From assembly GCF_000293785.1 (NCBI RefSeq), contig NZ_AKZI01000048.1, positions 1-64,000 of the forward strand: DNA of 64,000 nt, given 5' to 3'. Within the stretch, counting starts at the first letter, position 1. Each line of letters starts with the position of its first letter. The notes beneath the pieces were generated by a model. It saw only the letters and a list, made by a program, of their open reading frames with translations, was not told where the DNA came from and searched no databases. Origin of the DNA: Rhodovulum sp. PH10. Its GTDB lineage: Bacteria > Pseudomonadota > Alphaproteobacteria > Rhizobiales > Xanthobacteraceae. Of the stretch, positions 1 through 64,000 are shown piece by piece. Both the position numbers and the translations under genes were made by a program.

Positions 1-50
1 AACGAGCCGATGGGAGTCCGCGCCGCGGACACGATCACGATGTCGGTCAT
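1..50 (-). CDS. atoB: Acetyl-CoA acetyltransferase (thiolase), N-terminus only
   Basis: Only the first 16 complete codons lie in the window; they read MTDIVIVSAARTPIGS, a near-canonical start of biosynthetic/degradative thiolases (thiolase N-terminal domain, ahead of the catalytic Cys). It follows atoD-atoA-atoE on the same strand, reproducing the E. coli atoDAEB order, so the role would be thiolysis of acetoacetyl-CoA to two acetyl-CoA, or the reverse condensation feeding PHB. A GGAG lies about 10 nt before the ATG. It could instead be called phaA/phbA; the sequence cannot separate them. The gene is cut by the window edge. Confidence 0.75.
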   Translation of the reverse strand, partial: MTDIVIVSAARTPIGS

Positions 51-199
51 TGTGGAAACACTCCTCGAAAACCGTCGTCCCGCCCGACCGGCGCGGTGGT
101 GTCGCGCCGTCACCGATGTCGCTCTGATGTCGTTCTCGCGTCGCTCGGCGTTTCGGGGATCGGGAGGACCGGCACCCGGACCGCAGAAGGGACCGGGCG

Positions 200-236
200 A
201 AAAGGAAAGCCGCCGCCGGCAGGAGACCGGCGGCGG
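200..236 (-). terminator. Terminator-like hairpin between atoE and atoB
   Basis: Read on the minus strand, perfect 10-bp arms (CCGCCGCCGG / CCGGCGGCGG) around a 7-nt loop are followed by a T-rich run (CTTTCCTTTTC). It lies downstream of the atoE stop and before the atoB start, so it may attenuate transcription into atoB or end the atoDAE message. The rest of the roughly 220-nt gap shows nothing else. Confidence 0.45.
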
Positions 237-273
237 ATCGGCGGGGGCGGAGGACCGTCCCCGCCGGGCGACG

Positions 274-1710
274 TCAGCCGGCGTGCGGAGCCAGGAACCA
301 GAGGAGGAACAGCACCAGCGGAACGTGGAACAGGAACTGGGTGAAGCAGAAGCCGACGATGTCACGCGCCTTGAGGCCGAGCACACCGAGCAGCGGCAGC
401 ATCCAGAACGGGTTGATCAGGTTGGGCAGCGCCTCGGCGGCGTTGTAGGTGGTGACGGCCCAGCCGAGATGAGTGTGGAGGTCCTTGGCGGCCTGCATCA
501 CATAGGGCGCCTCGATGATCCACTTGCCACCGCCCGACGGGACGAAGAAGCCGAGCACCGCCGAGTAGATGCCGATCACCACCGGGTAGGTCTCGGTGTT
601 GGCGATCGACACGAACATGTCGGAGATGTGGTGCGACAGGGTGAGGCCGTCCGAGCCCGGAACCGCCGTCATCATCGCCGCCACCGCGCCGTAGAACGGG
701 AACTGCAGCAGCACGCCGCCGGTGGTCGGCACCGACTTCACCACCGCCTTGTGGAAGCTGTAGATGTTCTTGTGCAGCAGCAGCCCGACCATCAGCAGGA
801 TGAAGTTGTAGGTGTTCAGGTTGCCGATCACCTGCAGCGCCGGCTTGTTCCAGAACTGCATGCCGATCCACGCCGCGGCGATGATCACCACCAGCACCGG
901 CAGGATGGGCGTGAACTCGGCCCACTCGCCGGGCCGGGTCGGCCGCGCGTCGGTGACCTGCTCGAGCGACACGTCGCAGCCCATGTCCTGGGCGGTGCGG
1001 ACGTGCGAGCCCTTCGGCGCCGACAGGAACGACACCGCCACCGACAAGACCATGATGGCGATCGCCGCGACGATCGAGTTCCACAGGAAGATCGTCTGCG
1101 ACAGCGGGATCACGCCGGTGATGTCGGAGATCGCCTTCGGCAGCGAGCCGGCGTTCGCCTGCAGCATGGCGGCCGACGACGACAGGCCGAGCGCCCAGGT
1201 GGCGCCGAGGCCGAGATAGGCGGCCGCGCCGGCGGCGCGATAGTCCATGCCGAGCTCGGTGCGACGCGCGAGCGCCCGGATCAAGAGGCCGCCGAGCACC
1301 AGGCTCAGGGCGTAGTTCACGTAGGACGCCATCATCGAGACGAAGGCGACCCAGGCGATCGCCGCCGCGTTGGAGCGCGGCACCGCGGCGAGCAGATCGA
1401 TCAGCTTGGCGACCGGCGGCGACACCGCCAGCACGTAGCCGGTGATCAGCACCATCGCCATCTGCATGGTGAACGGGATCAGCGTCCAGAAGCCGTCGCC
1501 GAAGTGCTGCGCGATCGACACCGGCGAGGCGCCGGTCGCCAGATTGGCGGCGGCGACCACCAGGACGGCGAAGATCACGAACACGAAGGCGTCGGGGTAC
1601 CACTTCTCCGCCCAGGCCGTGAAGGCATAAGCGAGCCGGGCGAGGCCGCCCTGGCGAACCGACGGTGCGGCGGCGAGGCCGAGGTCGGTGGTCGTAGCGT
1701 CGACGGACAT
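274..1710 (-). CDS. atoE: Short-chain fatty acid transporter AtoE
   Basis: 478-aa polytopic inner-membrane protein of the AtoE/TIGR00366 short-chain fatty acid transporter family, predicted to import butyrate or acetoacetate for the adjacent CoA-transferase. About a dozen hydrophobic segments are visible, with family-typical stretches such as FVPSGGGKWIIEAPYV (about residue 395) and a Trp-rich hydrophobic C-terminus (LVLFLLWFL). An in-frame GTG lies 6 nt upstream, but the ATG is preferred because GGAG sits 8 nt before it. Third gene of atoDAE, 29 nt after atoA. Length matches the family. The function call is firm; the exact substrate is inferred from context. Confidence 0.9.
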   Translation of the reverse strand: MSVDATTTDLGLAAAPSVRQGGLARLAYAFTAWAEKWYPDAFVFVIFAVLVVAAANLATGASPVSIAQHFGDGFWTLIPFTMQMAMVLITGYVLAVSPPVAKLIDLLAAVPRSNAAAIAWVAFVSMMASYVNYALSLVLGGLLIRALARRTELGMDYRAAGAAAYLGLGATWALGLSSSAAMLQANAGSLPKAISDITGVIPLSQTIFLWNSIVAAIAIMVLSVAVSFLSAPKGSHVRTAQDMGCDVSLEQVTDARPTRPGEWAEFTPILPVLVVIIAAAWIGMQFWNKPALQVIGNLNTYNFILLMVGLLLHKNIYSFHKAVVKSVPTTGGVLLQFPFYGAVAAMMTAVPGSDGLTLSHHISDMFVSIANTETYPVVIGIYSAVLGFFVPSGGGKWIIEAPYVMQAAKDLHTHLGWAVTTYNAAEALPNLINPFWMLPLLGVLGLKARDIVGFCFTQFLFHVPLVLFLLWFLAPHAG

Positions 1711-1739
1711 TGGCACTACTCCAGTGGAAGCCCGCGCGG

Positions 1740-2408
1740 TCAGGCGGCGAGCTTCATGGTCGAGACGGTCTCGGGAACGATCAGCGTCGCCTCGGTGGCG
1801 GCGATCACCTGATCGACGGTGACGCCCTCGGCGACCTCCTCCAGCACGAGGCCGGCGTCGGTCGGACGGATCACGGCGAGCTCGGTGACGACGAGATCGA
1901 CGCGCCGCACCGAGGTGAGCGGCAGGTTGCAGCGCTTCAGAATCTTCGGCTTGCCCTTGGCGGTGTGGGTCATCGCGACGATCACGCGCTTGGCGCCGGA
2001 GACCAGATCCATCGCGCCGCCCATGCCGGGCACCATCTTGCCGGGCACCATCCAGTTGGCGAGCTGGCCCTGCTCGTCGACCTGCAGGCCGCCGAGCACG
2101 GTGACGTCGAGATGGCCGCCGCGGATCAGGCAGAAGGAGGTGACGCTGTCGAACGCCGCGGCGCCCGGAATGATGCCGGTCGGCGAGCCGCCGGCGTCGG
2201 TCAGCGCGGCGGCGGCGGCGCCCGGAATGCCGAGCGGCGCCATGCCGACGACGCCGTTCTCCGACTGCAGGAACACCTGCACGCCGACCGGCAGGTAATT
2301 GGCGACCAGGGTCGGCAGGCCGATGCCGAGATTGACCAAATTGCCGTCCCGCAGCTCGCGGGCGACACGCTTGGCGATCGTGGTTTTCTCGTCCATCTCA
2401 GTCCCCAT
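1740..2408 (-). CDS. atoA: Acetate CoA-transferase / 3-oxoacid CoA-transferase, beta subunit
   Basis: 222-aa subunit B of a class I CoA-transferase, which moves CoA from acetyl-CoA to acetoacetate or a short-chain acid in the cytoplasm. It shows [14 protein letters not shown] near the N-terminus and the catalytic-glutamate motif SENG ([11 protein letters not shown]), then the [11 protein letters not shown] block typical of AtoA/ScoB. It starts 1 nt after the atoD stop. A second in-frame ATG four codons in has a better-placed GGGGA and may be the true start. Both start candidates lie in a 12-bp tandem duplication that also carries the atoD stop. Partner subunit is the upstream atoD. Confidence 0.93.
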
Positions 2409-2409
2409 C

Positions 2410-3063
2410 TCAGTTCCGGCGCGCGACCACGCAGTCGACGCACACGCTGACGGTCTCGACCTGATCGGGCGGGATCACGCCGACCGGCACGATCTCCTCG
2501 GCCTCGGCCAGCACCGTCCCGGCGGCCATCGCCATCACCGGGTTGAAGTTGCGGGCGGTCAGCTCGTAGGAGAGATTCCCGTACTCGTCGGCGCGCCAGG
2601 CGTTGACGAGCGCGAAGTCCGCCTTGAGCGGCTTCTCGAGCAGGAAGGTCTCGCCGTCGACCTCGACGGTCTGCTTGCCTTCGGCGACGGTGGTGCCGAC
2701 GCCGGTCGACAGCAGCACGCCGCCGATGCCGGAGCCGCCGGCGCGGATGCGCTCGGCGAGCGTGCCCTGCGGAATCAGCTCCACCTCGATGTCGCCGTCG
2801 ATCATCCGCTTCTGCGTCTCGGGGTTGAGCCCGATGTGCGACGCCACGAGGCGCTTCACCGCGCCGGCGGCGATCAGCTTGCCGATATCGACGCCCGGCC
2901 GGGCGGTGTCGTTGGCGATGATCGTGAGATCGCGGCGGCCCTGGCGGATCAGCTCGTCGATCAGGGCGTGCGGCGAGCCGACCCCCATGAACCCGCCGAT
3001 CATCAGCGAGGCGCCATCCGGAATCCGCGCGACCGCCTCCTCGATTGTCGTGACCTTGGACAT
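2410..3063 (-). CDS. atoD: Acetate CoA-transferase / 3-oxoacid CoA-transferase, alpha subunit
   Basis: 217-aa subunit A of the class I CoA-transferase. The start MSKVTTIEEAVARIPDGASLMIGGFMGVG is a standard AtoD/ScoA N-terminus with the glycine-rich CoA-binding loop. The GGSGIGGVLLSTGVGTTVAEGKQ block is also family-typical. A longer in-frame reading exists upstream, but it would run through the sigma-54 promoter, so the MSKVTT start is chosen. First gene of the leftward ato operon, with atoA 1 nt downstream. Transcription is expected from the sigma-54 promoter about 90 bp upstream under control of AtoC. Confidence 0.93.
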   Translation of the reverse strand: MSKVTTIEEAVARIPDGASLMIGGFMGVGSPHALIDELIRQGRRDLTIIANDTARPGVDIGKLIAAGAVKRLVASHIGLNPETQKRMIDGDIEVELIPQGTLAERIRAGGSGIGGVLLSTGVGTTVAEGKQTVEVDGETFLLEKPLKADFALVNAWRADEYGNLSYELTARNFNPVMAMAAGTVLAEAEEIVPVGVIPPDQVETVSVCVDCVVARRN

Positions 3064-3155
3064 GACAGATCCTCTGTTTCGAAGCGCTGCACGCGGACCT
3101 CCGATGCGCGTTCGCAAGGGGCCGCCGCCCGCAGCCGGGCTTCGCCACACCCTGC

Positions 3156-3170
3156 GCAAGGCGCGTGCCA
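3156..3170 (-). promoter_or_regulatory. Sigma-54 (-24/-12) promoter for atoDAE(B)
   Basis: The minus strand reads TGGCAC-N5-TTGC, an exact match to the sigma-54 consensus core with correct GG/GC spacing. It points at atoD, with a predicted start point near 3145 and a leader of about 80 nt. A sigma-54 activator (AtoC) is encoded divergently next to it. Seen directly in sequence; activity is inferred. Confidence 0.85.
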
Positions 3171-3254
3171 GCGCCGGCCGATCATGAATTCGCGAGGGTT
3201 TTCCGGCTCGGCTGGCCACCGGTGGTATGCTTTTCATGCAAATCTCTGCGCGCC

Positions 3255-3276
3255 GGTGCGCAACAAATTGCGCACC
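3255..3276. promoter_or_regulatory. 22-bp palindrome, probable AtoC upstream activator site
   Basis: Perfect 9-bp arms GGTGCGCAA / TTGCGCACC with a 4-nt AT-rich spacer. It is centred about 120 bp upstream of the predicted sigma-54 start point, a typical enhancer distance for an NtrC-family activator and similar to the AtoC sites recalled for E. coli atoDAEB. An overlapping TGCGC-N6-GCGCA palindrome begins 8 nt to its left and may be a second site. The rest of the 313-bp divergent region shows no other clear element. Confidence 0.65.
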
Positions 3277-3376
3277 GCGCGTTGCGTGCATCCCGCGCCG
3301 GACAGACGGTGGTGCGATCTATGAAAACACCACGACTTGCGGGAGCCCGCCGGGAGAGGCGATAAGGTGGCGGTGC

Positions 3377-5271
3377 ATGCGCGCGCGTCCGCGCTATCCT
3401 CCGAGGCGCACACTCGAGGCCGATCTCTTGTGGTTCCCCGCTCTTCGTCGATTCCTTCCGGTGCGCAGCCTGCGCCTGCGTCTGATGCTCACGTCGCTGA
3501 TCGTCGTCGCGCTGCCGATCGCGATCGTCGGCACCGCGGTCGAGCGCGAGGGCCTCGACACGCTGCGTCGTGAGAAGCAGGACAAGCTGTTCGCGTTCGC
3601 GCGCATCCTCGACGCCGAGCTCGGCTCCGGCTTCGATGCGCTGCTCGCCGATCTGCCGAGCGGATGGAACGACCGCGCGGCGGCGATCCGCCATCTGAAC
3701 GAGAAGCTCGCCGGGGTCACCGACCGGGTGGCGGCGGCCGCGCCGGGGGTCGGCGTCGGCTACTACTCACGACGGCTCGACGCGATCGTCACCTACGGCC
3801 CGAGCCGCGACTATGCGATCACCGTCGGCATGTCGATCCCGCGCGACCATCCCGGCCGGCGGGTGATGGAGACCGAGCTGCCGACCATCGAGGTCGGCAC
3901 GCTGGTGCGCGGGCCGATCCTCAACGCGATGCTGCCGATCGTCCGCGGCGGCGAGGCGATCGGCTACATCTGGTCCAACGAGTTCTCCCCGGCGGTCGAG
4001 GCGCAGCAGAGCGCGATCGACTATGCGGTCGCGTTCGCGAGCATCGGCGGCCTGGCGATCGCCTTCGTGATCATCAGCATCGTGTCGCGCCGCTTGTCGG
4101 CCGACGTCGGCGTGATCGTGCACGGCCTCGCCGAGATGAAGCGCGACCTGAGAAGCCGCATCCCGCCGCTGCGCGACGAGCTCGGCGACATCGTCGTCGC
4201 CATCAACGGCATGGCGCGCGCGCTGTTCGACGCGCAGTCGCTCAATCAGAACATTTTGGCGAGCGTCGCCGACGGCATCGTCGCGGTCGACGTCGACGGC
4301 CGCATCAAGGCGCTCAACCCGGCGGCGGAGAGCCTCTACGGCGTCGGCGCCGGCGAGGTGATCGGGCGGCCCTACGGCGACCTGTTCTCGGCCGGCGCCA
4401 GCGGCGAGAGCGCGCTGCTCGACACGCTGCTCACCGGCCGCGCCCACGAGGCGGTGTCGGTCGAGTTCGTGCGCGGCAAGCAGACGCTCAGGCTCAACGC
4501 GACCTCGAGCATCCTGCGCGACGCCGACGGCCGGCGGATCGGCGCGGTGGTGGTGCTGGAGGACGTTTCCGAGCGCGATCGGCTGATGGTGCAGGTGATG
4601 CGCGCCGACCGGCTCGCCGCGCTCGGCGAGCTGACCGCCGGCATCGCCCACGAGATCAGGAACCCGCTCACCTCGATCCGCGGCTTCATGCAGTACCTCG
4701 AGGACTGCGAGAGCCTGGAGGAGTGGCGCCGCTACGGCCCGCTGATCATCCGCGAGGTCGACAGCCTCAATCACATCGTCAGCGAGCTGCTCGCCTTCGG
4801 CCGGCCGCAGCCGCCGCGCATCGGCCTGGTGCGGGTCGGCAGCCTGGTCGAGGAGATGGCGTTCCTCGCCAAGGGCAAGTCGGACGCCCGCATCGAGGTC
4901 TTGCCGGCGCCGTCGGTGCCGGCGATCGAGGCCGACGGCGAGGCGCTCAAGCAGGCGCTCCTCAATCTGATCATCAACGCCATCCAGGCGATCCCGGACG
5001 GCGGCACCGTGACGATCGCCGTGCGCGCCGACGACACCCACGTGTCCATCACGGTGACCGACGACGGCATCGGCGTCGAGGCGGAGGACATCTCGAAGGT
5101 CTTCGATCCCTTCTTCTCCACCAAACCGAGCGGCACCGGCCTCGGCCTCGCGATGGTCCATCGCATCGTCGAGGCCCACCGCGGCACCATCACCTTCGAC
5201 AGCCGTCCCGGCGCCGGCACCCGCGTCGAGATCCGGCTGCCGATCGCCCAGAACGACGAGACCACCACGTC

Positions 5272-5275
<4 letters not shown>
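3377..5275 (+). CDS. atoS: Sensor histidine kinase AtoS
   Basis: 632-aa membrane kinase. Layout: TM1 (LMLTSLIVVALPIAIVG, about residues 37-53); extracytoplasmic sensor region; TM2 (about 215-240); HAMP; PAS (about 280-390); HisKA with H425 in AHEIRNPL; and HATPase_c with N, G1 and G2 boxes (NLIINAIQAI, DDGIGV, GTGLGLAMV). The start is chosen for AAGGTGG about 10 nt upstream and because the protein then begins just before TM1. The 3' end overlaps atoC (ATGA), so the pair is translationally coupled. Pairing with a sigma-54 activator next to atoDAE identifies it as AtoS rather than a generic NtrB-like kinase; the signal in E. coli is acetoacetate, here inferred. Confidence 0.85.
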
Positions 5276-6684
<1,409 letters not shown>

Positions 6685-6828
6685 GCGCCCGTTCGGGAAC
6701 ACGGGCGGCGGCGGCGGGGCGCGACATCTTCGGACATCACTGCGGATCCGGTCGCCTCGCCCGTGCCGGGGTGCTACACTGGCGCAACGATCGGGGGCGA
6801 CGGCGGGGGGACGCGAGGTAGGTGTCCG

Positions 6829-8796
6829 ATGTCCGTGAGCGAGAGTGTGCCGAACGATCCGCGGCCGGGGGTCGCGCCGAGCGAGACCGTCGACCGGCCG
6901 CCCGGTGGGCCGGGCGATCCGGGCCGCCGGACCGGTGCCTTCGCGCCGGTGGTGCTGCCGGTCGGCCGTGACCTCGCACCGGCCCCGACCGCCGCCGCGA
7001 CCGTGACGACGCCGGCCGTGCCGCCACCCGGGCCGTCCCCGGCGCCGATCGCCGCCGAGCAGGATTCCTACATCGCCACCGCGCTCGGCGATCTGCTCGA
7101 CCGCGCGAGCCACACCGCGATCGCCCGCGTCACCGGCGGCCTGTCGCCGGCCGCGCTTTTGGAAGCCTATCTCGACTGGGCGGTGCATCTCGCGATGGCG
7201 CCCGGCAAGCAGATGAAGCTCGCCGAGAAGGCGACCAAGAAGGCGCAGCGCTTCGCCCGCTATGCCGCGCAGTCGCGCCCCGGCGAGACGCCCGAGCCGT
7301 GCATCGCCCCCCTGCCGCACGACCACCGCTTCACCGCGCCGGCCTGGCAGCAATGGCCGTACAACCTGTTCTATCAAAACTTCCTGCTGCAGCAGCAGTG
7401 GTGGCACAACGCGACCACCGGCGTGCGCGGCGTGACCCGCCAGCACGAGAACGTCGTTGCCTTCATGGCGCGGCAGATGCTCGACGTCGTCTCGCCGTCG
7501 AACTTCCTCGCCACCAATCCCGAGCTGATCGCCCGCACCCGCGAGACCGGCGGCCTCAATCTCGTGCGCGGCGCCTACAACCTGTTCGACGACATCGACC
7601 GGGTGATGAGCGGCAAGCCGCCGGTCGGTGCCGAAAAGTTCCGGGTCGGCCGCGAGGTCGGCATCACGCCGGGCAAGGTGATCTTCCGCAACCGCCTGAT
7701 GGAGCTGATCCAGTACGCGCCGACCACCGACACGGTGAAGCCCGAGCCGATCCTGATCGTGCCGGCCTGGATCATGAAGTACTACATTCTCGACCTGTCG
7801 CCCGAGAACTCGCTGGTGAAGTACCTGGTCGGCCAGGGCTACACGGTGTTCATGATCTCGTGGAAGAACCCGGGCCCGGAGGACCGCGACCTCGGCTTCG
7901 ACGACTATCGCACGCTCGGCGTGATGGCAGCGCTCGACGCGGTGTCGGCGGTTGTGCCGCGCCGGCACGTCCACACGGTCGGCTACTGCATCGGCGGCAC
8001 GCTCCTGTCGATCGCCGCGGCGGCGATGGCGCGCGACGGCGACGACCGGCTGGCCTCGATCACGCTGTTCGCCGCCCAGACCGACTTCACCGAGGCCGGC
8101 GAGCTGACGCTGTTCGTCAACGAGAGCCAGCTCGCCTTCCTCGACGACATGATGTGGGAGCAAGGCTTTCTCGACACCACGCAGATGGCCGGCGCGTTCC
8201 GGCTCTTGCGCTCGGCCGATCTCGTGTGGTCGCAGATCGTGCGCGACTATCTGATGGGCGAGCGCACGCCGATGATCGACCTGATGGCGTGGAACGCCGA
8301 CGCCACCCGCATGCCCTACCGCATGCATTCGGAATATCTGCACTGGCTCTTCCTCGACAACGATCTCGCCGAGGGCCGCCTGCGGATCGCCGGCCGGCCG
8401 GTGGCGCTGACCGATATCCGCGCGCCGATCTTCGCGGTGGGGACGACCCAGGATCACGTCGCGCCGTGGCGCTCGGTCTACAAGCTGCACATCTTGACCG
8501 ACACCGCGGTCACCTTCCTGCTCACCACCGGTGGCCACAATGCCGGCATCGTGTCGGAGCCCGGCCGCGCGCATCGCAGCTATCAGGTGCTCACCAAGGC
8601 CGCGTTCGACCACTATCTCGACCCGGACGGCTGGGTCGCGGTGGCGCCGCGTCACCAGGGCTCGTGGTGGCCGGAATGGGTGGGCTGGCTCGGGGCGCGC
8701 TCCGGGACGCCGGTGGCGCCGCCGGCGATCGGCGCGCCGGGCGCCGGGCTCGGGCCGCTGTACGACGCGCCGGGCACCTATGTGATGCAGCCCTAG
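6829..8796 (+). CDS. phaC: Poly(3-hydroxyalkanoate) synthase, class I-like
   Basis: 655-aa cytoplasmic/granule-bound polymerase joining hydroxyacyl-CoA units into PHA. An N-terminal Pro/Ala-rich extension of about 70 residues precedes the PhaC N-domain (WQQWPYNLFYQNFLLQQQWW). The alpha/beta-hydrolase core carries the catalytic triad: C387 in the lipase-like box GYCIGG, D542 (QDHVAPW) and H570 (GGHNAGIV). Start chosen for GAGG/AGGT upstream. About 50 bp earlier, TGCTACACT resembles an extended -10, so it may have its own promoter despite lying in line with atoSC. It is longer than the usual 560-600 aa because of the extension. The link with the Ato system is inferred from position and from the AtoSC-PHB connection known in E. 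coli. Confidence 0.9.
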   Translation: MSVSESVPNDPRPGVAPSETVDRPPGGPGDPGRRTGAFAPVVLPVGRDLAPAPTAAATVTTPAVPPPGPSPAPIAAEQDSYIATALGDLLDRASHTAIARVTGGLSPAALLEAYLDWAVHLAMAPGKQMKLAEKATKKAQRFARYAAQSRPGETPEPCIAPLPHDHRFTAPAWQQWPYNLFYQNFLLQQQWWHNATTGVRGVTRQHENVVAFMARQMLDVVSPSNFLATNPELIARTRETGGLNLVRGAYNLFDDIDRVMSGKPPVGAEKFRVGREVGITPGKVIFRNRLMELIQYAPTTDTVKPEPILIVPAWIMKYYILDLSPENSLVKYLVGQGYTVFMISWKNPGPEDRDLGFDDYRTLGVMAALDAVSAVVPRRHVHTVGYCIGGTLLSIAAAAMARDGDDRLASITLFAAQTDFTEAGELTLFVNESQLAFLDDMMWEQGFLDTTQMAGAFRLLRSADLVWSQIVRDYLMGERTPMIDLMAWNADATRMPYRMHSEYLHWLFLDNDLAEGRLRIAGRPVALTDIRAPIFAVGTTQDHVAPWRSVYKLHILTDTAVTFLLTTGGHNAGIVSEPGRAHRSYQVLTKAAFDHYLDPDGWVAVAPRHQGSWWPEWVGWLGARSGTPVAPPAIGAPGAGLGPLYDAPGTYVMQP

Positions 8797-8849
8797 GGGA
8801 GCGAGCTCGACCGGACCAAGAGCCGGACCGAGAGCGTCGGCGCACGGCG

Positions 8850-8948
8850 CGGAGACACGGCGTCGCGGAGACACGGCGTCGCAGCGCGGCTGCCGCCGGG
8901 AACCGGAGGGCGGGCGTCGACGCTGTCGGCGTGTCGGCGTGCCGGCGT
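8850..8948. repeat. Short tandem repeats downstream of phaC
   Basis: Two exact 16-bp copies of CGGAGACACGGCGTCG occupy 8850-8881. Three near-identical 8-bp units (GTCGGCGT, GTCGGCGT, GCCGGCGT) occupy 8925-8948. They lie in the 265-bp gap between phaC and the next gene; no other element is evident there. Confidence 0.7.
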
Positions 8949-9061
8949 GCCGATGACAACCCGGGCGAGACTTCGCTATGCTCGCCGCGGGCCGGCGACT
9001 CCGCCGCCCCGACGAGCACCCGCCGGAGCTCGACCCGGCGCCACCGCGAACCAGGAGCGCC

Positions 9062-10165
9062 ATGCCGTCACACCCCCTGACGCATCACGAGATCTTCGCC
9101 CTCGTCGCGCCGTTCGTGGCGCGCGGCTGGCGGGCCGATCTCGCCGCGACCGACCGCATGGCCCGCCGGCTGGTGCTGCGGCCGGCGCCGCCGCGAACGG
9201 AGGACGGCCCGTCCGGCGAGGCCGCGGCCGATGCCGGGGAGGCGCACACGCCACGCGTGGCGGCGCCGCCCGGCGCGACGCTGATCCTCGAGAATCCGCG
9301 CAAGGACAAGTATCGCCTGACCCGCATCGCGGCCGGGCCGGACGGGCTCGAGGCGCGGCTCGAGACGGAGGGGCCCGACGTCGCGGCCTTGCTGCATCGG
9401 ATCGAGCAAGTCCCGCCCGACCGCCAGTTCTGCGCCCGCGACACCTTCTCGATCGCCTGGAGCCACCGGCTGCAGGAGGACGAGTCGACGTCGGCGCCCT
9501 CGGCCGCGGGAGAGCGGGCGGAGGCGGGCCTCCGCCTCGCGCTGGTGCGCGCGGTCGCGCTGGTGGACGGGGTGACGCTGACCGTCAAGATGCCGCCGGT
9601 GCGCGGCTATCCGGCCGATGTCGAGATCACCACCGCCGAGGACGACGGCTTCCTGCCGCCCGACGATCTGCTGGCGGTGCTCGGCCGCGACTGGCGCCGG
9701 CTGGGGCAGGTCGGCCGCGCCAAGCGCTGGAGCAGTGCGCTGCGCATCCGCGGCCGCGAGCCGGAGGCGAGCCGCAACGCGGAAGCCGCGATCGAGACCG
9801 CCGCCATCCATCTCGCCCGCACGCTGTCGGAGCCGCCGGCCGCGTTCCACCAGCGGCTCTATCGCGAGCGCTGGCGGGTGACGCTGCGGCGGGCGACGCC
9901 GCTCGCGGTGTCGATCGTGCTGCTGGTCGCCTCGCTCGGCGTCTCGAAGCTCGATCTCGCGCCCGGAAACCCGCTGTGGCTGCTGCTCTTCAACGCGCCG
10001 CCGCTGCTGCTCGCCGGCTTCTTCTGCATGCGCGAGATCCCGCGCATCGAGATCCCGCCGCTGCCCCGCGTCTCCCGCGCCGCCGCCTGGCGCACGCCCT
10101 CGCCTCTTTCGTCCCCGGCGCTCGCGCCGAGCGAGACTCCCGAAAGCGATTACCGGCCCACCTGA
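9062..10165 (+). CDS. Conserved hypothetical protein with C-terminal membrane hairpin
   Basis: 367 aa, not recognised. The N-terminal part is soluble and charged, with a low-complexity Pro/Ala stretch around residues 45-70. Two hydrophobic segments near the C-terminus (about 284-298 TPLAVSIVLLVASLG and 308-325 PLWLLLFNAPPLLLAG) suggest a membrane anchor, followed by a polar tail. Start chosen for AGGAG 6 nt upstream. The next gene, a MoxR-like ATPase, starts 21 nt after its stop and a VWA-type protein follows. It may therefore belong to a MoxR/VWA chaperone operon; this is inference from position only. Confidence 0.6.
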   Translation: MPSHPLTHHEIFALVAPFVARGWRADLAATDRMARRLVLRPAPPRTEDGPSGEAAADAGEAHTPRVAAPPGATLILENPRKDKYRLTRIAAGPDGLEARLETEGPDVAALLHRIEQVPPDRQFCARDTFSIAWSHRLQEDESTSAPSAAGERAEAGLRLALVRAVALVDGVTLTVKMPPVRGYPADVEITTAEDDGFLPPDDLLAVLGRDWRRLGQVGRAKRWSSALRIRGREPEASRNAEAAIETAAIHLARTLSEPPAAFHQRLYRERWRVTLRRATPLAVSIVLLVASLGVSKLDLAPGNPLWLLLFNAPPLLLAGFFCMREIPRIEIPPLPRVSRAAAWRTPSPLSSPALAPSETPESDYRPT

Positions 10166-10186
10166 TCAGGACGTCGAACCGTTTCC

Positions 10187-11296
10187 ATGCCCGGCAACCC
10201 GATGAACGTTCCGCCCGTCTCGATCGCGGCCGCCAAGGCGGCGCTGATCGAGCAATATGCCGACCCGACGCTGCGCCGCCGCGCCACCATGCTGTGGGGC
10301 ACGCGCGGGGTGGGCAAGTCCTCGATCGTGCGGCAGGTGGCGGCGCATTTCGCCGTGCCGCTGGTCGATCTTCGCCTCACCACCATCGAGCCGGTCGACA
10401 TCCGCGGCGCGATCTATGCCGACGACACGCTGGCGAAGACCGTGTGGTTCCCGCCGGAGTTCCTGCCCTCGCCGGAGGAGCCGCAGGGCGTGCTGTTTCT
10501 CGACGAGCTGACCGCCGCCGACCAGCGCCTTCAGATCTCCGCCTACTCGCTGATCCTCGACCGAAAGGTCGGAAACTATCATTTGCCGGACGGCTGGCAG
10601 GTGGTCGCGGCGGGCAATGCGAGCTTCCACGGCGCGGTCAGTCACGACATGGGCACGGCGCTCGCCGACCGCATGTTTCATTTCAACGTGCAGACGGTGA
10701 TCGAGGCGTTCCTGGCGCATGCGCTCGCGAACGACTTCGCCCCCGAGGTGATGGCCTATCTGAAGGTTCGGCCCGACAAGCTCGACGACACCCAGGCGCA
10801 GCTCGCCGCCGACCATCTGGTGGGGGCGAGCCCGCGCGGCTGGGAGGACATTTCCAACGTGCTGAAGTCCGGCATGTCGGAGACGGCCAAGCGGATGTTC
10901 GTGCAAGGGCGGATCGGCGCCGCCAATGCCGCGGAATTCTTCGGCGTGCTGCGGGAGATCGCGGCGGGCGCCGACGTGGTGCGGCTCCTGGCGGCAAAAC
11001 CCGGACCGGAGACCGCGGCGCTGCTGCCGCGGACGCTCGATGGTCTCTACGGCCTGATCTACGGCCTGGTCGCCGCCGCGACCGACGAGACGAGAATGGC
11101 GCGGGCGATGGAGATCGTCGAGCAGCTGCCCGACGCCAAGGGCACCGTCGCGCTGCCGATCCGCGAGGCGCAGACGCTGGCGATGGAGGTCTTGATGCAA
11201 CGCGCGCTCGCCGACGGGCTCGAGGCGGCGGTGCTGGAGAGCCCCGCCTATCACCGCTACGCCGAGCGCCGCCAGCGCGAGACCCAGGATGCGTGA
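10187..11296 (+). CDS. MoxR-family AAA+ ATPase
   Basis: 369-aa cytoplasmic AAA+ protein. Walker A GTRGVGKSS (about residues 39-47), Walker B GVLFLDELTAAD (about 101-112) and downstream sensor/arginine regions (VVAAGNAS, MGTALADRMFHF) are clear. MoxR-type ATPases act with VWA-domain partners to assemble or activate metalloenzymes or complexes, and a VWA protein lies downstream. The start is uncertain: the first ATG has no good SD, and another ATG lies five codons on. The stop codon sits in the first copy of a 15-bp tandem duplication, giving a second in-frame TGA 15 nt later. Confidence 0.85.
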   Translation: MPGNPMNVPPVSIAAAKAALIEQYADPTLRRRATMLWGTRGVGKSSIVRQVAAHFAVPLVDLRLTTIEPVDIRGAIYADDTLAKTVWFPPEFLPSPEEPQGVLFLDELTAADQRLQISAYSLILDRKVGNYHLPDGWQVVAAGNASFHGAVSHDMGTALADRMFHFNVQTVIEAFLAHALANDFAPEVMAYLKVRPDKLDDTQAQLAADHLVGASPRGWEDISNVLKSGMSETAKRMFVQGRIGAANAAEFFGVLREIAAGADVVRLLAAKPGPETAALLPRTLDGLYGLIYGLVAAATDETRMARAMEIVEQLPDAKGTVALPIREAQTLAMEVLMQRALADGLEAAVLESPAYHRYAERRQRETQDA

Positions 11297-11311
11297 AACC
11301 AGGATGCGTGA
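11282..11311. repeat. 15-bp tandem duplication spanning the MoxR stop codon
   Basis: Two 15-bp units (ACCCAGGATGCGTGA and AACCAGGATGCGTGA) differ at one base. Each ends in TGA in the same frame, so the ATPase gene has a built-in back-up stop. This matches a pattern of short tandem duplications at other gene ends in this window. Confidence 0.75.
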
Positions 11312-11341
11312 GACGGGGTTCTCGGGACACGCCGCACATTC

Positions 11342-11582
11342 ACCTCTCCCCGCAAGCGGGGAGAGGTCGACGTCCGCGCTCGCGCGGGCGTCGGCCAAGG
11401 GGGCGCTTCCACGAACCGGCCGGCGCCGCGCGGCCGTCTCCCCGCGAACGCCGGAGCACGGACACATCACCGCGGATGCATGCGTCCGTCATGCGCGGGC
11501 TCGACCCGCGCATCCATCAAAGTCGAAACAACGGATTTTTGTTCGGCGTGATGGATCGCCGGGTCGAAGCCCGGCGATGACG
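11342..11582. repeat. REP/BIME-like intergenic palindromes
   Basis: The 348-bp gap before the DUF2201 gene holds two elements. At 11342-11367, perfect 12-bp arms ACCTCTCCCCGC / GCGGGGAGAGGT enclose an AA loop. At 11487-11582 is a composite palindrome. It has two hairpins (TGCGCGGG-N5-CCCGCGCA and ATCGCCGGG-N6-CCCGGCGAT) flanked by GTCAT/ATGAC and CCATCA/TGATGG. It matches the extragenic repeat style common in Rhizobiales genomes. No gene is seen here. Confidence 0.65.
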
Positions 11583-11644
11583 GCGGAGGTCGTGGCAACC
11601 TCCGCGACGCGAGGGAGTCCGGCCGTCGCTCCGGCAGCCGTCCG

Positions 11645-13015
11645 ATGATCTCCGCCGCGGCATCGACCACCGTCCACACCCATCGCGGCACGCGGGCGGT
11701 GCAGCGCATGGTCGAGGTCGCGCCCTCGACCGGCGGGCTCGCGCTGTGGATGGGGCATCGTGACCTGCCGGACGATGTCGCCGCGGCCCCCGCCGTCACC
11801 GACGGCACCACGATCTACTACCACGCCTCGTTCGAGCGACTGCCGATCCGCCGGCAGGTCGGCGTGGTCGCCCACGAGGTCTTGCACGTCGCGCTGCGCC
11901 ACCCGCAGCGCTATCTCGATCTGCGGCGCACGCTCGGCGACGTCGACCTGCGGCTCTTCACGATCTGCGCCGACGCGATCGTCAACAGCACGCTCGGTCA
12001 TCTCGGCTGGCTCGATCTGCCGGACGATGCCGTCACCCTCGACGTCTTGTTGAAGGATTCGTTCGGCGTCGAGGTCACGGTCGAGACCGCGCTGCTCGAC
12101 TGGGACGTCGAGCGGCTCTATCGCGCGCTCGACGACCGCTTGCCGCTGCCGCAAAATCCGGGCGGAAAGTCGGGGCGCCCGGCGCCCGGCCGAATCGAGG
12201 CGGAGACCACCGGCACCGGCAGCGGCGGTCGTTCGTTCATGCGGCGCGAGATGCCGGCGGTGCGCGAGGACGGGCCGCGCTCGGGCCGGGCGCGTGCGCT
12301 CGGCGCCGATGCCGACACCGACATCTATCCGGTCGCCGACACCGAAGGCCCGCCGGAGGCGGAGGCCGACCGCGCCCGCGAATGGAGCGAGCGGCTGATC
12401 CGCGCGCATGCCGGCGACGGTGAGTTCTCCATGCTGCGCACGCTCTTGGCCGATCTGCCGAAGAGCCGCACCCCGTGGGAGCAGGTGTTGCGCACGAGGC
12501 TCGCCAAAAGCCTCGGCAGAAAACCGGACGTCTCGTGGTCGCGGCCGTCGCGCTCCTACATCGCCAATCAGGGACGCGGCGGGCCGCATCGCCGGCTGCC
12601 ATGGGAGCCGGGCTTCGTCGCTTCGCGAAAAACGCCGCGGCTCGCGCTGGTGGTCGACGTCTCCGGCTCGATCGAGGACGATTTGATGCAGAAGTTCGCC
12701 CGCGAGGTGGAGGCGATCACCCGCCGCCTCGAGGCGGGGCTTCTGCTGATCATCGGCGACGTGAAGGTGCGAAATGTCGAGTGGTTCGAGCCCGGCCGCT
12801 CGCGGCTGCGCGACATGGTGTTCGAGGGCGGCGGCGGCACCGATTTTTCCCCCCTGCTCGAGGAGGCCGACCGCCACCACCCCGACATCTGCGTGGTGTT
12901 GACCGATCTCGACGGGCCGGCCCGCTTCGTGCCGCGCTGGCCCGTGATATGGGCGGTCACCGAGGCGCACGCCCGCGCGGTGCCGCCGTTCGGCCAGCTC
13001 TTGGTGCTGCGCTGA
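11645..13015 (+). CDS. DUF2201-type putative metallopeptidase/VWA-like protein
   Basis: 456 aa. The N-terminal third carries HEVLHVALRH (HExxHxxxxH, about residues 79-88), a zinc-metallopeptidase-like site typical of the DUF2201 N-terminal domain. The C-terminal part is VWA-like with a MIDAS start DVSGSI (about 339-344) after a charged, variable linker. Such proteins are found beside MoxR ATPases; the partner here is the gene upstream, separated by 348 bp of repeat elements. The substrate is unknown. It is convergent with the SDR gene 27 bp away. Confidence 0.8.
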   Translation: MISAAASTTVHTHRGTRAVQRMVEVAPSTGGLALWMGHRDLPDDVAAAPAVTDGTTIYYHASFERLPIRRQVGVVAHEVLHVALRHPQRYLDLRRTLGDVDLRLFTICADAIVNSTLGHLGWLDLPDDAVTLDVLLKDSFGVEVTVETALLDWDVERLYRALDDRLPLPQNPGGKSGRPAPGRIEAETTGTGSGGRSFMRREMPAVREDGPRSGRARALGADADTDIYPVADTEGPPEAEADRAREWSERLIRAHAGDGEFSMLRTLLADLPKSRTPWEQVLRTRLAKSLGRKPDVSWSRPSRSYIANQGRGGPHRRLPWEPGFVASRKTPRLALVVDVSGSIEDDLMQKFAREVEAITRRLEAGLLLIIGDVKVRNVEWFEPGRSRLRDMVFEGGGGTDFSPLLEEADRHHPDICVVLTDLDGPARFVPRWPVIWAVTEAHARAVPPFGQLLVLR

Positions 13016-13042
13016 AGCGGCGGCACGCGGCCGGAAACGCCA

Positions 13043-13906
13043 TCAGAGAATCGGCCGGCCGCCGGTCACCGCGACGGTGGCGCCCGAGACGTAGCTCGCC
13101 TCGTCGGCCGCCAGCATCACGTACACGGGTGCGAGTTCCTTCGGCTGGCCGGGCCGCTGCATCGGCACCTGCTTGCCGAAATTCTTCACCTTCTCCTCCG
13201 GCATGGTGGAGGGGATCAGCGGCGTCCAGATCGGTCCCGGCGCCACGCAGTTCACCCGGATGCCCTTCTCGGCCAAGAGCTGGGCGAGCCCGCCGGTGAA
13301 ATTCTGGATCGCCCCCTTGGTGGTCGCATAAGCGAGCAGGCTCGGGCTCGGCGTGTCGGCATTGACCGAGGTCGTGTTGACGATCGCGCCGCCCTCGCCC
13401 ATGTGCGGCAGCGCCGCCTTGATCAGATAGAACATCGCGTGGATGTTGGTGCGGAAGGTGCGGTCCCACTCCTCGTCGGCGATGTCCTCCACCGAGGAGA
13501 AGGTCGCCTGGTGGGCAGCGTTGTTGACCAGCACGTCGATCCGGCCGAATGCCGCGACCGCCTCGTCGACGATCTTCCGGCAGTGCGCCGGGTCGCCGAT
13601 GTCGCCCGCCACCAGCACGCATTTCCGGCCGGCGTCCTCGACCCAGCGCCGGGTCTCGGCGGCGTCGTCGTCCTCGTCGAGATAGCTCACCAGCACGTCG
13701 GCGCCCTCGCGGGCATAGGCGATCGCCACCGCCCGGCCGATGCCGCTGTCGCCGCCGGTGACGATCGCCGCCTTGCCGGCGAGCCGGCCGGAGCCGCGAT
13801 AGCTGGTCTCGCCGTGGTCGGGCCTCGGGTCCATTGCGTCGGTGCGGCCCGGCATCGGCTGGTGCTGCTCGCGAAAGGGCGGCTTCGGAAGGTCGACATT
13901 GCTCAT
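13043..13906 (-). CDS. Short-chain dehydrogenase/reductase, YghA/glucose-dehydrogenase-like
   Basis: 287-aa cytoplasmic SDR. It has the cofactor motif TGGDSGIG (about residues 50-57), NNAA (about 130) and the catalytic YATTK (about 196-200), with Ser in the preceding NTTSVNA segment. The roughly 40-residue N-terminal extension with HGE-S-Y-G-S is typical of the YghA/general-stress SDR subgroup. A probable EcfG-type promoter sits about 40 nt upstream, consistent with stress control seen for this subgroup in Rhizobiales. Substrate unknown; YghA-type enzymes act on aldehydes or sugars. Confidence 0.88.
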   Translation of the reverse strand: MSNVDLPKPPFREQHQPMPGRTDAMDPRPDHGETSYRGSGRLAGKAAIVTGGDSGIGRAVAIAYAREGADVLVSYLDEDDDAAETRRWVEDAGRKCVLVAGDIGDPAHCRKIVDEAVAAFGRIDVLVNNAAHQATFSSVEDIADEEWDRTFRTNIHAMFYLIKAALPHMGEGGAIVNTTSVNADTPSPSLLAYATTKGAIQNFTGGLAQLLAEKGIRVNCVAPGPIWTPLIPSTMPEEKVKNFGKQVPMQRPGQPKELAPVYVMLAADEASYVSGATVAVTGGRPIL

Positions 13907-13953
13907 GGTCGCAGTCCACTCGATCGGTTCGATGGGTCGGATCTCGCGAGGTG

Positions 13954-13979
13954 AACCGCGGCGCGGCGCCCGTTGTTCC
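13954..13979 (-). promoter_or_regulatory. Probable EcfG promoter for the SDR gene
   Basis: The minus strand reads GGAAC-N17-GGTT. The -35 is exact, and the -10 matches three of four bases of the EcfG consensus CGTT. The predicted start is about 40 nt before the SDR ATG. Confidence 0.5.
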
Positions 13980-14011
13980 GGGAGTCGGCCGGCCGACCGA
14001 GGCGCGCGGCG

Positions 14012-15079
14012 TCACGCCTCGTGGGCGGCCTCGCGGCCCTCGGCGATCACCTCGCGCATGCGGGCGAGGTCGGCCTGCTCGGCCTCGATCTCCGCGTGAT
14101 CGTCGGCCGCGGAGGGGCAGTGGCACAGCGCGACCAGCAGCGGAAAATGATCCGAGCCGATGCCCGGCAGCACCCGCAGCCCGGCGAGCCGAAAGACCGG
14201 CGCGAAGAACACGTGGTCGAGCGGCCAGCGCAGCAGCCGCCAGCGGGCGTGGAAGGTGGGGAAGAAGCCGCGGCCGACGCGCGGGTCGAGCAGGCCGGAG
14301 ACCTGCTGAAACAGCGTCGTGGTCTTCGACCAGGCGACGTCGTTGAGGTCGCCCGCCACCACCGCCGGCTCGTCGCCGCGTCGCACCTCGCGGCCGACCA
14401 GCACCAGCTCGGCGTCGCGCTGCGCGGTGTCGGCCCGCGGCGGCGGGCGCGGATGCACGCCGTACAGCACGATCGACTGCCCCGAGCGCAACCGCACGCC
14501 GGTTTTGATCGAAGGAATCTCGTCGGTGAGCAGATGACGGAGCCGCGGCGCCTCGAGCGGCAGCCGCGAGAAGAGATGCATGCCGTAGGTGTTGTCCTGC
14601 GGATGGCGGATCGCGTGCGGATAGCGGTCGAGCAGCGGCGCGAGCGCGCGGTCCCACCACGCGTCGGTCTCGACCAGCAGCACCAGGTCGGGATCGATCT
14701 CGCGCACCCGCGCGAGCAAAGCCTCGCTCTTGCGGTTGGACATCAGCACGTTGGCGACCATCAGCGTGAACCGGGCGCCGTCGCGGCACGCCTCGGATTT
14801 CAGCACTTGGCGGGAATGCAGCGGCGTGTAGGGCCAGATGCGCCACAGCTGCCAGCCGAGCGCGGCCGCCTGGAGCGCCAGGAACGCGCCGGTGAGGAGA
14901 CCGAGCGGCAGCAGCCAAAAGGTCGCCGCCATCGTGACGACCAGCAGCACGGCGATCTGCGCGCGCGGAAAGTCGGCGACGCGGATCCACCGGTTGGTGC
15001 TCGGCAGCACGGCGACGGCGGTCGCCGCCACCAGCGCGAGCCCGAGCACGATCACGATGAGAGAGCCGGCGAACTGCAC
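14012..15079 (-). CDS. Membrane-anchored endonuclease/exonuclease/phosphatase family protein
   Basis: 355 aa. Three hydrophobic segments occupy about residues 5-25, 38-57 and 60-78. A catalytic EEP domain follows, with NVLMSNR (N in the active site), VETDAWWD (metal-binding Glu), GVHPRPP, AGDLNDV (GDLN) and GSDHFPL (SDH). These residues match the Mg-dependent phosphodiesterase/phosphatase fold. The start is a GTG with GGGGC upstream; no ATG lies before the first membrane segment. It is separated from the SDR by 105 bp. A substrate (phosphoinositide, DNA or sphingolipid type) cannot be assigned. Confidence 0.85.
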   Translation of the reverse strand: MQFAGSLIVIVLGLALVAATAVAVLPSTNRWIRVADFPRAQIAVLLVVTMAATFWLLPLGLLTGAFLALQAAALGWQLWRIWPYTPLHSRQVLKSEACRDGARFTLMVANVLMSNRKSEALLARVREIDPDLVLLVETDAWWDRALAPLLDRYPHAIRHPQDNTYGMHLFSRLPLEAPRLRHLLTDEIPSIKTGVRLRSGQSIVLYGVHPRPPPRADTAQRDAELVLVGREVRRGDEPAVVAGDLNDVAWSKTTTLFQQVSGLLDPRVGRGFFPTFHARWRLLRWPLDHVFFAPVFRLAGLRVLPGIGSDHFPLLVALCHCPSAADDHAEIEAEQADLARMREVIAEGREAAHEA

Positions 15080-15262
15080 GCGTCACGCCCCGTCAGCGAA
15101 AGATCGTCGAGAAAGCAGCACCGCCGGGCCGCCGCCCCACGGCTTCCGGCACAAGGATCCGATGCGGAATCCGCGGCAAGGTCCGGACCGCATGGTTCGG
15201 CCGTCGAACGCGCGAGCGGCCCGGTCCGTTCCCGCCTCGCGGGCGTCGGGCAGTTCACACCG

Positions 15263-15406
15263 TCAGCCGGGCGCCAGCGTCGCCGCCGGCTCGGGCGGGT
15301 TCATGTCGCTACCGCTCATCTTGGCGGCGGTGAGATAGACACCGGCGATCAGCAGGAGCGCGAACAGCACGGTGGCGATCCCGGTCTTCGAGAACAGGCT
15401 GAACAT
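15263..15406 (-). CDS. Small single-pass membrane protein (47 aa)
   Basis: Begins MFSLFSKTGIATVLFALLLI, a short basic N-terminus followed by one hydrophobic helix (about residues 9-28), then a polar Pro/Ala tail. GGAGGAAGG directly precedes the ATG, a very strong ribosome-binding site. An EcfG-consensus promoter lies about 45 nt upstream of the ATG. These two signals argue that it is real despite its size. No family recognised; probably a stress-induced membrane peptide. Confidence 0.7.
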   Translation of the reverse strand: MFSLFSKTGIATVLFALLLIAGVYLTAAKMSGSDMNPPEPAATLAPG

Positions 15407-15457
15407 CCTTCCTCCGCGTCGTCCGAGTTTTGGAGTTTCGATCGGGATTTTCGGGGC

Positions 15458-15483
15458 AACGGGACACCGCCCGGCCGGGTTCC
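15458..15483 (-). promoter_or_regulatory. EcfG (general stress) promoter for the 47-aa protein
   Basis: The minus strand reads GGAAC-N17-CGTT, an exact match to the EcfG consensus. The predicted start near 15451 gives a leader of about 45 nt. Confidence 0.7.
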
Positions 15484-15589
15484 GCCTTTCGCGCACCCAA
15501 CGCAGGCTCCGGCCCGCTTTGCCTTCGCGCGCCCCGGCGCGTATCACACCGCTGCCCCCGCACATGCGTTTCGAGGACACGAGGCCGCC

Positions 15590-16066
15590 ATGGAAGCGTC
15601 ACGCCCGTCCGCGCGATCCGCTCCGGATCTGCGCACCGACAGAGACTATTTCGCGCTGCTGACCGGCAGCCACGCGCGGGTGGTCGGCACGCCCCTGGTC
15701 CCGGAGGGCCGCGACGCGGCGTGGCTCTACGAGGAGGCGCCCTATCCGGTGCTGGCGCACGACGGCGCCGCCGACCCGTGCTTCGTCTATGCCAACCGGG
15801 CGGCGCAAACATGCTTCGAGTACGGGTGGGACGAGTTCGTCGGCCTGCCGTCGCGGCTTTCGGCGGAGGCGCCCGAGCGGGCCGACCGCCAGCGCCTGCT
15901 CGACGCGGTGACCCGCGACGGCTTCATCCGCGACTATCGCGGCATCCGGATCGCCAAGTCCGGGCGCCGCTTCTGGATCGAGAACGGCACGGTGTGGAAC
16001 CTGGTCGACGCGAGCGGCGTCGTGCGCGGCCAGGCCGCCACCTTCTCCGGCTGGACCGACATCTGA
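15590..16066 (+). CDS. MEKHLA domain protein (PAS-like)
   Basis: 158 aa, essentially one MEKHLA/PAS-like sensory domain: DAAWLYEEAPYPVLAHDG, FVYANRAAQTCFEYGWDEF and a C-terminal RFWIENGTVWNLVD strand pair. No output domain, membrane segment or signal peptide is seen, so it would act as a soluble sensor or protein partner. GAGG lies upstream of the ATG. It is divergent from the 47-aa membrane protein across 183 bp. MEKHLA is known from plant HD-ZIP III proteins and free-standing bacterial proteins of unknown function; the ligand cannot be predicted. Confidence 0.8.
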   Translation: MEASRPSARSAPDLRTDRDYFALLTGSHARVVGTPLVPEGRDAAWLYEEAPYPVLAHDGAADPCFVYANRAAQTCFEYGWDEFVGLPSRLSAEAPERADRQRLLDAVTRDGFIRDYRGIRIAKSGRRFWIENGTVWNLVDASGVVRGQAATFSGWTDI

Positions 16067-16115
16067 CCGGCCGGTCGGCCGCGCGGCATCCGGCGGGTGC
16101 CGCCGCCCCGCGGGA

Positions 16116-16394
16116 TCAGCCGGGCGGCTCGTCCGCCTCTTCGTCGGCTTCGAGAATGTCGACGATCGCCGCCGCCTTGCCCGCCGGCTGCCGGCCGAGG
16201 CCGTCGCCGCGGTTGGCCGCCCACACGGCGGCCTCCTCCACGTCGCGGACGGTCGGATCGAGCGCGAGGATCGCGGCGACCTCGACGTCCTCGGCGGTGC
16301 GAAGAATGCGGCGGACGTCGGCGGCGCTCGCTCGCGGGGCCTCGGTCGCGGGGGTGGCGGGGGTCGTGTCGACAGCGGCGCGATGGTCGGACAT
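16116..16394 (-). CDS. Hypothetical protein, 92 aa
   Basis: Small soluble, acidic protein starting MSDHRAAVD, with an Ala/Pro/Thr-rich N-terminus and a helical middle (ADVRRILRTAEDVEVAAILAL). A textbook AAGGAGG lies 6 nt before the ATG, which fixes the start. No domain recognised. It is convergent with the MEKHLA gene and divergent from the phytochrome operon. No EcfG match was found on its own strand. Confidence 0.6.
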   Translation of the reverse strand: MSDHRAAVDTTPATPATEAPRASAADVRRILRTAEDVEVAAILALDPTVRDVEEAAVWAANRGDGLGRQPAGKAAAIVDILEADEEADEPPG

Positions 16395-16591
16395 GCCAAA
16401 CCTCCTTGGTCGAGCACACGGCGCTTCGAGGACTCCTCTGGAAAATTTGGGGACGCACGCCCGGCCCGCAACCCGCGCTCCGGCACCTTCGGGCCGCCTC
16501 CGGAAGGCGCCCGTCGCGACGTCTCGCCGCGGTTGCGAGGGTCGGTCGCCACGCCGACCGACGCAATTGCGAAGGGGAACGAAAAAAGGCT

Positions 16592-16616
16592 GGAACCGCT
16601 GCGTCTCCCGAACGTT
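16592..16616 (+). promoter_or_regulatory. EcfG (general stress) promoter upstream of the phytochrome operon
   Basis: GGAAC-N16-CGTT on the plus strand, an exact consensus match, about 105 nt before the bphP ATG. It lies in the 334-bp divergent region between the 92-aa gene and bphP. The rest of that region shows no other clear element. Confidence 0.7.
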
Positions 16617-16728
16617 ACGGCAGAACGGCAGAAATTTGTCGGCGCCCCGCCGGCGGTCGGTCATCATTTCGGGTTCGTCTCTTGTATTTCGTTGAAACGA
16701 TCGGAGTATCGCGATCGGAGTCCCGCCG

Positions 16729-19038
16729 ATGAACGGGCCGCCGCAGCGTGTCCGGCGGGAGCGCCTCGACGGAGGCTGCGATCGCGAACCGATTCACGTG
16801 CCCGGAAGCATCCAGCCGTTCGGAACGCTGCTGGTGATCGATCCAGCCGATGGTCGTGTCGTGCAGGCGGCCTGTCCGCCGGGCTCGTCGGTGCTGGCGC
16901 CGGGCGATCCGATCGGCCGCCCGCTCGGCGAGGCGCTGGCGGACGGCGCGGGCCGCGAGCTCGCCCGCCTGCTGGAGCGGGTGCCGGCGTCGGGCGCCGG
17001 GCTGCTCGGGCTGGTGCGGCCGGGCGGCATCCCCCACCACGTGATCGGCCACCGCTCGGACGGCATGACGGTGATCGAGCTCGAGCCGTCCGGCCCGGAC
17101 TCGTCCGGCACGGACCGGTCCGGCGCGGACCCGTCCGGCGCGAGCGGGCACGGCGGGTTCGACGAGGTGCATCCGCACGTGCGCGACTTCCTCGATGCCG
17201 TCCAGAAGGCGGCGTCGATCGATCGGCTGTGTGCGCTGGCGGCCCGCGAGGTGCGGCGGATCACCGGGCTCGACCGCGTGCTGATCTATCGCTTCGACCC
17301 CGCCTGGAACGGCGAGGTGATCGCCGAGGACCGCAACGACCGCCTGCCCTCCTATCTCGGCCTGCGCTTTCCCGCCGCCGACATCCCGGCCCAGGCGCGC
17401 GCGCTCTACCGGCTCAATCGGCTGCGGCTGATCCCCGACGCCGACTACGAGGCGGTGCCGATCCGCCCGGCCGCCAATCCGCGCACCGGCCGGCCGCTCG
17501 ATCTCGGCCTCTCGGTGCTGCGCAGCGTCTCGCCGATCCATCGCGAGTACATGCGCAACATGGGCACCATGGCCTCGATGTCGATCTCGCTGTTGCGGGA
17601 GGGCGGGCTGTGGGGGCTGATCTCGTGCCACAACCGAACGCCGGCGCGGGTGCCGTACCAGGTGCGGGTCGCTTGCGACGTGATCGGCCAGGTGCTGTCG
17701 CTGCAGCTCGCCGCGACCGAGACGGCGGCCGCCGCCGAGCACCGCAACGCCCTGCGCGGCGTGCACGGCCGGCTGCTCGCGGCGATGGCGAGCGCCGAGC
17801 ATTTCGTCGGCGGCCTCGCCGCGCGTCCCGACGACCTGCTCGCCCTCACCGGCGCGAGCGGCGCCGCGGTGGTGACCGGCGGCCGGGTCGTGCGGATCGG
17901 CGCGGCGCCGGCCGAGACCGACATTCTCAAGCTGGTCGACCGGCTCGCCGAGGGCGGCCGCGACGACGTGTTCGTCACCGACCGGCTGGCCGACGCGATG
18001 CCGGGCGGCGAGGCGATCAAGGACACCGCGAGCGGCGTGCTGGCGATCTCGATCTCGCAGCTGCACGACAGCTATCTCCTGTGGTTCCGCCCCGAGACCA
18101 TCCACACCGTCACCTGGGGCGGCGACCCGCGAAAAGTGCCGTCGCCGGACGATCCGACCCGGCTGAGCCCACGAACATCGTTCGAGGCGTGGCGCGAGAC
18201 GGTGCGGCTCACCTCGCCGCCGTGGCGCTCGGTGGAGCGCGAGGCCGCCGCCGAGCTGCGCACCGCGATCGTCGACATCGTGCTGCGCAAGGCGGAGGAG
18301 ACCGCCGCCCTGTCGGAGCGGCTCACCAGCATCAACAAGGAGCTCGAGGCGTTCTCCTACTCGGTCAGCCACGATCTGCGGGCGCCGTTCCGGCACATCG
18401 TCGGCTATGCCGAGCTACTGAAGAAGTTCGAGGGCGAGCGGCTGAGCGAGCGGGGCGTGCGCTATGTCGACACCATCGTCGAGTCGGCGGTCTCGGCCGG
18501 CAAGCTGGTCGACGACCTGCTCGGCTTCTCGCAGATGGGCCGCGCCGCCCTCGCCCCGGTGCCGGTCGACATGAACGCGCTGGTGGCCGAGGTGCGGCGC
18601 CGGCTCGCCCCGGACCTCGGCGAGCGGGCGATCGCGTGGCGGATCGCCGCGCTGCCGCCGACCCGCGCCGACCCGATGATGCTGCGCCTCGCGATGCAGA
18701 ACCTGGTCGAGAACGCGCTGAAGTTCACCCGCGGCCGCGAGCCGGCGGTGATCGAGATCTTCGCCGACCAGGGGCCGGAGGAGACCGTCTACCGCGTGCG
18801 CGACAACGGCGCCGGATTCGACATGGCCTATGTCGAGAAGCTGTTCGGCGTGTTCCAGCGGCTCCACCGGGTGGAGGAGTTCGAGGGCACCGGGATCGGC
18901 CTCGCCAACGTCAAGCGGATCGTCGAGCGGCACGGTGGCCGGGTGTGGGCGGAGGGATCGCCCGACGGGGGAGCGACGTTCTCGTTCGTCCTGCCCGACG
19001 GGCACGACACGAGCGGGGATCGTCGATGGCGGAGCTGA
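16729..19038 (+). CDS. bphP: Bacteriophytochrome histidine kinase
   Basis: 769-aa red/far-red photoreceptor kinase, cytoplasmic. C17 (GGCDREPIHVPGSIQPFG) is the expected biliverdin-attachment cysteine. A PAS domain is followed by GAF with the chromophore pocket motif FPAADIPAQ and SPIHREYMRNMG. The PHY domain has tongue residues WGGDP and SPRTSFEAW. HisKA has H548 (SVSHDLRAPF), then HATPase_c. Four tandem 15-bp units encode a Ser-Gly-Asp repeat linker between PAS and GAF. The 3' end overlaps the next response regulator by 13 nt, so the two are coupled. An EcfG-type promoter lies upstream. No haem oxygenase gene is visible in the window. Confidence 0.93.
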   Translation: MNGPPQRVRRERLDGGCDREPIHVPGSIQPFGTLLVIDPADGRVVQAACPPGSSVLAPGDPIGRPLGEALADGAGRELARLLERVPASGAGLLGLVRPGGIPHHVIGHRSDGMTVIELEPSGPDSSGTDRSGADPSGASGHGGFDEVHPHVRDFLDAVQKAASIDRLCALAAREVRRITGLDRVLIYRFDPAWNGEVIAEDRNDRLPSYLGLRFPAADIPAQARALYRLNRLRLIPDADYEAVPIRPAANPRTGRPLDLGLSVLRSVSPIHREYMRNMGTMASMSISLLREGGLWGLISCHNRTPARVPYQVRVACDVIGQVLSLQLAATETAAAAEHRNALRGVHGRLLAAMASAEHFVGGLAARPDDLLALTGASGAAVVTGGRVVRIGAAPAETDILKLVDRLAEGGRDDVFVTDRLADAMPGGEAIKDTASGVLAISISQLHDSYLLWFRPETIHTVTWGGDPRKVPSPDDPTRLSPRTSFEAWRETVRLTSPPWRSVEREAAAELRTAIVDIVLRKAEETAALSERLTSINKELEAFSYSVSHDLRAPFRHIVGYAELLKKFEGERLSERGVRYVDTIVESAVSAGKLVDDLLGFSQMGRAALAPVPVDMNALVAEVRRRLAPDLGERAIAWRIAALPPTRADPMMLRLAMQNLVENALKFTRGREPAVIEIFADQGPEETVYRVRDNGAGFDMAYVEKLFGVFQRLHRVEEFEGTGIGLANVKRIVERHGGRVWAEGSPDGGATFSFVLPDGHDTSGDRRWRS
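17086..17145 (+). repeat. Four 15-bp tandem units inside bphP
   Basis: Units encode PSGPD, SSGTD, RSGAD and PSGAS. The repeats lie between the PAS and GAF domains and keep the reading frame, extending a flexible linker. Confidence 0.75.
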
Positions 19039-19487
19039 AACCCATTCTGCTGGTGGAGGACAATCCGAAGGACATCGAGCTGACGCTCGCTGCGCTCGAT
19101 CAGTGCCAGCTCGCCAACACCGTCGTGGTCACCCGCGACGGCGCCGAGGCGCTCGACTATCTCCATGCCCGCGGCGCCCATGCCGGCCGCAACTCCGGCG
19201 ATCCGGTGGTGGTGCTGCTCGACCTCAAGCTCCCGAAGATCGACGGGCTCGAGGTTTTGGAGCGCATCAAGTCCGATCCCACGCTGCGCCACACGCCGGT
19301 GGTGATGCTCACCTCCTCGCGCGAGGAGCGCGACCTGGTCGGCAGCTACCGGCTCGGCGTCAACGCCTTCGTGGTGAAGCCGGTGGCGTTCTCCCAGTTC
19401 TTCGAGGCGATCCGCGACCTCGGCATGTTCTGGGCGGTGCTCAACGAGCCGCCGCCCGGCGGTGCGTCTCCCGTGGGGCCGCCGTGA
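19026..19487 (+). CDS. Single-domain response regulator (Rcp1-like)
   Basis: 153-aa receiver without output domain: acidic pair E11-D12, phosphoacceptor D66 (VVLLDLKLPKIDG) and conserved Thr/Lys (MLTSSREE, VVKPV). The length and the long loop before D66 resemble Rcp1/CheY-like regulators that pair with phytochrome kinases. Start overlaps bphP by 13 nt. Its GTGA junction with the next kinase makes it the middle of a coupled three-gene unit. Likely phosphoacceptor of BphP; whether it relays onward to the downstream hybrid kinase is inference. Confidence 0.9.
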   Translation: MAELKPILLVEDNPKDIELTLAALDQCQLANTVVVTRDGAEALDYLHARGAHAGRNSGDPVVVLLDLKLPKIDGLEVLERIKSDPTLRHTPVVMLTSSREERDLVGSYRLGVNAFVVKPVAFSQFFEAIRDLGMFWAVLNEPPPGGASPVGPP

Positions 19488-21904
19488 GCCCCGCCGCCGA
19501 TCCACCGTCGCAAGGCGCGATCCGCATCCTCCATCTGGAGGACGATCCGCTCGATGCCGGCCTGGTGAGCGACTATCTCGAGGCGGCGGGCCTCGACTGC
19601 CGCATCACCCGGGTGCAGCAGCGCGGCGATTTCGCCGCGGCGCTCGAGGCGGGCGATCTCGACATCGTGCTCGCCGACCATCAGCTGCCGAACTTCGACG
19701 GCGTGGCCGCGCTGGCGCTGGCGCGCGAAAAGGCGCCCGAGGTGCCGTTCGTGTTCGTCTCCGGTGCGTTCGGCGAGGAGCTGGCGGTCGAGGCGCTGCG
19801 CCACGGCGCGACCGACTACGTGGTCAAGCAGCGGCTCGAGCGGCTGCCGGCGGTGGTGCGCCGGGCGCTCGCCGAGCGGGCCGAGCGGGCCGAGCGGCTG
19901 CGCGCCGAGGCGGCGCTGCGCGACAGCGAGGCCTTGTTGCGCGCCACCTTCGACAATGCCGGCGTCGGCATGGTGCTGATGGACGGCGACGGCATCGTCG
20001 GCCGCGCCAATGCGACCTTCTGCGGGATCGTCGGCCGCCAGACCTACCGGCTCGCCGGGCGCTCGTTCGTGGCGTTGATCCATCCCGACGACACCGAGGC
20101 GGTGCGCGGCGCCCTCGCCGCGTTGCACCGGCCGAGCGGGCCGGTGGTGCTGGAGGCGCGCGGCCTGTGCCCGAACGGCCGGGTCATCTGGCTGCGCATC
20201 ACGCTGTCGGCGATCGGCGAGCGGCAGCAAATCCTCGCGGTGGTCGAGGACGTCACCGCCCACGTCACCGCCCAGCGTGCGCTCGCCACCAGCGAGGAGC
20301 TGTTTCGCACCCTCGCCGACAACATCCACCAGTTCGCCTGGATGGCCGACGCGAGCGGCTGGATCTACTGGTACAACGAGCGCTGGTTCGACTACACCGG
20401 CACCACGCTGGAGACGATGCAGGGCTGGGGCTGGCGCGCCGTGCACCATCCCGATCACCTCGAGCGCGTCACCGACAAGTTCCGCGCGAGCCTCGCCGCC
20501 GGCACCGAGTGGGAGGACATCTTTCCGCTGCGCGGCCGCAACGGCGCGTATCGCTGGTTCCTGTCGCGCGCGGTGCCGATCCGCGACGCGACCGGACGAC
20601 TCGTCCGATGGTTCGGCACCAATACCGACGTCACCGCCCAGCGCGAGGCCGACGAGGCGGTTCGCCGCCTCAACGAGACGCTGGAGCAGCGCGTGGTCGA
20701 GGCGATCGCCGAGCGCGAGGCGATCCTCGCGAAGCTCGAGGAGACCCAGCGGCTCGAGACGATCGGCCAGCTCACCGGCGGCTTCGCGCACGACTTCAAC
20801 AATCTGCTGACGCCGATCATCGGCAATCTCGACCTCTTGCGCCGGCGGCTCGGCGAGAACGAGCGGGCCCAGCGGCTGATCGGTAGCGCCATGCAGGGCG
20901 CCGAGCGCGCCAAGACGCTGGTGCAGCGGCTGCTCGCCTTCGCCCGCCGCCAGGTGCTGGAGCCGCGCCCGGTCGACGTCGCGGCGCTGGTCGGCGAGGC
21001 GAGCGACTTCGTGCTGCGCTCGCTCGGGCCGGACGTCTCGCTGGTGATCGAGGCGCCCGACGGCCTGCCGGCCGCCCGCGTCGACCCGACCCAGCTCGAG
21101 CTCGCGCTGCTCAATCTCGCGGTCAACGCCCGCGACGCGATGCCGAGCGGCGGCACGCTGACCGTCGCGCTCGACCGGCGGACGATCGGCCCCGACGACC
21201 ACGACGGCGTGCGCCCGGGCGACTATGTGCGGATCGCCGTCACCGACACCGGCACCGGAATGGACGCCGAGACGCTCGCCCACGCGATCGAGCCGTTCTA
21301 CTCGACCAAGGAGATCGGCAAGGGAACCGGGCTCGGGCTGTCGATGGTGCACGGGCTCGCCGCGCAGTCGGGCGGCGCGCTGGTGCTGTCGAGCAGGCCG
21401 GGCGCCGGCACGCGGGCGGAAATCTGGCTGCCGGTGGCGAGCGAGCAGGCGGAGCTTCGCCACGCCGCCCGGCGCGCCGCCGTCGTCGCCGCCGCCTCGC
21501 GGCCGGTCTTCATCCTCCTGGTCGACGACGAGCCCTTGGTGCGGGCGACCACGGTGGCGATGCTGAGCGATCTCGGCCACCGGGTGCTCGAGGCGGGCTC
21601 CGGCGCCCAGGCGCTCGACCTGCTCGGCGCCGGCGAGAGCCCCGACCTGGTGATCACCGACTATCTGATGCCGGCGATGACCGGCGCCGAGCTCGCGCGC
21701 GAAATCCGCGCCCGCAAGCCCGGCCTGCCGATCCTGCTCGCCACCGGCTATGCGAGCCTCGCCGGCAACGTCACGACCGACCTGCCGCTGCTGCCGAAGC
21801 CGTTCGAGCAGGCCGAGCTCGCCGCCACCGTCGACCGGCTGATCGCCGGCGCCCGCCCCGACAGCGACGTCGGTCCGTCCGCCGACGGTGCCGCGCCCGG
21901 GTGA
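19484..21904 (+). CDS. Hybrid histidine kinase (REC-PAS-PAS-HK-REC)
   Basis: 806 aa, no membrane segment, so cytoplasmic. Order: N-terminal receiver with D65 (IVLADHQLPNFDG); PAS (about 150-270); PAS/PAC (about 275-390); coiled linker; HWE/HisKA-type dimerisation box with H436 (GGFAHDFNNLLTPIIGNL); HATPase_c (DTGTGM, GTGLGLSMVHG); C-terminal receiver with D726 (VITDYLMPAMTG). GTG start overlaps the upstream regulator stop (GTGA). With receivers at both ends it looks like a relay node accepting phosphate from, or returning it to, the phytochrome system. No downstream DNA-binding regulator is seen next to it. Confidence 0.88.
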   Translation: MSPAADPPSQGAIRILHLEDDPLDAGLVSDYLEAAGLDCRITRVQQRGDFAAALEAGDLDIVLADHQLPNFDGVAALALAREKAPEVPFVFVSGAFGEELAVEALRHGATDYVVKQRLERLPAVVRRALAERAERAERLRAEAALRDSEALLRATFDNAGVGMVLMDGDGIVGRANATFCGIVGRQTYRLAGRSFVALIHPDDTEAVRGALAALHRPSGPVVLEARGLCPNGRVIWLRITLSAIGERQQILAVVEDVTAHVTAQRALATSEELFRTLADNIHQFAWMADASGWIYWYNERWFDYTGTTLETMQGWGWRAVHHPDHLERVTDKFRASLAAGTEWEDIFPLRGRNGAYRWFLSRAVPIRDATGRLVRWFGTNTDVTAQREADEAVRRLNETLEQRVVEAIAEREAILAKLEETQRLETIGQLTGGFAHDFNNLLTPIIGNLDLLRRRLGENERAQRLIGSAMQGAERAKTLVQRLLAFARRQVLEPRPVDVAALVGEASDFVLRSLGPDVSLVIEAPDGLPAARVDPTQLELALLNLAVNARDAMPSGGTLTVALDRRTIGPDDHDGVRPGDYVRIAVTDTGTGMDAETLAHAIEPFYSTKEIGKGTGLGLSMVHGLAAQSGGALVLSSRPGAGTRAEIWLPVASEQAELRHAARRAAVVAAASRPVFILLVDDEPLVRATTVAMLSDLGHRVLEAGSGAQALDLLGAGESPDLVITDYLMPAMTGAELAREIRARKPGLPILLATGYASLAGNVTTDLPLLPKPFEQAELAATVDRLIAGARPDSDVGPSADGAAPG

Positions 21905-21965
21905 CGCCGCGCGGCTCGCGATCGGATGCCGCGGCGCGGCAGGCGCCAGGCGGCATGTGCGGGCG

Positions 21966-21993
21966 GCGGCCGGCGGCACCAGCCACCGGCCGC
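21966..21993. terminator. GC-rich hairpin between hybrid kinase and nirK
   Basis: Perfect 8-bp arms GCGGCCGG / CCGGCCGC lie in the 98-bp convergent gap. No T-run on either strand, so it is at best a weak bidirectional terminator. Confidence 0.3.
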
Positions 21994-22002
21994 GAGGGGT
22001 GG

Positions 22003-23127
22003 TCAGCGGGACACGGTGCCGGAGGCCGCTCCGGCGTCGCCGAGCTTCACCGGCGGGATCGGGCCGGGCGGCGCCACCTGGCTCATCAGATCGTCGTTCC
22101 AGGTGCCCTCGACCTTCACGTGGGCGGTGGCGCCGAGCTCGACCGCCTCGATCAGATTGTGATTCACATAGGCGTAGATGCCGGGCTGGCGGAAGGTGTA
22201 GAGCGCGGCGCCCGCCGAGCCGCCGCGGATGAACCAGGTCTCGAGATCCTTCTCCGGCGGATTGTCGAACTTGCCGGTCTCCCACACGTAATCGCCGTGG
22301 CCGCCGATCAGATGCGGACGGGTGTCGCGATTGGCCTGCGAGTGGACGAACAGCACCGTCTCGCCGACCTTTGCGGTGAGCGCGTTCTTGCCGGTCAGGG
22401 CGCCGACCCGGCCCTCGAACACGACGTGAGTCGGGATCAGCTTGCGCATCACCTCGGTGGTGTCGCTGTAGGACTCGGCGAGCGAGTCGTACGATTTGAA
22501 GGCGCCGGTCTCGTCGCGCGGGACGTAGAGGTCGTTCTCGCCGATGTAATAGACGCGATCGTAGTGCAGCGGCTTGCCGTCGGCGTCCTTCAGGCCGTCG
22601 CGCGGCAGCACCATCACCGTGCCGGACATGCCGGAGACGACGTGCCACGGGATCATGCCCTCTGGCGCGCAGTGATAGACGAAGGTGCCGGCGCGGGTCG
22701 CCTTCCAGCGCAGCACCACCTGCTGGCCGGGATCGACGTGCGTGAGCGCGCCGCCGCCGAGCGCCCCGGTCGCGGCGTGCAGGTCGATGTTGTGCGGCAT
22801 CGTGTTGGTCTCGGGATTGACCAGCGTGATCTCGACATAGTCGCCCTGGTGCACCACCATCATCGGGCCCGGCATCGAGCCGTTGAAGGTCATCGCCCGC
22901 AGCTTGGTGCCCTGGTCGTCGATCACCATCTCCTTCTCCTCGATCACCAGCCTGAAGGCGACGATCTTCGGCCCCTCCTCGGTCGCCTGCTCGTGAGCAT
23001 GAACGAACGGCGGCGCCACCAGCGCGATCTCCTGGCGCGGCAGATCGGGTGTCTCGGCCAGCGCCGGCGCAGCGGCGAGAAGAGCGGCCATCGCCGCGCC
23101 CATCAGTGCGGATCGTCTCGTGATCAT
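22003..23127 (-). CDS. nirK: Copper-containing nitrite reductase
   Basis: 374-aa periplasmic enzyme reducing nitrite to NO in denitrification. The N-terminus [19 protein letters not shown]...ALA is a Tat-type signal. Two cupredoxin domains follow. Type 1 copper ligands are in [18 protein letters not shown] (Cys, His, Met) with an upstream His. The catalytic Asp and type 2 ligands are in PHNIDLHA and further His residues ([11 protein letters not shown]). Start chosen for AGGAG upstream and for the signal peptide. A TTGCG-N4-CACAA box about 70 bp upstream indicates NO/low-oxygen control by an NnrR-type regulator, encoded nearby. Confidence 0.95.
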
Positions 23128-23189
23128 CTCGCTCTCCTGTCTGTTCGCGTGTCCCGAGAGCGTTGTCGCGCCGCCGTCGTCGACCATCG

Positions 23190-23203
23190 TTGTGAAAACG
23201 CAA
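23190..23203 (-). promoter_or_regulatory. NnrR/Fnr-type box for nirK
   Basis: The minus strand reads TTGCG-TTTT-CACAA, an exact fit to the NnrR consensus recalled from Rhodobacter sphaeroides (TTGCG-N4-CACAA). If it sits at -41.5, transcription starts near 23155, 28 nt before the nirK ATG. Confidence 0.7.
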
Positions 23204-23233
23204 TCTCACAAACGATCGGCTGCGGGCGCCGGT

Positions 23234-23247
23234 TTGTTCGTGCGCAA
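23234..23247 (+). promoter_or_regulatory. Second Crp/Fnr-type box, upstream of the DUF1858 gene
   Basis: TTGTT-CGTG-CGCAA keeps the outer TTG-N8-CAA frame. A -41.5 position would put the start point at about 23282, next to the ATG at 23284, with TAGGCT at 23271-23276 as a possible -10. Confidence 0.45.
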
Positions 23248-23283
23248 AGACGGCTCGCGCCGGCCGGCGCTAGGCTGCCGCTC

Positions 23284-23496
23284 ATGACGACCGCGCTCAC
23301 CCCCGATCTCACCGTCGACGCCGTGATGTGCCGCTGGCCCGGCACGATCCGCGTCTTCCTGGCCCACCGCATGCGCTGCATCGGTTGCCCGATCGCCGGC
23401 TTCCATTCGATCGAGGAGGCGTGCATCGAGCACCGGGTGGAGCCTGCGGGCTTCATCGCCGCATTGCGCGCCGCCGCGCTGCACGACGCGGCGTGA
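23284..23496 (+). CDS. DUF1858 redox-disulfide domain protein
   Basis: 70-aa soluble protein matching the DUF1858/TIGR03980 family (hybrid-cluster-protein-associated redox disulfide domain). It opens with LTPDLTVDAVMCRWPGTIRVF and has CIGC (a CxxC pair) followed by HSIEEAC. Proteins of this type occur in denitrification and nitrosative-stress loci, possibly in redox or NO handling. It is divergent from nirK, next to the regulator, and may share the Crp/Fnr boxes. No good SD precedes the ATG; a leaderless message is possible. Confidence 0.85.
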   Translation: MTTALTPDLTVDAVMCRWPGTIRVFLAHRMRCIGCPIAGFHSIEEACIEHRVEPAGFIAALRAAALHDAA

Positions 23497-23562
23497 TCAC
23501 GACGGCCTGTTGACGACGCCGCGCCGAAAGACGCGGGCTCGCGCCGGACCAGGCTCGGTGGC

Positions 23563-24261
23563 TCAGTCGGGCTCGCCCTCGGCGAGCAGCATCAGGCGGT
23601 GCGGCTCCACCACGGTGATGCGCTGGCGGCCGCTCTCGACCAGCCCCTGGTCCTCCCAGCCGCTCAGGATGCGGCTGACGGTGTGCAGTGTGGTGCCGGT
23701 CATCTCGGCGATGTCCTGGCGCGAGATCGGGAAGTCGATCTGGACGCCGCGCTCGACCTTGCGGCCGGCCTGCTTGGCGAGGCGCAGGAGGGCGTGGGCG
23801 ACGCGGCGCTCGACCTGCTCGGTCGACATCTCGACCACCCGCGTGTGCAGCTCCTGAAGACGGCTGCCGACGGTGACGAGGGTGTTGGCGCCGAGCATCG
23901 GGTGGGCGGCGACCAGCCGCGGCCACGCCGCGGTCGGCCACTGCAGCGCGAGGCTGTCGACCACCGCCACGGCGGTGCCGGGATAGGTGGTCCGGCCGAT
24001 CGCCATCGCCACGCCGAACGGCTCGCCGGCCGACACCCAGCGCACCACCACCTGCTGCCCGTCCGCCGTCACCTTGAAGACGCGCAGATTGCCGTGCAGC
24101 AGCACGAAGAAGGCGTGCGCCTCGGCATCCTGGTGAAAGACGGTGGCGCCCTTGGGATAGCGGGTCACCTGCGCCTCGCGCAGCAGCGCGTCGAGCTCGG
24201 CCGGGGCGAGCCCGGCAAAGATCGGCAGAGCGGCGACCAGCGCGCGATCGACGTCGGCCAT
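23563..24261 (-). CDS. nnrR: Crp/Fnr-family regulator, NnrR/DNR-like
   Basis: 232 aa: N-terminal cyclic-nucleotide-binding-like sensor domain (about 15-130), dimerisation helix and C-terminal winged helix with SRQDIAEMTGTTLHTVSRIL as recognition region. The Cys ligands of oxygen-sensing FNR are absent, so it is not an Fe-S type; the TLHTVSR signature fits NO-responsive NnrR/DNR regulators. Chosen start MADVDRALVAALPIF gives the family length. It probably binds the TTGCG-N4-CACAA box by nirK. Convergent with the DUF1858 gene (66-bp gap). A related role under a different name (DnrE/NarR) cannot be excluded. Confidence 0.8.
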   Translation of the reverse strand: MADVDRALVAALPIFAGLAPAELDALLREAQVTRYPKGATVFHQDAEAHAFFVLLHGNLRVFKVTADGQQVVVRWVSAGEPFGVAMAIGRTTYPGTAVAVVDSLALQWPTAAWPRLVAAHPMLGANTLVTVGSRLQELHTRVVEMSTEQVERRVAHALLRLAKQAGRKVERGVQIDFPISRQDIAEMTGTTLHTVSRILSGWEDQGLVESGRQRITVVEPHRLMLLAEGEPD

Positions 24262-24489
24262 CAGGCGAGTCTCGGACAGGAGGCGCGCGGGCGCAGAGCC
24301 GGGCGAGGTGTCGTCATGCGGGTCCGGGGGCGAGAGCGGCAGCCCCGATTCACTCGCACGCCGGCGGCGACCGCGCAATCCGTTCGCCGTGGGCGGTGGC
24401 GACGGGGATCGGGGCAGGACATCGCCACGCCGTCCGGGCGGGCGCTCGGTCGGTCGGTCGGCGGGAAAGCGCGGCTGGAAGGGGTTTTT

Positions 24490-24566
24490 TGGTACAGCTG
24501 GGTGGACTCGAACCACCGACCTCCTGATCCACAGTCAGGCGCTCTAACCAACTGAGCTACAGCTGC
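24490..24566 (-). tRNA. tRNA-His (GUG), CCA encoded
   Basis: Cloverleaf on the minus strand: acceptor GCAGCTG pairs with CAGCTGT (G1-U72 wobble); D arm AGCTCAGTTGGTTAGAGCG; anticodon stem CCTGA/TCAGG with loop CTGTGGA (anticodon GTG); T arm GGTGG-TTCGAGT-CCACC. Discriminator is A73 and CCA is encoded. The base before position 1 is T, so the near-universal G-1 is not encoded and C73 is absent. This combination is characteristic of the Rhizobiales-Rhodobacterales-Caulobacterales clade. Confidence 0.95.
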
Positions 24567-24673
24567 ACGCGCGAGCGCGCGGAAACTAGGCGCAGACGGC
24601 GGATTTGGCAAGCCGGTCCGGCGGGTGGCGTGCACCACCTTTTTGCGGGGCGGCGGGGGCCGCGGGCGCCGGG

Positions 24674-24696
24674 CCGGTCGAGAGGTCTCGGACCGG
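24674..24696. terminator. Hairpin downstream of the ParA-like gene
   Basis: CCGGTC-GAGA / TCTC-G-GACCGG forms a near-perfect stem with one bulge, 150 bp past the ParA stop. No T-run follows. The 280-bp stretch between tRNA-His and ParA shows nothing else. Confidence 0.3.
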
Positions 24697-24846
24697 GCCG
24701 CGGCGGGTGCGGACGGGTGCGCCGCGCACCGAATGCGTGGCCGCCGGCGGCTCCCCCCCCCACAGTCGGCCGTGGGTCACGGCACCACTGCGGTGCAGCC
24801 CTCGAGCCGGCGGTCGGACCGGGCGAGCCCGCGAACCCCGAGCCGC

Positions 24847-25521
24847 TCAGGCGGCGCGTTCGGCGGGCGAGCGGCCCTTGGTCCCGGTGATCGCCTCGAC
24901 CGAGCGCTCGACCGCCGACCACAGGGCGCCGATCTCGGCGGCGGCCGCCGAGTGAGGGTCGACCTCCGGTGCGCTGGCGCCGGCCGCGAGCGCCAGCGAG
25001 AAGCCGGCGCGCTGGGTGATCTGGCCCGACCACACCGGAATGCCGAGCCGATCGAGATGGGCGCGGGCGTGCGCCACCACCGGCGCCTCGCGGTCGTCGC
25101 GGCGGGCGGGCGCGGCGTTGATCACCACGGCATAGGGCTTTGCCCGCTCCTGTGCGGTCTTCACCGTCTCGCGCACGGCGTGCAGATCGAACAGGCTCGG
25201 CCGGGCCGGCACCAGCACCATGGTGGAGGCCCGGATCGCCTCGCTCACCACCACCCACATGGTCGGCGGCGTGTCGATGAACACCCAGTCGTAGCCCTCG
25301 GTCATGGCGATCGCCAAAAGGCCGTCGACGCCGCGCGCCGCGTTCTTGACGATCGGCTCGCCGCCCGGTCGCAGCGACTGCCACAGCGTCAGCGAGCCCT
25401 GGGGGTCGGCATCGACGAGGAGGCAACGGTGTCCCGCCTGATGGGCGGCGGCGGCGAGATGGGCGGTGAGCGTGCTCTTGCCCGCGCCACCCTTGCGGGA
25501 GGCCAACGTGACGATGTTCAT
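24847..25521 (-). CDS. ParA/MinD-superfamily ATPase (orphan)
   Basis: 224-aa P-loop ATPase with the deviant Walker A KGGAGKST (residues 10-17), VDADPQGS (switch region) and WVFIDTPPTM (Walker B). Short ParA proteins of this kind, without ParB nearby, position cellular cargo such as chemoreceptor clusters or carboxysomes; here no partner is adjacent. The start MNIVTLASRKGGAGKST leaves the usual short lead to the P-loop. The upstream region is a 379-bp non-coding gap. Not MipZ by length (MipZ is about 270 aa). Cargo unknown. Confidence 0.85.
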   Translation of the reverse strand: MNIVTLASRKGGAGKSTLTAHLAAAAHQAGHRCLLVDADPQGSLTLWQSLRPGGEPIVKNAARGVDGLLAIAMTEGYDWVFIDTPPTMWVVVSEAIRASTMVLVPARPSLFDLHAVRETVKTAQERAKPYAVVINAAPARRDDREAPVVAHARAHLDRLGIPVWSGQITQRAGFSLALAAGASAPEVDPHSAAAAEIGALWSAVERSVEAITGTKGRSPAERAA

Positions 25522-25900
25522 GGGCCACTCCTCGGCTCTGCAGGGGAGCCTGCGGGAGCCATGGTTAACGGAACGTAAATCGCAGAAAGCGCGTCCTTTT
25601 CCAATCCGGCACGGCGGCGGCGGGTGGTGACGCCGCCGCTTCGGAGCGGCGGCCCGGCCAAGGGATTTCCGATGGTCTCACAAAGGGATACGCCACGATC
25701 CGTAGGGTTGCGCCCGACCAAAATATCGCCGATTTGCACGTAGTCGTCCGGATAGCCACGATTGCGGCCGGACTGCGGCTTTCGCGGATGCGTCCATCCG
25801 CGAGATACGGTCGGCGGGGCCGAAGGCATGGCCCGGCCGACCATTTTCCGGCGAATCGCCCCCGGCCCGGCTCACCCCGCCCCGGCTCACCCGGCCCGGC
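25522..25900. other. Non-coding gap between ParA and HAD genes, with tandem repeat
   Basis: No convincing gene. The left half is comparatively A/T-richer and should contain the ParA promoter, but no hexamer pair stands out. At its right edge CCCGGCTCACC occurs three times at 14-15 bp spacing (25866-25905). The last copy contains the stop codon of the HAD gene. Confidence 0.6.
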
Positions 25901-26578
25901 TCACCGGCGCCCGCCCACCTCGTCGATGTGCGCGAGCATCTCGGCCGGATCCTCGAACACCCGGTAGGCGCCCGCCCGCACCAGCTCGTCGTCGCCATAG
26001 CCGCCCGACAAGAGGCCGATGCCGAGGGCGCGGGCGCGCTGCGCCGCCAGCATGTCCCACACGCTGTCGCCGACCACGCAGGCGGTCTCGATCGGCACGC
26101 CCAACCGTTCGGCGGCGGTAATGAAGAGGTCGGGGTCGGGCTTTGCGTACTTCACCTGGTCGCGGGTGACGACCGGCACCCGGTCGAAATCGACCCCGAG
26201 CGTCTCGATCGTCCGGCGAGCGGTCTCCATCCGGCCGCTGGTGGCGATCGCCCACGGGATCTCCGCCTCGGTCAGCCAGGCGAGCAGCTCTCTTGCGCCG
26301 GGCAGCGGCTCGATCGCCGCCGAGCGCTGCCCGAAGGCTTCCGCATGGCGGTCGCGCAGGCGGCGGTCGAGCTCGGGCGTCATCGTCATCCCGGTCTCGC
26401 GCAGGAGCTGCTCGGTGAACAGGCCGCCGCTCATGCCGATCTTGCGGTGGATGCGCCACACCGACAGCGGCAGGTTCTCCGCCTCCAGCGCCTCGTGCCA
26501 GGCGAGGACGTGATGATAGACGCTGTCGATCAGCGTGCCGTCGAGGTCGAACAGGAAGGCGGTTTTCGGGCGGGCCAT
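25901..26578 (-). CDS. HAD-superfamily phosphatase, phosphoglycolate-phosphatase-like
   Basis: 225-aa cytoplasmic hydrolase: nucleophile motif FLFDLDGTLIDS (residues 8-19), motif II Ser in WAIATSGRMETA, motif III Lys in KYAKPDPDLF and motif IV GDSVWDM. The four-helix cap follows motif I, as in Gph/beta-phosphoglucomutase-type enzymes. The stop codon lies inside a short tandem repeat, so three TGA codons occur in quick succession. Monocistronic by position. Substrate unassigned. Confidence 0.88.
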   Translation of the reverse strand: MARPKTAFLFDLDGTLIDSVYHHVLAWHEALEAENLPLSVWRIHRKIGMSGGLFTEQLLRETGMTMTPELDRRLRDRHAEAFGQRSAAIEPLPGARELLAWLTEAEIPWAIATSGRMETARRTIETLGVDFDRVPVVTRDQVKYAKPDPDLFITAAERLGVPIETACVVGDSVWDMLAAQRARALGIGLLSGGYGDDELVRAGAYRVFEDPAEMLAHIDEVGGRR

Positions 26579-26839
26579 GCGGCGGCGATCTCCTTCGAGG
26601 CGCGCCGGCGACGCACCGCCGGCGCAAGCGAATCATGACCGATTCGTCGCACCGCCCCGCGACGGTTTTGCGATGCGGTCGCCGGCATCCCCAGCTCGCG
26701 CGCAAATCCCCGCCGTCCGCTCGCCTTGGCAGCCCGCCGCCGGCATGGCATTGAACGGCGAGACGGTCGGCGCGGCCGCCCGGCGGCGCCACCGCGCCTT
26801 CCTTTTTTTCCCGCGGCCCCGCATCGACAGGGGGAGCAC

Positions 26840-27556
26840 GTGACCACCGACACCCGGCCGGACGACGTCCAGCAGCACGCCGACTTCTCGCCCGCCGAGC
26901 GCGACGCGGTCTATCGCTGCATCGAGACGCGGCGCGACGTGCGCGGTCAGTTCCTCCCCGACCCGATCCCCGACGACGTGCTGGCGCGCCTGCTGCACGC
27001 GGCCCATCATGCGCCCTCGGTCGGCTTCATGCAGCCGTGGGACTTCATCGTGGTGCGCGATCCGGCCGCCAAGCAGCGGGTGCATACGGCGTTCGCCGCC
27101 GCCCACAAGGAAGCCTCGCAAATGTTTCCCGACGAGAAGGCGGCGCGCTATCGCGCCCTCAAGCTCGAAGGGATTCTCGAGGCGCCGGTCGGGCTGTGCA
27201 TCACCTGCGACCGCGAGCGCACCGGCCCGGTGGTGATCGGCCGCACCCACCAGCCGGAGATGGACCTCTACAGCGCGGTGTGTGCGGTGCAGACGCTGTG
27301 GCTCGCGGCACGGGCGGAAAATCTCGGGGTCGGCTGGGTCAGCATCGTCCGCTACGAGGACCTTCGCACCGCGCTCGGGATCCCGCCGCGCATCCAGCCG
27401 ATCGCCTATCTGTGCATCGGCCGGGTGTCGCACTTCTATGCCAAGCCGGAGCTGGAGACGGCCGGGTGGCTGCCGCGGCTGCCGCTGCGCGATCTCGTGT
27501 GGTTCGACGCCTGGCACCACCGCGACGGGGACGAGTCCCTGCTGTCTGCACTATAG
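26840..27556 (+). CDS. bluB: 5,6-Dimethylbenzimidazole synthase BluB
   Basis: 238-aa flavin-destructase that converts reduced FMN and oxygen to DMB, the lower ligand of vitamin B12. Family landmarks: RRDVRGQFLPDPIPDDVL, HHAPSVGFMQPWDFI, EAPVGLCITCD and ENLGVGWVSI, typical of BluB within the nitroreductase fold. GTG start chosen because GGGGGAG lies just upstream and no ATG fits. No cobalamin riboswitch or other cob gene is seen next to it, so it stands apart from the main B12 cluster. Followed directly by the low-G+C methyltransferase. Confidence 0.92.
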   Translation: MTTDTRPDDVQQHADFSPAERDAVYRCIETRRDVRGQFLPDPIPDDVLARLLHAAHHAPSVGFMQPWDFIVVRDPAAKQRVHTAFAAAHKEASQMFPDEKAARYRALKLEGILEAPVGLCITCDRERTGPVVIGRTHQPEMDLYSAVCAVQTLWLAARAENLGVGWVSIVRYEDLRTALGIPPRIQPIAYLCIGRVSHFYAKPELETAGWLPRLPLRDLVWFDAWHHRDGDESLLSAL

Positions 27557-27606
27557 AAACCACTTACTATTGGATTTGCGTGCATCAACCCACCGTCTGT
27601 GAGGTA

Positions 27607-28335
27607 ATGAAAATGCCCTCGAAAGAACATGAACTATGGTTCGCACCAGAAGGCGGATCTAGCGCGGTTCCGGGCTTTTTGACATCCGTTTCCGCCCAGT
27701 TCATCTCTACTCTACTTACCTATCAAATAGACAAGGAAATAAAAGGCAGTATATCCGAGATCGGGACATTCATGGGGAAAACATTTGTAGGCCTCGTGAA
27801 AGCATCTCGACGAGACGAAATTGTTTTAGGACTTGATGTCTTTCCGGAATACGTTGAGCTCGGATTCAAAAAAACAATGAGCCAACTACCTAAAACAGAA
27901 GTCGAAAACGTCGTGGCTGTGAAGAAAAGCAGCCGAGACGTCTCTACGCTTGAATGGATTAGCCGACTCAAGACGCCCGCGCGATTCATTCATATTGACG
28001 GAGAACACAGCTATGACGCAATAGCCAACGACCTCAGGCTTGCGTCTTCTTTCTTATCGAAAAGGTCTATTGTCGTTATAGACGACTTCCTGCACGATTG
28101 GTATCCTGACCTAACTGAAGGCATAATTGATTCTTTTAAAATTCTCCGAAACATCGTGCCGATTGCCGTTGCGCCAAGACTGGGGCACCTACAGGATGGG
28201 GGAACAAAACTCATCTGTAGTACAGAAGACGGCGCCCTGGAATACCGAAACCATATACTCAACACGTTTCGCGATAAAAAGGCAAGAACCGTTCGTTTTG
28301 TCGGACGAGAAATCATTACCTTTCAAGGCTTCTAG
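27607..28335 (+). CDS. Class I SAM-dependent methyltransferase-like protein, low G+C
   Basis: About 242 aa, matching the Methyltransf_24 style: SAM-site strand SISEIGTFMGKTFVGL (about residues 49-64), acidic DVF after strand 2, and FIHIDGEHSYDAI plus SIVVIDDFLHDWY, the His/Asp pattern typical of this group. Sampled lines are about 38-40% G+C against about 70% around it, and codon use follows (AAA, ATA, TTA common), pointing to recent acquisition. The start is not fixed: ATG at 27607, ATG at 27613 (better spaced from GAGG) or an upstream GTG. Target (glycan, lipid or small molecule) unknown. Confidence 0.75.
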   Translation: MKMPSKEHELWFAPEGGSSAVPGFLTSVSAQFISTLLTYQIDKEIKGSISEIGTFMGKTFVGLVKASRRDEIVLGLDVFPEYVELGFKKTMSQLPKTEVENVVAVKKSSRDVSTLEWISRLKTPARFIHIDGEHSYDAIANDLRLASSFLSKRSIVVIDDFLHDWYPDLTEGIIDSFKILRNIVPIAVAPRLGHLQDGGTKLICSTEDGALEYRNHILNTFRDKKARTVRFVGREIITFQGF

Positions 28336-28528
28336 AAGAACGGCACGCGGGCAGCACATTTCATTGACGCATAAGGAGGTTATGGGTTTTCGCCATCGTC
28401 GGCGCGTGGGGAGGGTTTTATAGCGTCATGGGCATGCTGTGCTCGCCGATTCAATCCGAATTCCATGATGAAATGCCTAACAACACGCTGCGCTCACTGT
28501 TTCTGCCAAAAACGTCCGCCCGCCCGCG
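28336..28528. other. Right flank of the low-G+C insert
   Basis: No intact gene. AAGGAGG precedes an ATG at 28382 that opens a 13-codon frame (MGFRHRRRVGRVL). The residues recall the start of DUF4236 proteins, so it may be a broken remnant. Composition shifts back to high G+C by about 28510. No transposase or terminal repeats recognised. Confidence 0.35.
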
Positions 28529-30418
28529 TCAGCCGGCGCCGAGGGCGACGGCCGTGTTGTAGGTGACGAAGGCGGCGGCGTAGGCGAGCGTCAGCATGTA
28601 GCCGAAGGTCACCGCCACCCAGCGCCAGCCGCCGGTCTCGCGCTTGATCACCGCCAGCGTCGCCGCACATTGCGGGGCGAAGATGTACCAGGCGAGCAGC
28701 GCGAGTGCGGTCGCGAGGCTCCAGCTCTGCGCGAGCGCCTCGCCGATCTGGGTGTCGCCGCCGCCGATCGAGTAGACGGTGCCCAGCGCCGCGACCGCCA
28801 CCTCGCGGGCCGCCATGCCGGGCACCAGCGCGACGTTGATCTGCCAGTTGAAGCCGATCGGCGCGGTGAGCGGCGCCAGCGCGTGGCCGATCATCGAGGC
28901 GAGGCTGTAGGTGATGGCCGGCTCGGTGGCGCCTTCGGGCGGCTGCGGAAACGAGGCGAGGAACCAGATCAGCACCGCCATCGCGAAGATGATGGTGCCG
29001 GCCCGCTCGAGAAACGCCTTTGCCCGCGTGACCAGGCCGAGGGCGACGCTCTTCGGGCGCGGCAGCTTGTAGTCCGGCAGCTCCAGCATGAACGGCTCGG
29101 ACGGCTGGTCGCGCCAGAAGACCCGCTTGGCGACGAAGGCGACGGTGAGCGCCCCGAGGATGCCGACCGCATAGAGCGAGAACATCACCACGCCCTGCAG
29201 GTCGAACAGGCCGAGCACCGGGCGGCTCGGCACGAAGGCCGAGATCAGCAGCACATAGACCGGGATGCGCGCCGAGCAGGTCATCAGCGGCGCTACCAGG
29301 ATGGTGGTCAGGCGGTCGCGCCGGGAATCGATCACGCGGGTCGCCATGATGCCGGGGATGGCGCAGGCAAAGCTCGACAGGAGCGGGATGAAGGCGCGGC
29401 CGTGCAGGCCGGCGCTGCCCATCACCCGGTCCATCAAGAAGGCGGCGCGGGCGAGATAGCCGAGATCCTCCAGCACCAGGATGAAGAAGAAAAGGATGAG
29501 GATCTGCGGCAGGAAGACCAGCACGCCGCCGACCCCGGCGATCACGCCGTCCTTCAGGAAGCTCTGCAGGAGGCCGGCCGGCACGTATGCCTCGACCAGC
29601 CCGCCGAGCGCATCGAAGGCGGCCTCGATCAGATCCATCGCCGGGGCGGCCCAGGTGAACACCGCCTGGAACATCACGAACAGGATCACCAGCAGGATGA
29701 CGATGCCGGCGACCGGGTGCAGCAGCACGGTGTCGAGCCGGCCGGTCAGGGTGTCCGGCCGCCCCGGCGTCGTCACGCAGGCGCGGAGAATGCGGTCGGC
29801 CTCCCGCTGGGTGGCGCGCAGCTCGTGGGCGCTCGGCGTGGTCCAGGTGTTGGCGGCCGTGGTGGTGGTGCCGTCCGGCGCGGTGGAGGCGTCGACCATC
29901 GCGTCCATGCGGGCGAGGAGGTCCTCGACGCCGCCGCGGCGCACCGCCGCGGAGGTGACGACCGGCACGCCGAGCTCGTCCGACAAACGGTCGAGATCGA
30001 AGGCGAAGCCACGGTGCTTCGCGATGTCGATCATGTTGAGGGCGAGGATCAGCGGCCGCCCGACTTTTTTCAGCTCGAGCACCAGCCGCAGCGCGATCCG
30101 CAGATTGGTCGAATCGGCGACGCACAGGAGCATGTCGGGCTGCGTCTCGCCGGGGAGACGGCCGAGCACGGCGTCGCGGGTGATCTGCTCGTCGGGGCTG
30201 CGGGCGCGCAGCGAATAGGTGCCGGGGAGATCCAGCAGATGGACGGTGCGGCCGGCCGGGGTTTTGAAGGTGCCCGACTTCCGCTCGACGGTGACGCCCG
30301 GATAGTTGGCGACCTTCTGCTTGCTCCCCGTCAGGGCGTTGAACAGCGAGGTCTTGCCGCAGTTCGGGTTGCCGACGAGCGCCAGATGCAGCGGGCCCGC
30401 CGAAGAGGCGGTGGTCAT
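28529..30418 (-). CDS. feoB: Ferrous iron transporter FeoB
   Basis: 629-aa GTPase-coupled Fe(II) permease of the inner membrane. The N-terminal G domain has GNPNCGKTS (G1), DLPG (G3) and NMID (G4). The membrane core follows, with repeated Gate-type segments and the conserved Cys-containing SSFACAIPGIMATR and MTCSARIPVYVLL. It is shorter than the 773-aa E. coli protein, mainly in linker and C-terminal parts, as is common in alphaproteobacteria. It follows feoA by about a dozen bases and is expected to be co-transcribed under Fur. A FeoC gene is not seen. Confidence 0.95.
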   Translation of the reverse strand: MTTASSAGPLHLALVGNPNCGKTSLFNALTGSKQKVANYPGVTVERKSGTFKTPAGRTVHLLDLPGTYSLRARSPDEQITRDAVLGRLPGETQPDMLLCVADSTNLRIALRLVLELKKVGRPLILALNMIDIAKHRGFAFDLDRLSDELGVPVVTSAAVRRGGVEDLLARMDAMVDASTAPDGTTTTAANTWTTPSAHELRATQREADRILRACVTTPGRPDTLTGRLDTVLLHPVAGIVILLVILFVMFQAVFTWAAPAMDLIEAAFDALGGLVEAYVPAGLLQSFLKDGVIAGVGGVLVFLPQILILFFFILVLEDLGYLARAAFLMDRVMGSAGLHGRAFIPLLSSFACAIPGIMATRVIDSRRDRLTTILVAPLMTCSARIPVYVLLISAFVPSRPVLGLFDLQGVVMFSLYAVGILGALTVAFVAKRVFWRDQPSEPFMLELPDYKLPRPKSVALGLVTRAKAFLERAGTIIFAMAVLIWFLASFPQPPEGATEPAITYSLASMIGHALAPLTAPIGFNWQINVALVPGMAAREVAVAALGTVYSIGGGDTQIGEALAQSWSLATALALLAWYIFAPQCAATLAVIKRETGGWRWVAVTFGYMLTLAYAAAFVTYNTAVALGAG

Positions 30419-30431
30419 CGGGCGGGTCCGG

Positions 30432-30755
30432 TCAGCTCACCAGGATCGCCATCGCCTCGCGGCGACGCAGCGCGATGGTCGCCTCGTTGACCCGCACGGC
30501 GATCGGATCGCGGCCGAAGGCGCCTTCGTGCAAGATCTCGATGCGCGCGCCCTCGACGAAGCCGAGCTCGATCAGGCGGCTTTCCAGCTCGCCGGCCGGC
30601 AGGTCGGGATAGCCGTCGGCGCTGATCGCGTCGACATGGCCGCAGAAGCCGCGGCGGGCTTTTCCGAGCGGGGTCTGCGGACCAGCGGGAAGGGAGACGG
30701 ACGACAGCAGCCCGTGAGTTGCGCCGGACAGGGAAAGAACGGACATCGACACCAT
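30432..30755 (-). CDS. feoA: FeoA-family protein
   Basis: About 107 aa with an SH3-like FeoA core: LESRLIELGFVEGARIEILHEGAFGRDPIAVRVNEATIALRRREA. It is thought to regulate FeoB activity in the cytoplasm. Three starts are possible (30779, 30755, 30746) and none has a good SD; the middle one is given. The N-terminal 40 residues ahead of the core are longer than in minimal FeoA (about 75 aa). A Fur box overlaps the promoter zone 40-55 bp upstream, and feoB follows directly. Confidence 0.88.
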   Translation of the reverse strand: MVSMSVLSLSGATHGLLSSVSLPAGPQTPLGKARRGFCGHVDAISADGYPDLPAGELESRLIELGFVEGARIEILHEGAFGRDPIAVRVNEATIALRRREAMAILVS

Positions 30756-30795
30756 CCGGTCGCGAAGACGGGGGAGCATCGCGACGCTTTGTAAA

Positions 30796-30810
30796 TGAGA
30801 ACGATTTTCA
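30796..30810. promoter_or_regulatory. Fur box upstream of feoAB
   Basis: TGAGAAC-G-ATTTTCA matches 11 of 14 symmetric positions of the 7-1-7 Fur consensus TGATAAT-N-ATTATCA. It sits just upstream of feoA, the expected place for iron repression. Confidence 0.6.
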
Positions 30811-30902
30811 AACTCGTTGTCGGAGACGCGTGCCTCCGAGTCAAGCAGCCGACCCCCCTGCGATCAAAGCTTAGACATTTTACAAAGAGGTCGGGGCCCG
30901 CA

Positions 30903-30937
30903 GCCGGGCTTGCCCGGCCGGCCCGGGCAAGCCCGGC
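30903..30937. terminator. 15-bp perfect inverted repeat after the carboxyltransferase gene
   Basis: Arms GCCGGGCTTGCCCGG / CCGGGCAAGCCCGGC enclose a 5-nt loop. It lies 48 bp past the stop of the carboxyltransferase gene and upstream of feoA. No T-run follows, so it is either a strong stem terminator or a REP-like element. Confidence 0.45.
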
Positions 30938-30984
30938 CTCGGCCGATCCGCGCGGCGACGGAAAACCTCCCGGACAGGTTGCGT

Positions 30985-32718
30985 CTACCCTCGGATCAAT
31001 CGCGGAAGAATCATCTGGTGCGGCGGGCAGAGCGAGCCGGGGTTCTGGTAGACCGCCCCGGCGAAGGCTTCGAGATAGCTGCGCAGCCGCGTGAGGTCGA
31101 CGATCTCGTCGACCAGGCCGTGCTTGGCGCAGAACAGCGGCCGCGACGTCTCGTGGTATTTTCGTGCCATCGCGTTCATCGTCTCGGCGACCGGCTCCAG
31201 CGGCTTGCCGGCCTCCTTGTCCTTGGCGGCACGGCGGGCATAGGCGGCGATCGCTGCGGTCTCGCCGTGCATCACGTAGATTTCGGTCGCCGCGGTGCCG
31301 AGCGTGAAGGCGTTGTGGCGGGTCGCGGTCGGCCCGCCCATGATGTAGTGCGCCGCCGCCGTCCCCTTGCGCAGCACGACGAGCATCATCGGCACGTCGG
31401 TCTGCTGGATCGAGTAGATCAGCGTCTGACCGAGGCCCAAGAGCTCGGCCTTTTCCGCGGCGTCGCCGACATCGATGCCGGTGGTGTCCTGGAACCACAG
31501 CACCGGGATGCGGTCGCGCCCGCAATGGGTGACGAACTCGCTCGTCTTGATCAGCCCCTGCCGATAGAGCTTTCCGCCGATGCCCGGATAGTCCGCGTAC
31601 TCCGGATAGCCGCGCGGCAAGAGGCCGAGCCGGTTGGCGACCACGCCGACCAGGAAGCCGTCGATCTTGACGAGCCCGGTATAGACCTCGGGCCCGTAGT
31701 CGGGGCGGAAGGCGAGGTGCTCGGAGCCGTCGACGAGGCGCGCCAGAACGTCCTCGAACACGTAGGTCTCGCGCTGGTTGAACGGCAGGAGGTGATAGAG
31801 GTCGTCGGCGGCAAAGCGCGGCGACGCCGGCTGCGCCACGCGAAAAATCTTCGGGTCGTAGGCGGGCAGCGCCCGGATGGTCTCCTTGATGCCGTCGAGC
31901 ACGCCGGTCTCGTCCTCGAACACGCGGGAGACGAAGCCGGTGTGCTCGAAATGGGTCGCCATGCCGCCCGGCGGGTCGTCGCGCATCTCGCGCGTCTTGG
32001 CGATCAGCGCCTCCAGCATCTCGGCGTCGAAGCCGCCCTTGGGCGACATGCCCGACACGATGGCGACGCCGCCGACCGCGATATTGGCGTCCTTGTGGGC
32101 GAGCAGGATGGTCGGGCTGATGCTGTGATAGCCGCCGCCCGCCGGGTTCGAGCCATAGATGCCGGCGATCACCGGGATGCCGGCCTGCTGCAGCTCGGCG
32201 TTGCGGAAGAAGGTCGTGCCGCCGCCGCGCCGGCCGGCATAGAAGCGCTCCTGCTCCGGGAGCTTCACGCCCGAGCAGTTGACCAGCCACACCAGCGGCA
32301 CCCGCAGGCGGCGGGCGATGTCGGTGACGCGGTGGACGTTCTCCGCCTGGCCGGGCAGCCACGCGCCGGCCGAGACCTTGTTGTCGAAGCCGACGATCAC
32401 CGCCCAGCGGCCGCCGATCTTTCCCAGCCCGTCGACCACGTTGGTGGTGCCTTCCGGGTTGTCGTCGGGGTCGTACAGGCTGTGCAGCGGATGCCAGGTG
32501 CCGGGATCGACCAGATAATCGAGCCGCTGCCACACGGTGAGTGCGCCGCGCGCATTGATCGCCTCGGTCGAAAGCCCGACCTCGCGGCGGGCGGCGCGGC
32601 GGGCTTCGAGATCGGCCTCGATCTCGGCGAGCGCGCGCCGGCTCTTCTGCATGCGCTCGACATGGGCCTCGCTCGGCGCCTTGCCGAGCGGGGGCATCGC
32701 ACGGAAATAGGAGTGCAT
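30985..32718 (-). CDS. Acyl-CoA carboxyltransferase, glutaconyl-CoA decarboxylase alpha-type
   Basis: 577 aa with two crotonase-fold carboxyltransferase halves. It resembles glutaconyl-CoA decarboxylase GcdA from end to end: start YFRAMPPLGKA; LVDPGTWHPL; NCSGVKLPEQERFY; GRRGGGTTFFRNAELQQ; YGSNPAGGGYHSISPT; WFQDTTGIDVG; GKLYRQGLIK; C-terminal HQMILPR. Length equals the GcdA family (about 585). In anaerobes GcdA transfers carboxylate from glutaconyl-CoA to biotin in a Na+-pump complex with B, C and D subunits, none of which is nearby. It may instead act with a biotin carboxylase elsewhere. Start chosen at MHSYFR for homology. Confidence 0.85.
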   Translation of the reverse strand: MHSYFRAMPPLGKAPSEAHVERMQKSRRALAEIEADLEARRAARREVGLSTEAINARGALTVWQRLDYLVDPGTWHPLHSLYDPDDNPEGTTNVVDGLGKIGGRWAVIVGFDNKVSAGAWLPGQAENVHRVTDIARRLRVPLVWLVNCSGVKLPEQERFYAGRRGGGTTFFRNAELQQAGIPVIAGIYGSNPAGGGYHSISPTILLAHKDANIAVGGVAIVSGMSPKGGFDAEMLEALIAKTREMRDDPPGGMATHFEHTGFVSRVFEDETGVLDGIKETIRALPAYDPKIFRVAQPASPRFAADDLYHLLPFNQRETYVFEDVLARLVDGSEHLAFRPDYGPEVYTGLVKIDGFLVGVVANRLGLLPRGYPEYADYPGIGGKLYRQGLIKTSEFVTHCGRDRIPVLWFQDTTGIDVGDAAEKAELLGLGQTLIYSIQQTDVPMMLVVLRKGTAAAHYIMGGPTATRHNAFTLGTAATEIYVMHGETAAIAAYARRAAKDKEAGKPLEPVAETMNAMARKYHETSRPLFCAKHGLVDEIVDLTRLRSYLEAFAGAVYQNPGSLCPPHQMILPRLIRG

Positions 32719-32934
32719 GGCGTTTCGTCCCCGTTCGTTTCTCGCGAAGCGCCGGGCTTTTCTCGCGAGAAAGCCGCGGCGCCGCTGTTCGCGACAGTGT
32801 GGAACGGGGAGACGGCGACGCCAACCGGTACGATCGTCTCGCACCGCCGCAACCGGCAGGGTTTTGGAATTTCGTCAGGTCCGGGAGAGACGCGCCCGCC
32901 GGGCGGAACCGGTGGGCGCACCCGCCGGGGCGCG

Positions 32935-32990
32935 CCCGGTCAGTGCAGGTCGGTCAGTGCAGCCCGATCAGTGCAGCCCGGTCAGTGCAG
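32935..32990. repeat. Four 14-bp tandem repeats at the MIP18-gene stop codon
   Basis: Units CCCGGTCAGTGCAG, GTCGGTCAGTGCAG, CCCGATCAGTGCAG and CCCGGTCAGTGCAG, followed by a partial GTCGGT. The last unit contains the stop (TCA, TGA on the minus strand), so the coding end is repeated downstream of the gene. Confidence 0.85.
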
Positions 32991-33308
32991 GTCGGTGAAC
33001 GGCGTGCCGGGCACCCAGCCGAGCGCGCTGCGGCCTTCCTCGGTCATCAGCTCGGGGCTCCAGGGCGGATCCCACATCAGCCGCACCCGCACGCTCGGGG
33101 TCTCGCGGAAGCGACGGCGCAGCACGTCCTTCGCCTCGCTCGCCATGGTCTCGCCGAACGGGCAGGTCGGCGCCGTGGTGGTCATGTCGACCACGATGCC
33201 CTCCTTGGTCCAGTCGGCGCGATAGATCAGCCCGAGATCGACGATGCTGATGCCGAGCTCGGGATCCATCACCTCCTCGAGGGCGCGCAGAATGTCGGGG
33301 TCGCTCAT
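32982..33308 (-). CDS. MIP18/PaaD-family (DUF59) iron-sulfur assembly protein
   Basis: 108-aa cytoplasmic protein with the family pattern LEEVMDPELGISIVDLGLIY and PTCPFGETM, whose Cys is the conserved reactive residue. Related proteins (SufT, PaaD, human FAM96B/MIP18) help deliver Fe-S clusters to targets. SD AAAGGA lies 7 nt before the chosen ATG. No suf or paa neighbours, so the client is unknown. The gene ends inside a 14-bp tandem repeat array. Confidence 0.88.
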   Translation of the reverse strand: MSDPDILRALEEVMDPELGISIVDLGLIYRADWTKEGIVVDMTTTAPTCPFGETMASEAKDVLRRRFRETPSVRVRLMWDPPWSPELMTEEGRSALGWVPGTPFTDLH

Positions 33309-33558
33309 CGTCGGTCCTTTGGCGGTCCCTCGGCTCGCCCGGGGGGCGAAGCGGAGGGTGGGGGGTCTGTCGAATCGGCCGTGAGGCGATCCGGAACGCC
33401 GCGGCGGGTGAAACAATGGCGGGCGCCCGCGGCGCCGTTCCTTGTCATAAGTCAAGCGCGCCCGTTGCTTGGAGCAAGAAGACTTCCAATCGAGGCGGCT
33501 CGCCGAACCCTCTCGGATCGCGCCGGCAGGGGCGCCGCCGGCGGGGCCGGCGTAGCCG

Positions 33559-34758
33559 TCACGACCCTTGTCCCGACACCAGCACCCAGCCGCCGTTGTC
33601 GATCTCGAGCATCCGGAACGCCCCGAGGTCGAGGCCGAGATGGTCGGTCGGCGACATGGTGACCACCCCGCCGGTGCCGACGAAGCCCTTGGTCGCCTCC
33701 AGCGCGTCGCGCAGCTTCGTGCGGTCGAAGCCGCCGGCGCGCTTCGCCGCGTCGACCACCAGCATCAGCGCGTCGTGGGCGTGGCCGGCAAAGGTCGACA
33801 CCGGCAGGCCGGTCGCCGCGCTGAAGGTTTTCGCGAAGCGCACCACCACCGGCTTTTGCGGGTCGCCGTCCGGCAGCTTGTCGGCGATCAGCAGCGCCGA
33901 GGCCGGCAGCCGCACGCCGTCGGCGGCCCCGCCGGCCAGCGCGACGAAGGTCTTCGAGGCGACGCCGTAGCTCTGATAGAGCGGAAGCCGGATGTCGAGA
34001 TGGCGATAGGTCCGGGTGACGATCGCCGGTCCCTGGCCGTGGCCCGCGACCACCACCGCCTGCAGGTCGGGCACCGCGGCGAGCGCGCGCAGCTGCGGCG
34101 TCACGTCGGTGTCGGCCGGGCCGAAGCGCTCCTCGTGGGCGACGGTGATGCCGAAGGCCGGCGCCGCCTTGACGCACTGGGTGCGCATCGAGCGGCCGAA
34201 CGCGTCGGTGCCGGAGACGATGGCGATGCGGGCGAGGCCGCGCCGCTTCAGGTCGGCAAAGATGCGTTCGCAGGCCATGCGGTCGGTGTGGGCGGTCTTG
34301 AACACCCATTTGCGCACCGGCTCGATCACCTCGACGCCTCCGGCGAGCGAGACCAGCGGCGTGTGGGTGCTCTCGGCGACCGGGATCATCGCCAGCGTGG
34401 TGCCGGTGGTGGTGCCGCCGACGATCGCGATCACCCCTTCCTCCGCCAGCGTGCGGGCGAAAACCTTCGCGGCGTTCGGGTCGCCGCCGTCGTCGTGGAC
34501 GATCAGCTCGAGCTTTTCGCCGTTCACCCCGCCGGCGGCGTTGACCGCCGCGACGTCCATCTCGAGCGCCGCCTTCTCCGGAACCCCGAGATATTCCGAT
34601 GGTCCGGTGATCGACAGCACGGCGCCGATCTTTGCCGCGAGCGCCGGCGCGGCGCCCGCGAGAAGCGCGGCGGCGAGGAGGCCGGCGGCCGCGACACGGC
34701 GCAAGAGAACACGGGGCACGAGGAGACGGCGCGCGAGAAGACGGTGCAGCAGGATCAT
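33559..34758 (-). CDS. Branched-chain amino-acid-type ABC substrate-binding protein (orphan)
   Basis: 399-aa periplasmic binding protein, type 1 fold (Periplasmic_BP_6/LivK-like): KIGAVLSITGPSEYLGVPEK, VNAAGGVNGEKLELIVHDDGGDP and a C-terminal hinge region. The signal peptide is unusual: before its hydrophobic core, four pentapeptides (ILLHR, LLARR, LLVPR, VLLRR) are encoded by degenerate 15-bp repeats. ATG preferred over an in-frame GTG two codons earlier because GGAG is spaced correctly. No permease or ATPase genes adjoin. An EcfG-like promoter lies about 140 nt upstream. Ligand unknown. Confidence 0.88.
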   Translation of the reverse strand: MILLHRLLARRLLVPRVLLRRVAAAGLLAAALLAGAAPALAAKIGAVLSITGPSEYLGVPEKAALEMDVAAVNAAGGVNGEKLELIVHDDGGDPNAAKVFARTLAEEGVIAIVGGTTTGTTLAMIPVAESTHTPLVSLAGGVEVIEPVRKWVFKTAHTDRMACERIFADLKRRGLARIAIVSGTDAFGRSMRTQCVKAAPAFGITVAHEERFGPADTDVTPQLRALAAVPDLQAVVVAGHGQGPAIVTRTYRHLDIRLPLYQSYGVASKTFVALAGGAADGVRLPASALLIADKLPDGDPQKPVVVRFAKTFSAATGLPVSTFAGHAHDALMLVVDAAKRAGGFDRTKLRDALEATKGFVGTGGVVTMSPTDHLGLDLGAFRMLEIDNGGWVLVSGQGS

Positions 34759-34905
34759 GGGCACTCCCAGGGGCGGCCCTGTCCGGCCGCGTTTCCGACC
34801 CGAAGCTCGTCGTTGTTTCGTTGTCTTTTGCGTGGGCGTGTGCGTGGACGTAGGAGGAGCTTTTCCGGCGAGCGCCGCCCGCGAGTGCGGCCGCCGGCCG
34901 ATCGG

Positions 34906-34930
34906 AACGCGCCGCCGCGGCGAAAGTTCC
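34906..34930 (-). promoter_or_regulatory. EcfG-like promoter facing the binding-protein gene
   Basis: The minus strand reads GGAAC-N16-CGTT, exact to consensus, about 140 nt upstream of the binding-protein ATG. The site is nearly palindromic: the plus strand also has GGAAC with AGTT at 16-nt spacing, facing mutS. Confidence 0.5.
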
Positions 34931-35021
34931 GCCTGTTCCCCGCCGCCGGCGCGGCGCTCTCCACAAGCGGCCGGCCGGGGCGGTTAGAAACCGCGCGACC
35001 GTTCTGCTAGCGTGCGCCGCC

Positions 35022-37808
35022 ATGGACGCCCCCCTTCATCCCGACGCCATCGGCACGCCCGCACCGGGCACGCCCGCGCCCGACACGCGTGTGACGAGCA
35101 CGCCCGCCGAGACGCGCGTGTCGCCGATGATGGAGCAGTACATCGAGATAAAAACCGCCAATCCGGACTGCCTCTTGTTCTACCGGATGGGCGACTTCTA
35201 CGAGATGTTCTTCGAGGACGCCGAGACCGCGAGCCGCGCGCTCGGCATCGTGCTGACCAAGCGCGGCAAGCATCTCGGCGCCGACATCCCGATGTGCGGC
35301 GTGCCGATCGAGCGCGCGGACGAGTATCTGAACCGGCTGATCGCGCTCGGCCACCGGGTCGCGGTGTGCGAGCAGATGGAGGACCCGGCGGAGGCGCGAA
35401 AGCGCGGCGGCAAATCGGTGGTGAAGCGCGACGTCGTGCGCCTCGTCACCCCCGGCACGCTGACCGAGGACACGCTGCTCGACGCCCGTCGCAACAACTT
35501 CCTGGCGGCGATCGTGCGGGCGAAGCCCTCCACCCCCGACGACGAGGGCCGCTTCGCGCTGGCGAGCCTCGACATCTCGACCGGCGAGTTTCATCTGTGC
35601 GAGTGCGACCGCACCGGGCTCGCCGCCGAGATCGCCCGCCTCGAGCCGGGCGAGGTGATCGTCTCAGACGCGCTCTATTCCGACCCCGATCTCGCGCCCT
35701 ATCTGCGCACGCTGCCGGCGGTGACGCCGCTCGGCCGCGACGTGTTCGACGGGGCGACCGCCGAGCGCCGGCTCGCCTCCTATTTCGCGGTGGCGACCAC
35801 CGACGCGTTCGGCACCTTCTCCAGGCTCGAGCTGACCGCCGCCGCCGCCTGCGTCACCTATGTCGAGCGCACCCAGCTCGGCAAGCGGCCGCCGCTGTCG
35901 CCGCCGAGCCGCGAGGCGTCGGGCGCCACGCTGTCGATCGATGCCGCGACCCGCGCCAATCTCGAGCTGATGCGGACTTTGTCGGGCGAGCGGCGCGGCT
36001 CGCTGGTGGCCGCGGTCGATCGCACCGTCACCGCCGCCGGCTCGCGGCTGCTGGCGCAGCGGATCGCCGCGCCGCTGACCGACCCGGTCGCGATCGCCCG
36101 CCGGCTCGATGCGGTGGACGCCTTCTGTAGCGACGCCAGCCTGCGCGGCGCGGTGCGGGACAAGCTCGGCGCGACCCCGGACCTCGCCCGCGCGCTCGCC
36201 CGCCTGGTGCTCGGGCGCGGTGGCCCGCGCGATCTCGCCGCCGTGCGCGACGGGCTTCTGGCCGCCGCCGAGCTTTCGGCGCTGCTGTCCGGCGACGCGA
36301 TGCCCGCGGAGCTGGCCTCTGCTGCCAGCGACCTGAAAAAGCCCGACCCGGCGCTCGGCCGGCTGCTCGGCGACACGCTCGCCGACGAGCTGCCGCTGCA
36401 GAAGCGCGACGGTGGCTTCGTGCGGGCGGGCTCGGACCCCGCGCTCGACGAGGCACGCGCCTTGCGCGACGAGTCGCGCCGGGTGATCGCCGCGCTTCAG
36501 GCGCGCTACGCCGACGACACCGGGGTCCGCGCGCTGAAGATCAAGCACAACAACGTGCTCGGCTATTTCGTCGAGGTCTCGGCCCAGCACGGCGAGCGGC
36601 TGATGACGGCGCCCGCCAACGAGACCTTCATCCACCGCCAGACGCTCGCCGGCCAGGTGCGCTTCACCACCACCGAGCTCGGCGCGCTGGAGGCGAAGAT
36701 CGCCAGCGCCGCCGACCGCGCGCTCGGGCTCGAGCTCGAGGCGTTCGAGCGGATGTCGGCGGCGGTGGTCGCGGCGGCGGACGCGGTGAAGGCGGCGGCC
36801 CACGCGCTCGCGGTGATCGACGTTGCGGCGAGCCTCGCGCTGGTCGCAGTGGAATGCCGCTGGGTGCGGCCGGAGGTCGATGCGAGCCTCGCCTTCTCGA
36901 TCGAGGGCGGCCGGCATCCGGTGGTCGAGCAGGCGCTCGCCGCCGACGGCGGGGCGTTCGTCGCCAACGACTGCGACCTGTCACCGGCGCCGGAGGCGTC
37001 CGGGCGGGAGGCGCCGGAGAAGCTGGGCGGGTCGGGCCGGATCGCCGTGCTGACCGGCCCGAACATGGCGGGCAAGTCGACCTATCTGCGCCAGAACGCC
37101 TTGATCGCGGTGCTCGCCCAGGCCGGCAGCTTCGTGCCGGCGGCGCGCGCGCATATCGGCGTGGTCGACCGGCTGTTTTCGCGGGTGGGTGCGGCCGACG
37201 ACCTCGCCCGCGGCCGCTCGACCTTCATGGTCGAGATGGTCGAGACGGCGGCGATCCTCAATCAGGCCGGCGAGCGCGCGCTGGTCATTCTCGACGAGAT
37301 CGGCCGCGGCACCGCGACCTTCGACGGCCTGTCGATCGCCTGGGCGGCGATCGAGCATCTGCACGACGTCAATCGCTGCCGGGCGCTGTTCGCGACCCAT
37401 TTCCACGAGCTGACGGCGCTCTCGAAAAAGCTCGACCGGTTGTTCAACGCCACCGTCCGGGTCACCGAGTGGCACGGCGACGTGGTATTTCTCCACGAGG
37501 TCGTGCCGGGCGCGGCCGACCGCTCCTACGGCATCCAGGTGGCGAAGCTCGCCGGCCTGCCGGCGCCGGTGATCGAGCGGGCGAAGCACGTCTTGGGCGT
37601 GCTCGAGGCCGAGGACCGGACCTCGCCGGCGAGAAAACTGGTCGACGATCTGCCCTTGTTCGCCGCCCGCCCAGTGGCACCACCGCCCGCCGCCGACCCC
37701 AAGGCCGCCGGCCTCTTGAAGGCGCTCGAATCCCTCGACCCCGACGACCTGTCGCCGCGCGAGGCGCTCGACGCGCTCTACCGTCTCAAGGCCGCGGCCA
37801 AGGGGTGA
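35022..37808 (+). CDS. mutS: DNA mismatch repair protein MutS
   Basis: 928 aa. Mismatch-recognition motif FYEMF ([11 protein letters not shown], about residue 60), connector and clamp domains, then the ABC ATPase with GPNMAGKST (Walker A), [12 protein letters not shown] (signature/Walker B) and ATHFHEL. The N-terminal lead of about 35 residues before the usual MEQYIEIK start is enriched in GTPAP repeats from a 15-bp duplication; a later start at MMEQYIEI is possible. Acts in post-replicative repair. Divergent from the binding-protein gene, convergent with lysK. Confidence 0.97.
35052..35081 (+). repeat. 15-bp tandem duplication in the mutS N-terminal lead
   Basis: Two 15-bp units differing at two bases encode [10 protein letters not shown]; a partial third follows (DTR). 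In frame, extending the disordered N-terminus. Confidence 0.65.
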
Positions 37809-37812
37809 TATG

Positions 37813-37840
37813 AAAAAAGACACCCGCTCGGCGCGGTGTT
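37813..37840 (-). terminator. Rho-independent terminator for lysK
   Basis: On the minus strand, ACACC-G-CGC / GCG-GGTGT forms a stem with one bulged base around a 3-nt loop, followed after GTC by a run of six T. It lies just past mutS, in the 115-bp convergent gap, about 85 bp beyond the lysK stop. Confidence 0.65.
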
Positions 37841-37923
37841 CGATAGAGCGCACCAACCCTTCCCTCTCCCCTCGTAGCCCCACGGGAGAGGCCAAGAGCC
37901 CGCCGCTCGGGGCGGAAACGTTG

Positions 37924-39564
37924 TCACGCGCTGCGGGCGAGCGCGTCGTCGATCATCTCGATGGTGTTCTTCAGGCCGTAGATCGCGACGAACGAGCCGA
38001 AGCGCGGGCCCTTCTCCTGGCCGAGCAGCACCTGATACAGCAGGTTGAACCAGTCGAGCGAGACGCCCGGCTTGCCGTCCTTGCCGGTCTTCTTCTCGTC
38101 GAGGAACGGCGGGCGGCGGCCGACCTCGAACACCACCTCCTGGATCTTCTCCGCCGGCGCATCCTCCGGCAGCCCGGCGAGCGCGTCGCGCAGATCGAGC
38201 AGCGCCGCGCGCTCCGGCTCGGTCGGCTCGCGGAACGTTTTGGTGGGCAGGACGAAGTCGCGAAAATAGTGGATCGCATACTCGACCATGCGGCCGAGCT
38301 TCGGATGCGTCTCCGGCGTCACCCCCGGACAGGTGCGGCCGATGAAGCCCCACAAGGTCTCGGCGTTCTCGGCGTTCGAGGCCGACACGAGGTTCAAGAG
38401 CATCGTGAAGGAGATCGGCGCCTCGGGGGCGGGCGGCTCGCCGGCATGGATGTGCCACACCGGATTGGCGAGCCGCTGCTTGACGTCCTGGCGCCGATAG
38501 GCGTCGAGATACTGCGCGTACTCGTCGACGTGGCGCGGGATCACGTCGAAATAGAGCCGCTTGGCCGATTTCGGCTCGCGATACATGAACAGCGACAGGC
38601 TTTCCGGGCTCGCATAGCGCAGCCACTCGTCGATCGTCAGCCCGTTGCCCTTGGACTTCGAGATCTTCTGGCCCTTCTCGTCGAGGAAGAGCTCGTAATT
38701 GAAGCCCTCGGGCGGCTGGCCGCCGAGCAGCTTGCAGATCGCGCCCGACAGCTTCACCGAGTCGATCAAGTCCTTGCCGGCCATCTCGTAGTCGATGCCG
38801 AGGGCGGCCCAGCGCATCGCCCAGTCGGGCTTCCATTGCAGCTTGCAGTGGCCGCCGGTGACCGGCAGCGTGATGCGCTCGCCGCTCTTCGGGTCGTCGT
38901 AGGAGATGGTGCCGGCCTCGGCGTCGCGCTCGACGATCGCCACCTGCAAGACCTCGCCCGTCGTCGGGCAGATCGGCAGGAACGGCGAGTAGGAGGCGGC
39001 GCGCTCCTCGCGCAGGCTCGGCAGCATCACCGCCATCACGTCCTCGAAGCGCGCCAGCACCTTTCGCAGCGCCGCGTCGAACCGGCCGGAGGTGTAGCAC
39101 TCGGTCGAGGAGTAGAACTCGTACTCGAAGCCGAAGGTGTCGAGAAAGGCGCGCAGCCGCGCATTGTTGTGCTCGCCGAAGCTTTGGTGCGTGCCGAACG
39201 GGTCGGGCACGCGGGTCAGGGGCTTGCCGAGATGCTGCGCGACGAGTTCCTTGTTCGGGATGTTGTCGGGCACCTTGCGCAGCCCGTCCATGTCGTCCGA
39301 GAAGGCGATCAGCCGGGTTTTTATCCTGTCCTCGGTGAGCACCCGGAAGGCGTGCCGCACCATGGTGGTGCGGGCGACCTCGCCGAACGTGCCGATGTGC
39401 GGCAGGCCGGAGGGGCCGTAGCCGGTCTCGAAGATCACCTCGTCCTTCGGCCGCTTCTTCAGCCGCGCGACGATCTTGCGCGCTTCCTCGAACGGCCAGG
39501 CGGAGGCGTTCTCGGCCAGCGTGCGGAGCGCTGCGGGATCGGTCGCGGAAACGGGTGCGGGCAT
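37924..39564 (-). CDS. lysK: Lysyl-tRNA synthetase, class I
   Basis: 546-aa Rossmann-fold (class I) LysRS charging tRNA-Lys. HIGH-like motif [10 protein letters not shown] (about 52-61) and KISKSKG (about 285, KMSKS equivalent) are present, with the alpha-helix-cage C-terminus. Most bacteria use class II LysS; the class I form is shared by archaea, spirochaetes and many alphaproteobacteria, which fits the suggested lineage. Start [10 protein letters not shown] has only a weak purine-rich SD. Divergent neighbours are unrelated. Essential unless a class II copy exists elsewhere. Confidence 0.95.
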
Positions 39565-39694
39565 TTTCTTCTCTCTCTTCGGACGGTGCGGCGCGCAGTC
39601 CGGGCCGACGCGGGCCACGCACGTCGTGTACGAAACGGCGGGCCGTCGGGTCAAATCGCGCGGTGTCCGGCGGGCAACTACCGACCCACGGCCG

Positions 39695-40639
39695 TCAGAA
39701 CGGGTTCACCGGAAAATACTTCAGCCACAGGTCGGCGAAGGTGCCGTTCTCCCACAGGCGAAACAGCGCCCAGTCGAGGGCGAGGCGGAGCTGGTCGTTC
39801 CCCTTCTTCACCGCGACGCCGACGCCCTCGCCGAAATAGCGGCTCTCGACGAACGGGCCGCCGAAAAAGGCGCAGCAGCCGTTCGACTCCTTGCCGTTGA
39901 GCCAGAAGGCGAGCGCGTAGCCGTCGCCGAACAACAGGTCGGTGTCGCCCTTCGCCAGCGCGGCGCGCGCCTCCTCGGCGGTCGGATAGGGCTTCACCTG
40001 CGCCTCGGTGAACAGCGTGCGGAGATAGGCCTCGTGGGCGGTGCCGGCGACCACCGCGACGGTCTTGCCCTCCAGCCGCTGCGGGCTGGCCGGGCCGCTG
40101 CCGGCGTCGCGGCGGGCGACGAAGCGGGCGACCGGCCGGTAATAGGGATCGCTGAAATCGACCGCCTTGCGGGTGTCCGGCGTCACCGCCATCGAGGCGA
40201 TCGCGGCATCGGCGCGGCCTTCGTTCAGCGTGTCGATCAAGGTGTCGAAGCGGCGCATCTGCATCGTGCAGCCGACCTTCAGCTCCTCGCAGATCGCGCG
40301 GGCGAGATCGATGTTGAAGCCGGCCGGGTTGCCGTCGGGCCCGGCATAGTCGAACGGCGGATAGTCCACCTCGCTGACGAAGCGGATCATGGTCAGCCGC
40401 AGGTCCGGGCGCTCGGGGCGGCGACGCGGGTCCCAGAAGCCGGGCACCGGCACGCCCGGCCCGCCCGACGAGGCGGCCTCGGCGTGCGCCGGGGCGGCCG
40501 CGAACGGCGAGGGCACGCCGAGCGGCGCTGCGACCGGTCCGAGGCCGAGCACTGCTGCAATCGCCAACATGCGCAAAATCTGGCGGGAAATTCGATTCGC
40601 TCGCAACTCTCGCGCGCTTTTGGTAAAGTCGTATGGCAT
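39695..40639 (-). CDS. Polar amino-acid-type ABC substrate-binding protein (SBP family 3)
   Basis: 314 aa: basic N-terminus, hydrophobic signal core ([11 protein letters not shown]) and AHA-type cleavage region, then the bacterial SBP_3 fold: [50 protein letters not shown] and a C-terminal [15 protein letters not shown]. About 25 residues precede the hydrophobic core, so the true start may be an internal Met. No permease or ATPase adjoin. A pair of adjacent Cys (NGCCAFF) in the second lobe is unusual. Ligand probably a polar amino acid. Confidence 0.85.
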
Positions 40640-40753
40640 CCGGTGGTCCGGGGTCGGGATAGTCGCCCGCGCCCTTATAGACGAAGACGCACGCCGGAGC
40701 AGCGCCGAGCGACAGACAAAAGCGTCTTCTCGACGAGCCGTGCGGCTTCGACC

Positions 40754-42847
40754 ATGCAGGACCGATCCGAGACCCCGCGGCCTCGGCCGCCTTCGCTGTG
40801 GCCGGTCGCCGGGACGAACGCGCCCGCCGAGCGGCCGACCGAGCGTCCGGCGCCGCCGTCCGTGCGCCCCCGTCGCCCGCCGGACGGGACGGCACGCCGC
40901 GGCGTCGATCCCTGCCCGGAGCTCGACTGCGTCCGCCACCTGCTGTCGCCGGCGGTTCTGGCGGCGGTCGCCCGGCGCGCGCTCGATCTCGGCGTCACCG
41001 CCGACCGGGTTCTGGTCACGTCCGGCCTGCTGACCGAGGAAACCTACGTTCGCGCGCTCGCAAGACATCTCGGCGTGCCGTTCGAGCCGATCGACTGGCG
41101 CGCCCGCTCGGCCTGCCCGCTGCCCGACGAGGCGTTTCTGCAAGCCGCCGCCGCCGGCATGCTGCGGATCACCCCCGCGGAGGACGGTCTCGGTCGGGAC
41201 GTCCCGGTGATCGCCCCGAAGAACATGGCGACGCGCCGGCTCGCCGAGCTCGCGGGCTCGCCCGCCGCGGCGCATGTGCGGCTCACCACCGGCGACCGCT
41301 TGCGGCGCTATGTCCGGCGCGAGGGCGAGGCGGCGCTCGGCCGCGAGGCGACCGAGCGCCTGGCGAAAACGCATCCGCGGCTCTCGGCCGCCCGCCGGCG
41401 TGGACGGCGCCCGCACCCGGAAATCGCCGCGACGCTGGGCGGCCTGCTCGCCGCCGCGATTCTGGCGCCACGCGCCGTGGTGATCGGGCTCGGGGCGGCG
41501 CTGGCGCTGGTGTTTCTCGCCTGGACGGGATTGCGGCTCGCAGCCCTTCTCGACTCCGACCCGCCCCGCCGCCCGGCGCCCCGTGTCCCGGACCGGGATC
41601 TGCCGCCCTACACGATCGTGGTCGCGCTCCACCACGAGGCGAAGACGCTGCCGCAGCTGGTGCGGGCGCTCGATGCGCTCGATTACCCGCCGGAAAAGCT
41701 GCAGATCGTGCTGGCGCTCGAGGAGGACGATGCCGAGACCCGCGCCGCGGCCGCCGCCCTGCCGCTCGCCCCGCCGTGGGAGATTCTCACGGTTCCGGCG
41801 ATCGGGCCGCGGACGAAGCCGAAGGCGCTGAACGCGGCGCTGCCGTTCGCCCGCGGCGCCTTTCTCGCGGTGTTCGACGCCGAGGACCGCCCCGAGCCCG
41901 ACCAGCTCCGCAAGGCGCTGGCGGCGTTCGACCGCAGCGGCCCGCGGCTCGCCTGCGTGCAGGCGCGCCTGACCATCGACAACACCGACGACGGCCTCTT
42001 GCCGGCGCTGTTCACTGCCGAATATGCCGCCCTGTTCGACGTCTTCCTGCCGGCGCTCGCCCGCTGGCGGCTGCCGCTGCCGCTCGGCGGCTCGTCCAAC
42101 CATTTTCGCACCAGCGTGCTGCACGAGGTCGGCGGCTGGGACCCGTGGAATCTCACCGAGGACGCCGATCTCGGCCTGCGGCTCGCCCGCTTCGGCTTCA
42201 CCACCACGATGGTCGCCTCGACCACGCTCGAGGAAGCTCCGGCAAAACTCGGGCCGTGGCTGAAGCAGCGCACCCGCTGGTTCCAGGGCTGGATCCAGAC
42301 CTGGCTCGTGCATATGCGCGCGCCGTGGCGGGCGTGGCATTCGCTCGGGCCCCACGGGTTCGCGACGCTGCAGCTCGTCGTCGGCGGCACCGTGCTGGCG
42401 GCGCTGGTCCATCCGGTGTTCGCCACCGCGCTTCTGGTGAAGCTCTTTCTCGACGGCCTACCGACCATGACCGACACGGTGGATACCGCGGTGGTTTTTC
42501 TGTTCGGCGGCACGTTCGTGGTCGGCCACCTCGCCTCGCTGCTGCTCGCCTTCAAGGGATTGATGCGCCGAAAGCTCCTGTCGATCGCCTGGGTGCTGCT
42601 CTTGATGCCGCTGCACTGGCTGCTGCTGGCGATCGCCGCGTGGCGGGCGCTGATAAAATTCTTTCGCGACCCGTATCGCTGGGACAAGACCGAGCACGGG
42701 CTCGCACGGACCTCGCGAACCGGCGCCTTGCCGGGGGAACCGAAGCGTCAGGCGGGCGGGAGGGGCGGCGCGCGCTCGGGCGGCATCGTCTCGCGCTTGC
42801 GCAGCGGCCGGAAGAAGCCGGCCGACGAGCCAGCGATCAGCCAATAG
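40754..42847 (+). CDS. Membrane glycosyltransferase family 2 with N-terminal MshEN-like domain
   Basis: 697 aa. After a Pro/Arg-rich head (1-50), residues about 65-190 resemble the GspE/MshE N-domain (DRVLVTSGLLTEETYVRALARHLGVPFEPI), which in other proteins binds cyclic di-GMP. TM pair about 225-255. The GT2 catalytic part has an acidic motif (FDAEDRPEPD), TEDADLGLRL and QRTRWFQGW (the Q-x-x-R-W motif of processive synthases). At least four TM segments follow. This suggests a c-di-GMP-controlled exopolysaccharide synthase. The 3' end overlaps the convergent gene by 100 bp. Start chosen from the hydrophilic lead; SD weak. Confidence 0.82.
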   Translation: MQDRSETPRPRPPSLWPVAGTNAPAERPTERPAPPSVRPRRPPDGTARRGVDPCPELDCVRHLLSPAVLAAVARRALDLGVTADRVLVTSGLLTEETYVRALARHLGVPFEPIDWRARSACPLPDEAFLQAAAAGMLRITPAEDGLGRDVPVIAPKNMATRRLAELAGSPAAAHVRLTTGDRLRRYVRREGEAALGREATERLAKTHPRLSAARRRGRRPHPEIAATLGGLLAAAILAPRAVVIGLGAALALVFLAWTGLRLAALLDSDPPRRPAPRVPDRDLPPYTIVVALHHEAKTLPQLVRALDALDYPPEKLQIVLALEEDDAETRAAAAALPLAPPWEILTVPAIGPRTKPKALNAALPFARGAFLAVFDAEDRPEPDQLRKALAAFDRSGPRLACVQARLTIDNTDDGLLPALFTAEYAALFDVFLPALARWRLPLPLGGSSNHFRTSVLHEVGGWDPWNLTEDADLGLRLARFGFTTTMVASTTLEEAPAKLGPWLKQRTRWFQGWIQTWLVHMRAPWRAWHSLGPHGFATLQLVVGGTVLAALVHPVFATALLVKLFLDGLPTMTDTVDTAVVFLFGGTFVVGHLASLLLAFKGLMRRKLLSIAWVLLLMPLHWLLLAIAAWRALIKFFRDPYRWDKTEHGLARTSRTGALPGEPKRQAGGRGGARSGGIVSRLRSGRKKPADEPAISQ

Positions 42848-43254
42848 ACGAGACCTGCGGCGATCCCCGCCGCCATCGGCACGGTCGGGGCGGAGAAGAG
42901 GCGCAAATCGCCGTCCGGCCCCGCCGCGAGCGACCAGCCGATCCAGGCGGCGAGCACGCCGTTCGCCACGTGAAAGATCCACGAGCGGATCGCAAAAATC
43001 TCGGCGATCAGCGCGCCGAGCGCGGCCGGTGCGAGCGTCAGCGTCACCGTCGCCGACAGCGCGGCGAACAGCACGGGCGCCGCCTCGACCAGCGCGAAGA
43101 CGAAGTCGCCCTGCTGCTCGGGGCTCGCGCCGGCGAGCGCATCGAGCGCGCCGCGGTTCGCCACCATCACCACCGCGACCGCGACCAGCGTCGCGATCAC
43201 GCCGCCGAGCGGGACCAGCAGAAAGCGAAGCAGCAGGCGGCCGAGATCGTCCAT
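42748..43254 (-). CDS. Hypothetical membrane protein, four TM segments
   Basis: 168 aa with hydrophobic segments at about residues 12-32, 50-75, 78-105 and 125-145, and a basic, Pro-rich C-terminal tail (PLRKRETMPPERAPPLPPA). No family recognised. The tail is encoded antiparallel to the last 33 codons of the glycosyltransferase. Purine-rich upstream sequence but no clear SD. Unknown role; possibly linked to the envelope. Confidence 0.65.
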   Translation of the reverse strand: MDDLGRLLLRFLLVPLGGVIATLVAVAVVMVANRGALDALAGASPEQQGDFVFALVEAAPVLFAALSATVTLTLAPAALGALIAEIFAIRSWIFHVANGVLAAWIGWSLAAGPDGDLRLFSAPTVPMAAGIAAGLVYWLIAGSSAGFFRPLRKRETMPPERAPPLPPA

Positions 43255-43329
43255 GGGACGAGCTTACACGACGGGAGGTCGCACGACGACCGGCGACGCC
43301 GGTATCATACCAGCGGCGGGAAACGATGA

Positions 43330-43433
43330 CCTCATCCTGAGGGTCGCCGACGGCGGCGTCTCGAAGGATGAGGCCCGCACGGTGGCCTCGCCCTTCGAGA
43401 CGCACTCCTGCGGAGTGCTCCTCAGGACGAGGT
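43330..43433. repeat. Composite palindromic intergenic repeat
   Basis: Nested inverted repeats: CCTCATCCTGAGG-like ends, GTCTCGAAGGATGAGG facing CCTCGCCCTTCGAGAC, and an inner GCACTCC-TGC-GGAGTGC hairpin. It fills most of the gap between the membrane protein and rlmN. It has the form of the abundant extragenic repeats of Rhizobiales. Confidence 0.7.
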
Positions 43434-43454
43434 CGGACTCTATCGCCGTTGGTA

Positions 43455-44723
43455 TCACTCGGTGATCGCCATCGCGCGGAGGGCGTCGCGCTCGCGGGCC
43501 GAGAGCTTTTCCGTCGCGCTCTTGAGCTGGCCGCAGGCGGCAAAGATGTCGCGGCCGCGCGGCGTGCGCACCGGCGAGGAGTAGCCGGCGTTGAACACGT
43601 ATTCCGAAAATTTCTCGATCTGCTCCCAGTCGGAGCACTCGTACGTGCTGCCCGGCCACGGATTGAACGGGATCAGATTGATCTTTGCCGGGATGCCCTT
43701 CAGGAGCTTCACCAAAGCCTTGGCGTCGGCGAGCGAGTCGTTGACGCCCTTCAGCATCACGTACTCGAAGGTGATGCGCTTGGCGTTGGAGAGGCCGGGA
43801 TAGTCGCGGCACGCCGCCATCAGCTCGGCGATCGGGTACTTCTTGTTGAGCGGCACCAGCTTGTCGCGGATCTCGTCGCGCACCGCGTGCAGCGAGATCG
43901 CCAGCATCACGCCGATCTCGGCGCCGGCCTTTTCGATCATCGGCACGACGCCGGAGGTCGACAGCGTGATGCGGCGCTTGGAGAGGCCCAACCCCTCGCC
44001 GTCGGCGACCACCAGAAGCGCGTCGCGCACCGCCTCGAAATTGTAGAGCGGCTCGCCCATCCCCATCATCACGATGTTGGAGACGAAACGGCCGCCGTCG
44101 GTCGGCACGATGCCGTCGGTCGGCGGCTTTCCGCCCGGCCAATCGCCCAGACGGTCCCGCGCCACCAGCAGCTGGCCGACGATCTCGCCGGCGGTCAGGT
44201 TGCGCACCAGCCGCTGCGTGCCGGTGTGGCAGAACGTGCAGGACAGCGTGCAGCCGACCTGGCTCGACACGCACAGCGTGCCGCGGTCGGTCTCCGGGAT
44301 GTAGACGCACTCGACCTCGTGCGCCCGGCCCGCGCCGTCCCCCGGCATCCGCAGAAGCCATTTTCGCGTGCCGTCGGTCGAGACCTGCTCGGCCACCACC
44401 TCGGGCCGCGCCAGCGTGTAATGCTCGGCGAGCTTTACCCGCAGCTCCTTGGACATCGAGGTCATCACCTCGAAGTCCTGCGCGCCGCGCACGTAAAGCC
44501 AGTGCCACACCTGCTGCAGGCGCATCTTTGCCTGCGCCGGCGGCACGCCGATGCCGATCAGCGCCTCCCGCAGCTTTTCGCGCGAAAGCCCGACCAGCGA
44601 CGGTTTGTCCGGCGCCGCATAAACCTCCGCGGCCGCCTTCTCGAGCGGCGCCGGCTCGCGCGCGGCGTCCGGGGCGATCGCCGGGGCGGCCGGCATGGCG
44701 GTATCGTGCTGCGGGGTGGTCAT
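43455..44723 (-). CDS. rlmN: 23S rRNA A2503 / tRNA A37 methyltransferase RlmN
   Basis: 422-aa radical-SAM enzyme. The cluster motif is [11 protein letters not shown] (CxxxCxxC). Other landmarks are [10 protein letters not shown], the [10 protein letters not shown] block and the C-terminal catalytic Cys region in FAACGQL. It methylates C2 of A2503 in 23S rRNA and of A37 in some tRNAs, using a methyl-Cys intermediate. The N-terminal extension of about 45 residues is longer than in E. coli RlmN. Monocistronic, with repeat elements on both sides. Confidence 0.95.
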
Positions 44724-44872
44724 CGGGTCTCTTCGGGTGCGAAAAACGGCGTCGGAGCGAGGCTTTTAGTCGCTCGCGGCCGCCCTGTCCAAGCCGGCGG
44801 CTCTTGCCGCGTTTTTCCCGAGATGGGGAGCCGAGGCGGCGGGCGCTACCGGGGCATGCAAAACCAATTTCC

Positions 44873-44945
44873 GCTCGTCCCCGCGAAGGCGGGGACCCAG
44901 GGAGAAAAAGAAAGCTGGGTTCCCGTTTTCGCGGGAACGAGCGGG
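44873..44945. repeat. Extragenic palindromic pair between rlmN and the stress protein
   Basis: Two facing hairpins: GTCCCCGC-GAAG-GCGGGGAC, and GTTCCCG-TTTT-CGCGGGAAC separated by a purine-rich spacer, with flanking CCCAG/CTGGG. BIME-like. Confidence 0.65.
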
Positions 44946-44958
44946 TGGACACCCGCCG

Positions 44959-45792
44959 TCAGTGATAGAGGAACAGCGCGCAGGGCGGCTTTTCCAGAAG
45001 CTCGCTGGTGGTCGATCCGAACAGGAGCTCGCGCAGCCCGGTCCGGCCATAGGCGCCCATCACCAACACGCCGGCGCGACGCGTCTCGACCTCCTCGGCC
45101 AGCACCGTCGCGGCGTCGCGGTCGGTGGCGATCGGCACCGGATCGGCGCGGTAGCCGTGGGCGCGGAGATAATCGGTCGCGCGGCCTGCCGGCTTGGCGG
45201 CGAGCGCCTCGGTCTCCTCGATCGCCACCACCGACACCTTGCTGCCGCGCTCGAGGCCGAGCAGCGCAAAGAGCTGCAGCGCGCGCATCGCCGGCAAGCT
45301 GCCGTCATAGGCGACGATCACGCCGTCGCCGGCCGGCAGCCGCTCGGGGCACACCACCACCGGGCGCGGCGTCGCCGACAGGAGGCCCGAGATCACCTCG
45401 GACACCGTCTCGCGGGCACCACCGTGAAAGGCGGTGTCGTGGCCGGTGACGATCAGGTCGCGGGTTTCGGCGGCATTGGTGAGCGAATCCTCGGCGTCGC
45501 CCTCGAACACCAGCCGGTCGCAGGCGACCTCGCTTTTGGCGCATTCGGCCTCGAACGCCTGCTGCAGGCGGCCGGCGGTCTGCTCGGCCTTGGCCTTCAG
45601 CTCGTCCTCGAGATGCGCCTTGTAGGCGGTCGCGCCGAGCGCACCGGGCATCGGCGATTCGATTGCGGCGAGGTCGACGCCGGCGAGGCCGGACAGGCCC
45701 GCACCGGTCTGCCGTGCCAGCCGAAACGCGTAAGTTCGCGCACAGGCGGACGAGTCGGTCTCGCCCAGCAGCACCAGCACCCGCTTCAGCAT
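44959..45792 (-). CDS. Universal stress protein, two-domain
   Basis: 277 aa with two Usp folds. The second has the ATP-binding signature G-x2-G-x9-G-S/T (GAYGRTGLRELLFGSTTSELL). The first is more degenerate (VTGHDTAFHGGARETVSEVI). Cytoplasmic. Usp proteins of this size are often induced under low oxygen or starvation; the neighbour pfkB supports such a role, but no Fnr box was found upstream. Lies 143 bp after pfkB on the same strand. Confidence 0.88.
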   Translation of the reverse strand: MLKRVLVLLGETDSSACARTYAFRLARQTGAGLSGLAGVDLAAIESPMPGALGATAYKAHLEDELKAKAEQTAGRLQQAFEAECAKSEVACDRLVFEGDAEDSLTNAAETRDLIVTGHDTAFHGGARETVSEVISGLLSATPRPVVVCPERLPAGDGVIVAYDGSLPAMRALQLFALLGLERGSKVSVVAIEETEALAAKPAGRATDYLRAHGYRADPVPIATDRDAATVLAEEVETRRAGVLVMGAYGRTGLRELLFGSTTSELLEKPPCALFLYH

Positions 45793-45935
45793 GTCTTTGC
45801 GCCCGCTCCGAGCGACCGATCCGCCGGCCGCGCCGGCGCGATCCTACCAGCGCCCGGACAAAGGGCAATGTCGCCCCGGCATGCCCCGCCTCGCGCCGGC
45901 GCAATGCCCGGCCGCGCCGCGGGCGCGCAGCGGCG

Positions 45936-46871
45936 TCACAGCGGCTGCACCACCACTTGGTGATAAAGCCGCTCGACGTCGCCCTTGTGGCACAGCTCCG
46001 TGCCCGGCGTGATGACCGCTGCCGAGCCGGCCGCGACCGCCCAGCGGAACGCCTCGTCGAGCGGCTTGCCGGCGGCGAGCGCCCACATCAGCGCGCCGAC
46101 GAAGCTGTCGCCGGCGCCGACCGCGCTCGACGCGACGACCGGCGGCGAGACCGCGCGCAACGCGGCGTCGGCGCCGACCAGAAGCGCACCGTCCTCACCG
46201 AGCGACACCGCCAACAGCTCGGCATGGCCGGCGGCGATCACCGCACGGCAGGCGGCGACCCGCGAAGCGTCGTCCTCCAGCGCCTGACCGGTCAGCTCGC
46301 GCAGCTCGCGCAGGTTCGGTTTTGCGAGAAACACGCCGTGGGTGAGCGCGAGCCGCAGCGCCGCGCCGGAGGTGTCGACCACCGGCTTCAGCCGGCCGGC
46401 GGTGCGCTTCGCCGCCTCGGCATAAAACCCGTCCGGCACGCCGGGCGGCAGGCTGCCGCTGAGCACCAGATAGCCGCTCGCGACCGGCAGGTCGGCGACC
46501 AGCCTCAGCGCCTCCTGCCATTCGGCGTCCGAGAAGGACGGGCCCGGCAGCACGAAGCGGTACTGCTGGCCGGTGCCGGTCTCGTCGACGGTAAAACTCT
46601 GGCGGGTCTCGTGGGCGACCTCGTAGGTGAGGCCGCGCACGCCCTCCTCCTCGACCAGCTTGTGGAGAAGCTGCCCGGTGACGCCGCCGACGGGATAGAA
46701 GGCGGTGACGTCGCCGCCGAGTCGGGCGATCACCCGCGCCGCATTGATGCCACCGCCGCCGGGATCGCGCAGCGCGCTGGCGCACCGCAGCTTGTGGATC
46801 GGCATGACCTTGTCGACCGCGGTCGACAGGTCGATCGACGGGTTCATCGTCACGGTGACGATCGGTTGCAT
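45936..46871 (-). CDS. pfkB: 6-Phosphofructokinase II, PfkB family
   Basis: 311-aa ribokinase-family sugar-phosphate kinase. Start MQPIVTVTMNPSID, substrate loop DPGGGGINAARVIARLGG, RQSFTVDETGTGQQYRFVLPG, and anion-hole/catalytic motif SSAVGAGDSFVGAL (catalytic Asp). It resembles E. coli Pfk-2 along its length. GAGGGGGAG precedes the ATG. It lies 21 bp after mrpG, so it probably reads through from the antiporter operon. Tagatose-6-P or fructose-1-P specificity cannot be excluded by sequence alone. Confidence 0.88.
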   Translation of the reverse strand: MQPIVTVTMNPSIDLSTAVDKVMPIHKLRCASALRDPGGGGINAARVIARLGGDVTAFYPVGGVTGQLLHKLVEEEGVRGLTYEVAHETRQSFTVDETGTGQQYRFVLPGPSFSDAEWQEALRLVADLPVASGYLVLSGSLPPGVPDGFYAEAAKRTAGRLKPVVDTSGAALRLALTHGVFLAKPNLRELRELTGQALEDDASRVAACRAVIAAGHAELLAVSLGEDGALLVGADAALRAVSPPVVASSAVGAGDSFVGALMWALAAGKPLDEAFRWAVAAGSAAVITPGTELCHKGDVERLYHQVVVQPL

Positions 46872-46892
46872 CTCCCCCTCCGTTCGGATCGG

Positions 46893-47270
46893 TCAGGCCG
46901 CCGGCGCGTCCTCGCGGGCCGGCTTCAGGGTCGCCCAGCCGGCGCCGTCGGGCGCCTCCGGCAACGTGTTCTGCAGCGCACCATCGCGCAGAATGTGCGC
47001 CTTGGCGATCATGTGGGCGGTCACCGGCGCGGTGAGGAACAGGAAGACCGAGATCAGGATCTCGTGCAAGGACGGCGCGCCGCGCACCAGCAGAAAATAC
47101 AGCATCGAAGCAAGGAGCAGCGCGCCGATGCCGAGCGTGGTCGCCTTGGTCGGCCCGTGCAGCCGGCGCATCAGATCGGGCAGCTTTGCGAGGCCGAACG
47201 AGCCGACCACCAGGAAGAACGCCCCGATCAGGATCAGGGCCGAGACCAGAAGCTCTGTCGCGAAGGCCAT
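46893..47270 (-). CDS. mrpG: Cation/proton antiporter subunit G
   Basis: 125 aa with three TM helices and the MnhG/PhaG pattern LPDLMRRLHGPTKATTLG. Last subunit of the Mrp-type multisubunit Na+(K+)/H+ antiporter in the inner membrane. The C-terminal 30 residues are a hydrophilic extension. 7 bp after mrpF. Confidence 0.93.
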   Translation of the reverse strand: MAFATELLVSALILIGAFFLVVGSFGLAKLPDLMRRLHGPTKATTLGIGALLLASMLYFLLVRGAPSLHEILISVFLFLTAPVTAHMIAKAHILRDGALQNTLPEAPDGAGWATLKPAREDAPAA

Positions 47271-47277
47271 GCGTGCC

Positions 47278-47547
47278 TCACTCGATCACGTTGCCGCGCA
47301 AGAGATACTTGCAGAAGGCGACGGTCGACAGAAAGCCGACCATCGCGAACAGGAGCGCCGCCTCGAAATAGAGGCCGGTGCCGAAAAACACGCCGACCAC
47401 CACCACCAGCGCGATCGCGTTGATCACCATGGTGTCGAGCGCGAGCACGCGGTCGAGCACCGCCGGGCCGCGCGCGAGGCGGTAGAGATTCATCAGGAGC
47501 GCGGCGGCAATCGCGCCGAAGGCGATCAGGCAGGCGGTCTCGATCAT
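47278..47547 (-). CDS. mrpF: Cation/proton antiporter subunit F
   Basis: 89 aa, three TM helices, typical MrpF/PhaF: RLARGPAVLDRVLALDTMVINAIALVV. The start ATG overlaps the mrpE stop by 4 nt, indicating translational coupling. Length equals the family (about 90). Confidence 0.93.
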   Translation of the reverse strand: MIETACLIAFGAIAAALLMNLYRLARGPAVLDRVLALDTMVINAIALVVVVGVFFGTGLYFEAALLFAMVGFLSTVAFCKYLLRGNVIE

Positions 47548-48032
47548 TCGAAGATCTCCTTCAGGCGGCGCTCGTAGCGCTGCTTGATGCCGGCGACCAC
47601 GGCGTCCGGATCGTCGGCCTCGAGGCAGTGGACGAGGATCGCGCCGCCATCGGCGGCGAGATCGGCGCTGACGGTGCCGGGGGTCAGCGTGATGGTGCCG
47701 GCGAGCACCGTCACCGCCTCCGGCGTGCGCAGATCGAGCGGCACCGAGACGAAGCGCGAGCGCAGGCTCTCGCCGCGGCGAAACAGCACCAGATAGGCGA
47801 CCTGCACGTTGGAGACGAGGATGTCCCAGGCGACCACCAGCCCGTATTCGACGATCTTCAACGGCCGCTTCAGGCGCGGATGGCCGGGCCAGTAGTCCTG
47901 CGTGAACCACGGGATGCCGACGCCGAGCGCTAGGCCGAGCAGCAGGTGCCCGGCCGACACGGTGTTCACCAGCGCGAGCCACACCAGCGCGATCACGACG
48001 GTGAGGACGGGATGCGGAAGAAAGCGCGCCAT
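47544..48032 (-). CDS. mrpE: Cation/proton antiporter subunit E
   Basis: 162 aa; N-terminal TM segments, then a cytoplasmic domain with SVPLDLRTPEAVTVLAGTITLTPGTVSADL, the MrpE hallmark. ATG chosen over an in-frame GTG two codons earlier because GGAGG is correctly spaced. It begins 2 nt past the mrpD stop. Confidence 0.93.
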   Translation of the reverse strand: MARFLPHPVLTVVIALVWLALVNTVSAGHLLLGLALGVGIPWFTQDYWPGHPRLKRPLKIVEYGLVVAWDILVSNVQVAYLVLFRRGESLRSRFVSVPLDLRTPEAVTVLAGTITLTPGTVSADLAADGGAILVHCLEADDPDAVVAGIKQRYERRLKEIFE

Positions 48033-48034
48033 TC

Positions 48035-49600
48035 TCACCTCCGCGACAGCGTGACGGATTTTTTCGCCGCCGCCGCCGGCAGCACCGCCTCGACGTAGCG
48101 GGCGGTGTCGAGCGCCTGCCGCGCGGTGGTGTCGAGCGCAGCGGTGACCGGCCCGGCAAAGACCGTGAGCAGCGCCGTCCCGGCGACCAGCGTGGCGCAG
48201 GCGGCGACCGGCAGCAGCGGACGCTCGCGCACTTTTTCCTCCCGACCGGAGGCGGCATCATCGGCCGCGGCGGCCTCGCTCGGCGCCGTCTTCCAGAACA
48301 GCGCGCTGCCGGCGCGGGCGAAGCCGAGAATCACCACGAGGCTGGTGGCGAGGACGATCGTCCAGATCCACGCCATCGCCGGCACGTTTCTGCTGGCATC
48401 GAGAATCAGCAGCTTGCCGAGGAAGCCGGAGAGCGGCGGCATGCCGGCGACCGCGATCGCCACCGCAAAGAACAGGCCGGCGGAGAGCATCGAGGGCAGC
48501 GTCGGGGTCGGCACCAGGCGGTCCGCCGCCGGCCCGCGCGCGGCGCGCAAGACGTCGACGAGCAGAAAGAGCGCGGCGCCCGCCACCGTGCTGTGGACGA
48601 GATAATAGAGGCCGGCGCCGACGCCTTTCGCATCGAACAGGCCGAAGGCGACCAGGAGCAAGCCCATCGACCACACCACCGCGAAGCAGGCGAGGCCGGA
48701 CAGCGTGCGGCTCGCCAGGACGCCGGCGGCGCCGAGCGCGAGCGTCACCAGCGCGGCCGGCAGCACCCAGGGCGCGGCGACGTCGGCGAGCGGCCCGGCG
48801 CTCTCACCGAACACCAGCCCGAACACGCGCAGGATGGCGTAGGCGCCGACCTTGGTCATCAGCATGAACAGCGCGGCGACCGGGCCGGGTGCGGCGGCAT
48901 AGGCTCGCGGCAGCCACCAGTGCAGCGGCACCAGCGCCGCCTTGAGCGCGAACACGAGAAACAGGAGGAGCGCGCCGGTCTTCAGCAGGGCCTCGTCGCC
49001 GGCCGCGACATGGGGCACCTTGGCGGCGAGGTCGGCCATGTTGAGCGTGCCGGTGACCGCATAGATCAGCCCGACCGCGAACAGAAAGAGCGTCGAGCCG
49101 ATCAGGTTGATCGCGACGTACTGGAAGCCCGCCTTCAGGCGCCGCTCGCCGCCGCCGTGCAGCATCAGCCCATAGGAGGCGATCAGCATCACCTCGAAGA
49201 AGACGAACAGGTTGAACACGTCGCCGGTGAGGAAGGCGCCCATCAGCCCCATCAGCTGGAACTGAAACAGCGGATGGAAGTGGCGGCCGCGCGCGTCCCA
49301 GCCGCCGCAGGCGGCGAGCGCGATCACGAGGCCGAGCGCCGCGGTGAGCAGCACCATGGTGGCCGACAGGCGGTCGAGCACCAGCACGATGCCGAACGGC
49401 GCCGGCCAGTCGCCGAGCAGATAAGGCCGCGGCGCGCCGTCGGCGGCGACGCCGTAGAGCACGATCGCGACGATCAGCAGCAGGACGGTCGCGCCGACCG
49501 AGACGATGCGCTGCGCGCCGAGCCGGTGGCGCAGCACCAGCACCAGGAACGCCGCGGTGAGCGCCGGCAGAACGATCGGAAAGACGGGAAGCGCGTTCAT
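48035..49600 (-). CDS. mrpD: Cation/proton antiporter subunit D (NuoM/N-like)
   Basis: 521-aa polytopic membrane protein homologous to complex I antiporter subunits. Conserved pieces include FVFFEVMLIASYGLMLHGGG (key Glu), LFLVFALKAALVPLHWWLPRAYAAAPGPV (Lys/Pro/His) and PLSGFLGKLLIL. Probably forms a proton channel. About 14 TM. Ten bases after mrpC. Confidence 0.95.
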   Translation of the reverse strand: MNALPVFPIVLPALTAAFLVLVLRHRLGAQRIVSVGATVLLLIVAIVLYGVAADGAPRPYLLGDWPAPFGIVLVLDRLSATMVLLTAALGLVIALAACGGWDARGRHFHPLFQFQLMGLMGAFLTGDVFNLFVFFEVMLIASYGLMLHGGGERRLKAGFQYVAINLIGSTLFLFAVGLIYAVTGTLNMADLAAKVPHVAAGDEALLKTGALLLFLVFALKAALVPLHWWLPRAYAAAPGPVAALFMLMTKVGAYAILRVFGLVFGESAGPLADVAAPWVLPAALVTLALGAAGVLASRTLSGLACFAVVWSMGLLLVAFGLFDAKGVGAGLYYLVHSTVAGAALFLLVDVLRAARGPAADRLVPTPTLPSMLSAGLFFAVAIAVAGMPPLSGFLGKLLILDASRNVPAMAWIWTIVLATSLVVILGFARAGSALFWKTAPSEAAAADDAASGREEKVRERPLLPVAACATLVAGTALLTVFAGPVTAALDTTARQALDTARYVEAVLPAAAAKKSVTLSRR

Positions 49601-49610
49601 CGGCGGCGGC

Positions 49611-49985
49611 TCACGGAAACACCACGTCGTCGTCGCGCCCGGCCGCGGTGCGGTCCTCCTTCGGCGCGGTGCGGTCGACCCGGTCGTCGCCGCTCTCGAG
49701 GAAGCCGCGCAGCGCCAGCACGACGATCAGCGCCGTCATGCCGAACGAGATCACGATCGCGGTGAGCACCAGCGCCTGCGGCAGCGGATCGGTGTAGCCG
49801 GCCGCTGCGGGATCGACGATCGGCGGACGATCGACGGTGAGCCGGCCCATCGCGAACAAGAAGAGGTTCACCGCATAGGAGAGGAAGACGGTGCCGACGA
49901 TCACCGGAAAGCTGTGCCGGCGCAGCACCAGATAGACGCCGACGGCGGTGAGCAGGCCGATGCCGCTCGCGACCAGAAGCTCCAT
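49611..49985 (-). CDS. mrpC: Cation/proton antiporter subunit C (NuoK-like)
   Basis: 124 aa, three TM helices, NuoK-like: GIGLLTAVGVYLVLRRHSFPVIVGTVFLSYAVNLFLF and ALVLTAIVISFGMTALIVVLALR. The start immediately abuts the mrpAB stop with no spacer. Confidence 0.94.
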   Translation of the reverse strand: MELLVASGIGLLTAVGVYLVLRRHSFPVIVGTVFLSYAVNLFLFAMGRLTVDRPPIVDPAAAGYTDPLPQALVLTAIVISFGMTALIVVLALRGFLESGDDRVDRTAPKEDRTAAGRDDDVVFP

Positions 49986-52856
49986 TCAGCTCTCCTTCGC
50001 CGCGTCGACTCGCGCGGTCGTCAGCGGTGCGCCGGTCGGCGTGGTCTGGCGCCGGCCGAATTTGATGTCGAGCGGGCCCTCCGGAACCGGGCGGTGCTCG
50101 GCGCGCGCCTCCACCCGCGAGATCTGGGCGAGCGACAGGAGCACGGTGCCGACCACCGCGAGAAACACGCCGGCATCGAACGCCATCGCGCTCGCGAGCT
50201 CGACGTCGCCGATCAGCGGCAGGTGGAAATGGCCGTGCCAACTGGTGAGGAACGGCCGGCCGAGCAGCACCGCGCCGAGCCCGGTGACCCCGGCGGCGAG
50301 CACGCCGGCGCCGAGCAGCGCGTGCGCATCGACCCGGAAGCGGCTGGCGGCCCAGGCATAGCCGCTCGCCATCGCCTGCATGATGATCGCGATCGCCACC
50401 ACGAGGCCGGCGATGAAGCCGCCGCCCGGCTCGTTGTGGCCGCGCAGGAAGATGTAGGCGCCGACCGCGAGCGCCAGCGGCAGCAGCACGCGGGTGGCGA
50501 TCACCAGCACCAGCGGATGCGCGTCGGCCGATTCGAGGCCCTGGCGGACGGCATCGAGCCGGCGTGCCGCCGCCCCGCGCAACGCGCTGTCGAGCAGCGC
50601 CACCACCGCCAGCGCGGCGATGCACAGCACGATGATCTCGCCGAACGTGTCGAAGCCGCGGAAGTCGACCAGAATCACGTTGACGACATTGGTGCCGCCG
50701 CCGCCCGGCTTCGCCTGGGTGACGTGATAATCGGAGATGGTGGTGAAGTCGCGCGTCATCACCGCATAAGCGAGGCCGGCGGCGCCGAGCCCGATCGCCG
50801 CGGCGATACCGCCGTCGCGCAGCCGCCGCAGCGGCGCGTGCTCGGGCGGGGTGAGCTTCGGCAGCAGATTGAGCGCGAGCAGCATCAGGATGGTCGTCAC
50901 CACCTCCACGGAAATCTGCGTCAGCGCGAGGTCGGGTGCCGAGAACTGCAGGAAGGCGAGCGAGACGACGAGGCCGACCACGCTGGTGAGGATCAGCGTC
51001 AGCACCCGGTGGCCGTGCAGCACGACGACCGCACCGCAGGCGGCGGCGAGCAGCACCCAGGCGACGACGCCCAGGAACTCGACCGGCAGCAGGTCGCGCG
51101 TGCCGGGCGCGTAAGTCGCGGTGAAGAAGGCGGTCGCCCCGACCACGACGATGGTGGCGGAGATCGCGGCGAGCCAGCGCGGCAGCGAATCCGCGTGCAT
51201 CGGGCCGATGCCGCGTCGGCAGGCGGCGACCGCGCCGGCGACCACCGCATCGAACATCGCCTTCGCCTCCGGCCGGAACGTTTTTTCGCGCACGCGCTCG
51301 AGCGGGCCGAACACCGCGAGCAGCAACAGGCCGCCGACCAGCGCCGCCGCGCTCATCACCAGCGCCGGCGTCACGCCGTGCCAGATCGACAGATGCACCT
51401 CGGGAATCGGCACCGGCCCGGCGGACGCCTGCCCGGCGAGCGCGACGATGCCGCCGGCGAGCAGCTGCGGGGCGACGCCGATCGCCAGCACCAGAAAGGC
51501 GAGCACCGCCACCGGCAGCCACATGCCGGCCGGGGGATCGTGCGGCCGATGCGGATAGTCGTCGCGCACCGGCCCGAGATAGACGCCGAGCGCGAAGCGC
51601 ACCGAATAGGCGACCGACAGCAGCGCCCCGAGCGTCGCCAGCGAAGGCACCAGCGCGGTGTGGGCCGCCGCCTCCAGCATCATCTCCTTGGAGAGGAAGC
51701 CGTTGAACAGCGGGATGCCGGCCATCGAGGCGGACGCGATCAGCGCCAGCGTCGCGCTCACCGGCATCAGCCGGCGCAGGCCGCCCAGTTTGCGGATGTC
51801 ACGCGTGCCGGCCTCGTGGTCGACGATGCCGGCGCTCATGAACAGGGCGGCCTTGAAGGTCGCGTGATTGATCACGTGGAAGACGCAGGCCGTCACGGCA
51901 TAGGGTGTGCCGAAGCCGAGCAGCATGGTCATCAGGCCGAGATGGCTGACGGTCGAGTAGGCGAGGATCGCCTTGAGGTCGGTCTTGAACAGCGCGATCC
52001 AGGCGGCGATCAGCATCGTGATCAGGCCGGTCCCCGTCACCACCAAGAACCACGTCTCGGTGCCGGACAACACCGGCCAGAGCCGTGCGAGCAGGAAGAC
52101 GCCGGCCTTCACCATGGTCGCCGAGTGCAGATAGGCCGACACCGGGGTCGGTGCCGCCATCGCGTGCGGCAGCCAGAAATGGAACGGGAACTGCGCCGAC
52201 TTGGTGAAGGCGGCCCCGAGCACCAGCAGGAGGATCGGCAGATAGAGCGGCGAGCCGCGCACCACCTCGCCGCGCGCGAGAATGGTGGTCAGCTCGTAGC
52301 TGCCCGCCGCCTGGCCGAGCAGCAGCATGCCGCCGATCAGCAGAAGCCCGCCGCCGCCGGTGACGACCAGCGCCATGCGCGCGCCCTGCCGCCCTTCGGG
52401 CGTGTGCGACCACCAGCCGATCAGGAGGAACGAGGAGAGGCTGGTCAGCTCCCAGAACACCACGAGCAGCAGAATGTTGTCGCTCGTGACGATGCCGAGC
52501 ATCGCGCCCTGGAACAGCAGCAGATAGGCGAAGAAGCGCCCGACCTTCTCGTCCCGCCCGAGATAGAATCGCGCATAGAGCGTGATCAGCAGGCCGATGC
52601 CGAGAATGAGCCCGGCGAACAGGAGCCCGAGCCCGTCGAGGAAGAAGGAGAAGGAGAGGCCGAGCGCCGGCACCCACTCCACGCTCGTGCGCACCGGCTC
52701 GCCGGAGAAGACGGCCGGCACCTGCGCGAGCAGGACGGCGAGCGAGACGAGGCTCACCACCGCGGTGACGGCGGTGCAACGGTCCCGTCCGGAGCGGATC
52801 ACGATCGGAGGGAGCATCGCGCCCAACAGCGGAACGAGCGCGATCAGCGCGATCAT
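49986..52856 (-). CDS. mrpA: Cation/proton antiporter fused subunit A-B
   Basis: 956 aa. The N-terminal 700 residues are MrpA/NuoL-like (LLLVVFWELTSLSSFLLIGWW with key Glu; KSAQFPFHFWLPHAMAAPTPVSAYLHSATMVKAG with Lys/His). The C-terminal 250 contain MbhE/MrpB domains (NEPGGGFIAGLVVAIAIIMQ, GRPFLTSWHGH). The fusion gives six genes instead of seven, as in the pha operons of Rhizobium. First gene of the operon, with AGGAGGG before the ATG. Likely role: pH and Na+/K+ homeostasis. Confidence 0.95.
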   Translation of the reverse strand: MIALIALVPLLGAMLPPIVIRSGRDRCTAVTAVVSLVSLAVLLAQVPAVFSGEPVRTSVEWVPALGLSFSFFLDGLGLLFAGLILGIGLLITLYARFYLGRDEKVGRFFAYLLLFQGAMLGIVTSDNILLLVVFWELTSLSSFLLIGWWSHTPEGRQGARMALVVTGGGGLLLIGGMLLLGQAAGSYELTTILARGEVVRGSPLYLPILLLVLGAAFTKSAQFPFHFWLPHAMAAPTPVSAYLHSATMVKAGVFLLARLWPVLSGTETWFLVVTGTGLITMLIAAWIALFKTDLKAILAYSTVSHLGLMTMLLGFGTPYAVTACVFHVINHATFKAALFMSAGIVDHEAGTRDIRKLGGLRRLMPVSATLALIASASMAGIPLFNGFLSKEMMLEAAAHTALVPSLATLGALLSVAYSVRFALGVYLGPVRDDYPHRPHDPPAGMWLPVAVLAFLVLAIGVAPQLLAGGIVALAGQASAGPVPIPEVHLSIWHGVTPALVMSAAALVGGLLLLAVFGPLERVREKTFRPEAKAMFDAVVAGAVAACRRGIGPMHADSLPRWLAAISATIVVVGATAFFTATYAPGTRDLLPVEFLGVVAWVLLAAACGAVVVLHGHRVLTLILTSVVGLVVSLAFLQFSAPDLALTQISVEVVTTILMLLALNLLPKLTPPEHAPLRRLRDGGIAAAIGLGAAGLAYAVMTRDFTTISDYHVTQAKPGGGGTNVVNVILVDFRGFDTFGEIIVLCIAALAVVALLDSALRGAAARRLDAVRQGLESADAHPLVLVIATRVLLPLALAVGAYIFLRGHNEPGGGFIAGLVVAIAIIMQAMASGYAWAASRFRVDAHALLGAGVLAAGVTGLGAVLLGRPFLTSWHGHFHLPLIGDVELASAMAFDAGVFLAVVGTVLLSLAQISRVEARAEHRPVPEGPLDIKFGRRQTTPTGAPLTTARVDAAKES

Positions 52857-53355
52857 CGACCCTCCTGAAACCCTTGCTGCGGCCTCGCTCGGCCGACGTT
52901 ACCCGCGCCTTCTCGTGACGGAGACCCGTGTCATGTCGGATACCCGATCGGGAAACGGAAGGCGGCAAATCCGCGCGCCCTTTCAGTATACTACCAGCGA
53001 TGGAGGAGCCGGCGGTTCACCGGTGTGGCGGTTCGGCCGACCGCCGACATCCTCGCCCGTTTGCTCGCCCGTTTGGAACAATCCTCGTCCAATGGCATTA
53101 TGCCACCATCGACGACCGCCCCGCACGGGCCGCCGGGAACGAAGCGTCCGCGCCGGGAGTTTTGCAAAAGCCCGCCGACGCGCCCGCCCGACGATCCGCT
53201 TCGCCAGACCGTGCTCGCCGCCGAAGGCCGTCTTCGACGCAGGGCCGCCATGCGCGGAGCGGGAGGACTCGCCGTGGCCAGCGGGCCGGCGGCAGCCGCT
53301 TTTGCTCTCGCTCGCGACGTCTCGCCCGTCGGGACGCCGCGACCGTTCTTTCGTG
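52857..53355. other. Non-coding region upstream of dps
   Basis: 499 bp divergent gap between mrpA and dps. It holds a weak EcfG-like pair (GGAAC at 53136, AGTT at 53158, 17-nt spacing) and an isolated AT-rich spot near 52985 (AGTATACTA). No gene with convincing codon signal was seen. Confidence 0.45.
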
Positions 53356-53880
53356 ATGGAGACAGAGTTGACCACCAAGACCGAAACCAAGCCCGAACCG
53401 AAGCTCGCCACCCCGACGGACCTGCCGAGCAACGCGCTCTCGAGCGTCGCCGATGCGCTCAACGTGGCGCTCGCCGACAGCTTCGCCGTGTATCTGAAGA
53501 CCAAGAATTTTCACTGGCACGTATCGGGCCCGCACTTCCGCGACTACCACCTGATGCTCGACGACCAGGCGAGCCAGATCCTCGGCACCACCGACGCGAT
53601 CGCCGAGCGGGTGCGCAAGATCGGCCAGACCACGCTGCGCTCGATCGGCGACATCGGCCGGCGCCAGCGCGTCAAGGACAACGACGCGCCGTTCGTCGCG
53701 CCGCTCGACATGCTGAAGGAGCTGGAACAGGACAATCGCAAGCTGGTCGAGGATTTCCGCGAGGTGAAGGAGCTCGCCGAGGAGGCGAAGGACAACGCCA
53801 CCAGCGGCATCGTCGACGAGTGGACCGATCTCGCCGAGGAGCGCGCCTGGTTCCTGTTCGAGGCGACCCGCAAGGCGTGA
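53356..53880 (+). CDS. dps: Dps-family DNA-binding ferritin
   Basis: 174-aa ferritin-like four-helix protein forming a 12-mer that oxidises Fe(II) and protects DNA. The ferroxidase segment KNFHWHVSGPHFRDYHLMLDDQ holds the conserved His and Asp residues. The Lys/Thr-rich N-terminal tail (TTKTETKPEPK) could bind DNA. Start uncertain: the ATG has no SD, whereas a TTG four codons later has GGAG 6 nt before it. A clear terminator follows. Stress control is likely; an EcfG-like site upstream is only a partial match. Confidence 0.92.
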   Translation: METELTTKTETKPEPKLATPTDLPSNALSSVADALNVALADSFAVYLKTKNFHWHVSGPHFRDYHLMLDDQASQILGTTDAIAERVRKIGQTTLRSIGDIGRRQRVKDNDAPFVAPLDMLKELEQDNRKLVEDFREVKELAEEAKDNATSGIVDEWTDLAEERAWFLFEATRKA

Positions 53881-53933
53881 CGTTTTTCGCGCCCGCCGCG
53901 CCGCCCGCCGACGCTGCGATATCCACCGACCGA

Positions 53934-53969
53934 GCCCGCCACCGGCCCCGCCGGCGGCGGGCTTTTTTT
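53934..53969 (+). terminator. Rho-independent terminator of dps
   Basis: GCCCGCCACCGG / CCGGCGGCGGGC forms a 12-bp stem with one mismatch and a 5-nt loop, followed by seven T. Good intrinsic terminator about 55 bp after the dps stop. Confidence 0.85.
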
Positions 53970-54133
53970 CCTTTCAGCGCCACCGCACCATGCCGGTCCC
54001 GTTTACGTCAATATATTTACTTTTCGGATCCCGCACGGCATCGTTCACCGCGTGCCGTGCGCGGCGGGTGGCGCGGGCAAGCAAACAAACACACGCCGAC
54101 CGATCGGCGCCGGCACGAGGGGGAGGCACCCAC

Positions 54134-54958
54134 ATGAACGAGGCGAGCGAGCGCGCGACGAAGGACGGGCGAGCACACGGCGGAGGCTACGAGACCATCG
54201 TCGTCACCACCGATAGCGCGGTCGGGATCGTCACGCTGAACCGGCCGGAGGCCTTGAACGCGCTCAACCAGGCGATGACCCGCGAGATCGCCGCGGCGAT
54301 CGACGCCTTCGAGGCGGACGAGGCGATCGCCGTCATCGTCGTCACCGGCTCGGAGCGCGCGTTCGCCGCCGGCGCCGACATCAAGGAGATTCGCGAAAAG
54401 ACCTTTACGGAAGTCTTTGCGGAGAACTTCATCACCGCGACCTGGGAGCACATCGCCGCCGCGCGCAAGCCGACGATCGCCGCGGTGTCGGGCCACGCGG
54501 TCGGCGGCGGCTGCGAGCTCGCATTGATGTGCGACATCGTGGTGGCGTCCGAGACCGCGCGCTTCTCGCTGCCCGAGACCAGGATCGGTGCGATTCCCGG
54601 CGCGGGCGGCACCCAGCGGCTCACCCGCGTGGTCGGCAAGGCCCTCGCGATGGACATGATCCTGACCGGCCGCGTGCTCGACGCCGAGGAGGCGCGGGCG
54701 GCGGGCCTCGTCAGCCGGGTGGTGCCGGCCGGCACCCATCTCGAGGCCGCGGTCGCGATCGGCCAAAACATTGCCGCCGCCTCGCGGCCGATCGTGATGC
54801 TCGCCAAGGAAGCGGTGAACCAGGCCTACGAGACGCACCTGAAGGAAGGCGTCTATGTCGAGCGCCGGCTGCTCTACGCAACCTTCGCGACCGAGGACCG
54901 GCGCGAGGGCATGACGGCGTTCGTCGAGAAGCGCAAGCCCGTCTTCAAGAATCGCTGA
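54134..54958 (+). CDS. Enoyl-CoA hydratase/isomerase family protein
   Basis: 274-aa crotonase-fold enzyme. Oxyanion-hole and catalytic segments ERAFAAGADIKEI, SGHAVGGGCELALMCDI (first Glu) and PETRIGAIPGAGGTQRLTR (second Glu) are intact, so hydratase activity on short-chain enoyl-CoA is expected. Start chosen for GGAGG upstream. An N-terminal extension of about 15 residues precedes the usual start. It may contribute to butyrate/crotonate metabolism with the Ato genes, but they are 47 kb away. An A/T-rich stretch at about 54001-54027 probably marks its promoter. Confidence 0.92.
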   Translation: MNEASERATKDGRAHGGGYETIVVTTDSAVGIVTLNRPEALNALNQAMTREIAAAIDAFEADEAIAVIVVTGSERAFAAGADIKEIREKTFTEVFAENFITATWEHIAAARKPTIAAVSGHAVGGGCELALMCDIVVASETARFSLPETRIGAIPGAGGTQRLTRVVGKALAMDMILTGRVLDAEEARAAGLVSRVVPAGTHLEAAVAIGQNIAAASRPIVMLAKEAVNQAYETHLKEGVYVERRLLYATFATEDRREGMTAFVEKRKPVFKNR

Positions 54959-54985
54959 CGGCCGCGGGGATCCGCGGGCCGGCGG

Positions 54986-55228
54986 TCAGCGGCCGGTGTC
55001 GCCGAGCCCGAGCCGCGACTTCAGCGCGTCGATCCGCTGCGAGGCCTCGGCCTTGGTGAGATCGGCGGAAAACGCGTCCGGGTCGTGCGCCTGCTCGGAC
55101 AGGGTCTTCAGATAGGACGACTGCGCGCCGGTCATCGGCTCGTCGCCGGACACCCAGTCGGCCGGATCCTTGGTGGTGTTGCCCGGCGGATCGGGATCGC
55201 GCTTGGGGTCGTGGTGGTCGTCGGACAT
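54986..55228 (-). CDS. DUF3072 protein
   Basis: 80-aa soluble, acidic protein: NTTKDPADWVSGDEPMTGAQ then YLKTLSEQAHDP and a C-terminal helical KAEASQRIDALK, the DUF3072 pattern. Function unknown; frequent in stress loci of Rhizobiales. It is 46 bp after the DUF1236 gene on the same strand, so both may share the EcfG promoter. Confidence 0.85.
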   Translation of the reverse strand: MSDDHHDPKRDPDPPGNTTKDPADWVSGDEPMTGAQSSYLKTLSEQAHDPDAFSADLTKAEASQRIDALKSRLGLGDTGR

Positions 55229-55274
55229 CGTCCGTGCTCCTCGCTGCTCGTCGGCCGGTGGCGCTCTCGGTCGG

Positions 55275-55664
55275 TCACGGCCCCGCCTCGGTGATCACCG
55301 CGGCGACCGTGCGGGTCTTGGGGTCGACCAGCACGACCTGCTTCTCGATCAGCGCCACGGAAAAATTCTCGGCGTGCGGCATCAGTGTCGCGAGCGTGTC
55401 CGGCATCGGCGCGAGGTCGATGCCGATCGGCACGGTGGCGCCGACCGCCGGGCGGAAGCCGATCGGCGCGGCGTGGTTCTTCTCCACCGAGCTGACGCTC
55501 TGATAGATCGTGTGCCGCTGCGCGTCGGTGAGATCGACCTTCGGCGCGGAGGCCGGATCGAGCGAGGGGGTGGGCGTGGTCGGCTCGGTCTGCGCGAGCG
55601 CGCCCGACCAGGTCGCAACCGCCAGCGCGGCGGCGATCAGCATCGTCCTCGAGCGGCCCGTCAT
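55275..55664 (-). CDS. Exported DUF1236-like protein
   Basis: 129 aa with a signal peptide (TMLIAAALAVATWSGALAQ), a short Thr/Pro-rich linker and a DUF1236-like C-terminus (VGATVPIGIDLAPMP, VVLVDPKTRTVAAVI). Periplasmic, function unknown. GGGAGGAGAG gives a strong SD. An exact EcfG promoter lies about 40 nt upstream. A paralogue is encoded about 1.2 kb away on the same strand. Confidence 0.8.
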   Translation of the reverse strand: MTGRSRTMLIAAALAVATWSGALAQTEPTTPTPSLDPASAPKVDLTDAQRHTIYQSVSSVEKNHAAPIGFRPAVGATVPIGIDLAPMPDTLATLMPHAENFSVALIEKQVVLVDPKTRTVAAVITEAGP

Positions 55665-55708
55665 TCTCTCCTCCCGCTGCGTCTCGGCAAAAATTTCGTC
55701 GTTTTCTC

Positions 55709-55734
55709 AACGTCGGCGCGGCGAGCGAAGTTCC
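55709..55734 (-). promoter_or_regulatory. EcfG (general stress) promoter for the DUF1236 gene
   Basis: The minus strand reads GGAAC-N17-CGTT, exact to consensus. The predicted start near 55702 leaves a leader of about 38 nt. Confidence 0.7.
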
Positions 55735-55882
55735 CTGCGCGGAACGCCCGCACGGCGGCGAAGGCGCATCGCCTCAACCGGCCGTTAACACTGCCGGGCT
55801 AGTGATCCCGCTCCGACATCCGCATCCCGCCACCGGCCCGGGCCGCTTCTCGTCGCCTGCGGGATCGCGTAGCCTCGGCCGC

Positions 55883-55927
55883 GTGGACCAGGAACGGGTG
55901 GGCCAGGAAAGCGTGGGCCAGGGAACC
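55883..55927. repeat. Three 15-bp tandem units before the 133-aa exported protein
   Basis: GTGGACCAGGAACGG, GTGGGCCAGGAAAGC and GTGGGCCAGGGAACC. The last ends 4 nt before the start codon, in the region where the SD should be. Confidence 0.7.
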
Positions 55928-55931
55928 GATC

Positions 55932-56333
55932 ATGCTCGTCGCACCGCTGCTCGCCGTCTCGCTGGTCGCGTCGATCGCGACCGGGCCGGTCACCGGGCTC
56001 GGCCAGGGGCCGCACTGGGGGCCGCACTGGGGCTCGGACTTCGACCGCCCGGCGGTGGGGGCGGTGCAGCCGCTGGTGCGGGCGGTGACGGACTGCATCG
56101 TCAAGACGATCGCCGCCGATCCGCGGGCCCGGCAGGGGCAGGCGGACACCATGCTCGGTGAGCTGATCGTCGATTCGATGCCGGCCTGCGCCGCGCGAGT
56201 GCGGGCGATGATCGACGCCTACGACGCCTCCTATGGCGACGGCACCGGCGAGGCGTTCTTCATGGGGCCGTATCTCGACGGGCTGCCGACCGCGGCGGCC
56301 AAGATGCTGCGCACGCCGCCCTCTGCCCGCTGA
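55932..56333 (+). CDS. Hypothetical exported protein, 133 aa
   Basis: N-terminal hydrophobic signal (MLVAPLLAVSLVASIATG), a His/Gly/Trp motif GPHWGPHWG (itself a duplication) and a helical body with two Cys that may form a disulfide (TDCIVKT, MPACAARV). No family recognised. The SD zone consists of a 15-bp repeat with only a weak AGGGAA. Flanked on each side by DUF1236 genes on the other strand. Confidence 0.55.
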   Translation: MLVAPLLAVSLVASIATGPVTGLGQGPHWGPHWGSDFDRPAVGAVQPLVRAVTDCIVKTIAADPRARQGQADTMLGELIVDSMPACAARVRAMIDAYDASYGDGTGEAFFMGPYLDGLPTAAAKMLRTPPSAR

Positions 56334-56431
56334 CCTACCGCCCGTGAACTTGCCACGCGCCGACCGGCCGGCGCCCGCGCGCCGCCCGGCCCGACCAAAC
56401 CCGTTTTGGCCGAGCCCTGTATCGTCGAGAC

Positions 56432-56869
56432 CTATTTCGCCAAGACCTCAACCACCCGCATGTTGGTCGGGTCGACCAGCACCACGCGCTCCTCGACCAC
56501 CGTGTACTTGTAGGGCTTGGCCTCCGGGATGGTGGAGAGCGCGAGATCCGGCAGCATGTAGAGCTCGATCGAGGCGGGCAGCTCCGCCCCCACGCGGGCG
56601 TCGACACCGGGCGGCACCTTGACCGGGCGGTCGGCCTCCTTCACCGCGCGCACGATCGCCACCTTCTGCTCGGCGGTGAGCGGCGCCGGCTCGGTCGTCA
56701 CCGGCCGGAGGCCGCCGGTGGTCGGCATCGCCGGCAGCGGCGGCGGCTCGGTCGGCACCGCGGTGGGGGCCACCGGCACCGCGCCGGCATCGGTCGGTGC
56801 GCTCTGCGCCCCGGCTGCCGCCGTCAGCGCGACCGTCACCGCGCCGGCGAGCAAGAGGGCTCGTGTCAT
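56432..56869 (-). CDS. Exported DUF1236-like protein, second copy
   Basis: 145 aa: signal peptide (MTRALLLAGAVTVALTAAAGAQ), Pro/Ala/Thr-rich linker, then the same C-terminal pattern as the first copy (VGAELPASIELYMLP, RVVLVDPTNMRVVEVL). The start is set by GGAG 6 nt upstream. Function unknown, periplasmic. No EcfG match was found upstream. Confidence 0.78.
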   Translation of the reverse strand: MTRALLLAGAVTVALTAAAGAQSAPTDAGAVPVAPTAVPTEPPPLPAMPTTGGLRPVTTEPAPLTAEQKVAIVRAVKEADRPVKVPPGVDARVGAELPASIELYMLPDLALSTIPEAKPYKYTVVEERVVLVDPTNMRVVEVLAK

Positions 56870-57327
56870 CGTCGTCTCCTCGGGGTCCCGCTGGATCATG
56901 GCGGACAAGCGCGGACCCGCCGATTGGTTCCGCGGCACCGGTCCGCCGCCGGGTCCGCCGCCGGGTGCGGGCGCCATGCGGATACCGCAGACGAGCCATG
57001 CGGAAACGCCGGCCGTCCGCACGCGCGCCGGCGCCAGCCGGCCGGGCGGCGGCCGAGGCCCGGCAAACCTCCGCCGAGACACCGAGAGATCCAGCGGTTT
57101 CGGCCGTGGGATCGTGAACGGCGGCCGACCCGACCGCGCGAAATCTCGTAAATCCCGCTTAAATCTTTTCGGTATTAGGGTGCGCTGCAGAAACTCGCCG
57201 TTCGTGTGGCCGCGCTAAGTCGCACGAGCGTCACGCGCCGGACCGCCGCAAGGGGGCCGGCCACGAACCGCGACGGCGCGCTTCGACGTCTTCCGCCCTC
57301 TCTCGCTCCGTCCGACACGAGGCCGAC
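56870..57327. other. Non-coding region before the chemoreceptor
   Basis: 458 bp without a convincing gene. GTCCGCCGCCGG occurs twice in tandem (56941-56964). An A/T-richer patch near 57145-57180 (TTAAATC, TATTAG) is the likely promoter zone for the chemoreceptor; no sigma-28 motif could be fitted. Confidence 0.45.
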
Positions 57328-59013
57328 ATGAAGATTTCCGACGTCAAGATTCTGTACAAGGTGCTCGCCTGCATCGGCCTGCTCACGATCGTGTCGGCCG
57401 CTGCGCTGTGGTACTTCGCGTCGCAACTCTCGGCGATCGATGCTCGCTACTCCGACCTGGTCGACCGCTCGGCCGGCGGCATCCGGGCCACCCTCGCCTC
57501 CAATCTGAGGATGACCAATTTCGGCCGCCTGATGTGGCGCACCGTCGGCGAGACCGACTTCGAGGAGGTCGAGAGCCTGTCGAAGCAGACCGCCGAGACG
57601 ATCACCGAATTCCAGGGCCGGATCGCCGACGCCAAGCGCCTGATGCCGGAATACGGCGCGAGGCTCGACGCGGTGAGCGAGAAGTTCCTGGTCGTCGCCG
57701 CCTCCTATGCCGAGATCGAGAAGGCGGTGACGGCGTTCGACCGTCCGTCGGCCGACCGCATCGCCCGCGGGCTCGCCAAGCAGCTCGACACGCTGCGCGC
57801 GGAGATGCGCGACATCAGCGACACCGCCGAGACGGCGATGCAGGCGGACTCGGCGCAGACCTCGGCGCATGCCTCCGCCGCGGTGCGCACGGTGATCGCC
57901 GTGTCCGGCGTCGCGCTCGCGCTCGCGGTGGCATTCGCGGTGCTGTTGGTGCAGGCGGGCGTGGTGCGGCCGCTGCGCGGGCTGGTGCGCTCGCTCGGCA
58001 AGATCGCCGAGGGCGACTTCTCGGTGGCGATCGCCGGCGCCGCGCGGCGCGACGAGGTCGGCGAGATCGCCCGCGCGGTCGAGGACATCAAGACGAAGTC
58101 GGCCGAGAAGGCGACGCACGAGGCCCGGCAGCACGAGGCGGAGGCCGCGGAAGCGGCCAACGAGCGCCGCTCGGCCATGCTGATGCTGGCCGACGGCTTC
58201 GAGGAGAAGGTCGGCGCCATCGTCGAGGCGGTGTCGTCGGCGGCGGCCGAGCTCGAGGCGGCGGCCAGCACGCTGTCGCACACCGCCGACACCACCCAGC
58301 AGCTGTCCGGCACGGTGGCGTCGGCCGCCGAGCAGGCGTCCGCCAACTTCCAGAGCGTCGCCTCCGCGTCCGACCAGATGAGCGCCTCGGTCGCCGAGAT
58401 CTCGCGGCAGGTGAACGAGTCGGCCCGGATCGCCGGCGAGGCCGTCAAGCAGGCCGAGAAGACCGACGGGCGCGTCACCGAGCTGTCGCATGCGGCCAAC
58501 CGGATCGGCGACGTGGTGCAGCTGATCACCTCCATCGCCGAGCAGACCAACTTGTTGGCGCTCAATGCGACCATCGAGGCGGCTCGCGCCGGCGAGGCCG
58601 GCAAGGGATTCGCCGTGGTGGCGCAGGAGGTGAAGCAGCTCGCCACCCAGACCGCCAAGGCGACCGGCGAGATCGCCAGCCAGATCTCCGGCATGCAGGC
58701 AGCGACCCAGGATTCGGTCGCGGCGATCAAGGAGATCGGCGGCACCATCGGCCGCATCGCGGAGATCTCGTCGTCGATCGCCGCGGCGATCGAGGAGCAG
58801 GGCGCCGCCACCTCCGAGATCGCCCGCAACGTCCAGCAGGCCTCGCAGGGCGCGAGCGCGGTGGCGACCAACATCACCGAGGTGAACCGCGGCGCCGGCG
58901 AGACCGGCTCCGCCTCCGCCCAGGTGCTCGCCTCGGCGCAATCGCTGTCGAGCGAGAGCGATCACCTGAAGCTCGAGGTCGCCGCCTTCCTGCAGACGGT
59001 GCGCGCGGCCTAA
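57328..59013 (+). CDS. Methyl-accepting chemotaxis protein
   Basis: 561 aa: TM1 (about 12-33), a periplasmic four-helix-bundle-sized sensor (about 34-185), TM2 (about 190-212), HAMP ([20 protein letters not shown]) and a cytoplasmic signalling domain. Its hairpin tip region reads [40 protein letters not shown]. It has no C-terminal CheR pentapeptide. Signal unknown; the adjacent ABC importer suggests a nutrient link only by position. The stop overlaps the convergent creatininase gene by 4 nt. Confidence 0.93.
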
Positions 59014-59822
59014 CGCGCACCGAGCGGGCCGTCGGCGAGGCGGGCGAGGTCGAACCGGTCGACCTCGCGCAACAGGTCGACGAAGGCGTGGGCGGCGTGA
59101 TCGAGTGCCGCCTCGCCTTTTTGTGCGGTCGCCGGCCGGGCATCGCCGACCGCGCCGGTGGAATTGAGGTCCTGCGTCATCCAGCCGAACGGCGCCGGAG
59201 CGTACGGGTGCAGCCAGCGGAACTCCCGCTCCATCGCGACGCTCACTGGCACTGCATTGTCGATCGTCTCGGTTCGCACGAGATCGGGCCGGTGCGACAG
59301 CACCAGCGAGGTCTCGATGTCGCCGGCATGGATGCCGTGGTGCTTCTCGTCGGGGTCGAACAGCCCGTCCGGATAGCCGAAGCGGTGCCAAGTGGTGGTG
59401 ACCGCCAGCATGCCGAGCCGCACCCTGAGATCGCGCGCGACGAGCTCGATCGCCTCGACATTGCCGCCGTGGCTGGTGACGATCACCAGCTTGCGCACGC
59501 CCGCCCGGTGGACGCAGTCGCCGATTTCTGTCCAGGCGCGGATCGCGGTCTCGGCCGACAGCGTGAGCGTGCCCGGAAAGCCGAGATGCTCGGTCGAATG
59601 GCCGATCGCCTGCACCGGCAGCAGCGTCGCCGGCAAATCGTCGGGGATCAGGCGGGCGACGCGGGACAGATGCGCCTCGGCGATCAGCGTGTCGGTGCCG
59701 AGCGGCAGATGCGGCCCGTGCTGCTCGACCGCCGCGACCGGCAGCACCGCGATCCAGTGCTCGCGTCCCGGCGCGGAGAAATCCTGCCAGGTCATCTCGG
59801 CCCAGTGTCGTTTCGGCGGCAT
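59010..59822 (-). CDS. Creatininase-family amidohydrolase
   Basis: 270-aa cytoplasmic metalloenzyme. Metal-binding motifs [15 protein letters not shown] (Glu, His, Asp), SHGGN and HAGDIETS (His, Asp, Glu) match the creatinine amidohydrolase/FAPy-deformylase/MftE fold. It is divergent from a THI5/SsuA-like importer by 81 bp, suggesting it hydrolyses an imported amide or formamide, for instance a pyrimidine precursor. Creatinine itself is less likely because no creatinase follows. Confidence 0.87.
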
Positions 59823-59903
59823 TTGTCGTACTCGTGGACTGCTTTTCTTCGGGCGTGCCGCCGATGGCGGGCCGGCGCGGTGACCTCACCAGAGGACGAA
59901 TCG

Positions 59904-61019
59904 ATGCCCTTCGCAAGACCTGTCCCGAGAACGAGACCTGCTCGGGGACTCCTCTCGAGAGCTGCCCCGCGCCTCGCCGCGCAAAAGCTCGCCCGGACCG
60001 TGCTGCCCGCCCTCCTCCTCGCGCTCTTCGGATTGTTCGGCTTCGCCGGCGCGCTCGCGGCGCAAACGATCGACACCGGCAAGCCCGACAAGGTGACGTT
60101 CGGCACCAACTGGGTGGCCGAGCCCGAGCACGGCGGCTTCTACCAGGCGCTCGCCGACGGCACCTACCGCAAATACGGCCTCGACGTCACCATCGTGCCG
60201 GGCGGCCCGAACAGCAACAACCGCCTGCTGCTCGCGGTCGGCAAGCTCGATTTCGCGATGGCGGCGAACTCGCTGCAGGCGTTCGACGCGGTCGCCCAGG
60301 ATATCCCGACGCTGGTGGTCGCGGCGATCTTCCAGAAAGACCCGCAGGTGCTGATCGCCCATCCGAGCTCCGGGGTCGCACGCTTCGAGGATTTGAAGCG
60401 GCTCACGCTGTTCGTCTCCAAGGAGGGGATGGCGACCTATTACAAGTGGCTGGTCGCCGAGTACGGCTTTCGCGAGGACCGGGTACGGCCCTACACCTTC
60501 AATCCGCAGCCCTTCATCGCCGACAAGATGAGCGCCATGCAGGGCTACGTCACCTCCGAGCCGTTCGTGATCTCGCAAGTGACGCGCAACCGGCCGCTGG
60601 TCTTCCTGCTCGCCGACCACGGCTTCTCCGCCTACTCGACGCTGATCGAGACCCGCCGCGACACGGCGGAGAACAGCCCCGGCCTGGTGCAGCGCTTCGT
60701 CGATGCCTCGATCATCGGCTGGTACAACTATCTCTACGGCGACCCGACGCCCGGCAACACGCTGATCAAGCGCGAGAACCCGGAGATGACCGACGCGCTC
60801 ATCGCCTATGCGATCGCCCGCATGAAGGACCAGGGCATCGTCGATTCGGGCGACGCGAAAACGCTCGGCATCGGCGCGATGAGCGACCGGCGGATGACCC
60901 GCTTCTTCGCCGACATGGTGCGCGCCGGGGTGATCGCCTCGAGCGTCGACTTCCGCCGCGCCTACACGCTGCGCTTCGTCGGCAAGCGGGTCGGCATCGA
61001 CCTCGCCCCGAAGAACTGA
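59904..61019 (+). CDS. ABC substrate-binding protein, NMT1/THI5-SsuA-like
   Basis: 371 aa with a long basic N-region and a hydrophobic signal (VLPALLLALFGLFGFAGALA). The fold shows KVTFGTNWVAEPEHGGFYQALADGTYRKYGLDV, a typical THI5/NMT1-like opening, then a DFAMAANS ligand loop and QGYVTSEPFV. This family binds hydroxymethylpyrimidine precursors, sulfonates or similar small molecules. GAGGA precedes the ATG. Followed by ATPase and permease genes in the same direction. Confidence 0.9.
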   Translation: MPFARPVPRTRPARGLLSRAAPRLAAQKLARTVLPALLLALFGLFGFAGALAAQTIDTGKPDKVTFGTNWVAEPEHGGFYQALADGTYRKYGLDVTIVPGGPNSNNRLLLAVGKLDFAMAANSLQAFDAVAQDIPTLVVAAIFQKDPQVLIAHPSSGVARFEDLKRLTLFVSKEGMATYYKWLVAEYGFREDRVRPYTFNPQPFIADKMSAMQGYVTSEPFVISQVTRNRPLVFLLADHGFSAYSTLIETRRDTAENSPGLVQRFVDASIIGWYNYLYGDPTPGNTLIKRENPEMTDALIAYAIARMKDQGIVDSGDAKTLGIGAMSDRRMTRFFADMVRAGVIASSVDFRRAYTLRFVGKRVGIDLAPKN

Positions 61020-61077
61020 GCGTGCGCATGCCGCGAGACGCCCGGCCCGGCGAGCCCACCGCGGTTTCGGCACGCGC

Positions 61078-61851
61078 ATGACGACACCTCTGCTCACCCT
61101 GACCGGCGTCGGCAAGACCTTCGCCTCCGGCACACGGGCGCTGGAAGGTCTCGACCTCGCGGTGCGGCCTGGCGAGTTCGTGGCGCTGCTCGGGCCGTCG
61201 GGCTGTGGGAAATCGACCGCGTTGCGGGTGATCGCCGGGCTGGCGTCGCCGTCCGAAGGCACGCTCGCCTGGGACGGGTGCGCGGGCGGCGAGAAGCCGG
61301 CGCCGGGCCGGCTCGGCGTCGTCTTCCAGGACCCGACGCTGATGCCGTGGGCGAGCGTGTCGCAGAACGTGCGGCTGCCGCTCGCGCTCACGCACCGCAC
61401 CGCGGGCGCCGATGAACGGGTCGCCGCCGCCCTCGCCCGGGTCGGCCTGAAAAGCTTCGCCGATGCCTATCCGCGCGAGCTGTCGGGCGGCATGCGGATG
61501 CGGGTGGCGATCGCCCGCGCGCTGGTGACCGAGCCGGCGCTCCTCCTGATGGACGAGCCGTTCGCCGCACTCGACGAGATCACCCGCTTCAAGCTCGACA
61601 ACGCGCTGCTCGACATCTGGGCGACGCTCGGCACCACCGTCGTGTTCGTCACCCATTCGGTGTTCGAGGCGGTCTATCTCGCGAGCCGCATCGTGGTGAT
61701 GACGCCGCATCCCGGCCGGGTCGCCGCCGACATCGCGAACGACGCGCCTCATCCCCGCGACGAGCGCTTCCGCACCTCGGCCGAATTCGCCGCCCGCTGC
61801 CGCACGGTGGCCGCCGCGCTCGCCGACGCCATGGGGGAGCCGCCGCCATGA
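61078..61851 (+). CDS. ABC transporter ATP-binding protein
   Basis: 257-aa ATPase of the SsuB/ThiZ/TauB type: GPSGCGKST (Walker A), Q-loop VVFQDPTLMPW, LSGGMRMRVAIARAL signature and LLMDEPFAALDE (Walker B). It starts 58 nt after the binding-protein gene and overlaps the permease gene by 4 nt. Confidence 0.95.
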   Translation: MTTPLLTLTGVGKTFASGTRALEGLDLAVRPGEFVALLGPSGCGKSTALRVIAGLASPSEGTLAWDGCAGGEKPAPGRLGVVFQDPTLMPWASVSQNVRLPLALTHRTAGADERVAAALARVGLKSFADAYPRELSGGMRMRVAIARALVTEPALLLMDEPFAALDEITRFKLDNALLDIWATLGTTVVFVTHSVFEAVYLASRIVVMTPHPGRVAADIANDAPHPRDERFRTSAEFAARCRTVAAALADAMGEPPP

Positions 61852-62714
61852 GCCCCACCGTGAGCCGCACCGTACGCCGCCCCGAGCCGCCGTCCGCGCG
61901 CGCCGCAAACGGCCTGCGCGACCGCCCAAAACTCGGCGAGATCGCGCCGCGCGTGCTGCTGCCGCTCACGGCGCTCGGTCTCGGTCTCGCCGCCTGGGAG
62001 GCGGTGGTGAAGGTGTTCGCGCTGCCGCCCTACGAATTGCCGGCGCCGTCGCTGGTCGTCGAGACGCTGATCGCCGACCGCGCGCTGCTGCTCGGCTCGC
62101 TCCTCGTCACGCTGGAGACCGCCGCGCTCGGCCTCGCGCTCGCCTTCGTCGGCGGCACGGCTCTGGCGATCCTGTTCGCCCGCTCGCGGCTTCTGGAAGC
62201 CACGCTCTACCCCTATGCGGTGATCCTCCAGGTCACGCCGGTGGTGGCGGTGGCGCCGCTCCTGCTCCTCTATCTGCCGCAGCCGCTCGCGGTGCTCGCC
62301 TGCGCCTGGATCGTCGCCTTCTTCCCCGTGCTCGCCAACACGACGCTCGGGCTGCGCTCGGTCGATCACGGGCTCGTCGACCTGTTCGACCTCTACGGCG
62401 CCTCGCGCCGCGCGCGGCTGTTTCGGCTCGAGCTGCCGGCGGCGCTGCCGGCGATGCTGGCGGGCCTGAAGATCGCCGGCGGGCTGTCGCTGATCGGCGC
62501 GGTGGTGGCGGAGATCGCCGCCGGCTCGGCGGGCGCCGGCTCCGGCCTCGCCTACCGGATCGCGGAATCGGGCTATCGGCTGAACGTGCCGCGGATGGTG
62601 GCGGCGCTCCTGCTCCTGTCGCTCGCCGGCGTCGTCATCCAGGCGGGGCTGTCGCTGGTCGCGTGGCTGACGCTGCGCCGCTGGCACGAGAGCGCTATTG
62701 CGCGCGAGCGATGA
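61848..62714 (+). CDS. ABC transporter permease, SsuC/ThiX-like
   Basis: 288 aa, about six TM segments and the BPD_transp_1 EAA-loop (YGASRRARLFRLELPAALPAMLAGLKI). The hydrophilic N-terminus of about 30 residues is longer than usual. ATGA overlap with the ATPase gene indicates coupling. Completes a three-component importer. Confidence 0.94.
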   Translation: MSPTVSRTVRRPEPPSARAANGLRDRPKLGEIAPRVLLPLTALGLGLAAWEAVVKVFALPPYELPAPSLVVETLIADRALLLGSLLVTLETAALGLALAFVGGTALAILFARSRLLEATLYPYAVILQVTPVVAVAPLLLLYLPQPLAVLACAWIVAFFPVLANTTLGLRSVDHGLVDLFDLYGASRRARLFRLELPAALPAMLAGLKIAGGLSLIGAVVAEIAAGSAGAGSGLAYRIAESGYRLNVPRMVAALLLLSLAGVVIQAGLSLVAWLTLRRWHESAIARER

Positions 62715-62848
62715 CGGGTCGCCTGCGCCCGCAAAAAGAGCGAATCATGGGACCCATGCGGGACACGAGCGGTGAACGCACCGCCGGAGCCCCATATGAT
62801 CGCGATTCGTGCCACCAGGGACGCGCGCCGCGCCCCGATCGAGAGACG

Positions 62849-63883
62849 ATGACGACACCCCCGCGAGACGGCGCCCCGGCCGGCGCCCCGATTCCTCCGG
62901 CCATGGGCCAGCCTGCGCTCGTCGAGCCGCCGCTCGACGGCGAGGCGACCACCACCATGCCGCGGCCGGCCGCGGCCTCCGACGCGGCGAAAGCGCAAAA
63001 GATGCGGCTCGTCGGCATCGGCCTGATGCTGTGCACGGTCGCCTGCTTCGCCTGCATCGATGCGAGCGCGAAGTATCTCGGCCGGCATCTCGACGTGATC
63101 GAGGTGGTGTGGACCCGCTATGCGAGCGCGCTGGTGCTGGCGCTCCTGGTGTTCAACCCGATCAACCGGCCGTCTCTCTTGCGGACCACCCGTCCGGGCT
63201 TGCAGATCGGCCGCTCGGCGCTGCTGCTCTCCACCACGGTGCTGAACTTCCTGGCGCTGAAATATCTGCAGCTCGACCAGGCGCTCGCCATCTCCTTTTC
63301 CATGCCGCTGATGGTGGCGGCGCTGGCCGGGCCGATGCTCGGCGAATGGATCGGCCCGAGGCGCTGGGCGGCGATCGTGGTCGGGCTCCTCGGCGTGATC
63401 CTGGTGCTGCAGCCGGGCTTCGGCTCGGTGCATCCGGCCGCGCTCCTGTCGATCCTGTCGGCGGCGTGCGGGGCCTTCTATGCGATCGCGACGCGGGTGC
63501 TGTCGCGCTTCGACCCGGACGAGACGACGCTGTTCTACTCGAACCTGCTCGGCGTCGTGATGACGACCCCGCTGGTGCCGTTCGTGTGGACGACGCCCGA
63601 CAGTCCGCTGCTCGTCGTCTTGATGATCGCGATCGGCGGCTTCGGCAGCCTCGGCCATTTCCTGATGATCGTCGCCCACCGGCACACGCCGGCCTCGATC
63701 CTGTCGCCGTTCTCCTACAGCCAGCTCTTGTGGGCGAGCCTGTTCGGCTTCTTCGTGTTCGGCGACGTGCCGAACGAATGGACGCTGATCGGCGCCGCGG
63801 TGGTGATCGCGTCGGGCCTCTATCTCCTGCATCGCGAGCGGGTTCGTGCGCGCGATGCCCGGCTCGGGAGGGCCGAGCCGTGA
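62849..63883 (+). CDS. EamA/DMT-family transporter
   Basis: 344 aa with about ten TM helices in two EamA repeats (LMLCTVACFACIDASAKYL; LLSILSAACGAFYAIATRVLSRF; FSYSQLLWASLFGFFVFGD). A Pro/Ala-rich cytoplasmic head of about 50 residues precedes TM1. ATG at MTTPPRD selected because GAGAG lies close upstream. Starts 134 nt after the permease. Exported metabolite unknown. Confidence 0.88.
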   Translation: MTTPPRDGAPAGAPIPPAMGQPALVEPPLDGEATTTMPRPAAASDAAKAQKMRLVGIGLMLCTVACFACIDASAKYLGRHLDVIEVVWTRYASALVLALLVFNPINRPSLLRTTRPGLQIGRSALLLSTTVLNFLALKYLQLDQALAISFSMPLMVAALAGPMLGEWIGPRRWAAIVVGLLGVILVLQPGFGSVHPAALLSILSAACGAFYAIATRVLSRFDPDETTLFYSNLLGVVMTTPLVPFVWTTPDSPLLVVLMIAIGGFGSLGHFLMIVAHRHTPASILSPFSYSQLLWASLFGFFVFGDVPNEWTLIGAAVVIASGLYLLHRERVRARDARLGRAEP

Positions 63884-63962
63884 GCAACCGTTCGGAACGC
63901 CGACGCGGACCCGCCGCGTTGGTCCTGCGAGAGTCCTACGACAGCCAGCACGAGGTGACACC

Positions 63963-64000
63963 ATGTACGACAACCTGATCGCCGGGGTGCCGACCGGCCT
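63963..64000 (+). CDS. Start of an unidentified gene (truncated by window end)
   Basis: An ATG with GAGGTG about 5 nt upstream opens a frame reading MYDNLIAGVPTG before the window ends. The SD and position after the transporter gene support a real start. Too short to assign a family. Confidence 0.4.
   Translation, partial: MYDNLIAGVPTG

Follow-up and report, generated by a model that had tools for sequence, protein, structure and literature searches.

Enhancers of the NtrC (NR I) type carry paired dyads some 100-140 bp upstream of a -24/-12 promoter and are read by the Fis-type helix-turn-helix of a response-regulator EBP. Activation of the ato genes in E. coli needs IHF, the site of which lies between enhancer and promoter and is that of a co-factor rather than an operator. 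In E. coli, the AtoC site that precedes atoD has been described as an experimentally verified 40-bp inverted palindrome composed of two 20-bp sites, and the same report calls a strict AtoC consensus elusive (PMC3118216). The comparison presented here yields a usable AtoC motif and predicts an operator in alpha- and betaproteobacteria carrying atoSC. It also tests whether an enhancer able to act at many distances is actually held in register, and whether AtoC is a local or a broad regulator.

The divergent ato locus

The window, meaning the whole stretch of 64,000 nucleotides that was analysed, opens with two divergent gene sets, atoE-atoA-atoD (minus strand) and atoS-atoC-phaC (plus strand). 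The features of this locus are listed below.

274-1716, minus strand: atoE, short-chain fatty acid transporter
1740-2408, minus strand: atoA, CoA-transferase subunit B
2410-3063, minus strand: atoD, CoA-transferase subunit A
3156-3170, minus strand: predicted sigma-54 promoter of atoDAE, TGGCAC-N5-TTGC (TGGCACGCGCCTTGC), exact match
3235-3252: second, weaker candidate AtoC dyad, CATGCAAAT/CTCTGCGCG, 15/18, centre -99, 22 bp from the main dyad
3257-3274: main candidate AtoC dyad, TGCGCAACA/AATTGCGCA, 17/18, centre -121, within the perfect palindrome 3254-3277
3337-3367, plus strand: possible vegetative promoter of atoS, TTGCGG ... GATAAG, placed by alignment
3428-5275, plus strand: atoS, sensor kinase, start codon uncertain (TTG at 3428 or ATG at 3485)
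5272-6684, plus strand: atoC, sigma-54 activator/response regulator

The reading of the neighbouring genes as atoS and atoC agrees with the NCBIfam equivalog families, whose cut-offs both proteins pass (AtoS, 687 bits versus 646; AtoC, 721 bits versus 714). AtoS is 40% identical to its E. coli counterpart, and the AtoC recognition helix, GISRRAL[LM]YKLQEYG, differs from that of E. coli AtoC by one L/M exchange and is almost unchanged across the loci compared. Directly downstream of atoC lies phaC, encoding a class I PHA synthase (6763-8796); a tblastn search of the related ato loci fetched found no phaC. Given the link between E. coli AtoSC and cPHB reported in PMC3118216, the adjacency of atoC and phaC may, by analogy, be meaningful. 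Sigma-54 control of phaC is unsupported, with no credible element before the gene (best 7/10, dyad at most 13).

The exact TGGCAC-N5-TTGC that had been claimed for the atoD strand is present at 3156-3170 and, when its last C at 3156 is taken as -12, predicts an atoD start at about 3144. This match is the single one in 64 kb, where 0.10 are expected and 10 of 100 shuffles reach one, and the whole genome, in which rpoN was found, holds 13 exact matches versus 6 for a reversed control pattern. Thus, the sigma-54 motif by itself is weak evidence; it is the position before atoD, not the motif, that does the work of assigning the promoter. The -24 side of the element is mostly kept in the Rhodoplanes-group alignment. 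Eight of the 13 genomic matches were given as loci, one of them being ato, and none of the other seven has an upstream dyad scoring above 13.

The candidate AtoC operator

A perfect 10+4+10 palindrome lies at 3254-3277 (CGGTGCGCAA-CAAA-TTGCGCACCG), with its centre at -121 from the predicted atoD start. It had been described as a perfect 9+4+9 palindrome about 120 bp upstream of that start; perfection and distance both hold, and the arms are one base longer. When the 422-bp divergent region is shuffled 2000 times, a 10+4+10 palindrome appears twice; perfect palindromes with nine-base arms and a spacer of 0-10 appear in 42 of 1000 shuffled regions and as 31 matches in 64 kb (overlaps counted separately), so that palindromy by itself is only moderately unusual. 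A dispersed repeat was rejected, the 22-bp palindrome having a single genomic copy at one mismatch or fewer. The partly overlapping second palindrome of the sequence-only reading does exist in imperfect form (3271-3286, 91% complementary), but it is not conserved in relatives and was rejected as a second binding unit; the partner that fits the motif, at 3235-3252, is on the other side and had gone unnoticed in the sequence-only reading.

The E. coli K-12 site can be read as two 18-bp dyads, TATGCAGAA/ATTTGCACA and TGCGCAATT/TTCTGCATA, spaced 19 bp from centre to centre. From these four half-sites alone the consensus TRYGCARWW was derived, and dyads were scored against it out of 18. Applied to the window, this E. 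coli-only consensus gives 17/18 at 3257-3274 and 15/18 at 3235-3252, and no other dyads of at least 15 occur in 64 kb. When the region was shuffled 20,000 times, a score of at least 17 was reached twice and an equally good pair never. Two places in the 4.8-Mb genome have at most one mismatch to the E. coli-derived dyad, and at the one away from ato no sigma-54 site stands between -60 and -260. Outside ato, the genome carries another pair of dyads (G000:C47:14425, L090:1501-1535), which score 17/18 and 15/18 and lie 17 bp from each other, about 500 bp upstream of what reads from the sequence as a MaoC/phosphate acyltransferase fusion gene; this pair has no sigma-54 site in register.

The region 3235-3277 is very probably the AtoC enhancer of atoDAE, from which AtoC~P would drive sigma-54 transcription. 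This reading is based on the observed sequence elements, the match to the E. coli site, the conserved register and the near-identical recognition helix; binding, looping, the inducer and the transcript start at atoDAE we infer. By analogy with E. coli, acetoacetate or a related signal would cause AtoS to phosphorylate AtoC, and AtoC~P dimers would then bind the strong dyad at -121 and the weaker dyad at -99, about two helical turns apart. The bound AtoC~P would assemble into an AAA+ oligomer, and DNA looping would bring this oligomer to the -24/-12 element at 3156-3170 to remodel the sigma-54 RNA polymerase there. The earlier proposal of an AtoC operator candidate is in this way supported by the 17/18 match to the E. 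coli consensus and by the conserved distance from dyad to sigma-54 element.

The same site may also control atoSC, an autoregulation in which it would serve both directions. Such a role is consistent with its place in the gap that the two divergent operons share, with the putative atoS promoter about 100 bp further on towards atoS, but sigma-54 control of atoS is unsupported, the best element facing atoS between 3231 and 3500 scoring 6/10, and we consider autoregulation unlikely. A sigma-70 scan gave no match for the putative atoS promoter at 3337-3367; upstream of atoS, ACGACTTG...ATAAG is kept in the Rhodoplanes group. Control of atoSC would in any event supplement the AtoC enhancer of atoDAE as the main explanation and not displace it.

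Register of the dyads across ato loci

The elements considered singly are each only moderately unusual, and the strength of the operator case comes from comparison. AtoS orthologs are rare: at E <= 1e-60 the order has 8 bearers among 397 genomes and the class 1 among 385, both figures including the window's genome. Scanning a species-level genome collection gave 68 loci, and register was compared in a set of 46 rows, made up of the window, E. coli K-12, 32 loci from enterics and 12 from alpha- or betaproteobacteria (alpha/beta). Not among these rows are L055 and L063, whose loci lack atoD, and L068-L089, for the most part Bacillota, betaproteobacterial MAGs or fragments; L015, L018, L019 and L020 share stretches with L025, L028, L027 and L032, and L016, L017 and L021 were inspected and not counted. 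The sigma-54 anchor was placed by scan in L023, L024 and L032 (9/10 in L032), in which atoD is absent (L023, L032) or not first (L024). Most other alpha/beta anchors were entered by hand from the scan, and those of L022, L027, E. coli K-12 and the enterics were scripted.

The search across other ato regions, which had been suggested as a check, found the dyad register kept in alpha-, beta- and gammaproteobacterial atoSC loci. More specifically, of the 13 alpha/beta loci with an anchored sigma-54 site (window included), 12 carry a dyad of at least 14/18 at -118 to -122, versus 21 of 13,000 composition shuffles, the exception being L032 with an 18/18 dyad at -131. Among alpha/beta loci the sigma-54 element and atoD are separated by anything from 58 to 180 bp, so a leader of constant length does not explain the fixed position of the dyad. 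A dyad occupies this register in 24 of the 33 enteric and E. coli loci as well, and the remaining nine have shifted arrays, such as -132/-152, -151/-171 or -112/-131. The partner dyad is weaker and unevenly conserved: it reaches at least 14/18 at -98 to -103 (about -100) in seven of 13 alpha/beta loci, versus 28 of 13,000 shuffles, and stays below 14 in the other six. It is promoter-proximal in those seven loci and promoter-distal, at about -140, in most enterics.

These counts weigh heavily against the view that a chance palindrome has met a chance sigma-54 match in G+C-rich DNA. In favour of that view, perfect palindromes with nine-base arms are not rare (42 of 1000 shuffles and, within the 64 kb, 31 matches), and 0.10 sigma-54 matches are expected per window. 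However, the register is kept in 12 of 13 alpha/beta loci, and the dyad arms, TGCGCAA and the facing TTGC-CA, are kept in all seven aligned diverged alphaproteobacterial intergenic regions (window included). Shared ancestry accounts for part of this conservation. Chance is thus extremely improbable, and is refuted in practice by the comparison.

Of 297 genomes of the order, 28 contain the exact sequence TGCGCAAN4TTGCGCA, namely three of the eight that bear AtoS, always at ato, and 25 of the 289 others; in the other five AtoS bearers (L016 to L019 and L021) the dyads are less symmetric. The 25 occurrences without detected AtoS point to other uses or chance, and the palindrome is also upstream of the putative atoS promoter, both of which would suit the operator of another dimeric regulator, whether a repressor or one that activates the divergent atoS promoter, with the sigma-54 site serving a different activator. 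Such an arrangement is nevertheless improbable in view of the E. coli AtoC-site match, the fixed sigma-54 register and the co-travel of the site with AtoSC across classes, and in enterics the dyads sit between atoC and atoD, where there is no divergent gene. The AtoC enhancer therefore remains the preferred reading.

Several loci depart from the common arrangement. Rhodobium orientis has a weak sigma-54 element (8/10), and in its relative L021 no good sigma-54 element scored. In Breoghania (L031:5794-5832) dyads at -207/-186 are accompanied by weaker ones at -142/-121, perhaps a doubled array. In L024 (3196-5818) the gene order is changed, with atoE nearest atoS and atoD farther away, and dyads at -100/-120 and an exact sigma-54 element stay at the divergent end. 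The motif is not extended to Bacillota, because in five Bacillota AtoSC loci with atoD (L076, L077, L079, L083 and L088) no dyad above 13 was found upstream of atoD.

The shifted sites show a suggestive helical-turn pattern. The proximal dyads of 17 hand-chosen lineages give R = 0.79 at 10.5 bp, a value that after merging of similar positions is equalled by 1593 of 20,000 random sets and is not significant. A general rule can be put forward only tentatively, at a little under an even chance: the anchor dyad would lie at -120 +/- 2 across alpha-, beta- and gammaproteobacteria, with its partner at about -100 (alphas, Rubrivivax) or about -140 (enterics), exceptions would shift by approximately whole helical turns (-131, -152, -171), the module would have moved between classes with its register intact, and AtoC would be essentially a one-operon regulator in these genomes.

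The host belongs to the alphaproteobacteria, near Rhodoplanes: the nearest joined AtoS-AtoC rows are those of Xanthobacteraceae bacterium Astr-EGSB and Rhodoplanes. Purple non-sulfur phototrophs make up several of the bearers (Rhodoplanes, Rhodobium, Afifella and Rubrivivax). In the joined AtoS-AtoC tree the betaproteobacterium Rubrivivax falls inside the alphaproteobacterial sequences, beside a Hyphomicrobiales MAG (support 100/100), and the enteric rows form a separate branch; a long-branch warning for the Bacillota rows leaves the Rubrivivax join unaffected. Because Rubrivivax nests among the alphas, the AtoSC module and its cis-site have probably passed between classes.

In the genomes of 12 relatives, 14 places have at most one mismatch to the E. 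coli dyad, eight at ato and six elsewhere, and none of these six has a sigma-54 site of at least 9/10 in register, a pattern that favours a local role for AtoC in these bacteria, confined to one operon. E. coli AtoC differs in this respect, with 21 further in vivo targets reported for it (PMC3118216). Rubrivivax has two dyads at a distance from ato, scoring 16/18 and 17/18 and separated by 26 bp (L104:1475-1518), and no sigma-54 site accompanies them.

Comparison with the E. coli and NtrC enhancers

A literature search in which subscription journals were thinly covered turned up no work on AtoC operators of bacteria other than E. coli, which is weak evidence of novelty. The same site at near-equal promoter distance in distantly related bacteria makes the predicted AtoC switch readily testable.

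The enhancer geometry that had been called NtrC-type is present: paired upstream dyads, a -24/-12 promoter and an EBP with a Fis-type helix-turn-helix are common to both. However, the arms stand in the opposite order to those of an NtrC site and their spacing is different, and an NtrC operator was rejected, the TGCAC-N-GTGCA-type consensus scoring at most 8/12 in the region.

In the window no clear IHF-like site rises above chance; the best match to the IHF consensus is 6/9, equalled in shuffles at 0.76, in a low-power scan that scores the E. coli site 8/9 at 0.23, which is likewise not above chance. One Rubrivivax strain has a 9/9 IHF match at -38. The window differs from the E. coli atoDAEB operator in having one strong and one weak dyad, in an array at -121/-99 whose partner is promoter-proximal, whereas the E. 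coli partner is promoter-distal, and in a divergent, G+C-rich atoD-atoS region, whereas E. coli atoSC and atoDAEB are co-directional.

It shares with the E. coli operator the half-site TRYGCARWW, a pair of dyads spaced by about 20 bp, a sigma-54 promoter and one dyad centred at about -120 (-138/-119 in E. coli by the same counting). As in an enhancer of the E. coli AtoC type, the cognate AtoC is encoded adjacently, with equivalog cut-offs passed and a near-identical helix; two inverted-repeat units fit the half-site (17/18 and a weaker 15/18), and a predicted sigma-54 promoter about 100-140 bp downstream reads into the ato genes. The locus thus appears to hold an ordinary but well-supported AtoC enhancer of a Rhodoplanes-like atoDAE operon, in a register common with that of E. 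coli.
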